From positions 1-40,293 of the forward strand of contig QHVJ01000026.1 of assembly GCA_003222275.1 (NCBI GenBank): DNA of 40,293 bases, given 5' to 3'. Both the position numbers and the translations under genes were made by a program. The notes beneath the pieces were generated by a model. The model saw only the letters and a program-made list of their open reading frames with translations. It was not told the DNA's origin and did no database searches. This stretch comes from Acidobacteriota bacterium (GTDB lineage: Bacteria; Acidobacteriota; Vicinamibacteria; Fen-336). Position 1 is the first letter of the stretch. The number at the start of each line of letters is the position of its first letter. This document shows, piece after piece, positions 1-40,293 of the stretch.

Positions 1-327
1 GACTCGTGGTCGGCCATCCTCAAGCATGAGGGCCAGTGGGATCACGTGAGGGCCGCTGCGGTGTGCATGTGGGCGTCGTATTCGGTTCTGTCAGTGTTTG
101 GGCTGATCAGTCCTCTCAGATGGTTGCCGATTATGATGTTCGAGATCTTTTACAAAATCATCTGGCTCGCCATCGTGGCATACCCGCTGTGGTCAACAAA
201 TCAACTGGCAGGATCGCCGGCCGAAGGAATGACGCGTGCATTTGTATGGGTAATTCTGCCGATCGTGGCGATGCCGTGGCCTTATGCGTTCAGGACCTAC
301 GTATGGCCGTCGAAGAAGAAGAGATGA
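1..327 (+). CDS. Small integral membrane protein, 5' end cut by window
   Basis: The frame is open from the first base, so the gene starts upstream; an internal GTG lies at 46, but the residues before it (DSWSAILKHEG) continue the same style of protein. The visible part has three hydrophobic stretches (around CMWASYSVLSVFGLI, LPIMMFEIFYKIIWLAIVAY and FVWVILPIVAMPWPYAF), then a basic tail KKKR, as expected for a polytopic inner-membrane protein with a cytoplasmic C-terminus. I recognise no named domain. It heads a run of small same-strand genes of unknown function. That it is a real gene is well supported by hydrophobic periodicity; its function is unknown. Confidence 0.6.
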   Translation, partial: DSWSAILKHEGQWDHVRAAAVCMWASYSVLSVFGLISPLRWLPIMMFEIFYKIIWLAIVAYPLWSTNQLAGSPAEGMTRAFVWVILPIVAMPWPYAFRTYVWPSKKKR

Positions 328-431
328 TCCCCAATCGCCGACGCGCAGGCTCCGAACTCTTTGCGTGGTGATTTCGCGTGTGGCGCTATTCGTCGGTCTG
401 AGTCTGATGTCTCTTCGTGGTGTGTGAATGA

Positions 432-734
432 GTGAAGGTGCGACAAGGCGCAGTCCTCCTCGTCACCATTGCCGCGGCGAGCGCCGCAGTCCGGTACGCG
501 AAGAACCCGAATCACTTGAAAGCATCCTGTCTCTCAGCCATCCAAGCCGGGCTGACTTGGGCGGCGTTCGTGCTGATGCAAGGAACCAAGGATCCCCTTC
601 TCGCGGTCGCTGTCGTATTCGCGATCTTGTGGTCGTTCGTCATCGCGTGGGTGGTGGGACTGGCGTTCAGGGTGGCGCCGCTCAAAGGGGCAAGTGTAGG
701 GTCAGCAGCAGCGCGCCGCCGAATAGGGGGATGA
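432..734 (+). CDS. Hypothetical small membrane protein
   Basis: A 100-residue protein with a GTG start. It has an N-terminal hydrophobic stretch (AVLLVTIAAASAAV), a second around AIQAGLTWAAFVLM and a strong third at LLAVAVVFAILWSFVIAWVVGLAF, then a basic tail ending RRRIGG. No Shine-Dalgarno is evident before the GTG, so the exact start is uncertain. It lies about 100 bp after another small membrane-protein gene on the same strand. A longer overlapping frame starting at 428 is Arg/Pro-rich and has the look of an antisense-type artefact. Function unknown. Confidence 0.45.
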   Translation: MKVRQGAVLLVTIAAASAAVRYAKNPNHLKASCLSAIQAGLTWAAFVLMQGTKDPLLAVAVVFAILWSFVIAWVVGLAFRVAPLKGASVGSAAARRRIGG

Positions 735-834
735 AGCTGAGCGAAGCGTGGTCAACTCCGGAGCTTCGCGTTTTGTCCCGTGTTGTGCAGCCCTGGGGCC
801 GGCGGGACCCGGCTGATGGCGGACGAGAACAGAC

Positions 835-1167
835 ATGAAGCACGTCCTCATCGCCTTGGCGGTCATGACAGTGCTCCTGCTTGACCGACTGGTTCGCGCG
901 GAGCGCGGGCGTCGGGTCATCGCGAGGCGATCGCCGCCAGATCAGCCGGTGGAAGAGCATCTTTCATCCTCCGGGCGTTTCAAGGCCGTGGTCTACGCGT
1001 TTGACAGCAGCGTGATGCGGGTCGAGGTATTTCAATGGGTCGAGAACGAACCGACGGCACCATTCTGGCTACGGATCTCCGGCCCATCCTTCGTGGACCA
1101 GGCTGCCCTGCCAGCGGCGGTGAACGAGGCCCTTCGGGCTGCAGGTGGTGACCCGTTCAAAACATAG
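835..1167 (+). CDS. Hypothetical protein with N-terminal membrane anchor
   Basis: A 110-residue protein starting at ATG. An N-terminal hydrophobic segment (HVLIALAVMTVLLLD) is followed by a basic stretch (RAERGRRVIARR), so it is most likely a single-pass anchor or uncleaved signal. The rest is a small soluble domain with alternating hydrophobic residues (FKAVVYAFDSSVMRVEVFQW), suggestive of a beta-sheet fold. I do not recognise the family. A GC-rich hairpin follows 15 bp after the stop, consistent with a transcription end. Confidence 0.45.
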   Translation: MKHVLIALAVMTVLLLDRLVRAERGRRVIARRSPPDQPVEEHLSSSGRFKAVVYAFDSSVMRVEVFQWVENEPTAPFWLRISGPSFVDQAALPAAVNEALRAAGGDPFKT

Positions 1168-1181
1168 AGTCGCCCTCGCAA

Positions 1182-1197
1182 GGCGCTTGGGAGCGCC
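1182..1197 (+). terminator. Short GC hairpin after a small hypothetical gene
   Basis: GGCGCT, loop TGGG, AGCGCC: a perfect 6-bp stem 15 bp after the stop at 1167. No T-tract follows, so an intrinsic terminator is only a guess; it could equally be an incidental GC-rich hairpin. Confidence 0.25.
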
Positions 1198-1254
1198 GAA
1201 ACGAGTGGTTGGAGCGGACGCATAGCTGAGCCTCATTGCACGCATGGGGGTCTC

Positions 1255-1719
1255 GTGAGCCCGAAAGAGGGAGTGGCCTTCGTCAAGCGACACGGGATCG
1301 TGCTCCAAGCCGCACGGGGGCCCGTGCCGAGCCTCGCCGAGACCATCGCAGGCGGGCCAATTCGAGGGAACTGGTGGGGACATCCGAAGGGTCATGAGAT
1401 CTTTCGTGTGACAGAGGCCGTCTCTGAAAGCCCCGAGGTGCTGGTCTGCAAACTGGTCAACGGCAAGGTCACCTACGTCCACCGACGGCTGTGGCCCGCG
1501 CTGGTGAAGCTCGCGGCGCGGTTTCGGAAGGACCAGCTCGCGAAGACCTGGAACGAGCACACTCGGACCGGTGCCCACCGGCTGCGTCGGCAGGCTTTTC
1601 CCGCGTGGGTGCCGAGTGAGGTCCGGCAACAGGCAGCGCGGCTATCGATTCCGGATGCAGAACGAGTTCTGTCGCGGTGGTTACCGCTGGGTGAGCGCCG
1701 AACCAGGGATGGTCACTGA
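1255..1719 (+). CDS. Conserved hypothetical protein
   Basis: A 154-residue soluble protein with a GTG start. The central part (PIRGNWWGHPKGHEIF and later VLVCKLVNGKVTYVHRRLWPAL) is rich in Trp, His and Arg in a pattern I associate with a conserved bacterial hypothetical family, but I cannot name its activity. There is no signal peptide or TM segment; the basic, aromatic middle section would suit nucleic-acid contact, which is only speculation. It ends 47 bp before the acetyltransferase gene, so the two may be co-transcribed. Confidence 0.6.
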   Translation: MSPKEGVAFVKRHGIVLQAARGPVPSLAETIAGGPIRGNWWGHPKGHEIFRVTEAVSESPEVLVCKLVNGKVTYVHRRLWPALVKLAARFRKDQLAKTWNEHTRTGAHRLRRQAFPAWVPSEVRQQAARLSIPDAERVLSRWLPLGERRTRDGH

Positions 1720-1766
1720 GGGCGGTGCTATGGAGATCTGACGACGTGGCCCGGACAAGCCGTGCG

Positions 1767-2213
1767 ATGATCACGGTCCGACCCGTCACCGCGGATGACG
1801 ACGCGGCCTGGTTGCAGTTGCGTCGCGCGCTCTGGCCGGAGGGCTCCGAAGCCGAGCATCGCGAGGAGATCGAGCGCTTCTTCGCCCGCGGGGCACGGGA
1901 ACCGGCCGCCGTCCTGCTCGCCCTGGAAGGTGGTCGCGCCATAGGCCTCGCGGAGCTCTCGATCCGCGCCTGCGCCGAGGGTTGCCGAACGGACCGGGTC
2001 GCGTACCTTGAGGGCTGGTTCGTAGCGGCCGAAGCGCGCGGACGCGGGGTTGGCCGCGCCCTGACGGATGCGGCGGAGGAATGGGGCCGTTTGCAGGGCT
2101 GCCGTGAGCTGGCCTCGGACGCCGAAGCGGACAACGACGCAAGCGCGGCGGCCCACCGCGCTCTGGGGTTCACCGAGGTGGGCCTGGTGCGCTGCTTCCG
2201 GAAGGACCTGTAA
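1767..2213 (+). CDS. GNAT acetyltransferase, AAC(6')-like
   Basis: A 148-residue acetyl-CoA-dependent N-acetyltransferase. The acetyl-CoA loop is visible as RGRGVGRAL at about residues 90-105. The C-terminal run GCRELASDAEADN, then AHRALGF and FRKDL, strongly resembles the aminoglycoside 6'-N-acetyltransferase group, in which GC-E-ASD-DN-S-H-ALGF-E is conserved. I chose the ATG at 1767 (MITVRPV), which begins right at the first beta strand; an in-frame start at 1725 would add 14 residues unlike the family. Substrate cannot be read from sequence: it may be an intrinsic aminoglycoside acetyltransferase or may act on another small amine. Confidence 0.8.
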   Translation: MITVRPVTADDDAAWLQLRRALWPEGSEAEHREEIERFFARGAREPAAVLLALEGGRAIGLAELSIRACAEGCRTDRVAYLEGWFVAAEARGRGVGRALTDAAEEWGRLQGCRELASDAEADNDASAAAHRALGFTEVGLVRCFRKDL

Positions 2214-2330
2214 GCGATTTACCGGTCGCGAAAGTCGGGAGACGGTGGAGGCCCGGATCTCCATGACCCACGACCATTTCCCGCGCGGCACAACGCTTGC
2301 TCACGTTGGCTCAACGAGGTGAAGGAAATC

Positions 2331-2720
2331 ATGAAGACGAATCCCCTGATCGATCCGATGCTGGACCGGCGTGAATTCACGCTGGCAGCCATTCTCGCCA
2401 TGCTCAGCGGCGTCACCATCACCATCAGCGCCTGCGGGAGCAGCTCTTCCTCGCCGACCACGCCGACCCCCACCCCTCAGCCACCGGCCGCGGGCGACAA
2501 GACGGCCACCATCTCCGCCAACCACGGCCACACCGCTACGATCACCGCCGCTCAGCTCTCGGCGGGCGGCGACCTCACCGTCGAGCTCACCGTGGGCAAC
2601 GGCCATACCCACACGGTCGGTCTGACGGGCGCCGAGGTCGTACAGATCCGCGACAACACGAGAGTGGCGAAGGAGTCTTCCTCGAGCTCGGGTCACACCC
2701 ACACCGTCACCTTCAACTGA
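2331..2720 (+). CDS. Exported His-rich lipoprotein
   Basis: A 129-residue protein. The N-terminus has a twin-arginine-like motif (DRREFTL), a hydrophobic stretch and a lipobox ending SAC-G, predicting a Tat-exported lipoprotein. A Ser/Thr/Pro linker follows. The mature domain contains three His clusters: NHGHTATIT, NGHTHTVGL and, at the very C-terminus, SGHTHTVTFN. The spaced His residues on beta-type strands look like a metal-binding site. The ATG at 2331 is preceded by AAGGA at good spacing, so I prefer it over the GTG at 2319. Small Acidobacteria proteins of this kind exist as hypotheticals as far as I recall. The last 8 bp overlap the convergent acetyltransferase gene. Confidence 0.75.
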   Translation: MKTNPLIDPMLDRREFTLAAILAMLSGVTITISACGSSSSSPTTPTPTPQPPAAGDKTATISANHGHTATITAAQLSAGGDLTVELTVGNGHTHTVGLTGAEVVQIRDNTRVAKESSSSSGHTHTVTFN

Positions 2721-3246
2721 CGGCAGCCAGCCATGCTCCCCGGGTCAGCTCGTAACGGATGACCCGCTCGCCCCTGCCGGGGCCGGCGTAGCGGAAGCCG
2801 TTCTTTTGGAGAACGCGGATCGACCGCGAAAGCTCCGGGTACGTGTCGGCGACCACGCGGCTGAGGGCGGGGTGGGAGAAGGCCCATTCGAGGATGGCGG
2901 CCACCGCTTCGGTCGCGAAGCCCCGGCCCTCGTGCTCCGCGATGAGCGCATAGCCGATCTTCCCGGAGCCGTCCTCGGCGGGGACCGCGCCGAACCCGCC
3001 GTTGCCGATGAGCGTGCGGTCCTCGCGCGTGACCCAGTACCAGGGCAGCCAGCCTTCGAGCGCGGGGTCGGCCTCGATGCGGCGCGCGAAGGCCTCGAGG
3101 TTGTCGGCGAGCAGCTCGTGCGGCCAGCTCGCCGGCACACGCGCCGAGAGGAGTCGCGCGAGCGCGTCGCGATCGGATACGGCGGCGCGCGCCACCGCCG
3201 CCGTCGCCGCGATCAGCTCCAGCCGCGGCGTGGCCAGCTTCAGCAC
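2713..3246 (-). CDS. GNAT acetyltransferase, RimJ/RimL type
   Basis: A 177-residue N-acetyltransferase. It starts with the RimJ/L-type strand LATPRLELIAAT. The core WYWVTREDRTLIGNGGFG and the acetyl-CoA-binding segment EHEGRGFATEAVAAILEWAF are followed by SRSIRVLQKNGFRYAG, all typical of the Acetyltransf_3 group that acetylates N-terminal or side-chain amines of proteins or small molecules. No membrane segment. It is on the minus strand, convergent with the lipoprotein gene and 16 bp downstream of the PilZ gene, so the two minus-strand genes are probably co-transcribed. The substrate is not evident. Confidence 0.85.
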   Translation of the reverse strand: MLKLATPRLELIAATAAVARAAVSDRDALARLLSARVPASWPHELLADNLEAFARRIEADPALEGWLPWYWVTREDRTLIGNGGFGAVPAEDGSGKIGYALIAEHEGRGFATEAVAAILEWAFSHPALSRVVADTYPELSRSIRVLQKNGFRYAGPGRGERVIRYELTRGAWLAAVS

Positions 3247-3262
3247 CGGGGGTGTCCCCGCG

Positions 3263-3610
3263 TCAGCCCTCGCGACGGGCGTCGACGAAGGCCCCGATCC
3301 TTTCCTGGTCCGCCGGGGCCATGTCCATGAAGTGCAGCCCGCAGCCGAGCGGGAGGCGCAGCACCTTCCGGTCGCGCTCGGTATTTCGCCACGCCACCTC
3401 CACCTGCACCTCCACCGGCTTCTCGTCGTCGGGCAGGTTGAAGCTGATGCGGAACACCTCCCCGATGTCGGGGATGGGGGCGAGGGTCACGTAGACGCCT
3501 TTGACGCTGATGTTGCAGAGACGGCCCTCGCGAGCGCCTTTGGCGCCCACCAGGCGGCAGGGAGGCTCGTAGGGTACCCGGATGAAACCGGTGAACGGCT
3601 GGCTCACCAT
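3263..3610 (-). CDS. PilZ-domain protein (candidate c-di-GMP receptor)
   Basis: A 115-residue single-domain protein. The PilZ signature can be followed as Arg residues in FIRVPYEPPCRL, then NISVKGVYV ([D/N]-x-S-x-x-G), then a strand pair ending in VEVQVEVAW and GCGLHFMDM. The last two elements match the myxobacterial-type PilZ subfamily, in which GCGL.F.DM is common. The first Arg motif is looser than the canonical RxxxR, so c-di-GMP binding is likely but not certain. It starts at ATG 3610, with TACAAT only 7 bp upstream and no Shine-Dalgarno. Confidence 0.75.
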   Translation of the reverse strand: MVSQPFTGFIRVPYEPPCRLVGAKGAREGRLCNISVKGVYVTLAPIPDIGEVFRISFNLPDDEKPVEVQVEVAWRNTERDRKVLRLPLGCGLHFMDMAPADQERIGAFVDARREG

Positions 3611-3617
3611 CGGGGTG

Positions 3618-3627
3618 ATTGTAGAAT
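3618..3627. promoter_or_regulatory. Overlapping divergent -10 elements
   Basis: ATTGTAGAAT contains TAGAAT on the plus strand (3622-3627), serving the GH99-like gene at 3659, and TACAAT on the minus strand (3623-3618), 7 bp before the PilZ start. Each matches the -10 consensus at 5 of 6 positions and lies in the only AT-rich patch of the intergenic region. No good -35 is visible for either. Confidence 0.4.
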
Positions 3628-3658
3628 GGTTGGCAGGGTCCCGCGACCACGCCGCCCG

Positions 3659-4975
3659 ATGACGACGCTGCCCACCCGCCGCCAGTTCCTCGCCGCCTCG
3701 CTCCGGGCCGGCCTCGCCCTGCCGGCCCTTCATGCGCTGCAAGGCGTCGCCGCCGCTCGTCCCGCTTCCCCATCCCCGGGCTCGCCGCTCGCCGCGCGCT
3801 TCCGCGACCTGCGCCACCACTTCATCTTCGAGTATTACCCGTGGTACAGCGGGCCGCCCGCCTACACGCACTGGGACTTCTGGGACCGCCGTCCTCCCCT
3901 CGACATCTCCTCGCGCTACATGCCCCGGCTCGGCGCGTACGACGTCCGCGACAAGGCGGTGCTCGAGCAGCAGGCGCGCTGGATCAGCGACGCGGGCGTG
4001 GGGGCGATCGCGCTGAGCTGGTGGGGGCGGGGAAGCCCCGAGGACGCCAACGTCCCCTACATCATGGACGTCATGAAGGACCACGACGTCAAGGTCACCT
4101 TCGCCCTCGAGCCGTACTCGAACGATCGGGGCCGCCGTTATGCGAGCGACATCCTTTATCTATTGCGCGAGTACGGCGACAAGCGCGGCTGGGACGCCTT
4201 GCTGGTGCTGAAGAACGAGGACGCCTCGGAGGGGCCGGTCTTCAAGGGCTTCCGGTGCATCCTCCCGCGCGAGTCGACGGACTGCCACGACGTCACCCGC
4301 CCCGTCGACGACTACACGCCGGACCAGCTCTGGCGCGCGCAGACCGACGCCGTGCGGGACGCGCTGCGCCACGACTTCGACCACGTCACGCTGCTCGCGG
4401 ACTCGCTGGAGTTCGCGCGCACGCCCGCCTCGGGCTTCGACGGCATCGGCATCTACGACAACTACGTGGGACCCGAGACCTACGCCCGCTACGCGACCGG
4501 CGCGTCGAGGGCGGGGCTCGTCTTCTCCTTCAACGTGAACCCGGGCTTCGACGGCATCCAGCCTCGGGCCATCCCCGATTGCTACAGTGCTCCCGCGTTC
4601 GCTCCTGCCGCGGCCGCTCTCGATTTCACGCGCGCCGACGACCGCGAGCGCGCGGCCCTGCTCTCGCAGCAGCGCATCTCCGCGTCGTTCGCGGCCACGT
4701 TGGCCGTGCAAGCCGACCCCGCGCTCACCAACGCCAAGCGCGGGTTCTTCCTCGTCTACATCAACTCGTTCAACGAATGGCACGAGGGCCACGCCTTCGA
4801 GCCCATGAAGGACGCGGCCGATCTGACCCCCGCCGAGAGGGCGCTGGGCTATCACAACCCGGCCGACGGTGATTACCGGCTGGCCGCGCTCGGCCGGCTC
4901 GTGCGGAGCGTCCTGCGCGGCGAGCGGGAGCCGTTTGACCGCCCGTCGACGGGTGGACTATCGTGGCCGGTGTGA
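3659..4975 (+). CDS. Tat-exported GH99-like glycoside hydrolase
   Basis: A 438-residue protein starting MTTLPTRRQFLAA, a twin-arginine signal peptide cleaved near the Ala-rich stretch at about residue 33. The body has the look of the GH99/WbsX-like (beta/alpha)8 group: FEYYPWYSGPPAYTHWDFW at the start, GAIALSWWGRGSPED after about 115 residues, and FNEWHEGH at about 371-378. In GH99 endo-alpha-mannosidases/mannanases the two catalytic acids sit in EWxE, here E373 and E376. It therefore probably cleaves an alpha-mannose-type glycan outside the cytoplasmic membrane, though the linkage is inference. Its TGA overlaps the GTG start of the next gene. Confidence 0.8.
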   Translation: MTTLPTRRQFLAASLRAGLALPALHALQGVAAARPASPSPGSPLAARFRDLRHHFIFEYYPWYSGPPAYTHWDFWDRRPPLDISSRYMPRLGAYDVRDKAVLEQQARWISDAGVGAIALSWWGRGSPEDANVPYIMDVMKDHDVKVTFALEPYSNDRGRRYASDILYLLREYGDKRGWDALLVLKNEDASEGPVFKGFRCILPRESTDCHDVTRPVDDYTPDQLWRAQTDAVRDALRHDFDHVTLLADSLEFARTPASGFDGIGIYDNYVGPETYARYATGASRAGLVFSFNVNPGFDGIQPRAIPDCYSAPAFAPAAAALDFTRADDRERAALLSQQRISASFAATLAVQADPALTNAKRGFFLVYINSFNEWHEGHAFEPMKDAADLTPAERALGYHNPADGDYRLAALGRLVRSVLRGEREPFDRPSTGGLSWPV

Positions 4976-6633
4976 GCAAGAACGAAGAGGAAAGCGTCAG
5001 GGCAGCGGCCTTCGCAGGGAACCGGCGCGTGCCCGCACCGGTCAACGAGCCGGTCAAGAGCTACGGACCGGGCTCGCCGGAACGGGCGGAGCTGAAGGCG
5101 CGGCTCAAGGCCATGGCCGCGGAGCGGATCGAGATCCCCCTCCGCATCGGGGGCAAGGAGGTCCGCAGCGGCACGACCGCCCCGTCCGTCATGCCGCACG
5201 ACCACCGCCACGTTCTGGCCGAGTGGCACAAGGCCTCCCGCGAGCACGTCCAGCAGGCGATCGCGGCCGCGCGCGAAGCGCACCAGGAATGGTCGGCGTG
5301 GCCCTGGGAAGACCGCGCGGCGGTCGTCCTGAAGGCCGCCGAGCTGCTCACCACCACCTGGCGCGCGACCCTCAACGCGGCGACGATGCTCGGCCAGTCG
5401 AAGACGGTCTTCCAGGCCGAGATCGACTCCGCCTGCGAGCTGATCGATTTCTGGCGGTTCAACCCGTGGTACGCGCAGCAGATCTACGACGAGCAGCCGA
5501 TCTCGGACCATTCCGTCTGGAACCAGCTCGAGTACCGCCCCCTCGAGGGCTTCGTCTACGCGGTGACTCCTTTCAACTTCACCGCGATCGGCGGCAACCT
5601 TCCCATCGCCCCCGCCCTGATGGGGAACACGGTCCTCTGGAAGCCGGCCTCCAGCGCCGTCCTGTCCGCGCACTACCTCATGAAGCTCCTGGAGGAGGCG
5701 GGACTTCCGCCGGGCGTCGTCAACTTCATCCCCGGCGACGCCGCCGCCGTGTCGGAGGTGGCCCTCTCCCACTCCGACCTGGCGGGGATCCACTTCACCG
5801 GCAGCACCGCGGTCTTCAACGGCATGTGGCGGGCCATCGGCAACAACATGGACCGCTACCGCTCCTACCCGCGCATCGTGGGCGAGACGGGCGGCAAGGA
5901 CTTCATCGTCGCCCACGCCTCCGCCGATCCCCAGGCCCTTGCGGTCGCGATCGCGCGCGGCGGCTTCGAGTACCAGGGGCAGAAGTGCTCGGCGGTGAGC
6001 CGCGTCTACGTCCCGCGCTCCTCGTGGAACGACGTGCGGGAGCGGACCGTGGCCATCATGCGCGAGCTGAAGATGGGCGACGTCGCCGACTTCCGCAACT
6101 TCGTGGGCGCGGTCATCGACCAGAAGGCCTTCGAGAAGATCGGCGCCTACATCGCGGAGGCGGGGAAGGGCGCGCGCGTCGTCGCCGGGGGCAAGACCCG
6201 CGGCGAGTCCGGCTATTTCATCGAGCCGACCCTGATCGAGGCCGAAGACCCCGGACATCGCCTGCTGAAAGAAGAGGTCTTCGGGCCCGTCGTCACCGTC
6301 CACGTGTACGACGACGCGAAGTGGCACGAGACGTTGGACCTGGTCGACTCCACCTCCCCCTACGCGCTCACGGGCGCAGTCTTCGCCCAGGACCGCCGGG
6401 CCATCCGCGAGGCCCTCTCGGGGCTGCGCCACGCGGCGGGCAACTTCTACGTCAACGACAAGCCGACCGGAGCCGTCGTCGGCCAGCAGCCCTTCGGCGG
6501 CGCGCGCGCTTCCGGCACCAACGACAAGGCCGGCTCCAAGCTCAACCTCGTGCGCTGGATCAGCGCGCGGGTGGTGAAGGAGAACTTCGTCCCCCCTCGC
6601 GACTACCGATATCCGTTCATGGCCGAGGAGTAG
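4972..6633 (+). CDS. pruA: L-glutamate gamma-semialdehyde (1-pyrroline-5-carboxylate) dehydrogenase
   Basis: A 553-residue aldehyde dehydrogenase. It oxidises glutamate semialdehyde, formed from proline or ornithine, to glutamate with NAD+. The N-terminal half (NEPVKSYGPGSPERAEL) is like the stand-alone eukaryotic-type P5C dehydrogenase (ALDH4A1) rather than the PutA fusion. The catalytic set is present: general base E305 in VGETGGKD, nucleophile C339 in YQGQKCS, and the C-terminal KPTGAVVGQQPFGG segment. I chose the GTG at 4972, whose GTGA overlaps the stop of the upstream gene; a GTG at 4963 would add three residues. The coupling to an exported glycosidase gene is odd. Confidence 0.93.
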   Translation: MSKNEEESVRAAAFAGNRRVPAPVNEPVKSYGPGSPERAELKARLKAMAAERIEIPLRIGGKEVRSGTTAPSVMPHDHRHVLAEWHKASREHVQQAIAAAREAHQEWSAWPWEDRAAVVLKAAELLTTTWRATLNAATMLGQSKTVFQAEIDSACELIDFWRFNPWYAQQIYDEQPISDHSVWNQLEYRPLEGFVYAVTPFNFTAIGGNLPIAPALMGNTVLWKPASSAVLSAHYLMKLLEEAGLPPGVVNFIPGDAAAVSEVALSHSDLAGIHFTGSTAVFNGMWRAIGNNMDRYRSYPRIVGETGGKDFIVAHASADPQALAVAIARGGFEYQGQKCSAVSRVYVPRSSWNDVRERTVAIMRELKMGDVADFRNFVGAVIDQKAFEKIGAYIAEAGKGARVVAGGKTRGESGYFIEPTLIEAEDPGHRLLKEEVFGPVVTVHVYDDAKWHETLDLVDSTSPYALTGAVFAQDRRAIREALSGLRHAAGNFYVNDKPTGAVVGQQPFGGARASGTNDKAGSKLNLVRWISARVVKENFVPPRDYRYPFMAEE

Positions 6634-6744
6634 CGCTCCCCGCGAAGACGCTCACGGTTGACGGGGTCGGCGGGGAAGCGTACGGTAGGCCGACTTCACC
6701 CGGAATCGAGCGCTCGGGCGTTCGCGTCGCTCGAGCCCGTGGAA

Positions 6745-8358
6745 ATGAGCGGAAAGGTCCCTTCGCTTCGCAGCGGCAGCCCTCTCGAATCGGGAGAGGC
6801 ATTCCTGGTCGCTCGAGGCCTTCCGCCCGATCTGCTCCGGCTAGCGTCATTGCGCCTGGAGCTGGCCAGCCTCGTTCTGGCGGCGACCTATTCGTTGGCG
6901 TTCGTGCTGACCAACGTCCTCCGCGCCGTCGGCTGGCGGCCGCAGCCCCACCCCCTGCTGCACAACATCATCGGGTTGACGATGCTCTCGCTCTCGATGG
7001 CGCTGTTCTGGGTGTCCCGTCGCGGACGGCTCGAGCCCATCCGCCTCCTGGACCTCGGTTTGCTCTATGAAGTGATGGTCGCGCTGGGCATCTCTCTTCA
7101 GGACAACCTCGCCCCCCTGTCTCCCGACCGGCCGCTGGACACGGTCTCCTGGCTCTGCATCTGGATCGTCATGTTCCCGCTCATCGTGCCGGCGCCGCCG
7201 CGCAAGGCACTGGTGGCCAGCCTCGCCGCCGCTTCCACGTGGCCGCTCGCCTTCGCGGCCGGCCTTGCCCTCGGCAACCCCTCGCCGCCGGCGCCCGTCG
7301 TCGCCTTGACCTTTCTCGAGAACTACATCGCGGTCGCCCTGGCGATGGTGACCACTCTGGTCATGCGACGGCTGGGGGCACACCTGCAGAAGGCACGAGA
7401 GATGGGAAGCTATGAGCTCGTCGAACCGCTGGGACATGGCGGCATGGGGGAGGTATGGCGCGCGCGACACAAGATGCTCGCCCGCCCCGCGGCCATAAAG
7501 CTCATCCGGCCCCAAGCGCTCGGCCTGAAGAATGGCCCGCTGGCGGAGCGGCTCCTTCGTCGCTTCGAGCGCGAGGCGCAAGCGACGGCGGCGCTTCATT
7601 CGCCTCACAGCGTGGAGCTGTACGACTTCGGGGTCACGGCGGACGGAACGTTCTACTACGTGATGGAGATCCTGCAGGGGCTCGATCTCGAGGCGCTGGT
7701 CCGGCAATTCGGGCCGGTACCGGCGGAGCGCGCGATCCACTTCCTGCTCCAGGTGTGCGACTCCCTCGCCGACGCCCATCACGTCGGCCTCGTCCATCGT
7801 GACATCAAGCCCGCCAACATCTATGCATGCCGGAAGGGTCTGAAGCACGACTTCATCAAGGTGCTGGACTTCGGCCTCGTCAAGTCGACCTGGGTGGAGG
7901 AGGACGACGACATCAGCGAGCTGACGCAGGAGGGCACGGTGCCGGGGACGCCCGGCTACATCGCCCCCGAGGTCGCGCTCGGCAACGGCCGCGTCGACGG
8001 GCGCGCCGATCTCTATGCGGTGGGATGCGTGGGTTACTGGCTGCTCACCGGGCATCGCGTCTTCGAGGGCGGAACGCCGATGCAGGTCGCCCTCCAGCAT
8101 GTGCAGGCCGCCCCGGTCGCGCCGTCGCGTCGGACCGATCTCCAGATCCCGCCTGTTCTGGAGCGCGCGATCATGGCTTGCCTGGAGAAGGCGCCCGAAC
8201 GGCGGCCCTCCGATGCGGCGGACCTGGCCGACCGTCTGTCCGGCTGTGAGCTGGACAAGTGCTGGAACGAGCAGCGCGCCCGCTGCTGGTGGGACGCGCA
8301 TGTGCCGCAAACCCGACCGGCCGCGGTCGATCCCGCGATGTCGACCTACGCCAAGTGA
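6745..8358 (+). CDS. Membrane Ser/Thr protein kinase with N-terminal six-TM domain
   Basis: A 537-residue protein. Residues 35-215 hold about six hydrophobic segments (for example LVLAATYSLAFVLTNVL, IIGLTMLSLSMALFWV, LCIWIVMFPLIVPAP, FLENYIAVALAMVTTLVM). They lead through a short basic juxtamembrane piece to a Hanks-type kinase at about 222-500. Catalytic elements: glycine loop GHGGMGEVW, K252 in AAIKLI, HRDIKPAN with D353, DFG at 375-377, and GTPGYIAPE. TM segments before the kinase are the reverse of the common bacterial order. The ATG at 6745 follows the stop of the upstream gene by 112 bp; a TTG at 6658 is an alternative. It is probably a sensor kinase for a membrane or small hydrophobic signal. 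Confidence 0.88.
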   Translation: MSGKVPSLRSGSPLESGEAFLVARGLPPDLLRLASLRLELASLVLAATYSLAFVLTNVLRAVGWRPQPHPLLHNIIGLTMLSLSMALFWVSRRGRLEPIRLLDLGLLYEVMVALGISLQDNLAPLSPDRPLDTVSWLCIWIVMFPLIVPAPPRKALVASLAAASTWPLAFAAGLALGNPSPPAPVVALTFLENYIAVALAMVTTLVMRRLGAHLQKAREMGSYELVEPLGHGGMGEVWRARHKMLARPAAIKLIRPQALGLKNGPLAERLLRRFEREAQATAALHSPHSVELYDFGVTADGTFYYVMEILQGLDLEALVRQFGPVPAERAIHFLLQVCDSLADAHHVGLVHRDIKPANIYACRKGLKHDFIKVLDFGLVKSTWVEEDDDISELTQEGTVPGTPGYIAPEVALGNGRVDGRADLYAVGCVGYWLLTGHRVFEGGTPMQVALQHVQAAPVAPSRRTDLQIPPVLERAIMACLEKAPERRPSDAADLADRLSGCELDKCWNEQRARCWWDAHVPQTRPAAVDPAMSTYAK

Positions 8359-8362
8359 CGGC

Positions 8363-9202
8363 GTGACTGCGTGCACCGTGGCGGTGATGGCCCTCGCGCC
8401 TGCGGGGCTCGACGGCACGGGCCCGCGCGTCGTGCCACGACAGGAGATCCTGCACGCCATGCGCGCGAGCCAGGGTTACGATCCGACCGCGACCGCGAAC
8501 GGCGGCCGATTCCAGTCCGAGGTCTTGCGGCGGCTGGCGCGGAGCGCAGGCGCACTCGACCCGTCGCAATCTCCGCTGTACATCGACCACCGGCACTGGT
8601 TCCAAGCGTACCTGGAGAGGACCGGCCTCAGCGCCGAGAAGGCTCCCCTTTTCGTCCAACTCGGCCATGACTACGGCCAGGACATGGTGGTTGACTACCG
8701 CGCGGAGCGGGTCGTCGAGACGGTGGAGCCCGGACCTCCGCCCAAGCTCGCCCTCAACGTGTGCATCTGGTGGCCGGAGGGTCGCGAACATCCCGGGAAA
8801 TACTCGTACGAGGACCTGCTCTCGAAGCCCCGGTTCAAGGTCACGAACGAGCGCGTGCTCAGCTACCGCCTGCTGGACTTCGGCGACATGACCGTCTTTA
8901 GTGACATGCGCGGGTTGCGCGGAAGGCCGACCTCCGGCGTCCTCGGCTTGCTGTTTCAGCTCATGGGCGAGGGTCGCGTGACGGAGAACCGGATGGCCAT
9001 CTCGGTCGACGGCCTCCAGGTCTGTCGGGTGCGGGCGCGGAAGGCGTTCTTCGAGGTGGTCTCGACGGTCACCGTGTATCCCGACGGCCGAACGGAGAAG
9101 GACCTGCCTCCCGCCCGTCCCGATCTCGCGGCGTTGGAGACACGCTTGAAGGAGCCCTTGAAGCTCACCCATCCGCCCTTGGAATGCGGACGGATTCGGT
9201 GA
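8363..9202 (+). CDS. Unrecognised protein co-encoded with the kinase
   Basis: A 279-residue protein starting 5 bp after the kinase stop, so almost surely in the same transcript. Starts at GTG 8363, giving a short hydrophobic N-terminus (TACTVAVMALAPAG) that could be a weak signal; GTG or ATG codons at 8378-8387 are alternatives. The body has no motif I can name. Segments such as HDYGQDMVVDYRAERV, DFGDMTVFSDMRGLRGRPTSG, LLFQLMGEGRVTENRMAISVDGLQVCRVRARK and VSTVTVYPDGRTEKDLP are well ordered and hydrophobic/charged in a way that suggests a real mixed alpha/beta protein. The positional link suggests a partner or target of the kinase. Confidence 0.6.
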   Translation: MTACTVAVMALAPAGLDGTGPRVVPRQEILHAMRASQGYDPTATANGGRFQSEVLRRLARSAGALDPSQSPLYIDHRHWFQAYLERTGLSAEKAPLFVQLGHDYGQDMVVDYRAERVVETVEPGPPPKLALNVCIWWPEGREHPGKYSYEDLLSKPRFKVTNERVLSYRLLDFGDMTVFSDMRGLRGRPTSGVLGLLFQLMGEGRVTENRMAISVDGLQVCRVRARKAFFEVVSTVTVYPDGRTEKDLPPARPDLAALETRLKEPLKLTHPPLECGRIR

Positions 9203-9226
9203 GAGCGGTCGCCGACGAAGAGCGCG

Positions 9227-10684
9227 TCAGCGGCCGCCGTCGGCGGCCCGGCCGGGGAGGGGCCGGGCCGTGATCGACCGGCGCACGGCGGCCAGCGGCG
9301 CGCGATCGTCGAAACGCACCTCGCGCCCGTCGGCGACCACGCCGAGCCGCCGCCAGAGGTCTTCGAGGTCGACTTTCATCGGCGCCTCCCCCATCTTGCC
9401 GTAGAGGTCCCGCAAGACGTGCGTGCCCGTCGCGCGATCTCCCGCGTCCAGGGTGCGGTGCAGCGGCCAGCGCACGAAGATGCTGCCCCCGGCGGCGTTG
9501 ATCCCACGCAGCGCGTCGTCGAGCGAGCGGCGGTTGCCCGTTTTCTCGCGGATCTGCAGGTCGGCGAGGAAGCAGAACAGCGCGCCACCCCAGTAGGTGC
9601 TGCCCCAGTTGCGGGCCTTGTCGAGGCCGGGATCGCCCGCGCGCGGCATTCCCTTCGGCAACCCGTCGATGAGCCCCCGCCACACTTCCTCCACGCTGAG
9701 CGTCCCCGCCCGCGCGCGAGCGATCGGCTCGACGTAGGTGGCGATCCCCTCTTCGAGCCAGCGCTGCATCCGCGGCATGTTCGGGAACGCGGTATGGATC
9801 ATCTCGTGGGTCAGAACCCAGTCGCGCTCCAGGTCGGCCACGGTCGCGGACCGGCCCACCCAGATCATGATCGACGCGCCGCCGTTGCCCAGCGTGGTGC
9901 CGAATCCGATCGCCCGGCGGCCGGTGGGCAGCACCAGCACGAGGACGCGCGGGACCGGGTAGCGGACGTAATAATCGGCGACCGCGCGGCCGGCCCTGTC
10001 CGCCCACGCCGTCAGCGCGGAGGTCGGCAGATCGCGCTCTCCGGGCGCGATGGCCAGATCGACGACGCCTCCCGGCACGTTGATCCGCGCGGTCTCGAAG
10101 GCGCCGAAGCCGGAGTACGGCGCCTCCTCCAGATCGTCCAGCGTCGCTTCGTAAGCGGGCGCGCCGTCCCCGGGCGCGGGGAGGAGGCCCGTCGCGAACA
10201 CGGTGCCCGGCGGCGTCGTCACCTCGAGACGGAACCGGGCCTCCCCGTCGCGCAGGGGCCGCGCCAGCCACGACGACGGCGGAGCGAGCAAGGCGCCCTC
10301 CTGCTCCGCCGCCCGGTTGCGGTCGTGAACCGTACGCGCGGCCTCGGCGAGCGCGAATCGGTAGCGGATGCGGCACGCCCCGGCGGCGCAAGAGGGAGCG
10401 TCGAGGCGATCGTCGCGGCGCTCGAGGGCGTGCCAGCGGCCATTCTCCTCGACCTCGGGATCACGGACGAAGGGACCCATGCCGGTGTCGAAACCCGTCT
10501 CGCGGCCCAGGCCCGCGCGCAGCGTCGCCTCCACGCGCAGCTCCTTGCCGCCTTCGTCAGCCACCACGACGTAGCGAACGGCCGGGCCGGCCGCGGCCGG
10601 ACGCGTGGCGCGCACCGAGCCGGCGGTCAGGGCGGGCGTGGCCAGGGAGAGGGCGACGAGACAGCGGCGACGGGTCGTGGACAC
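9227..10684 (-). CDS. Exported zinc metalloprotease, peptidase-MA-like
   Basis: A 485-residue protein with an N-terminal signal containing RRR and a hydrophobic core (CLVALSLATPALTAG). The zinc site is HEMIH at 293-297 with a downstream WLEEGIATYVE (E311/E312), the gluzincin pattern, but with 13-14 residues between His and Glu rather than the 18 of M1 aminopeptidases. This spacing suits the peptidase-MA-like family (PF13485 type). The N-terminal 200 residues look like a beta-rich domain, as in M1/M61-type enzymes. The start is GTG at 10684. It is convergent with the gene ending at 9202 and divergent from the M28 peptidase gene. Confidence 0.75.
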   Translation of the reverse strand: MSTTRRRCLVALSLATPALTAGSVRATRPAAAGPAVRYVVVADEGGKELRVEATLRAGLGRETGFDTGMGPFVRDPEVEENGRWHALERRDDRLDAPSCAAGACRIRYRFALAEAARTVHDRNRAAEQEGALLAPPSSWLARPLRDGEARFRLEVTTPPGTVFATGLLPAPGDGAPAYEATLDDLEEAPYSGFGAFETARINVPGGVVDLAIAPGERDLPTSALTAWADRAGRAVADYYVRYPVPRVLVLVLPTGRRAIGFGTTLGNGGASIMIWVGRSATVADLERDWVLTHEMIHTAFPNMPRMQRWLEEGIATYVEPIARARAGTLSVEEVWRGLIDGLPKGMPRAGDPGLDKARNWGSTYWGGALFCFLADLQIREKTGNRRSLDDALRGINAAGGSIFVRWPLHRTLDAGDRATGTHVLRDLYGKMGEAPMKVDLEDLWRRLGVVADGREVRFDDRAPLAAVRRSITARPLPGRAADGGR

Positions 10685-10693
10685 CTGTCCGCG

Positions 10694-10722
10694 AGGCTAT
10701 GTCCTCGCCCGCGCCAGGTCAA
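10694..10722 (-). promoter_or_regulatory. Candidate promoter of the peptidase-MA gene
   Basis: On the minus strand TTGACC (10722-10717, 5 of 6 to the -35 consensus) lies 17 bp before TAGCCT (10699-10694, 3 of 6). The start codon is 10 bp further on. The spacing is ideal; the -10 is weak. Confidence 0.35.
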
Positions 10723-10741
10723 CCGGGCTACTATCGCGAAC

Positions 10742-12268
10742 ATGAAACATCAACGGGGCGCGTCATTGCTCGTGGCGGTCTTCGCCGGCAGCAACCTGGC
10801 CACGGCCGCCGATGATCCGGCGTCCGTGCTGATGCGGCGCGCCCTGGCCCCGACGCCGATCCTCGAAGACCTGCGGCAGCTGACCGACACGATCGGCGGC
10901 CGTCCCACCGGATCGGCCGCGGTCGATCGAGCGGTCGATTGGGGCCTGGCGCGGTTCCGCGAGGCCGGCCTCGAGAACGTCCACGCCGAGCCGTATGCCG
11001 CTCCCCGCACCTGGCTCGCGGGCGCCGAATCGGCCGAAGTACTCGCGCCGCGCGCCGACTGGGCGACGCCCGGATCGGAGCGCTTGCGGATCGCGGCCCT
11101 GCCCTTCTCGGCGCCGACCCCGGCGGCAGGCCTGGAGGCCGAAGTCCTCGACGTGGGAGAAGGCGATGCTCAGGCCTTCGCGGCCGCGGGCGCGAGAGTC
11201 GCCGGTCGGCTCGTCCTCTTCCACACCACCCCGATGCGCGGGCTCGAGGACCTCTTCACGGAATACATGGAAACGCCCGGCCGCCTCGCCCGCGCGCGCG
11301 AGGCCCGGGCGGCGGGCGTGCTGTGGATGTCGACGCATCCCGGCCGTCTCCTCTACCGCCACAACGCCACGCTCGACGGCTCCCTGTACCCGCTGCCGGC
11401 CGCGGTGGTGGAGCGCGAGGGAGCGCTGCGCCTGGCCCGGCTGGCGGCGGCCGGAGAGACCTTACGGGTCCGGCTGCTCGCCGGCGGCCGCTCCGACGTC
11501 GGCACGCCCGCCCGCAACGTCGTGGCCGAGGTGAAGGGACGCGAGAAGCCGGACGAGGTAGTGATACTCGGCGCTCACCTCGACAGCTGGGACCTGGGCC
11601 GGGGCGCGCTCGACAACGGCTGCAACGCCGCCCTCGTCATCGACGTTGCGCGCCAGGCGGCCGGCCTCGCGCACGAAGGCATCCGGCCGCGACGAACCCT
11701 GCGCTTCGTCCTCTACACCGGCGAGGAGGCGGGCCTCTGGGGCTCGTTCGCCGAGGTGCGCCAGCACCGGGCAGGGCTGGACCAGGTGAAGGCGCAGGTC
11801 GTCTTCGACATCGGCACCGGCAAGACGACGGGTTTCTCCCTCGGCGGACGCGCCGACCTGCAAGGCGCGGTGGAAGCTGCGCTCGCGCCGGCGAGCGCCC
11901 GGGGCCCGTTCACGCAGACGACCGACGCCTTCATCGGCACCGACAACTACGACTATCTCGTCGAGGGCGTGCCCACGCTCGTGGCCAACCAGGACGGGCG
12001 GCCGTACCTCCCCGACTATCACGCCGAGTCCGATACGTTCGACAAGGTCGACCAGGAGCAGCTCAAGGCCAACACCGCCGTCGCCGCCGTGGTGGCGTGG
12101 GGTCTGGCCGACCTTCCGGCCGCCCCCGCTCCGCGTCAGAGCCGGGCCGAGGTGGAGGCGCTCGTCCAGGCCACGGGCCTGGTCGAGCAGATGAGGCTGT
12201 TTGGCCTGTGGGAGCCTTTCGTGCGCGGCGAGCGTGGCCGCGCGCCGGCAGAACGAGGTGCGGAATGA
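10742..12268 (+). CDS. M28-family zinc aminopeptidase with PA insert, exported
   Basis: A 508-residue protein with an N-terminal hydrophobic export signal (SLLVAVFAGSNLATA). The catalytic domain has the M28 co-catalytic zinc residues in order: H279 and D281 in GAHLDSWD, D291 in GALDNGCN, E328-E329 in TGEEAGL, D401 in GTDNYDY and H427 in YHAESDTFDKV. The insert before it (about 125-240) resembles the protease-associated domain found in several exported M28 enzymes. It probably trims amino acids from peptides in the periplasm or outside. TACTAT lies 7 bp before the ATG, with no Shine-Dalgarno. The TGA overlaps the next start (ATGA). Confidence 0.9.
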   Translation: MKHQRGASLLVAVFAGSNLATAADDPASVLMRRALAPTPILEDLRQLTDTIGGRPTGSAAVDRAVDWGLARFREAGLENVHAEPYAAPRTWLAGAESAEVLAPRADWATPGSERLRIAALPFSAPTPAAGLEAEVLDVGEGDAQAFAAAGARVAGRLVLFHTTPMRGLEDLFTEYMETPGRLARAREARAAGVLWMSTHPGRLLYRHNATLDGSLYPLPAAVVEREGALRLARLAAAGETLRVRLLAGGRSDVGTPARNVVAEVKGREKPDEVVILGAHLDSWDLGRGALDNGCNAALVIDVARQAAGLAHEGIRPRRTLRFVLYTGEEAGLWGSFAEVRQHRAGLDQVKAQVVFDIGTGKTTGFSLGGRADLQGAVEAALAPASARGPFTQTTDAFIGTDNYDYLVEGVPTLVANQDGRPYLPDYHAESDTFDKVDQEQLKANTAVAAVVAWGLADLPAAPAPRQSRAEVEALVQATGLVEQMRLFGLWEPFVRGERGRAPAERGAE

Positions 12269-12987
12269 CCGTCCACGACCGTCATCGGCGCGATTTCCTG
12301 CTCAAGGCGAGCACGCTCGGGGCGGCCGTCGCCTGGGCGCCGAGCGTCATCGCCGCGCCGGCCGCCAAGTCGCGCTCGCGCCGCCGGAACGAGAAAGAGG
12401 ACGTCACGCCAGCGGAGGACCTCATGCGGGAGCACGGCGTGCTCAACCGCATCCTGCTCGTCTACGAGGAGTCCATCCGGCGGCTCGAGGCGGGCGTCGA
12501 GCTGCCGCCGGAAGCCGTGAGCGGCGCCGCGGGCATCGTCCGGCGCTTCGTCGAGGACTACCACGAAAAGCTCGAAGAGGAGCACCTCTTCCCGCGCTTC
12601 GTGAAGGCGGCGACGCTCGTGGACCTGGTCGAGGTGCTGCGCGCGCAGCACGAGGCGGGCCGCCGCCTGACCGCCGACATCCTGGGCCTGGCGACCACTA
12701 CCGCCACCACCACCGCCGGCGATGCGCGCACGCGCCAGACCCTCGTGAGCCGCCTGCGGAGCTTCGTCCGGATGTACCGGCCTCACGAGGCTCGGGAGGA
12801 CACCGTGCTCTTCCCGGCTCTGCACCGCCTGATCCCGGAGCGCCAGTACCGGGCGCTCGGAGACAGGTTCGAGCGGCGGGAGCACGAGCTGTTCGGCGAG
12901 CGCGGCTTCGAGGGCGTAGTGGACGAGGTCGCCGCGATCGAGAAGAGCCTCGGGATCTACGACCTCGCCCAGTTCACGTCCGCCTGA
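12265..12987 (+). CDS. Tat-exported hemerythrin-domain protein
   Basis: A 240-residue protein whose ATG overlaps the stop of the M28 gene by 4 bp. The N-terminus HRRDFLLKASTLGAAVAW is a twin-arginine signal. The following four-helix hemerythrin domain shows the di-iron ligand pattern: His in MREHG (57), HxxxE in DYHEKLEEEH (100 and 104, with 107), His in RAQHEAG (129) and HxxxED in RPHEAREDTVLFP (174-179). Bacterial hemerythrins of this type bind O2, NO or act in iron/oxidative stress. Tat export implies the cofactor is inserted in the cytoplasm. Its 3' end overlaps the readthrough end of the DedA-rhodanese gene by 31 bp. Confidence 0.88.
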   Translation: MTVHDRHRRDFLLKASTLGAAVAWAPSVIAAPAAKSRSRRRNEKEDVTPAEDLMREHGVLNRILLVYEESIRRLEAGVELPPEAVSGAAGIVRRFVEDYHEKLEEEHLFPRFVKAATLVDLVEVLRAQHEAGRRLTADILGLATTTATTTAGDARTRQTLVSRLRSFVRMYRPHEAREDTVLFPALHRLIPERQYRALGDRFERREHELFGERGFEGVVDEVAAIEKSLGIYDLAQFTSA

Positions 12988-13922
12988 GGCAGGTTCTCGA
13001 CCGGGAACCCGCGCCGGCGCCACTCCTCGAGCCCGCCGGCGAGCGGCCGGACGCGCGTGATCCCTCGCCTCCGCAGCCGGAGCGCCACCCGGGCGCTCGT
13101 CGCTTCGTTGGGTCAGGTGCAGTAGAGGATGACGTCCCGGTCGCGGGGGATCTCGTGGTGGCGCTCGTCCAGCTCGTCGGGCGTGAGCACGATCGCCCCC
13201 GGCAACGCGGCGGCGTCCTGCGTGCGCTCGAGCGCGTTGCGCAGGTCCACCACGACTACCTCCTCCTGCCCGGCCTGCATCAGGGCCAGCAGCTCGTCGG
13301 GGGCGATGCGGGCGATCTCGAGGTCGCGCAGGAAGCGCCGCCGCTGGTCGAGCTTCCAGATGAGGTACAGCGCGAGGCCGCCCACGACCGCCGCGACCAC
13401 CCGCACCCCGAGGACCCTCACCGCCTCCGCGACCCGCTCGAGCTGCCGGCTGAAGACGTAGCCCAGCAGGAGGAACGTCGTCGTCCAGATCAGGGCCCCC
13501 GCGCCGTCCCACAGGAGGAAGCGGGCGAGGCTCACCCGGGCGAGCCCGGCCACGGGCGGCGCGACCGTGCTCAGGCCGGGGACGAACTTCGCGTAGAGCA
13601 GCGTCCGGCTTCCCGCGCGCGCGAACACGTTCTCGGTGCGGCGCACGCACGAGTCCGGCTCGAGGGAGATCCGGCACACGAGCTTCAGGATCGAGCTGCC
13701 GTAGCTGCGGCCGAGACGGTACCACACGATGTCGGCGACCAGGCAAGCGGCCACCGCCACCAGGATCGAGTGGGTGAGCGAGAACCTGCCCATGCCGACG
13801 AGCGCGCCCACGGCGAGGAGGACGGGCACCGCCGGTATCGGCAGCCCGGCCTGCTCGACGAGGACCATCCCGAAGAGGAAGAGGTAGCCGTGCCGGAGAA
13901 GGAACGGAACGAGCCCGCTCAC
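12957..13922 (-). CDS. DedA-rhodanese fusion with in-frame TGA; candidate selenoprotein
   Basis: Reading starts at GTG 13922 (GTGA overlap with the upstream gene). The first 269 codons give a DedA/VTT membrane domain (residues 1-200: GYLFLFGMVLVEQAGLPIP, ARAGSRTLLYAKFVPGLSTVAPPVAG) and most of a rhodanese domain (VVVDLRNALERTQDAAALPGA), reaching YCT at the active-site loop. The next codon is TGA (13115-13113). The same frame then runs 51 codons to TAG (12959-12957): PNEATSARVALRLRRRG, then VRPLAGGLEEWRRRGFPVE. That is the normal rhodanese end. Homologs, as I recall, have Cys at the TGA position (YC-x-C-PNEA). A SECIS-like hairpin follows. It could instead be a nonsense mutation, giving a 269-residue truncated protein. 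Full readthrough product: 321 residues. Confidence 0.75.
13080..13098 (-). promoter_or_regulatory. Candidate bacterial SECIS element
   Basis: In mRNA sense the 14 nt after the UGA are followed by GAGCGCC (13098-13092), loop CGGGU (13091-13087) and GGCGCUC (13086-13080), a perfect 7-bp stem. The apical loop begins 21 nt after the UGA, is 5 nt long and has G in its second position. AGC/GCU can add 3 bp below an internal loop. These values lie within the published bacterial SECIS consensus as I know it (16-37 nt spacing, 3-14 nt loop, G in the first two loop positions). GC-rich coding sequence forms hairpins by chance, so this is supportive, not proof. Confidence 0.5.
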
Positions 13923-15133
13923 GCCCCGGCGACCTGCAACTCCGCTTCCAGCCGCTCGAGGAAGTATCCGACGTCGGTGACGAGCCCGACGGCGTGCAGC
14001 GTCCCGCGGTTCGAGAGCTTCACCGGCACCGACTCCGTGATGTCCACGCACACCGTCTTCACGCGGGCCGGAAGCAGGTTGCCGACGGCGATCGAGTGGA
14101 GGGCGGAGGCGAGCATCAGGCACATGCCGGCGCCCTCGAGGGCCGCGACGTAGGCCTTCTGCGCCTCGACCACGTCGGTGATGACGTCCTTCAGCGGCCC
14201 GTCGTCGCGGATCGACCCCGCGAGGACCACGCGGATGCCCCGCCGCACCGCCTCGTACATCACGCCCGAGGTGGCGAGGCCCGACTCCACGGCGGCCCGG
14301 ATCCCCCCCGCACGGTTCACCGCGTTGATGGCGTAGAGGTGATTGCGGCTCCCGCCTTCGACCGCGCGCCCGCTCATCTGGCATACGCCGAGGCTCGTCT
14401 TCAGGATCGACTTCTCCAGATCGTGGGTGGCGAAGGCGTTGCCGGTGAGGATCACGTCGACCCAGCCCTCCCGCACCAGGCGCGCGAGGGCCGCGTCGCC
14501 TCCGGAGTGCACCACCGCGGGACCGGCCACTACCACGATCTTGCCGCCCGCCTTCCGCGTCTTGGCCATCTCGCGGGCGGTGCCGGCGATCACGATGCCC
14601 TTGTTGGTCTCCGCGGAGACGTCGTTGGACATGAAGCCGAAGACCGAGAAGTCGCGGCTCCTCTCCGGCGGGCGCGCCCGGATGCCGGGGCCGCGCAGCG
14701 CGACCGGCTCGCCCTTCTTCACCTGGCCCTGCTTGACGCAGCGTGGCCCGCCGCCGCGCAGGACGAGGGCGGAGTCCATCTTCTGGTCCGCCGCCGCTTG
14801 CCATTTGCCGTCGACGCGCACGAAGGTGTCGAAGTTGGTCGTGGAGTAGAAATCGTCGGGCAGGATGCCGTCCGCCTCCGCGGGCGCGAATCGCGCGTCG
14901 GCGACCTCGGCCGAGGCGCCCAGGTAGTTGAGGCGCTCCAGGATGCGGTCGAGGATCTCGGGCGCGGGAGCCGACACCGACAATCGCGCGAACGAAGGCT
15001 GCTGGTTGGTCGTCCCCACCCGGAACTCCAGGACCTCGAACCCACCCCCCTCCTCGACCACGTGGTTGAACACCCGGCGGAGGATGTCCGAATCGATGAG
15101 GTGGCCTTCCATCGTGACCGTCTCGTGAACCAT
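13919..15133 (-). CDS. TIGR00300-family (LOR/SDH, ornithine cyclodeaminase-like) protein
   Basis: A 404-residue protein. The N-terminal domain (EGHLIDSDILRRVFNHVVEEGG ... FEVLEFRVG) and the C-terminal domain with repeated Gly motifs (VVVAGPAVVHSGG, ILTGNAFATHDLE, NAVNRAGGIRAAV, VVLAGSIRDDGPL) match the TIGR00300 group, which includes the archaeal-type ornithine cyclodeaminase and the C-terminal part of cyanobacterial AgrE. It probably converts ornithine to proline, or an analogous reaction, using NAD. GGAG lies 7 bp before the ATG at 15133. Its TGA overlaps the GTG of the DedA-rhodanese gene. P5C dehydrogenase, elsewhere in this window, acts on the same pathway. Confidence 0.78.
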   Translation of the reverse strand: MVHETVTMEGHLIDSDILRRVFNHVVEEGGGFEVLEFRVGTTNQQPSFARLSVSAPAPEILDRILERLNYLGASAEVADARFAPAEADGILPDDFYSTTNFDTFVRVDGKWQAAADQKMDSALVLRGGGPRCVKQGQVKKGEPVALRGPGIRARPPERSRDFSVFGFMSNDVSAETNKGIVIAGTAREMAKTRKAGGKIVVVAGPAVVHSGGDAALARLVREGWVDVILTGNAFATHDLEKSILKTSLGVCQMSGRAVEGGSRNHLYAINAVNRAGGIRAAVESGLATSGVMYEAVRRGIRVVLAGSIRDDGPLKDVITDVVEAQKAYVAALEGAGMCLMLASALHSIAVGNLLPARVKTVCVDITESVPVKLSNRGTLHAVGLVTDVGYFLERLEAELQVAGA

Positions 15134-15151
15134 GAGGGGGCTCCGGGTCCT

Positions 15152-15157
15152 AGTCTA
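15152..15157 (-). promoter_or_regulatory. Candidate -10 of the TIGR00300 gene
   Basis: TAGACT on the minus strand, 18 bp before the ATG at 15133. It matches 4 of 6 consensus positions; no clear -35. The GGAG ribosome-binding site lies between it and the start. Confidence 0.25.
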
Positions 15158-15244
15158 GCGGCTTGCGTCGCGTACTGGAACTCACGTCAACGTACAGATT
15201 CGCGAGGCCACCGCCCCCTTCCCGCGCCAGTGTTCGGCGCGCGT

Positions 15245-15298
15245 AGCGGAGCGTCTCCGCTGCCGTCTCACGGCGGATTCACTCCGACGTGAGACGCT
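15245..15298. other. Competing inverted repeats between dcd and the TIGR00300 gene
   Basis: Four perfect pairings share sequence. AGCGGAG/CTCCGCT (15245-15251 with 15255-15261). GCCGT/ACGGC (15262-15266 with 15270-15274). GTCTCACG/CGTGAGAC (15265-15272 with 15288-15295). AGCGTCTC/GAGACGCT (15250-15257 with 15291-15298). The last two use the same 3' arm and exclude each other. The block lies in the 207-bp gap after dcd and before the next minus-strand gene, so it could be a terminator or a leader switch; no U-tract is present. Confidence 0.4.
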
Positions 15299-15340
15299 TT
15301 GAAGACGACGCACGCGGAGCGGAGCGCGCCGCATTCGGAT

Positions 15341-15895
15341 TCAGAGTCTAGGTAGGGTCAGCTTCTTCTGGGCCTGGTACTTGCCCTTCTTGTCGGCGTA
15401 GGAGGTCTCGCACTCCTCGTCGCTCTCGAAGAAGAGGACCTGGGCGATGCCCTCGTTGGCGTAGATCTTCGCCGGGAGGGGCGTGGTGTTCGAGACCTCG
15501 AGGGTGACGATGCCCTCCCACTCCGGCTCGAACGGCGTGACGTTGACGATGATCCCGCAGCGCGCGTAGGTCGATTTCCCAAGACAAATCGTGAGCACGT
15601 TCCGCGGAATGCGGAAGTACTCCACGGTCTGCGCAAGGGCGAAGGAGTTGGGCGGGATGATACAGACGTCCCCCTTGAAGTCTACGAAGGAACGCGGATC
15701 GAAGTTCTTGGGATCGACGATGGTCGAGTTGATGTTGGTGAAGATCTTGAACTCGTCGGCGATGCGGACGTCGTAGCCGTAGGACGACAGGCCATAGGAG
15801 ATGACGCCCTCCCGCACCTGCTTGTCCGTGAACGGCTCGATCATCCGCTGATCCCGGGCCATGCGGCGGATCCAGCGGTCGGACTTGATGGACAT
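15341..15895 (-). CDS. dcd: dCTP deaminase
   Basis: A 184-residue enzyme that deaminates dCTP to dUTP for thymidylate synthesis. The substrate-binding and catalytic segments are clear: [13 protein letters not shown] near the start, [23 protein letters not shown] with the catalytic Glu in the middle, and [11 protein letters not shown] at the end. The type is the approximately 188-residue Dcd form common in Proteobacteria and Acidobacteria. I start at ATG 15895 (MSIKSDRWI); an upstream start at 15952 would add 19 residues foreign to the family. The protein is cytoplasmic and forms trimers in known relatives. Confidence 0.95.
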
Positions 15896-15987
15896 GGGGG
15901 CAAGGATTCCACGGGCGGCCCCGCGACTGCAACCGAGTGTGCCGGGCCTCACGTGGAGCCTTGACGTGTCGCCGCGGCGGGCTCAGC

Positions 15988-16578
15988 ATGGCACCGGTGC
16001 TCGCCCTCGCCCTGGCTCTCCTGGCTCTCGGCCCCGTGCCGGAGGTGTCGGCCTCGCCCGGCACGGCGCGCGTGCTGATCCAGACGCTCCGCGGCGACAT
16101 CGTGGTGGAGGTCGACACGGCACGGGCGCCCGTGACCGCGGCCAACTTCCTCCGCTACGTCGACGCGAGGCTCTACGACGGGGCGCGGTTCCACCGCACC
16201 GTGCGCCTCGGCAACCAGCCCCACGATGCGGTGCGCATCGAGGTGATCCAGGCCGAAGTCAACCCCGCCCGCGCGCGCAGGGGGTTTCCTCCCATCGCGC
16301 TCGAGCGCACGAGCGCGACCGGGCTGCGCCACCTCGACGGCGTCGTGTCGATGGCGAGGGACGGGCCCGACACCGCGACGTCCGAGTTCTTCATCTGCAT
16401 CGGCGACCAGCCCTCGCTCGACTACGGTGGCAAGCGCAACGCGGACGGCCAGGGCTTTGCCGCCTTCGGCCGGGTGGTGAAGGGCATGCCTGTCGTCCGG
16501 AGGATCCAGCGCGCCACCGCGGACGGACAGCACCTCAAGCCGGCGATCGTGATCCGCTCCGCCCGCCGGCTGCCGTAA
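15988..16578 (+). CDS. Exported cyclophilin-type peptidyl-prolyl isomerase
   Basis: A 196-residue protein with a cleavable signal peptide (VLALALALLALGPVPEVSAS) and a cyclophilin domain from about residue 25: VLIQTLRGDIVVEVDTARAPVTAANFLRYV, YDGARFHRTV with the catalytic Arg, ATSEFFICIGDQPSLDY and FGRVVKGMPVVRRI. It catalyses proline cis-trans isomerisation, here of periplasmic proteins. The usual QGGD after FHR is replaced by LGNQPHD, and an extra segment (EVNPARARRGFPPIALER) follows, so it is a divergent member as in several acidobacterial paralogs. It is divergent from dcd. Confidence 0.87.
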   Translation: MAPVLALALALLALGPVPEVSASPGTARVLIQTLRGDIVVEVDTARAPVTAANFLRYVDARLYDGARFHRTVRLGNQPHDAVRIEVIQAEVNPARARRGFPPIALERTSATGLRHLDGVVSMARDGPDTATSEFFICIGDQPSLDYGGKRNADGQGFAAFGRVVKGMPVVRRIQRATADGQHLKPAIVIRSARRLP

Positions 16579-16587
16579 TAGCGAAGG

Positions 16588-16612
16588 CGGCGCGCTCCGC
16601 TTCCGCGCGCCG
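16588..16612. terminator. GC hairpin between convergent genes
   Basis: CGGCGCGC (16588-16595), loop of 9 nt, GCGCGCCG (16605-16612): a perfect 8-bp stem in the 59-bp gap between the cyclophilin stop and the DUF2905 stop. It could stop transcription from either side, but has no T-tract on either strand. Confidence 0.4.
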
Positions 16613-16637
16613 GACGCTGACTAGCGACACTACCCCG

Positions 16638-16862
16638 TCAGCGGCGGAGCAGGCTCAGCAGGAGGCTCAGGATCAGGCTCAGCAGCAGGCAGGTGACGAG
16701 AGGGAAGTAGAAGGTCGTCCCGCCCTTGTGGTAGACGATATCGCCGGGCAGCCGTCCGAGGAACGGCACCTTGCCCGCCAGCAGCACGACCACGCCCACG
16801 GCCGCGAGCACCACTCCACCGATGACGAGGAGGCGGCCCAGGTTGGAAACGTCGTCGGGCAT
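16638..16862 (-). CDS. DUF2905 membrane protein
   Basis: A 74-residue protein with two TM segments (LLVIGGVVLAAVGVVVLL and FYFPLVTCLLLSLILSLLLSLL) separated by the DUF2905 signature GKVPFLGRLPGDIVYHKGG. The function of the family is unknown. No Shine-Dalgarno; TAAGAT lies 6 bp before the ATG, suggesting a leaderless transcript. It is divergent from the TauE/SafE gene with only 31 bp between the starts. Confidence 0.88.
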   Translation of the reverse strand: MPDDVSNLGRLLVIGGVVLAAVGVVVLLAGKVPFLGRLPGDIVYHKGGTTFYFPLVTCLLLSLILSLLLSLLRR

Positions 16863-16893
16863 GATTGCATCTTAAGGCCGGCGCGAGAGGCGA

Positions 16894-17616
16894 ATGTTCG
16901 ACGCGTTGCTCTTCCTGGGTTCGGTCGCCGCGGGCGCCATCGCGTCGGTGGCCGGTTTCGGCGTCGGGAGCGTGCTGACGCCGCTCTTCACCCTGGCCGT
17001 GGACACCAGGCTGGCCGTGGCCGCGGTGTCGATCCCTCACCTGGCGGCAACGTCTCTTCGTCTCTGGATGATGCGCGGTCAGGTCGACGGGCGGCTTCTC
17101 CGCGGCTTCGGCCTCGCCAGCGCCGGCGGCGGGCTCGCCGGCGCGCTTCTCCAGAGCCGCGCCCGCAGCCGCACGCTCGACGTGGTCCTGGGCGGTCTGC
17201 TTCTGCTCGCCGGACTCGGGGAGCTGACGGGGCTCGCCCGCCGGACGCGACTGCGAGGCAAGGCCGCGTGGGTGGCCGGCGCGCTCTCGGGTGTTTTCGG
17301 CGGGCTCGTCGGGAACCAGGGCGGCATCCGTTCCGCCGCGCTGCTCGGGTTCGACGTGCCGCGCGATGCGTTCGTCGCCACCGCGACCGCGATCGCGCTC
17401 GCGATCGACCTGGCCCGGATGCCGGTATATGTCGTCACCGAGCGGGCTCGGCTCTCCGGTGTCGCCGGTCTCGTGGCCGTGGCCACGGCGGGAGCGATCG
17501 GGGGCACGCTCGTCGGCCAGCGCCTGCTGGCGCGGATTCCGGAGCCCCTCTTCCGCCGCGTGGTCGCGGTCCTGCTGCTCGCGCTCGGCGTGTACATGCT
17601 CGCGCGAAAGGGCTGA
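16894..17616 (+). CDS. TauE/SafE-family permease
   Basis: A 240-residue polytopic membrane protein with about seven TM segments. The two internal repeats characteristic of the TauE/SafE family begin with AGAIASVAGFGVGSVLTPLF and with AGALSGVFGGLVGNQGGIRSAALLGF. Members export sulfite, sulfoacetate or other organosulfur anions, but the substrate here cannot be read. GAGAGG precedes the ATG at good spacing. The end is 9 bp from the stop of the convergent kinase gene. The presence of a rhodanese fusion nearby makes a sulfur role attractive but unproven. Confidence 0.85.
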   Translation: MFDALLFLGSVAAGAIASVAGFGVGSVLTPLFTLAVDTRLAVAAVSIPHLAATSLRLWMMRGQVDGRLLRGFGLASAGGGLAGALLQSRARSRTLDVVLGGLLLLAGLGELTGLARRTRLRGKAAWVAGALSGVFGGLVGNQGGIRSAALLGFDVPRDAFVATATAIALAIDLARMPVYVVTERARLSGVAGLVAVATAGAIGGTLVGQRLLARIPEPLFRRVVAVLLLALGVYMLARKG

Positions 17617-17625
17617 GGCGCACCC

Positions 17626-20600
17626 TCAGCGGCCCAGGCGCAGGCGGCGCAATCCCTCCACGTCCGCCGCCGCGGCCGCCGCTTCCGTCCGCACCTGCGG
17701 GTCGGGATCCTGCCGGGCGTGGGCCGCAGCGGGCAAGGCGACCTCGGAGTTGAAGAAACGAAGGACGTGGAGCGCCTCGATGCGCAACGCAGGCTCGGGG
17801 TCCTGCAGCAGCTTCGAAACCACCTTCCAGCCGCGCCCGGCCGAGAGCTGGCCGTTGGCGAACACCGTCTTGAGCACGGAGGCGGCGGCCAGACGCGCGT
17901 TCGCGTCGGGCCACTGGGTCACGCTGGCCAGGCAGGTGGTGGCCCGCGGCGCCGCCATCGCGGCCAGGGACGCGGCCGCCACCTGGCGCACCTCCTCGCG
18001 CGGGTCGCCGAGGCGCCCGCAGAGCGGATCGACGGCGGCAGGCCCGAGCGCCACCATCAACGAAACCGCATTGCGGAAGTGGCGGAGGGCGCGCTCGCGG
18101 TCGTCGTCGGCGATCCGCATGTCGTGGAGGTACAGCTCCACGACGGCTGCGTCCTTGTCGCGCGCCAGGCACATCAGCGTGACCGCGCTCACCTCGGGCT
18201 CGCGGGCGAGCCCGAGGTAGGCCTGGCGGTCCCCCGCCGCGCAGTCTCCAGGCAGGCCGTCGAAGTCGATGAGGAACCCGCGCGCGGCCTTGCGCTCCAG
18301 GTCCACCGCGTCCGCGACGAGGGCCGGCGCCGCCGCGGCCTGGAACCACGACCGGGCGCCGAAGAGCAAGGCGAGGGCGACCGCGGTGCCGGCCGCGACC
18401 TTCCCGCGCGGCAGGCGGCGCGCCGGGGGCCGCGACTTCTCCGCGCGCGGCGCGTTCCGGCGCACCTCCTCCCAGAACGACGGCGCCGAGCTCGCCTTCT
18501 GGGTCAGGTCCTGCAGCCGGCCCGCGACCTCCTCGCGGCGCAGGCCACCGAAGCCGCGCCGCCGCAGGTCGTCCACGAGGCGATCGAGGTCCCCTTCCGT
18601 CCAGGCCGGCCCCGCCGTGCGCACGGTCTCGGGCTTCAGGCGCAGGCTCACGAAGCTCTCCAGGTAGGGCCTCGCCTTCTCGTCCCACCGCGGTAGCGCG
18701 CGCGCTTCCGGCTCCCAGTCGAGGTGCCAGATCCTGAGGGTGCGGTCCGCTCCCCCGGTGATCAGCCGCGTGCCGGTCGGGCCGAAGGCCACCGCCATCA
18801 CCCCCGCCGTGTGCGGGAGCGTGCGCTCGCACTTGCCCGTGGAGAGGTCCCAGAGCCGCACGGTCTTGTCCCGGCTGGCGGAGGCCAGGTAGCGCCCGTC
18901 GGGGGAGAAGCAGAGCGAGGTCACCTCGGCCGTGTGGCCGGGGAGCGCGCGCAGCGCCCTTCCCGCCCGCAGGTCCCACACCCGCACCGACGTGTCGACG
19001 CCGCCCGAGGCGATCTGCCGGCCGCTCGCGCTGATCGCCAGGGCGCCGACGCTGTTCTCGTGGCCTTCGAGCACGCACGCGCATTCCCCCGTCTCCACGT
19101 CCCACGCCCGCACGGCAGAATCCCACCCCGCGCTGACGACGAACTTCCCGTCGGGGCCGTAGGCGGCCGCGGCCACGTTGGCGGAGTGGCCTTCGAGCAC
19201 GCCCAGCGGCCGGCCCGTGGTGAGCTGCCACAAGCGGAGGGTCGAGTCCCAGGACCCGGTGAGCAGCGTGGCTCCGTCGGGTGAGAGCGCGACGCAGCTC
19301 ACCTGCTCGGCGTGTCCCTCGAAGCTGCGCACGGTGCGGGAAGAGGCGATGTCCCACAAGCGCGCCGTGTGGTCCCAGCTTCCGGAGACGACCGACCGTC
19401 CGTCGGGGGCGAAGGCGACGGCGGACACGGTCTCGGCATGCCCGCTCAGGACGGAAAGAAGCTGCCGTCCGGCCAGGTCCCACAGCCGGACGGTGGCGTC
19501 CATGCCGCCCGACAGCGCGCGGGCGCCATCGGGGCTGAGGGAAACGGCGAGGATCGGGTCCGAGTGGCCTTCGAGCGACGCCGCCTCCCAGGCGCCGCGC
19601 AGTCCCTTGCGCGGCAGCGCCGCGCTGATCTCGTCCCACAGCACGAGGGCATCGTCGGAGCGCTCGTAGCCGGGGATGCTGCGGGCGGTGCGGGCCAGCT
19701 CGAGCGCGCCCACGAGGTCGCCCTTCTGCAGCGAGAGGCGCGCCGCCTCCACCCGGCCCTGGAACGCGGCGTCGCGGCTCTCCACCTCGACCGCGCTGAC
19801 GGGCTTGCAGACGGCGAAGGCCGGCAGGCGCGGGCGATCGGGCACGCGGAGGGCCACGACCTGCGTGCCGCTCGCCGCCCACGCCACGCCGTCCCCGCCC
19901 GCGGCGACGGCCAGCACCGGCGCATCGCGCCGGAAGACCGCGTGCAGCCGGCCCCCGGCCACGTCCCACGCGCGCAGCGTGCGGTCTTGACTTCCGGAAT
20001 AGGCGAAGCGGCCATCCCTCGAAAGCGCCAGCGCGACGACGGCCTGGACGTGGCCGGCGAAGGTGCGCACGTGCCGGGCGTTGGGCAGGTCCCAGAGCCG
20101 GATCGTGCGGTCCTCGCCCCCGGAAAGCACGAATCCCTTCGGACCACTGAGGGCCACCGCGAAGACGTGTCCTTGGTGCCCCTCGAAGACGGCCACGGCC
20201 TGGCCCGAGGCGAGGTCCCACGCGCGCACCGTCCCGTCGAGGCTCGCGGAGACGGCCCGCGTCCCGTCGGCGCTCGCGGCGACGGCGGTCACCGCCTCCT
20301 CGTGGCCCTCCAGCACGCGCACGCATCGCCCGGTGGCGATCTCCCACAACCTCACGGTGCGGTCGGAGCCGCCCGAGAGCGCGAAGCGGCCGTCGCCCGT
20401 GATGGAGAGCGCGGAGAGGAACCCCGGGTGGGGCTGGAAGGTGCGCAGCGGCCGCCCGGTCTCCAGCTCCGAGAGCTGCGGCGGCGTCCCCTCTCCCGCC
20501 CTCAGCAGCGCACGCCCGTCCGGCGTGAACGCGATCGAGCGCAGCCGCATCTCCTCGGCGGGCAGCGAGCGCACGACCGTCCCCGTCCGCGCCTCCCAGA

Positions 20601-22431
20601 TGCGGGCCGCTTGAGCATCTCCGCCGGCGACGAAGCGGCCGTCGGCCGAGACGGCGAGCACGACGGCGGGAGTGACGAGCCCCTTGATCGAGCGCAACGC
20701 CTCGTGGCCGGGGACGTGCCCGAGCACGGCCTCTTCCATCGCCGCCGGCAGGTCACGCCGGCGCTCGCGAACGCGGGCGTAGAACGCGCGGGCCCTCTCG
20801 CCCTCTCCCAGCCGCGCGAGGCTGAGCGCGAAGCCCGCCACCTCGGACGGCTCGACCTGGCCGGAGGCCATCGAGCGCTCCAGGCAATCTCTCGCTCGCG
20901 CCCACGACACCTCGCCTCCGGCCGCGCCTTGCGCGCACAGGGCGAGACCGAGGTCCCGGTCCAGCTCGGCCGACGCGGACGTGGCGGCCGCCGACTCTTC
21001 GAGCGCGCGGACGGCGCGGCCGGCCTCGCCCAGGGCGAGCAGGAGCTTGCCCGCGAGGTGCGCGCCGCGCGGGACTGCGGCATGGGCCCGCCGGGATTCC
21101 GCCACGCGGTTGAGCATCTCCTCGTCGCTCATCTCGCCTCGCCCCCAGAGGTGGAGCGACTGGTTGTAGGTCGACTCGAGGTGCTGGGGCTGGCGCGCGA
21201 GGGCCTTGCGCCACAGAGGGTCGGCCTCGCCGAGCCGGCCCAGGTCGAGGAGCGACACCGCGCGGTTGCTGAGGCTGTCGGCGGTGTCGCGGCCCGCGCG
21301 CGGCTCCGGCCGCGGGTAGGGGCCCGCGCCGGACGCCTCGTAGGCGGCACGCAGCACTGCCGCCGCTTCCTTGAGGGAGCGCGGGCGCGCGGCCGGATCG
21401 TCGCTGAAGCACTGCCCCAGCAGCGCGGCCACCGCGTCCGGCATCGCGGGAAGGCCGAGCCCGTGGCCGCGCTCGCGATACTCGCGCAGGACCTCCCCGG
21501 CCGCGATGCCGTACTCCCAGGTGCGATCGCCCAGGAACATCTCGAGGACCGACAGGCCCCAGCCCCAGGCGTCCGTGCGCCGCGTCAGCTCCTTCCCCGC
21601 CGACTGCTCCGGGGCCATGTACGCGGGCGTCCCCGCCACCCCGCCGGCCACCATCAACGTCTGGCCCGCGGGGCCGGGCGCACCCGCGGCCCCGGGAGCT
21701 CCGACGGCCCGCGCGCGGGCGAGGCCGAAGTCGGTGACCTTGACCAGGCCGTCGCCGGCGACCATCACGTTCGCCGGCTTCACGTCGCGGTGCACGAGCC
21801 CCTGCTCGTGGGCGTAATGGAGTCCCCACGCGAACTGGACGGCGACGTCGAGGATGCGGTCGAGCGCGCGCAGCCGCTTGTGCTGGATCGCATCGTGGAG
21901 GCTCCCTCCGTCGACGAACTCGGCGAACAGGCGCGGCGTGCCTTCGACGCGGCGGACGTAGTAGCAGGCGACGACGTGGGGGTGCAGGCCCAGGCCGACC
22001 CACGTCTCGGCCTCCTGCTCGAAGGCGTCGGCGCCGCCGGCCGCCTCGAGCGCGGAGGGCAGAGGCGCCTTGACCGCGAGGTCCACGTCCCAGCCGCGGT
22101 GGCGCACGCGGTAGACGCGCCCCATGCCGCCCTCGCCGAGGACGGCCGTGACCTCGTACAGGCCGAGCACGACGTCGCCGACCTTCCACTCGGTTTCCGG
22201 CTTCGGCGCCTCCGCGGCGCGCGTCGGCGCAGGCGCGCCCTCGACCGCGGTGGCCACCGGCTCGGCCGCCGTCGCGGGCGCCTCGAGCTGCGTCGCCGCG
22301 GGCGCGGCTCCCGGCATCGGGACCGTGAAGCGCGTCTGGCAACGCGGGCACTTCAGCGTCTTGCCCGCGATGCCGCCGGGAACGTTTGCGCGCAGGCCGC
22401 AGCCCGGGCAGCTCGCGGCGAGACTGGTCAT
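17626..22431 (-). CDS. Giant Ser/Thr kinase with zinc ribbon, two WD40 propellers, TM and HEAT-like repeats
   Basis: A 1601-residue protein. Residues 8-31 form a zinc ribbon (CPGC ... CPRC). A Hanks-type kinase spans about 92-360: GEGGMGRVYRV, K121, HRDVKPAN with D216, DFG at 234-236, GTPAYMAPEQ. Residues 380-570 are TPR-like helices. A first WD40 propeller runs about 580-860, a helical linker follows (900-940), and a second runs about 950-1235 with seven clear GH...WD blades (LEGHSDPILAVSLSPDG ... TVRLWDL). A single TM (VAAGTAVALALLFG, about 1345-1358) precedes a C-terminal HEAT-like region (1455-1595). It starts at ATG 22431, overlapping the stop of the FHA-kinase gene (ATGA). Confidence 0.9.
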   Translation of the reverse strand: MTSLAASCPGCGLRANVPGGIAGKTLKCPRCQTRFTVPMPGAAPAATQLEAPATAAEPVATAVEGAPAPTRAAEAPKPETEWKVGDVVLGLYEVTAVLGEGGMGRVYRVRHRGWDVDLAVKAPLPSALEAAGGADAFEQEAETWVGLGLHPHVVACYYVRRVEGTPRLFAEFVDGGSLHDAIQHKRLRALDRILDVAVQFAWGLHYAHEQGLVHRDVKPANVMVAGDGLVKVTDFGLARARAVGAPGAAGAPGPAGQTLMVAGGVAGTPAYMAPEQSAGKELTRRTDAWGWGLSVLEMFLGDRTWEYGIAAGEVLREYRERGHGLGLPAMPDAVAALLGQCFSDDPAARPRSLKEAAAVLRAAYEASGAGPYPRPEPRAGRDTADSLSNRAVSLLDLGRLGEADPLWRKALARQPQHLESTYNQSLHLWGRGEMSDEEMLNRVAESRRAHAAVPRGAHLAGKLLLALGEAGRAVRALEESAAATSASAELDRDLGLALCAQGAAGGEVSWARARDCLERSMASGQVEPSEVAGFALSLARLGEGERARAFYARVRERRRDLPAAMEEAVLGHVPGHEALRSIKGLVTPAVVLAVSADGRFVAGGDAQAARIWEARTGTVVRSLPAEEMRLRSIAFTPDGRALLRAGEGTPPQLSELETGRPLRTFQPHPGFLSALSITGDGRFALSGGSDRTVRLWEIATGRCVRVLEGHEEAVTAVAASADGTRAVSASLDGTVRAWDLASGQAVAVFEGHQGHVFAVALSGPKGFVLSGGEDRTIRLWDLPNARHVRTFAGHVQAVVALALSRDGRFAYSGSQDRTLRAWDVAGGRLHAVFRRDAPVLAVAAGGDGVAWAASGTQVVALRVPDRPRLPAFAVCKPVSAVEVESRDAAFQGRVEAARLSLQKGDLVGALELARTARSIPGYERSDDALVLWDEISAALPRKGLRGAWEAASLEGHSDPILAVSLSPDGARALSGGMDATVRLWDLAGRQLLSVLSGHAETVSAVAFAPDGRSVVSGSWDHTARLWDIASSRTVRSFEGHAEQVSCVALSPDGATLLTGSWDSTLRLWQLTTGRPLGVLEGHSANVAAAAYGPDGKFVVSAGWDSAVRAWDVETGECACVLEGHENSVGALAISASGRQIASGGVDTSVRVWDLRAGRALRALPGHTAEVTSLCFSPDGRYLASASRDKTVRLWDLSTGKCERTLPHTAGVMAVAFGPTGTRLITGGADRTLRIWHLDWEPEARALPRWDEKARPYLESFVSLRLKPETVRTAGPAWTEGDLDRLVDDLRRRGFGGLRREEVAGRLQDLTQKASSAPSFWEEVRRNAPRAEKSRPPARRLPRGKVAAGTAVALALLFGARSWFQAAAAPALVADAVDLERKAARGFLIDFDGLPGDCAAGDRQAYLGLAREPEVSAVTLMCLARDKDAAVVELYLHDMRIADDDRERALRHFRNAVSLMVALGPAAVDPLCGRLGDPREEVRQVAAASLAAMAAPRATTCLASVTQWPDANARLAAASVLKTVFANGQLSAGRGWKVVSKLLQDPEPALRIEALHVLRFFNSEVALPAAAHARQDPDPQVRTEAAAAAADVEGLRRLRLGR

Positions 22432-23693
22432 GACACCGCTCCGGCCAGGGCCGCGCGGAATTCCCCCGCCGTCTGGTAGCGCTCGGGTACCGCGTCGACG
22501 ACCGACCGGTCCACGACCGCGGCGACGCGTTCGGGCAGCCGCGGGTCGCGCGCGCGGAGGGGAACGATGCCGCCGCGCAGGATGACGGGGAGCGGGTCTT
22601 CGCCGGGCCGGAACTCGCGCGGGTACGCTCCGGTCAGCATGTGATAGAGCGTGGCCCCCATGCTCCACACGTCGCTCACCGGCTTCAGGAGGCGGAACTG
22701 CGTGAGCTGCTCGCGCGGCATGAAGTAGAGCGTGCCCGCGACCGCGCCGGTGGCGGTCATGCCCGAGAGCCCGGCCTGCTGGAAGCTCTTCGCAAGGCCG
22801 AAGTCGGTGACCTTCGCTCCGCCGCCCACGTCGTCGGCGAGGAGCAGGTTTTCGGGCTTGAGGTCGCGATGGACGAACCCCCGCTCGTGGGCGTGGGCCA
22901 GCCCCTCGAGCGCCTCGAGCGCGATGCGCACGGAGAGCGGCAGGGGAAGGCCGCCGGGCTGGCGGCGCTGGAGGTCGGCGACGCTGCCGCCCGCGCAGTA
23001 CTCCATTGCGAAGTAGAACGTGCTCCCCGCCGACCCGTGGTCGATGAGGGACACGATACGCGGATGGCGCAGCGAGCGCGTGATCTCGATCTCACGCTGG
23101 AAGTTCTCGCGCGCCGCGTCGTCGACCTCGGACTGGGCGAGCATCACCTTGAGCGCGACCGTGCTCCCGTCTTCCTGGCGCTTCGCGAGGTAGACGGCCC
23201 CCATGCCTCCCCGCCCGATCATCCTCCCCACCGCGTAGCCGGGGACCTCCATCGGCGCCGCGGGCCGGACGGCGAGCAGGCCCTCCAGCCCGGCTTCCTC
23301 GTCTCCGGGGACATCGGCGGGGGCGGTCGAGCGGTGGCCCTCGATGGCGACCTCGAACACCGTCGCGCCCACGCGGATCTGGTCCCCGTCGCGCAAGTCC
23401 ACTTCGGGCAGCCGGCGGCGGGATGCCTCCTCGGGACTCTCCTGCCGGCCGCGGCCGCCGTGCTTCTGGCCGTTCACGTGGGTGCCGTTGAGACTGCCGA
23501 GATCGCGCAGGCGGGCATGCGGCGGATTCACCTCGAGCAGGAAGTGATGGCGGGAGGCGGTGGTGTCGGTGGCGGCCAGCTCGGCGTGGCAGTCCGGGGA
23601 GCGGCCGAAGAGGAACGTGTCGTGCCGGTCGTACGAGAACACGCGGCCCGCGAGGGGACCGGCGGAAACCTTGAGCGTCACGCGATCAGCCAT
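22428..23693 (-). CDS. FHA-domain Ser/Thr protein kinase
   Basis: A 421-residue protein. An N-terminal FHA domain (about 25-115) binds phosphothreonine in known families: FLFGRSPDCHAELA, ASRHHFLLE, LGSLNGTHVNG. It contains a short Arg/Glu-rich insert (KHGGRGRQESPEEASRRR). A Hanks-type kinase occupies about 150-420: GRGGMGAVYLA, K182 in VALKVM, HRDLKPEN with D277, DFG at 297-299. The usual APE segment reads FMPREQ, as in planctomycete-type kinases. There is no TM, so it is cytoplasmic. It starts at ATG 23693 with TATAAT 12 bp upstream. It is co-transcribed with the WD40 kinase, which it may control through its FHA domain. Confidence 0.93.
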   Translation of the reverse strand: MADRVTLKVSAGPLAGRVFSYDRHDTFLFGRSPDCHAELAATDTTASRHHFLLEVNPPHARLRDLGSLNGTHVNGQKHGGRGRQESPEEASRRRLPEVDLRDGDQIRVGATVFEVAIEGHRSTAPADVPGDEEAGLEGLLAVRPAAPMEVPGYAVGRMIGRGGMGAVYLAKRQEDGSTVALKVMLAQSEVDDAARENFQREIEITRSLRHPRIVSLIDHGSAGSTFYFAMEYCAGGSVADLQRRQPGGLPLPLSVRIALEALEGLAHAHERGFVHRDLKPENLLLADDVGGGAKVTDFGLAKSFQQAGLSGMTATGAVAGTLYFMPREQLTQFRLLKPVSDVWSMGATLYHMLTGAYPREFRPGEDPLPVILRGGIVPLRARDPRLPERVAAVVDRSVVDAVPERYQTAGEFRAALAGAVS

Positions 23694-23705
23694 GGACGCT
23701 GGCGC

Positions 23706-23711
23706 ATTATA
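23706..23711 (-). promoter_or_regulatory. Perfect TATAAT -10 of the FHA-kinase operon
   Basis: TATAAT on the minus strand ends 12 bp before the ATG at 23693. A start about 7 nt downstream of it would leave a leader of only some 5 nt. No convincing -35 lies 16-18 bp upstream. Confidence 0.5.
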
Positions 23712-23773
23712 GAGGATGCGGCCACGTGCGCCCGTGCGGCCAGTGACGCCTCGCACAGGCGACCCTCGCCCCC

Positions 23774-23795
23774 CCCTCTCCTTTCAGCGAGAGGG
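23774..23795 (-). terminator. Hairpin just after ndk
   Basis: CCCTCTC, 8-nt loop, GAGAGGG: a 7-bp perfect stem starting 2 bp after the ndk stop. In minus-strand sense no U-run follows, so it may be a terminator of the sucCD-ndk operon or a REP-like dispersed element. Confidence 0.4.
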
Positions 23796-23797
23796 AG

Positions 23798-24226
23798 CTA
23801 TCGCTCGGAGCGAACCAGCTCTATGCCGGGGAAGAAGTAGGCGATCTCGAAGCGGGCGGTCTCGGGTGCGTCCGACCCATGGATGCAGTTGGCCTCGATC
23901 GAAGAGGCGAGGTCACCGCGGATCGTGCCCGGGGCGGCCTTGGCGGGGTCGGTCGCGCCCATGATCTCCCGCAGGCGGGCGATGGCGTTCTCGCTCTCGA
24001 GGACCATGGTGATGCAGGGCCCCGAGCTCATGAAATCGCAGAGGCTGCGGAAGAAGGGCCGCTCGCGGTGGACGTAGTAGAACCCCTCGGCCTCGGCCGG
24101 GGTGAGGCGGCGCAGACGCAGCGCGACCACTTCGAAGCCGGCCTTCTCGAGCCGGGAGAGGATCTCCCCCGCTTGCCGCGCCTTCATCGCGTCGGGCTTG
24201 ATGATGGAAAACGTGTGCTCTTTCAA
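23798..24226 (-). CDS. ndk: Nucleoside diphosphate kinase
   Basis: A 142-residue cytoplasmic enzyme that phosphorylates NDPs with ATP through a phosphohistidine. The family motifs are intact: SIIKPDAM at the start, [27 protein letters not shown] and the active-site [12 protein letters not shown] with the catalytic His. The length is the usual bacterial size. It is 10 bp downstream of sucD, so it is probably translated from the same transcript, a pairing that makes sense because succinyl-CoA ligase can make GTP, which Ndk converts to ATP. Confidence 0.97.
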
Positions 24227-24236
24227 TTGTCCTTCC

Positions 24237-25112
24237 TCACCGCGTCGGCAGCACTTCGGCGACCGCGGCGCCGATGTCCGCCGGCGACTTGACCACGTGG
24301 ATCCCGGCCGCCGCCATCGCCCTCATCTTCTCCTCCGCGGTGCCCTTGCCTCCGGCGATGATGGCCCCCGCATGACCCATCCGCCGCCCCGGCGGCGCCG
24401 TCTGGCCGGCGATGAAGCCGACGACAGGCTTGCGGACGCTCTGCTTCACGAAGACCGCCGCCTCCTCCTCCGCGCTCCCGCCGATCTCGCCGATCATCAC
24501 GATCGCCTGCGTGCCGGGGTCGTCGTTGAAGAGCCGCAGCGCGTCGGTGTGGTTGGTGCCGATGATGGGGTCGCCGCCGATGCCGATGCAGGTGGACTGG
24601 CCGATGCCGAGGGCCGTGAGCTGGTTGACGGCTTCGTAGGTGAGCGTCCCGCTGCGGCTCACCACCCCTACGGGTCCGCCCTTGTGGATGTGCCCCGGCA
24701 TGATGCCGACCTTGCACTTCTCACCCGGGGAGATGATGCCGGGGCAATTGGGGCCGATGAGCCGCACGGGCCGCCCCTCCAGGAAGGCCGCCGCCCGCAC
24801 CATGTCCAGGGTCGGAACGCCCTCGGTGATGCACACGACGAGCGGGATCCCGGCGTCGGCCGCCTCCATGATCGCGTCGGCGGCGCCGGGCGGCGGTACG
24901 AAGACCATCGAGACGTTGGCGGCGGTCTTGCGCACCGCTTCCTCGACGGTGTTGAAGAGTGCGAAGCCCTCGACGGTCGTCCCCCCCTTGCCGGGGGTCA
25001 CGCCGCCGACCACGTTCGTCCCGTACTCGCGGCCGCCGACGGCGTGGAAGGTGCCGTGCTTGCCCATGCCCTGGACGAGCACGCGGCTGTGCGCCCCGAC
25101 GAGGACGCTCAC
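24237..25112 (-). CDS. sucD: Succinyl-CoA ligase, alpha subunit
   Basis: A 291-residue subunit of the TCA enzyme that makes ATP or GTP from succinyl-CoA. The CoA-binding Rossmann fold is at the N-terminus ([14 protein letters not shown] ... [12 protein letters not shown]). The second domain shows [12 protein letters not shown], and the phosphohistidine is H247 in [16 protein letters not shown]. It starts at GTG 25112, overlapping the sucC stop by 4 bp (GTGA). Confidence 0.97.
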
Positions 25113-26284
25113 TTTGCGCCCTTCGCGGCCGCGACCACGCGCTGGGCGGCCTCGCTCATGTCGTCGGCGGTCGTGAAGTTGAGGCCCGAGTCGCGGAGCA
25201 TCGCCTTGCCCTTCTCCTCGTTGTTGCCCTTCATGCGGATCACGACCGGGACCTTCACCCCCAGCTCGCGCACGGCGGCGATGACGCCCTCCGCGAGCAC
25301 GTCGCAGCGCAGGATGCCGCCGAAGATGTTGATGAGGACCGCTCTCACGTCGGGGTCCGCAAGCAGGATGCGGAACGCGTTGCGGATCTGGTCGGCGTTC
25401 GCTCCGCCGCCCACGTCGAGGAAGTTCGCGGGGCTGCCCCCGGCGAGCTTGATGATGTCCATCGTGGCCATGGCCAGCCCCGCGCCGTTGACCATGCAGC
25501 CCACGTCCCCGCCTTCGAGCTTGATGTAGTTGAGGCCGTACTTCGAGGCCTCCACCTCGAGCGGGTCCTCCTCGTCGAAATCGCGCAGCTCCTTCAGCTC
25601 GGCGTGCCGATAAAGCGCGTTGTCGTCGAGGCTGAGCTTCGCGTCGAGCGCCAGGAGGGCGAGGTCCCTCGTCATCAGGAAAGGGTTGATCTCCAGGAGC
25701 GACGCGTCGAGGGCTTCGAACGCACGGTGGATCGCCTGCATGAACGTCACCGCCCTGGCGAGCGTGGAGGCGGGCAAGCCGAGGCCGAACGCGAGCTTGC
25801 GGGCCTGGAACGGCTGGAAGCCCGCGGCGACGTGCACGGTCTCCATGAGGATGGCCTTCGGGTCCTTGGCCGCGACCTCTTCGATGTCCATGCCCCCCTG
25901 GGCGGAGGCCATGAAGACCGGCGACTCGCGCGCGCGGTCGACGACCATGGCCAGGTACATCTCCCGCGAGCCCGCGAGGTCCATGCCCTGCTCGACGAGC
26001 AGGCGGCGCACGATCCGCCCCTCGGGCCCGGTCTGGTGCGTGCGCAGCCGCATGCCGAGCATGGCCCGGGCGATGGACTCGGCCTCTTCGGCGGAGCGGG
26101 CGAGCTTGACGCCGCCGCCCTTGCCCCGCCCGCCGGCGTGGATCTGGGCCTTCACCACCACCGGGAAGCCCAGCTCCTTGGCCACCTCGACCGCTTCGTC
26201 CGCCGTGTAGGCGACCTTGCCCCGCGGGACCGGGACCCCGAAGCTCGACAACAGCGCTTTGGCCTGGTACTCGTGGACCTTCAC
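25109..26284 (-). CDS. sucC: Succinyl-CoA ligase, beta subunit
   Basis: A 391-residue ATP-grasp subunit that partners SucD. It starts [22 protein letters not shown] and shows [21 protein letters not shown] for nucleotide binding, LEINPFLMT for the metal site, and [20 protein letters not shown] and FGGILRCD in the carboxy-terminal flavodoxin-like domain. Length is normal for the family. The start is GTG at 26284; GGGAGG lies 14 bp upstream, rather far for a ribosome-binding site. It heads a sucC-sucD-ndk operon. Confidence 0.97.
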
Positions 26285-26375
26285 CGCTCGGTGATGCCTC
26301 CCGCGTGCCCGAGGGCCCGCGCGAAACCCATGATGTTAGTGAGCGCGCGCGAGGGAGTCAAACATCGTCATTGAG

Positions 26376-26404
26376 CTGGGGGGCGCTAGCGGCGCGCCCC
26401 CCAG
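26376..26404. terminator. Strong 11-bp hairpin between the LEA-like gene and sucC
   Basis: CTGGGGGGCGC (26376-26386), loop TAGCGGC, GCGCCCCCCAG (26394-26404): a perfect 11-bp stem in the 193-bp gap. It lies downstream of the LEA-like gene in minus-strand sense and upstream of sucC, so it probably separates the two transcripts. There is no T-run. Confidence 0.5.
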
Positions 26405-26477
26405 ACCGCCCGCTCGCTGCGCGCGAGTGAATCGCGCTCCGCTCGAAGCTGTGACTGTCTGCTGGCGCTAGCGGCGA

Positions 26478-27023
26478 CTAGCGGCGGATGCGCATCTCGC
26501 CCGTCAACAGGGTGAGGGGGCCGAAGGTGGGCCGGCCCAGCGAGCCCGCGTCGACCCCGATCGTGCCGTCCAGGCGATACGGCACCGTCGATCCGCCGAT
26601 CGCGCGCCGCACGACGTCGGCCAGCTCGGGCAGATCGGAGAAGCTCACCGTGAGATCGATGGGGATCTCCGTTTGCTGTCGCGCCGCGAGGGGGAGACCG
26701 AGAGGCAGGTCCAGGGTCGCCGCGCGAGGCCAGTCCGCGGAGCGAGCGCTCTCGAGCAGGAGGGATCCGTTGAGCGTAGACAGCGTCAGCCCGAATGGGT
26801 TCGGGTTCTCGACCCGTGCCCACAGGCGCACGCCCGCGCCGCCCAGGGGCAGCCCCGAGCCCGAGCCGAGCAGGCGTAGCTCCGCCGGCCTGTCCGGCAC
26901 CGTGGCGAATCGCGGGGGCTGGACGAGGGCGGCCAGGCCGCCGAGTGTCGCGCAGCCCGCGGCGGTCGCGCTGGCGATGACAGCGGCAAGCCGACGGATT
27001 GCGCGCCCCGAGACGGTTCCCAT
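26478..27023 (-). CDS. LEA14-like lipoprotein
   Basis: A 181-residue protein starting at ATG 27023. A basic start and hydrophobic stretch run into a lipobox (TAAGC), so it is probably lipid-anchored. The rest resembles the LEA14/water-stress-hypersensitive-response beta-sandwich: LWARVENPNPFGLTLSTLNGSLLLE, ending in PYRLDGTIGVDAGSLG, where V-NPN-F is the hallmark. Such domains bind hydrophobic ligands or protect proteins on drying; the role here is not evident. In-frame sequence extends to 27149, but the signal peptide begins at 27023. Confidence 0.72.
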   Translation of the reverse strand: MGTVSGRAIRRLAAVIASATAAGCATLGGLAALVQPPRFATVPDRPAELRLLGSGSGLPLGGAGVRLWARVENPNPFGLTLSTLNGSLLLESARSADWPRAATLDLPLGLPLAARQQTEIPIDLTVSFSDLPELADVVRRAIGGSTVPYRLDGTIGVDAGSLGRPTFGPLTLLTGEMRIRR

Positions 27024-27136
27024 CGCGGCAACACACGTGCAAGCGGCGTGCCGGCTCGAAGCGGCGCGGCTCACCAGCCGCCCGGCTGGACACGTAGAAT
27101 GCTCTCGGTCATCACGCGAATTCCAGGGGGTCTTGC

Positions 27137-28183
27137 ATGCCGAGCGCACGCATCGAGCGGGCCACGTTGATCGTGCTCGTCGTGCTCTCGCTGGTCCTGC
27201 TCGCGATGGTGATCTATCCGTTCGCGAGCGCCCTCTTCGTGGCCGCCGTCCTCGCCGCCGCCCTCACGCCGTGGACCGAGCGCCTGGCGGCTCGCCTGCG
27301 CGGCCGCCGCCAGCTCGCGGCGGGGATCGTGACGCTCGGCGCGCTGCTCCTGCTCGTGGTGCCGATCGCAGCGGTGGCGCTTTCGCTCGGGAAAGAGGCG
27401 GTGGCCGGGATCGGCTACGTCAAGGAGACGATGAGCGGCGAGGGCGTGCGGGGCCTCATCAACGACCTCCCCGCCCCCCTGCGTTCGCTCGTCGAGAAGG
27501 TCCTGGAGCAGATCCCCGGCGGCGAGGAGCGGATCCAGGAGCTGACCGACACGCAGGGCGGGCGGGCGGCGGCGGCATTGGGCGGGGTGCTGGGCGCGAC
27601 CACCCAGGCGGTCGTGCAGGTCGTGATGATGCTCATCGCCCTGTTCTTCCTGCTGATCGACGGCCGCGCGCTCGTCGAGTGGCTCGAGGAGGCGGCGCCG
27701 CTCAAGCGCGGCCACGTGCGCGAGCTGATGGAGGAGTTCCGCAAGGTGACGGTGGCCGTGCTCGTCTCGACGGTGGCGACGGCGGGCATCCAGGCCCTGG
27801 TGGCCCTCGTCGGCTACCTCGTCGCGGGCGTGCCCCACGTCATGTTCTTCACCTTCGTCACGTTCGTGATGGCGTTCGTCCCCGCGGTGGGCGCCGGCGG
27901 CGCGGGCCTGGTCGCGGCGGCGCTCGTCTTCTTCCGAGGGCACACCGGCCGCGCGGTGTTCCTCGCCGCCTGGGCGCTACTGGCGGTCGGCCTGTCCGAC
28001 AACGTCGTCAAGCCGTACCTGATCCGCGGGGGCGTGTCGATCCATGGGGCCGTGGTGTTCTTCGCGCTGCTCGGCGGCCTGGCCGCCTTCGGCCCCATCG
28101 GCCTGCTCCTCGGGCCGCTGGTCGTCGCCTTCTTCCTCTCCGTGGTCAGGATCGTCCGGCGCGAATACCCCCGCGAGGCCTGA
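27137..28183 (+). CDS. AI-2E transporter family (PerM-like) membrane protein
   Basis: A 348-residue polytopic protein with about eight TM segments and the family layout: two N-terminal TM pairs (LIVLVVLSLVLLAMVIYPFASAL), a periplasmic/amphipathic middle part (GYVKETMSGEGVRGLINDLP), then the conserved TM bundle with FVPAVGAGG, DNVVKPYLIRG and GPIGLLLGPLVVAFF. Members include TqsA and PerM, and sodium-proton antiporters. The substrate is unknown. TAGAAT lies at 27095-27100 and GGGGG about 6 bp before the ATG. Confidence 0.92.
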   Translation: MPSARIERATLIVLVVLSLVLLAMVIYPFASALFVAAVLAAALTPWTERLAARLRGRRQLAAGIVTLGALLLLVVPIAAVALSLGKEAVAGIGYVKETMSGEGVRGLINDLPAPLRSLVEKVLEQIPGGEERIQELTDTQGGRAAAALGGVLGATTQAVVQVVMMLIALFFLLIDGRALVEWLEEAAPLKRGHVRELMEEFRKVTVAVLVSTVATAGIQALVALVGYLVAGVPHVMFFTFVTFVMAFVPAVGAGGAGLVAAALVFFRGHTGRAVFLAAWALLAVGLSDNVVKPYLIRGGVSIHGAVVFFALLGGLAAFGPIGLLLGPLVVAFFLSVVRIVRREYPREA

Positions 28184-28263
28184 TCGTTTTCGGTCGCGGG
28201 CCTTCATGCTCCGGGCGCGGGGCGCGCCCTCCCGTTACTGTCTGTTCCTTGTCCCTGTTCGTT

Positions 28264-28300
28264 CTCTGCGGCCTCTGCGCGGTCCTCTGCGGCCTCTGCG
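28264..28300. repeat. Two direct copies of a 16-bp repeat
   Basis: CTCTGCGGCCTCTGCG occurs at 28264-28279 and 28285-28300, separated by CGGTC. Each copy is itself built from two CTCTGCG units. It lies in the 133-bp gap between two convergent genes. Confidence 0.6.
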
Positions 28301-28316
28301 TTCAAGGGCAACGCGG

Positions 28317-29126
28317 TCAGCCTTCCCTACGCCATTCGTCGTCCGTCTTCAGGAAGCGGGTGGGCGCGAGCGGACGGAAGCGCTGGCCGTCCCAGGCGTG
28401 GACGGTGCACGCCAGCCGCGGCGGGTCGAGCAGGATCAGGTTGTAGCTGTTGGGCTCGCCGCGAAGCCGCGTCGACACCGCCGTGCCCGCCTGGAAAACG
28501 AGGATCGACCGCTTGATCGCGACGTGGTGCGTGCGCACGTCGCCCGTGAAGCCGCGATGGAGGTGGCCAGCGAGCACGATGTCGACGCCGGCGGCCTCCG
28601 CGGCCTGGAGGCCCTCCAGCCCGCGGCCCACCAGCGTGTGGGCGGGACCGGAAGGCGCGGGCACGAACGGGTGGTGGGTGACGAGGACCCGGACGAGGCC
28701 GGGGGGCAAGGGTGCGAACCGCTGGCGCAAGACCTCGATCTGCGGCAGCGAGATGCGGCCGTCTCCGGCGAGCGCAGTCCGGCGGGCGGTGTTCAGCCCG
28801 AGCACGGCCAGCTCCGCGTCGACGTAGAACGGGTTGTCGTCCGCGTGGATGTATTGGCGGTAACGGTCGAGCGGCCGAAGCAGGCGCCGGGCCACGTCGA
28901 AGAGCGGGATGTCGTGGTTGCCCGGTACCGCCAGCACCGGCATGCCCAGGGCCTGCAGGAAATCGCGCGCCGCCTCGAACTCGCGGCGGCGGGCGCGCTG
29001 CGTGAGGTCGCCGCTCACCGCCACCAGGTCCGGGGCCGCGCCTTTCAAATCCTCCTGCAGGGCGGCCACGAGGGCGGGGTCCTCGCGGCCGAAATGAAGG
29101 TCCGAAACGTGGGCGATGGTCCTCAC
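28317..29126 (-). CDS. Calcineurin-like metallophosphoesterase
   Basis: A 269-residue protein starting at GTG 29126, overlapping the stop of the upstream lipid-kinase-like gene (GTGA). The dimetal motifs appear in order: HVSDLHFG (D9, H11), SGDLTQRA, VPGNHDIP, VTHHPF and AGHLHRG, which is the complete 3',5'-cyclic-nucleotide/lipid-type phosphoesterase set. No TM or signal, so it is cytoplasmic. It might act on the product of the adjacent kinase. The in-frame extension upstream to 29372 is Arg/Pro-rich and lies wholly inside that kinase gene, so it is not coding. Confidence 0.92.
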   Translation of the reverse strand: MRTIAHVSDLHFGREDPALVAALQEDLKGAAPDLVAVSGDLTQRARRREFEAARDFLQALGMPVLAVPGNHDIPLFDVARRLLRPLDRYRQYIHADDNPFYVDAELAVLGLNTARRTALAGDGRISLPQIEVLRQRFAPLPPGLVRVLVTHHPFVPAPSGPAHTLVGRGLEGLQAAEAAGVDIVLAGHLHRGFTGDVRTHHVAIKRSILVFQAGTAVSTRLRGEPNSYNLILLDPPRLACTVHAWDGQRFRPLAPTRFLKTDDEWRREG

Positions 29127-30085
29127 GCCGCCGCCGGCGGCGTGATCACCCGCAGCGCGCGCGGCCGCACGCGGTAGCGCAGGGGCATGGAGAGCCGCAT
29201 CACCTCGCCGTCGAGGGCGACCTGGATGCTTCGCCGCCAGAACGACGCCACCTCGAGAGCGGGCAGCCCCTCGGATTCGAAATCCTTCGCGGGGTCCAGG
29301 CGCCCGAGCAGGGCTTTGACGGCCAGTCCGAGGAAGCCCGCGCGGCTGCGGTTGCGGGCAACGTACAGCCATAGCTCCCCCCGATCCAGCTGGGGCCGCC
29401 GGCCGACCGCGAACAGCTTCATCTCGTAGCGATTGTTACCGATGAAGACGAGCGGGCTCGTGACCGTCAGCGTACGCTCCGGCAGCCGGAGGACCGCGGT
29501 GACGACGGGAAAGCGGCGCAGCTGGCCGAGGGCGGCCCGCAGCATCGCCGGCCACTTCGAACCGGAGCCGCGGTCGTGGATCTGGTCCCTCTCCTCGACC
29601 ACCTCGGGGTAGATGCCGAGCGAGGAGTTGTTCAGGAAGAAGCGGCCGTTGACCTCGCCCAGGTCCACCGCGCGCACGTGGCCGGCGACGACCGTGCGCA
29701 CCGCTTCGTCGAGGTCCATCGGGATCCCGAGATCCTTGGCGAAGTGGTTGAGCGTGCCCAGGGGCAGGATGCCGAGGGGTTTGTCCCCGCCCGCGAGGGC
29801 CCCGACCCCGCAGTTCAGCGTGCCGTCGCCGCCCCCCATCACCACGACGTCGGCGTCGGAGCGGACGGCTTTCTCCACGGCGGTGGGGAGACCCGACGGC
29901 TCCAGCGCGCACACGACGGCTTCGGCGCCCGCGGTGCGGAAGGCGGCGAGGACGCGGGCCACTTGTTGCGCCGTCTCCTCCGAATCGACGGATCCTGCCG
30001 CCGCGTTCAGCAGGACGCTGGCCTTCATCACCTTCGAGGGAGTGATTGAAGCGGAGGAGCGGGGAACGTGTCGCAGCGCGTCCAC
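29123..30085 (-). CDS. Diacylglycerol/lipid kinase-family protein
   Basis: A 320-residue YegS/DgkB-like kinase. ASVLLNAAAGS is the N-terminal phosphate-binding strand; VVVMGGGDGTLN is the ATP-binding signature; GILPLGTLNHFAKDLGIP follows, and FLNNSSLGIYPEVV and FIGNNRYE mark the second domain. It is likely to phosphorylate a lipid alcohol. GTG 30085 has GGAGG 5 bp upstream; ATG 30028 matches the usual family start. I report the longer form because of the strong ribosome-binding site. Confidence 0.9.
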   Translation of the reverse strand: MDALRHVPRSSASITPSKVMKASVLLNAAAGSVDSEETAQQVARVLAAFRTAGAEAVVCALEPSGLPTAVEKAVRSDADVVVMGGGDGTLNCGVGALAGGDKPLGILPLGTLNHFAKDLGIPMDLDEAVRTVVAGHVRAVDLGEVNGRFFLNNSSLGIYPEVVEERDQIHDRGSGSKWPAMLRAALGQLRRFPVVTAVLRLPERTLTVTSPLVFIGNNRYEMKLFAVGRRPQLDRGELWLYVARNRSRAGFLGLAVKALLGRLDPAKDFESEGLPALEVASFWRRSIQVALDGEVMRLSMPLRYRVRPRALRVITPPAAA

Positions 30086-30115
30086 CGTTCCTCCCCGTGG
30101 GATGGCGGCGCGAGA

Positions 30116-30265
30116 TTAGACGGGGCTGCGCCCTTGGATGACGCGGATCAGCACCACCACGATGGCGACAATCAGCAGGATGTGGATGAACCCGCCGATG
30201 GTGTAGCCGCTCACCATCCCGAGCAGCCACATGATCAGCAGGATCACGAAGATCGTCCAGAGCAT
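30116..30265 (-). CDS. lmo0937-family small membrane protein
   Basis: A 49-residue protein starting at ATG 30265 with AAAGGA 7 bp upstream. It consists of two TM helices (TIFVILLIMWLLGMVSG and FIHILLIVAIVVVLIRVI) joined by YTIGG, ending in GRSPV. This matches the tiny lmo0937-type membrane proteins that are widespread in bacteria and of unknown function, often stress-linked. It is 31 bp upstream of the lipid kinase-like gene on the same strand. Confidence 0.85.
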   Translation of the reverse strand: MLWTIFVILLIMWLLGMVSGYTIGGFIHILLIVAIVVVLIRVIQGRSPV

Positions 30266-30279
30266 GCGCGTTCCTTTCT

Positions 30280-30294
30280 GGGCTCTAGGAGCCC
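30280..30294. promoter_or_regulatory. Palindrome upstream of the lmo0937-family gene
   Basis: GGGCTC, TAG, GAGCCC: a perfect 6-bp inverted repeat with 3-nt centre, 15 bp upstream of the small membrane-protein start. It could be an operator; the 261-bp gap between the divergent starts (30265 and 30527) otherwise holds only an AT-richer patch around 30425-30460. Confidence 0.3.
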
Positions 30295-30526
30295 GCGTCG
30301 ACTCCCCGGGATCGGACTTCGGACGGGGTTATGAGCAATCGACGTGCCAGTTCGGAGCACGCATTTCCGACGCGCGGATGCGGTGCTGCGCATACAGCAG
30401 CCCCTCCCTCACCGCCGGTCGGGGAGATATGTTCTGTATAACTTACGCGACAATGTAAACCCGACAACGAGAAGCCTTCTCGGCGCGCCGCTGTCCGGTG
30501 CCCCGCGGCGGCTCATAATGAAAGGG

Positions 30527-31960
30527 ATGGCACGCCGGCGCCGGAAACGCGACGGGATCGTCCAGACGGACGGTGACCGGGCGCGTGGGCGCGATTGGTT
30601 CGCTCCGTTCATGTGGGGCGTCCTGGCCGCCGGCAGCGGGATGGTCATCGCCAACTCGCTCGCGAGCCGCCGGCGCCGTGGGTTCCCCCTTCGCCTCATC
30701 CGAGGCTCGCGGAGTGACGTGCCCCCCGTGGTCGTCATCCCCGGGATCATGGGGAGCCGCCTCATGCGACCCGACGGCACGCCGGTATGGCTGAACATCC
30801 GTAATGCCGTCGGGCACTACGACCTCAGCCTCCCGCTCACGCTGCCGCTCGCCGAGAGCCGCGACGACCTCGTCCCGGGTCCGCTGCTCGGAACGACCGC
30901 GGTCATGCCGCGGCTCTTCGGCTTCACGGAGTACTACGACCTGCTCGACATCCTCGCCGCCGCCGGCTTCAACTCCTCCCCATCCGCCGATGGGCACGGC
31001 CCGACCCATCATGTCTTCAGCTACGACTGGCGCCGAGACCTGGTGGAGACGGCGCGGCGGCTGGACGAGAGCCTCGAGAAACTGGCGGAGGCGCGGGGCG
31101 ATCCCGGCGCCCGCTTCAACGTCATCGGCCACAGCATGGGCGGGTTGGTGGCGCGGTACTACCTGCGCTACGGCACCGCGGAGCCGGACGGCCCCGTGAC
31201 GTGGGCGGGCGCGCGGCGCATCGCGAACCTGGTCCTGGTCGCGGTGCCGAACGCGGGCGGCATTCACGCGCTGGAGGCGATGCTCTACGGCAATCGCGTG
31301 GGCCTGTCCCATACGACCCTCGCCGCCCCCGTGATCGCCCGCATGCCTTCCGTGTACCAGCTCATGCCGCCCCGCGGGGCGGCGGCGCTGCTCGACGACA
31401 AGCTCGAGCCCCTCGACGTCGACCTGCACGACGCGGCGACGTGGGACCGCTATGGCTGGGGCCCGTTCGCTCCCGCCCGCCGCGGCCTCGACCTCGCCGA
31501 CGAGGGCGCGCGAGACAAGAGCCGCGCGTTCCTCGAGGCGGCGCTGCTCCGCTCGGGCGCATTCCATGGCGCGCTGGCCCGCGCGCCCGAGACGCCGTGC
31601 CCGGTGCGGGTGGTCATCCTGGGCGGCGACTGCCTGCCCACCATCGCGCGCGGCATCGTCCCCGACAAGCGCGGGCTGCCTCCGCGCTTCGTGCCCTGGA
31701 ACCGGAAGGAGAACGACGCGATGTTCGAGGCCGGCGACGGGCGCGTGACCCGGGCGAGCGTGCTCGCCTCCCACCTCCCCCTCGCCGAGCAGAGCCCCTT
31801 CGGCTGCGGCTTGCCCGAGGTGGCCGACGCGGTCTTCGGTAGCGCCGACCATCACGGGATCTACCGCGAGCCCACGTTCCAGAGCATCCTCCTTCGCCTG
31901 CTCCTGCGCCCGGTGAGGCGCACGGTCCCCGTCGTTGCGGACCCGGCGGCTGCCGGATAG
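30527..31960 (+). CDS. LCAT-like alpha/beta hydrolase with N-terminal anchor
   Basis: A 477-residue protein. A very basic N-terminus (ARRRRKRDG) precedes one TM-like segment (FMWGVLAAGSGMVIANSL, about 28-45). The hydrolase begins with PPVVVIPGIMGSRL and WLNIRNAVGHYDLS; the nucleophile is S203 in VIGHSMGGLVARYY; GIYREPTFQSIL at the end probably carries the catalytic His (ADHHGIY). The layout is that of lecithin:cholesterol acyltransferase/PGAP1-like lipases, acting on lipids at the membrane. CATAAT lies 7 bp before this ATG; ATG 30518, three codons upstream and inside that hexamer, is the alternative. Confidence 0.82.
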   Translation: MARRRRKRDGIVQTDGDRARGRDWFAPFMWGVLAAGSGMVIANSLASRRRRGFPLRLIRGSRSDVPPVVVIPGIMGSRLMRPDGTPVWLNIRNAVGHYDLSLPLTLPLAESRDDLVPGPLLGTTAVMPRLFGFTEYYDLLDILAAAGFNSSPSADGHGPTHHVFSYDWRRDLVETARRLDESLEKLAEARGDPGARFNVIGHSMGGLVARYYLRYGTAEPDGPVTWAGARRIANLVLVAVPNAGGIHALEAMLYGNRVGLSHTTLAAPVIARMPSVYQLMPPRGAAALLDDKLEPLDVDLHDAATWDRYGWGPFAPARRGLDLADEGARDKSRAFLEAALLRSGAFHGALARAPETPCPVRVVILGGDCLPTIARGIVPDKRGLPPRFVPWNRKENDAMFEAGDGRVTRASVLASHLPLAEQSPFGCGLPEVADAVFGSADHHGIYREPTFQSILLRLLLRPVRRTVPVVADPAAAG

Positions 31961-31963
31961 AAT
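31958..31963 (+). promoter_or_regulatory. Candidate -10 of the sdhCAB operon
   Basis: TAGAAT, 5 of 6 to consensus, overlaps the TAG stop of the upstream gene and ends 10 bp before the proposed TTG start of sdhC. No Shine-Dalgarno is present. Confidence 0.4.
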
Positions 31964-31973
31964 TCCGTACGCC

Positions 31974-32713
31974 TTGTCCGCCAACGCGATTCCCACCCCC
32001 CTCCGCCTGAACCGGACGACCGGCCGCACGTCTTCCTTCCTCGCCTCGTCCATCGGACGGAAGGTCGTCATGGCCCTCACCGGGCTCGTGCTGTTCGGCT
32101 ACGTCGTCGTCCACATGCTCGGCAACCTCCAGATCTACCTCGGCCCGGCGGCCCTCAACGCCTACGCGGTGAAGCTGCGGGCGATGCCGGCGCTGCTCTG
32201 GGGCGTGCGCGTCCTGCTGTTCGCCTCCGCCGTCCTGCACGTGTGGGCCGCGGTGTCCCTGACGCGCGCGAACGTGGCCGCCCGCGGGATCGGCTACCGC
32301 GAGCGGCGCAACCGCGAATCGACCTACGCCTCGCGGACCATGCGCTGGAGCGGCGTGATCCTCCTGCTCTTCATCGTCTATCACCTGCTCCACTTGACCC
32401 TGGGGACCGTGCATCCGGGCTTCGTGCCGGGAGACGTCTACCACAACGTCGTCCGCGGCTTCCAGATGGGGATCGCGCCGTTTTTCTACGTCCTCGCCAT
32501 GCTCGCGCTCGGCCTGCACATGTACCACGGGGTCTGGAGCCTCATGCAGACCGTCGGCCTCAGCCATCCCCGCTACGACCGCCTGCGCTACGCCTTCGCC
32601 GCCTTCATCACGGCGCTGGTCGTGCTCGGCAACCTCTCGTTCCCCATCGCCGTGATGACCGGCCTGCTGAAGGACCGGTCGTCGTCCCGCGCGGCCACGG
32701 CAGCCCGGCGTTG

Positions 32714-32714
<1 letters not shown>
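31974..32714 (+). CDS. sdhC: Succinate dehydrogenase cytochrome b558 subunit
   Basis: A 246-residue membrane anchor with five TM helices, the single-subunit b558-type anchor (TIGR02046 type) that holds two b hemes. Candidate heme-ligand His residues sit in [25 protein letters not shown] and LHMYHGVWS. It binds quinone and anchors SdhAB to the cytoplasmic membrane. I chose the TTG at 31974 (SANAIPTPL); an upstream TTG at 31935 would overlap the previous gene. Its TGA shares a base with the ATG of sdhA. Confidence 0.92.
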
Positions 32715-34623
<1,909 letters not shown>

Positions 34624-34627
<4 letters not shown>

Positions 34628-35403
34628 ATCTGACCTTGCACGTCTGGAGACAGAAAAACGCCGCCGCCCGGGGAAGGTTCGTGACCTACCCGGCCTCCGA
34701 CGTCAGCCCCGACATGTCGTTCCTGGAGATGCTGGACGTGGTGAACGAAGCGCTGATCGCCGGGGGCGAGGACCCGATCGCCTTCGACCACGACTGCCGC
34801 GAGGGGATCTGCGGCACGTGCGGCATGATGATCGACGGCCAGGCGCACGGCCCGCGCCGGGCCACCACCGCCTGCCAGCTCCACATGCGGACGTACCGCG
34901 ACGGGGACGAGATCACGATCGAGCCCTGGCGGGCGGACGCGTTCCCCGTGGTGAAGGACCTCGTGGTGGACCGCAGCGCGTTCGACCGCATCGTCGCCGC
35001 GGGCGGGTTCATCACGGCGCGCACGGGCAGCGCCCCCGACGGCAACGCCGTCCCGGTGCCCAAGGCCGCGGCCGACCTCGCCATGGACGCCGCCGCCTGC
35101 ATCGGCTGCGGGGCCTGCGTCGCCGCCTGCCCCAACGCCTCGGCGATGCTCTTCACGGCGGCGAAGGTCTCCCATCTCGGCCTGCTTCCCCAGGGACAGC
35201 CCGAGCGCCACACCCGCGTCCGCGGCATGGTGGCGCAGATGGATGCCGAAGGCTTCGGCACCTGCACCAACCACTTCGAGTGCGAGGCCGCGTGCCCCAA
35301 ATCCATCAGCGTGCGGTTCATCGCGCGCATGAACCGCGATTACCTGGTCGCCACGCTCGCCGATCGCGGCGAGCCCGCGAGCGCTGAAGGCGGCACGGGC
35401 TAG
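34624..35403 (+). CDS. sdhB: Succinate dehydrogenase iron-sulfur subunit
   Basis: A 259-residue protein. The [2Fe-2S] ligands are in [11 protein letters not shown] and TTACQLH; the [4Fe-4S] ligands are in [13 protein letters not shown] and CPKSIS; the [3Fe-4S] ligands include [12 protein letters not shown]. It carries electrons from SdhA to the hemes in SdhC. It starts at ATG 34624, overlapping the sdhA stop (ATGA). Confidence 0.96.
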
Positions 35404-35412
35404 GAGGCGACG

Positions 35413-36084
35413 GTGGGCGACCTGTTCCCGCACACGGCGCGCGTCCTGCGGCTGGAGCTGCTCGTCCAGCTCGTCCTCGCCGTCGTGCTGGGCGGCGCCA
35501 TCGGCCTCGAGCGGGAGCTGAAGGGAAAGCCCGCCGGCCTCCGCACCAACATCCTCATCAGCATCGGGGCCACACTCTTCACCGTGCTGTCCATACGCAT
35601 GGCGGCGGAGAGGGGCGACCCCGGCCGGGTCGCGGCCCAGATCCTGGCCGGCGTGGGCTTCATCGGCGCCGGCACCATCCTCCACACCCGGGGCGCGGTC
35701 ACCGGCCTCACGAGCGCGGCCACCATCTGGGTCGTGGCCGCCATCGGCATGGCCCTCGGGACGGGCGCCTACGTCGAGGCGGTGGGCACGACCGTCCTCG
35801 TCGTCGTCGTGCTGACGGGGCTGGCCTCGCTCGAGAAGGTCGTCGCGGCGCGGTCCAGCCTGACGCGCTTGATCATCCATGCGCGTCCGGGCCCGGACAC
35901 CCTGGAGGGGATCGAGGACCTGGTGACCCGCACCGGCCTCGAGCTGGAGCGGATCGAGGCGCGGCAGGAGAACGTGGACCTGGTCGTCGAGCTGGACGCG
36001 CGCGGCCCCAAGCGGCTCCACGACCAGCTCCTCATCGGCCTCATGCACCACCCCACCGTCCGCAGCGTCTCCAGCGGGGAGTGA
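35413..36084 (+). CDS. MgtC/SapB-family membrane protein
   Basis: A 223-residue protein. Four TM segments are in the N-terminal 140 residues, with GAIGLERELKGKPAGLRTNILISIGATLF, VAAQILAGVGFIGAG and the TSAATIWVVAAIGMALG signature of MgtC/SapB. The C-terminal domain (about 145-223) is soluble and ACT-like (TRLIIHARPGPDTLEGIEDLV). The family affects Mg2+ homeostasis and membrane potential by regulating ATP synthase in known members. GGAGG precedes the GTG start. It is 9 bp after sdhB, so it is probably in the same operon. Confidence 0.9.
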   Translation: MGDLFPHTARVLRLELLVQLVLAVVLGGAIGLERELKGKPAGLRTNILISIGATLFTVLSIRMAAERGDPGRVAAQILAGVGFIGAGTILHTRGAVTGLTSAATIWVVAAIGMALGTGAYVEAVGTTVLVVVVLTGLASLEKVVAARSSLTRLIIHARPGPDTLEGIEDLVTRTGLELERIEARQENVDLVVELDARGPKRLHDQLLIGLMHHPTVRSVSSGE

Positions 36085-36100
36085 GAGGAAGGCGACGGAT

Positions 36101-37009
36101 TCACTCCCGAGCGAGCGAACGACCCCGGCCCGGCGCGAAGGCTTCGGTGACCGGCTCCCCGGTCACGCCCGCGGGCAGCTCGACGCCCAGGACATAGGCG
36201 GCGGTGGCGGCGGTGTCGGTCGTGTGCACGGCCGTGCTCAGGCGATAGCCGCGCAGGGTGCCCGGGCCGCTCACGACCCAGGGGATCGTCATGTCGCACG
36301 CGGCGGCGCTGCCGTGGTTGTTGGCGCGGCTCCCGCCCCCATGATCGGCGGTGAGGATCACCGTCGTCCACCACGGCAGCGCGGCGAGCAGCCGGCCGAC
36401 GGCCTGGTCCGCATGGGCGACCCGGTCCAGGTAGCCCGGCGACATCCAGCTCTTCGCGTGGCCGCTGATGTCGACCTCGGGCAGGTGCACGAACATCAGG
36501 TTGAATCCGGATTGCGCCTCGGCGGCGGCGAGGGCGGCGACGTCGTCGTCACCGGTGCCGAGCTGGTAGAGGTCCACGGCTCCCGTGTCCTTGAAGTAGT
36601 CGAACTTGTTCTTGCCCACGAACATGACGCTGCGCATGCCCGCCGCCCGCACGGCCGTGAAGAGCGTGGGAACGGTCAGGCGCCCCCGGGCCGGCAGGTA
36701 CTCGTCCCACAGGATGCGGTGCACCTCCGGCGGGTACGCCGTCAGCATCGAGACGTGGGAGGGCAGGGTGTTGGAGGGCATGATCGTCCGCGCCTCCCAC
36801 GTGTACGCGCCCCGCGCGGCCAGCGCCTGGATGTTGGCGGTCTCGCTCTTGAGGAGGGCATCGGGCCGCAGGCCGTCGACGGAGACGATCACGACCTGGC
36901 GCGGGAGCGGAGTGGGCGACGGCGACGGGACGGGGGCCGTCGGCCTCGACGGCGAGCCCCCCCCGCAGGCGGTGAGCAGAACAAAGAGCAGGATCAGCAG
37001 ACAAGGCAT
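36101..37009 (-). CDS. Lipoprotein of the alkaline phosphatase/phosphodiesterase superfamily
   Basis: A 302-residue protein. The signal peptide ends in a lipobox (LLTAC-GGG), then a Pro/Ser-rich linker (PSRPTAPVPSPSPTPLP). The catalytic domain has the alkaline phosphatase superfamily metal pattern: VDGLRPDAL, the nucleophile Thr/Ser in IMPSNTLPSHVSML, HLPEVDISGHA, LTADHGGG and HTTDTAATAAY. This resembles type I phosphodiesterase/nucleotide pyrophosphatases. It probably hydrolyses phosphate mono- or diesters in the periplasm. Its end is 16 bp from the convergent MgtC gene. Confidence 0.88.
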   Translation of the reverse strand: MPCLLILLFVLLTACGGGSPSRPTAPVPSPSPTPLPRQVVIVSVDGLRPDALLKSETANIQALAARGAYTWEARTIMPSNTLPSHVSMLTAYPPEVHRILWDEYLPARGRLTVPTLFTAVRAAGMRSVMFVGKNKFDYFKDTGAVDLYQLGTGDDDVAALAAAEAQSGFNLMFVHLPEVDISGHAKSWMSPGYLDRVAHADQAVGRLLAALPWWTTVILTADHGGGSRANNHGSAAACDMTIPWVVSGPGTLRGYRLSTAVHTTDTAATAAYVLGVELPAGVTGEPVTEAFAPGRGRSLARE

Positions 37010-37061
37010 CAGCGCGCTCTCTGCCGCCGGGACGGAGGGGGCCGGCGGCCGGCCGGGGTCA

Positions 37062-37102
37062 CTCCCACAAATAGATTAGATCAAGGGATGCTACCGTGGG
37101 AG
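37062..37102 (-). terminator. Inverted repeat downstream of the TonB receptor gene
   Basis: CTCCCAC (37062-37068) pairs with GTGGGAG (37096-37102) across a 27-nt AT-rich loop. It lies in the 128-bp gap between the receptor stop and the phosphodiesterase start on the same strand. It could be a terminator or an operator of the downstream gene. Confidence 0.3.
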
Positions 37103-37137
37103 GTCCCAAACACAAACATCCAAACGCAAAAGAGGAC

Positions 37138-40100
37138 TTAGAACAGTAATTTAACCGCAAATTGTATCTGCCGCGCCGATCCGGAGTCCCCGGTCGGGAA
37201 GCGCGTGTTCGTGATCACGCCGAACGCCGTGCTGCCGACGGCCGCGATCCGTCCCGGCTGGCCGAGGTTCGCGTGGTTGAACACGTCGAAGGCCTCGACG
37301 CGGAGCTGCAGGCGGGTGGTCCCGTTGATCTTCGTGTTCTTGATGATCGACAGGTCGGTGTTGGCGAAGCCCGGACCGTAGATCGCGTTGCGGCCGAGGT
37401 TCCCGAAGTGGAACGCGCCCGCGGGAGACACGGGCAGCGCGAAGACCGAGCTCGACGTGCACGAGCCGGCGATGCGAGGGTCGCACACCGTGTTGTCGAA
37501 CCACTGGTTCGGCGAGCCGATGACCCTCGGGTCCCCGACGAGGTCCGGCCGGAGCGCGTTGTTGACGCCGGTGAGCGTGTTGATGGCGGTCACGATGCTG
37601 ATGGGGTTGCCGCTCTGGAGCTGGGTGATGACGCCGATCTGCCAACCCTCGGTGAAGCGGCTGCCCTTGAACGGCAGCTCGTAGATGGCGTTCATCACGA
37701 AGCGGTGCCGCACGTCGTAGTCCGACGGCCCGTAGTTGCCCGCCACGTCGAAGCTGTTCTGAAGGATCACGCCTTGCGAGTTGAGCGAGTTGGTGTCGGT
37801 GGACTTCGACAGCGTGTAGGACGCGTTGAACTGGAGCCCCTTGGCCAGGCGCTGGTTGGCGGTGATCCACAGCCCCTTGTAGCGAGAATACCCGAGGCTG
37901 CCGATCTCCGTGATGTTTCCGAGGGCGCTGCCGGGCTGGATCGGGCTGCTCGCCGAGAGCGCGGGGAACGGCCGCCCGCCGTTGACGAACTGGTTGATGT
38001 TGCGGGAGACGCGGAGGTCGTCACCCCTGGACCCGAAATAGCCCACCATGACGCCCAGGTTGCGCCCGATCTGGCGCTGAACGTTCACGTTCCACGTCTG
38101 GAGGCGCGGGGGCTGGAAGTCCGGCGCGACCGACGCGGGCGACAGCCCGGCCGCCCGGGCGGTGGTGACCGCGCTGTCCAGGCGGATGAGGCCGGCGAAG
38201 GTCAGCGGGACGGCGAGCGGCGGGTTGGCGCTCGTGGGCGTCACCATGTTCGTCACCGGCTGGTCCCGCAGGAGCGCGTAAGCGGCCCGCACCGACGTCT
38301 TCCCGTCCTTGAAGGGATCCCACACGATCCCGACGCGCGGCTCGAGGGCGTTCTCGGTCTTGTACACGCTGTCCCGGCCGGAGCCCACGCGCACGAGGGA
38401 AGCGGTCGCGGCGTCGAAGAGCACGAACCGGTCCTGGGTGTCGGTGGGCGCCATCAGGCGGTCGAAGCGAAGGCCCAGGTCCAGCGTGAGGTTGGAGGCG
38501 GCCTTGAAGCTGTCCTGGACGAAGAGCCCGAAGGCCTGCTGCACGACGTCGCTCGGGCGGTCGCCGAGCGTGATCGCGAAGGAGTTGCCGCGGCCGGCCT
38601 GGAAGTCGGCCAGGCTCGCGAACCGGAAGTCGCCGGGATCGGAGTTGAAGTTGGAGTTCTCGAAGCGCCGCCATTCCCCGCCGAGCTTGAAGGAATGGCG
38701 CCCGCGCAGGTAGCTCACGGTGTCGGAGAGCACCAGGGTGGTGTCGGTGCGGCCCTGCGGGAAGCCCGAGGGTCCGCCGAAATTCAGGCCGAGGCCGTTG
38801 ACCGTGATCTGCGGCAGCGCGAGGGCGGTCGTGATGCCGACGTTCATCCCGTAATCGGTCGGGTTGAGCTGTGCGTTCGGGGAGAACGTGATGTGGATCC
38901 GGTTGAAGCCGAAGCGCGCCTCGTTCACGAGTCCCTGGCCGAAGATGTGCGTCTCGTTCAGGGTGCCGATCTGCCGGTGCGACTGCCGGGTGTCCCCGAA
39001 ACCGGGGATCGTGTTCCCTTGCAGCACCGGCTCCCCCCGCAGGTCCTTCTGGAAGGCGTAGTAGGCGTGGAGCGTGTCGCTCGCGCCGAAGAGGTGGTTG
39101 AGGTCGCCCGTCCACTGGTCGATGTTGACGGGAGCGGTGGCGGAGCCGACGAAGCGACCCTCTCCCCTCGAGCCGACCGTGTTGGGCTCGGGGATCAGGG
39201 CGAGCAGCCGGCGCGAGACGGCGTCCGTCACCGCGGCGCGCTCGTCGGCCCGCAGCACGGGGCTATTGATGTCGATGCCCTGCCGCTGCCGCAGGCCCTC
39301 GTAGCTCAGGAAGAAGAAGGTCTTGTTCTCGGAGATGGGCCCGCCGAGGTTCGCACCGAACTGGTTGCGGGTGAAGCGCGACTTTCCCGCCGGGGGCTGG
39401 TTGAAGAAGTTGCGGGCGTCGAAGCGCTCGTTGCGCAGGAACTCGAAGGCCTCGCCGTGGAAGGCGTTCGTGCCCGAGCGGGTGGCGATGTTGACGATCG
39501 CCCCCGAGTTGCGCCCGTACTCGGCGCTGAAGGTCTGGTTGTCGACCTTGAACTCCTGGACGGTGTTGATCGACGGCTGGAAGGTGATCTGGTTCTGCAC
39601 CATGTCGTTGAGGTTCACGCCGTTGATCATGAAGTTCACGGTGTCTTCGCGGTTGCCGGCGGTGTTGAAGGCGAACGAGCCCTGGCCCCTCAGGGGAGCG
39701 GTGAGGAATCCCGACTGCGGAGGCGTGACCGAGCCCGGAATGAGCAGGCCGAGGTCCACGAAGTGGCGCCCGTTGAGCGGGATCTCCTGCACGGTGCGCT
39801 GGTTGATGACCTGGCCGACCGAGCTGGTGGCCGTCTCGATCACGGGCGCCTCCGCGGTCACGGTCATCTCCTCCGCCACCCCGCCCAGATTGAGCCGGAA
39901 GTTCTGGACCACGGTGCGCGCGACCTCGAGGCGGAGCTCGCTCGCGACCTGGGTCTGGAAGCCAGGCGCGCTGACCTCCACGCGGTAGAGGCCCACCGGC
40001 AGCGAGGCCACCTGGTAGTCGCCGTGGTTGTCGGTGACGACCTCGCGCTGGACGCCGGTGGCCACGTTCTTGACCGACACCGCGGCGCCCGGCACCGCCG

Positions 40101-40230
40101 CGCCCTGGGCATCGGTGACGGTGCCCTGGAGCGTGGCCGTGGACTGGGCCCGGACGGGGGCCGCGAGCAGGGTGAGGCCGGCCGCGAGCAAACCGGCAAA
40201 GCGGAAGGCGCGACGCGTCGTCTCGATCAT
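37138..40230 (-). CDS. Oar-like TonB-dependent outer-membrane receptor
   Basis: A 1030-residue outer-membrane protein. A signal peptide (RRAFRFAGLLAAGLTLLAAPVRAQ) is followed by a carboxypeptidase-regulatory-like domain (ATLQGTVTDAQGAAVPGAAV, about 30-110) and a plug (MTVTAEAPVIETATSSVG, RTVQEIPLNGRHF, GANLGGPISENKTFFF). A large barrel ends in aromatic FAVKLLF. The AETFSAEYGRNSG-type motif (QTFSAEYGRNSGAIVNIATRSGTN) is typical of Acidobacteria/Myxococcus Oar-like receptors. It probably imports large oligomeric substrates, most often glycans or peptides. GGAGG lies 6 bp before the ATG at 40230. Confidence 0.94.
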   Translation of the reverse strand: MIETTRRAFRFAGLLAAGLTLLAAPVRAQSTATLQGTVTDAQGAAVPGAAVSVKNVATGVQREVVTDNHGDYQVASLPVGLYRVEVSAPGFQTQVASELRLEVARTVVQNFRLNLGGVAEEMTVTAEAPVIETATSSVGQVINQRTVQEIPLNGRHFVDLGLLIPGSVTPPQSGFLTAPLRGQGSFAFNTAGNREDTVNFMINGVNLNDMVQNQITFQPSINTVQEFKVDNQTFSAEYGRNSGAIVNIATRSGTNAFHGEAFEFLRNERFDARNFFNQPPAGKSRFTRNQFGANLGGPISENKTFFFLSYEGLRQRQGIDINSPVLRADERAAVTDAVSRRLLALIPEPNTVGSRGEGRFVGSATAPVNIDQWTGDLNHLFGASDTLHAYYAFQKDLRGEPVLQGNTIPGFGDTRQSHRQIGTLNETHIFGQGLVNEARFGFNRIHITFSPNAQLNPTDYGMNVGITTALALPQITVNGLGLNFGGPSGFPQGRTDTTLVLSDTVSYLRGRHSFKLGGEWRRFENSNFNSDPGDFRFASLADFQAGRGNSFAITLGDRPSDVVQQAFGLFVQDSFKAASNLTLDLGLRFDRLMAPTDTQDRFVLFDAATASLVRVGSGRDSVYKTENALEPRVGIVWDPFKDGKTSVRAAYALLRDQPVTNMVTPTSANPPLAVPLTFAGLIRLDSAVTTARAAGLSPASVAPDFQPPRLQTWNVNVQRQIGRNLGVMVGYFGSRGDDLRVSRNINQFVNGGRPFPALSASSPIQPGSALGNITEIGSLGYSRYKGLWITANQRLAKGLQFNASYTLSKSTDTNSLNSQGVILQNSFDVAGNYGPSDYDVRHRFVMNAIYELPFKGSRFTEGWQIGVITQLQSGNPISIVTAINTLTGVNNALRPDLVGDPRVIGSPNQWFDNTVCDPRIAGSCTSSSVFALPVSPAGAFHFGNLGRNAIYGPGFANTDLSIIKNTKINGTTRLQLRVEAFDVFNHANLGQPGRIAAVGSTAFGVITNTRFPTGDSGSARQIQFAVKLLF

Positions 40231-40236
40231 CGAGGT

Positions 40237-40241
40237 CCTCC
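40237..40241 (-). promoter_or_regulatory. Ribosome-binding site of the TonB receptor
   Basis: GGAGG on the minus strand, 6 bp before the ATG at 40230. The remaining 52 bp to the window edge hold no clear promoter. Confidence 0.6.
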
Positions 40242-40293
40242 AGCGCGGAGATAGAGGTGCCCAGGGGACCCGGAAGACTCTGGCAGGGTTCCG

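Follow-up and report, generated by a model that had tools for sequence, protein, structure and literature searches.

Does the TGA that lies inside a DedA-rhodanese gene of an Acidobacteriota bacterium end the protein, or is it read as selenocysteine (Sec), and if the latter, what might Sec contribute to a rhodanese fused to a membrane domain? The gene lies in what we call the window, i.e. the whole stretch of DNA analysed (40,293 nucleotides, contig QHVJ01000026.1), and an initial annotation made from the letters alone had proposed it as a candidate selenoprotein gene.

Reading frame and gene neighbourhood

12957..13922, minus strand: predicted gene for a DedA(VTT)-rhodanese selenoprotein of 321 residues, Sec270 included, GTG start 13922-13920, TAG stop 12959-12957
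13113..13115, minus strand: TGA codon 270, predicted to be read as selenocysteine, in a C-T-U motif; 34 homologous genes have TGA here and 59 have TGT/TGC
13919..15133, minus strand: upstream gene, nickel-pincer-nucleotide-dependent ornithine cyclodeaminase (TIGR00300, above cut-off), with a 4-bp overlap

Translation of the minus strand from 13922 to 12957 gave GTG...YCT-TGA-PNEATSARVALRL...TAG, 321 codons in which codon 270 (13115-13113) is the single internal TGA. It is followed by 51 sense codons, and the gene contains no other stop and no frameshift, exactly as the initial annotation had read it. The GTG start lies within the TGA stop of the ornithine cyclodeaminase gene, so that the two genes overlap by 4 bp at 13919-13922. 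While this overlap stands, the suggested link between the two genes does not extend beyond the genus among the loci compared, since the ornithine cyclodeaminase gene adjoins the selenoprotein gene only in a genome of the same genus (hereafter G001), and we dropped it as a functional partner. At the other end, the selenoprotein gene (ending at 12957) shares a tail-to-tail overlap of 31 bp (window 12957-12987) with a plus-strand hemerythrin-domain ORF that ends at 12987. The window also holds a dCTP deaminase gene (15341-15952), which is uninterrupted, unlike that of G001 (L138:1922-3712, G001:C52), where about 1.2 kb of in-frame, intein-like sequence (CVTGDTKVLD ... FVANDIFVHN-S) splits the gene.

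TGA and Cys codons among homologues

Homologues were collected across the phylum Acidobacteriota and from named genomes. The equivalent of codon 270 is TGA in the window gene and 33 others, which together come from 32 Acidobacteriota genomes. Among the 60 other full-length homologues whose codon was read, 59 have TGT or TGC; the search patterns for the named genomes included YCTCPNEA, which biases that part of the sample toward Cys forms. The sole full-length homologue with neither has YCSS, with TCC at this position. Every close homologue has Cys or Sec in the TGA column, which supports the Cys/Sec family pair that had been suspected.

If the TGA were a genuine stop, or the gene a pseudogene, the product would end at residue 269 and the remainder would be decaying. 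TGA is indeed a normal stop in this organism, where it terminates the upstream gene, but the frames of all 34 TGA genes are open through the remainder of the rhodanese match, and G001, whose selenoprotein gene is the nearest homologue at 79% identity, keeps TGA at the homologous codon. Over the 39 codons past the TGA, 36 residues are identical between the two genomes, with 12 synonymous and only 3 non-synonymous codon differences, which indicates that the region is under purifying selection as protein. Moreover, in the AlphaFold2 model described below, a product ending at residue 269 would lack the closing helices and strand of the rhodanese domain. We regard a true stop as very improbable. 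A sequencing or assembly error hiding TGC or TGT, for which the fragmented assembly (628 contigs) and the Cys of many relatives might speak, is more improbable still, practically to be dismissed, because TGA recurs in 33 other genes, that of G001 among them, always with the core of the hairpin described below. Taken together, the recurrence of TGA and the purifying selection dispose of read error and pseudogene for the family. Sister genomes, which had been named as the place where additional stops or frameshifts might come to light, share the TGA and have no further stops.

On a tree of 77 proteins, no fewer than seven changes between Sec and Cys are needed (16.4 on average after shuffling), and only two of them are forced by well-supported branches. 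From the sequences it is likely that Sec and Cys have been exchanged repeatedly in the DedA-rhodanese family, the number of exchanges being uncertain.

Two kinds of locus turned up in addition to these genes. In a genome of the same family that has selA, a Cys form (L188, G009:C8:1500-2600) lies in two frames with a one-base overlap near residue 239, which is a frameshift or a sequence error. Three rhodanese-domain matches retrieved through the rhodanese part alone (L142, at G001:C17:14722-15075, L089 and L103) read YCT-TGA or FCA-TGA, carry the same hairpin, and on these features are candidates for further CxU selenoproteins.

A putative SECIS hairpin

13080..13098, minus strand: hairpin GAGCGCC-CGGGU-GGCGCUC, a putative bacterial SECIS with a 7-bp stem and a 5-nt loop that starts 21 nt past the UGA

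The bacterial SECIS (bSECIS) model allows a loop of 3-9 nt on a stem of 4-16 bp, with a G in the first two loop positions and a spacing of 16-37 nt (PMC13188914). With its 7-bp stem, the loop CGGGU and a spacing of 21 nt, the hairpin here falls within these limits. The 19-nt hairpin folds at -12.1 kcal/mol, and none of 200 shuffles was as good. The 70-nt stretch past the TGA, taken as a whole, folds no better than its shuffles (z 0.06), and the SECIS claim thus rests on the conserved 19-nt hairpin.

That conservation follows the TGA. All 34 TGA genes have the innermost three pairs and a G as the second loop base at a fixed distance, the loop always starting 21 nt past the UGA, and the 4-bp core with the loop G occurs in 32 of the 34, as against 3 of 59 Cys genes. 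The contrast persists among genes that encode the same A-[RS]-[VAL]-A peptide, where the 4-bp core and loop G are found in 31/33 Sec genes versus 3/15 Cys genes. Here the Ala codon is GCC in all 33 TGA genes but in 6 of the 15 Cys genes, and the codon two past that Ala has G as its third base in 33/33 versus 3/15. Such a difference in codon choice between genes for the same peptide means that the hairpin is unexplained by the coding sequence alone. In one genome (G005), moreover, a change on one side of the stem is compensated on the other, GUGCC/GGCAC versus GCGCC/GGCGC. Separately, a Cys (TGT) DedA-rhodanese gene in a Terriglobia MAG (L047:3001-3933) retains UGCC-CGGGU-GGCA at the SECIS position, possibly a fossil SECIS left by a Sec-to-Cys change.

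Selenium machinery and its co-occurrence with the TGA form

The genome of the window encodes selA (540 bits), selB (344 bits) and selD (345 bits), all above their curated cut-offs, and its selD has an in-frame TGA of its own in SCAG-U-ASKLG; SelD enzymes with Sec in their N-terminal loop are known (PMC13188914). The search for a full selABCD set, which had been put forward as a check, was therefore answered for these three genes, while tRNA-Sec is missing from the assembly and present in G001 (72.8 bits). In the 628 contigs the six RF01852 matches are tRNA-Ser or tRNA-Leu according to ARAGORN, and there is no tRNA-Sec beside selA, selB or selD. However, the region beside the tRNA-Sec of G001 matches contig C581 of the window's genome (85% over 168 nt), and this contig stops 36 nt beyond the match, about 240 nt short of the expected tRNA-Sec start. 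To judge from this alignment, the tRNA-Sec gene most likely sits in an assembly gap. Elsewhere in the window's genome (G000:C582:24224-24247, L127), 24 bp with no surrounding tRNA exactly repeat the 3' end of the G001 tRNA-Sec gene. Perhaps an element that integrates at tRNA-Sec left them as the remnant of an attachment site, and such an element could also account for the contig break there.

Across 72 genomes with the fusion, selA was found above cut-off in 31 of the 32 that have the TGA form and in 4 of the 40 that do not (Fisher p = 8e-15, uncorrected for phylogeny); 36 of these 40 belong to one family, f23, and are non-independent, and genomes whose loci were not fetched were classed by a match without internal stop, the residue itself being unread. 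Within f23 the split is 7/7 TGA genomes with selA versus 1/36 non-TGA genomes. The one TGA genome in which no selA was found above cut-off is G001, despite its TGA and tRNA-Sec, and we put this down to an incomplete assembly.

Could the TGA instead be read as an ordinary amino acid such as Trp or Gly, or by general readthrough? The open frame would allow it, and the case for Sec decoding is itself built on sequence comparison. Nevertheless, the residue that alternates with the TGA is Cys, not Trp or Gly, TGA does terminate the upstream gene, and selA, selB and selD are present, with selA tracking the TGA form. This leaves very little room for such a reading, and we hold with very high confidence, on comparative grounds, that UGA 270 is decoded as selenocysteine.

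The rhodanese and DedA domains

13014..13301, minus strand: rhodanese domain, residues 208-303 (Pfam Rhodanese, PF00581, 42 bits against a gathering score of 22.2)
13119..13121, minus strand: codon of C268, the residue that aligns with the catalytic Cys in solved rhodaneses and is invariant among aligned homologues
13458..13838, minus strand: DedA/VTT membrane domain, residues 29-155 (Pfam VTT_dom, 58.8 bits; helices in the AlphaFold2 model)

The Pfam Rhodanese match spans the TGA uninterrupted. An AlphaFold2 model built from 31 homologues, of good overall confidence (pLDDT 85.6, pTM 0.74), has a rhodanese part that matches PDB rhodaneses, the best being 3tp9 at 1.6 A. In the alignment, C268 occupies the position of the catalytic Cys of the solved rhodaneses 3tp9 and 5ve3, and the active-site loop is C268-T-U270. 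Because C268 takes the catalytic position, Sec270, two residues further, is not the canonical catalytic residue. The two Pfam matches and this loop agree with the description first given of a membrane protein with a Cys-x-Sec rhodanese. The accompanying idea that the TGA replaces a redox-active Cys needs amending: it is the second Cys, two residues on, that is replaced, while the canonical catalytic one is kept.

The membrane domain shares 27-29% identity with E. coli YqjA and DedA, members of the undecaprenyl-phosphate flippases of COG0586. Four residues are reported to be essential in these flippases, Glu39, Asp51, Arg130 and Arg136 in YghB numbering (PMC10127716), of which only Glu39 is kept here, as E23; Asp51 falls in a gap, Arg130 is replaced by K112 and Arg136 by S118. 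With three of the four altered or gapped, undecaprenyl-phosphate flippase activity of the DedA-rhodanese protein appears doubtful, and we did not adopt this function.

Proposed chemistry

In the pathway that we envision, the DedA/VTT domain would sit in the cytoplasmic membrane with the rhodanese domain at its C-terminus, and SelB and tRNA-Sec would insert Sec at UGA 270, guided by the hairpin just downstream. Cys268 would take up sulfane sulfur as a persulfide, or become oxidised, and Sec270 would be the fast-resolving residue or the nucleophile, forming a transient Cys-Sec bond that a thiol system re-reduces. The rhodanese domain would then be a membrane-tethered persulfide or thiol reductase/transferase. 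This sulfur/redox chemistry of Cys268 and Sec270, drawn by analogy, is a tentative proposal, quite conceivable but short of an even bet.

It is also conceivable that the protein is a selenoprotein whose rhodanese domain serves selenium or sulfur trafficking, i.e. delivers selenium or sulfur species and is not a redox or persulfide enzyme. A rhodanese domain works with selenophosphate in YbbB, according to a reference in PMC1794560, and the reference list of PMC10127716 includes a study linking a DedA protein to selenite resistance (Ledgham 2005). However, the Cys-form fusion is retained in many genomes without selA, so its job would be independent of selenocysteine use, and we consider a trafficking role unlikely. 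That the Cys form occurs in genomes mostly without selA argues, at the level of sequence, that the DedA-rhodanese reaction belongs to general thiol chemistry, which Sec makes better, and is not part of selenium metabolism as such. One could go further and picture the family as a membrane-tethered selenoenzyme that repeatedly swaps Sec and Cys as the Sec trait is gained or lost, its Cys-x-Sec loop acting on a substrate presented or moved by the membrane domain. We offer this fuller picture as speculation and consider it unlikely.

Relation to known selenoproteins and significance

The rhodanese part on its own has known relatives. Several new NCBIfam selenoproteins were reportedly described by Haft and Tolstoy in 2025. 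CxU rhodanese selenoproteins are already listed under NCBIfam NF041203 (PMC13188914, PMC9312934), named rhodanese_LYCAU, a "rhodanese-related (seleno)protein" that corresponds to rhodanese-like protein form 3, CxU (PMC13188914). NF041203 is the top NCBIfam match for the rhodanese part, shares with it the C-x-U/C-x-C loop, and matches 31 of 31 aligned DedA-rhodanese proteins. The protein here differs in being joined to a membrane domain, while the model, with 126 positions, covers roughly the rhodanese domain alone, and it scores 83.7 bits, below the curated cut-off of 115. DedA-rhodanese fusions are known as well, for example P. aeruginosa PA1209 (PMC12893004) and others in PMC10127716. They have the same domain order (PF09335 + PF00581, DedA N-terminal) but were described as sulfurtransferase fusions, with Sec unmentioned (PMC10127716, PMC12893004). 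The TsoB rhodanese/DsbD fusion-like selenoprotein (NF045694) is another Sec-bearing rhodanese fused to a further domain, but its partner is different, its Sec motif is UxxxxU, and the protein here scores 20 bits against its cut-off of 805. Our literature search, of incomplete coverage, found no description of a DedA selenoprotein or Sec-containing DedA fusion, although an earlier one may exist. What appears to be new, then, is Sec in the DedA-fused form.

The bacterial selenoproteome would thereby gain a membrane-fused member. Gene callers that take TGA as a stop would truncate the window gene and its 33 relatives. The finding also gives a handle on the DedA-rhodanese fusions, whose purpose has been called unclear in the DedA literature (PMC10127716), and a Cys-x-Sec loop acting on a substrate that the membrane domain presents or moves would, if true, be chemistry that no DedA protein is known to perform. 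Finally, an exchange of Sec and Cys that follows selA within one phylum amounts to a natural experiment on what Sec gains over Cys at a single site.
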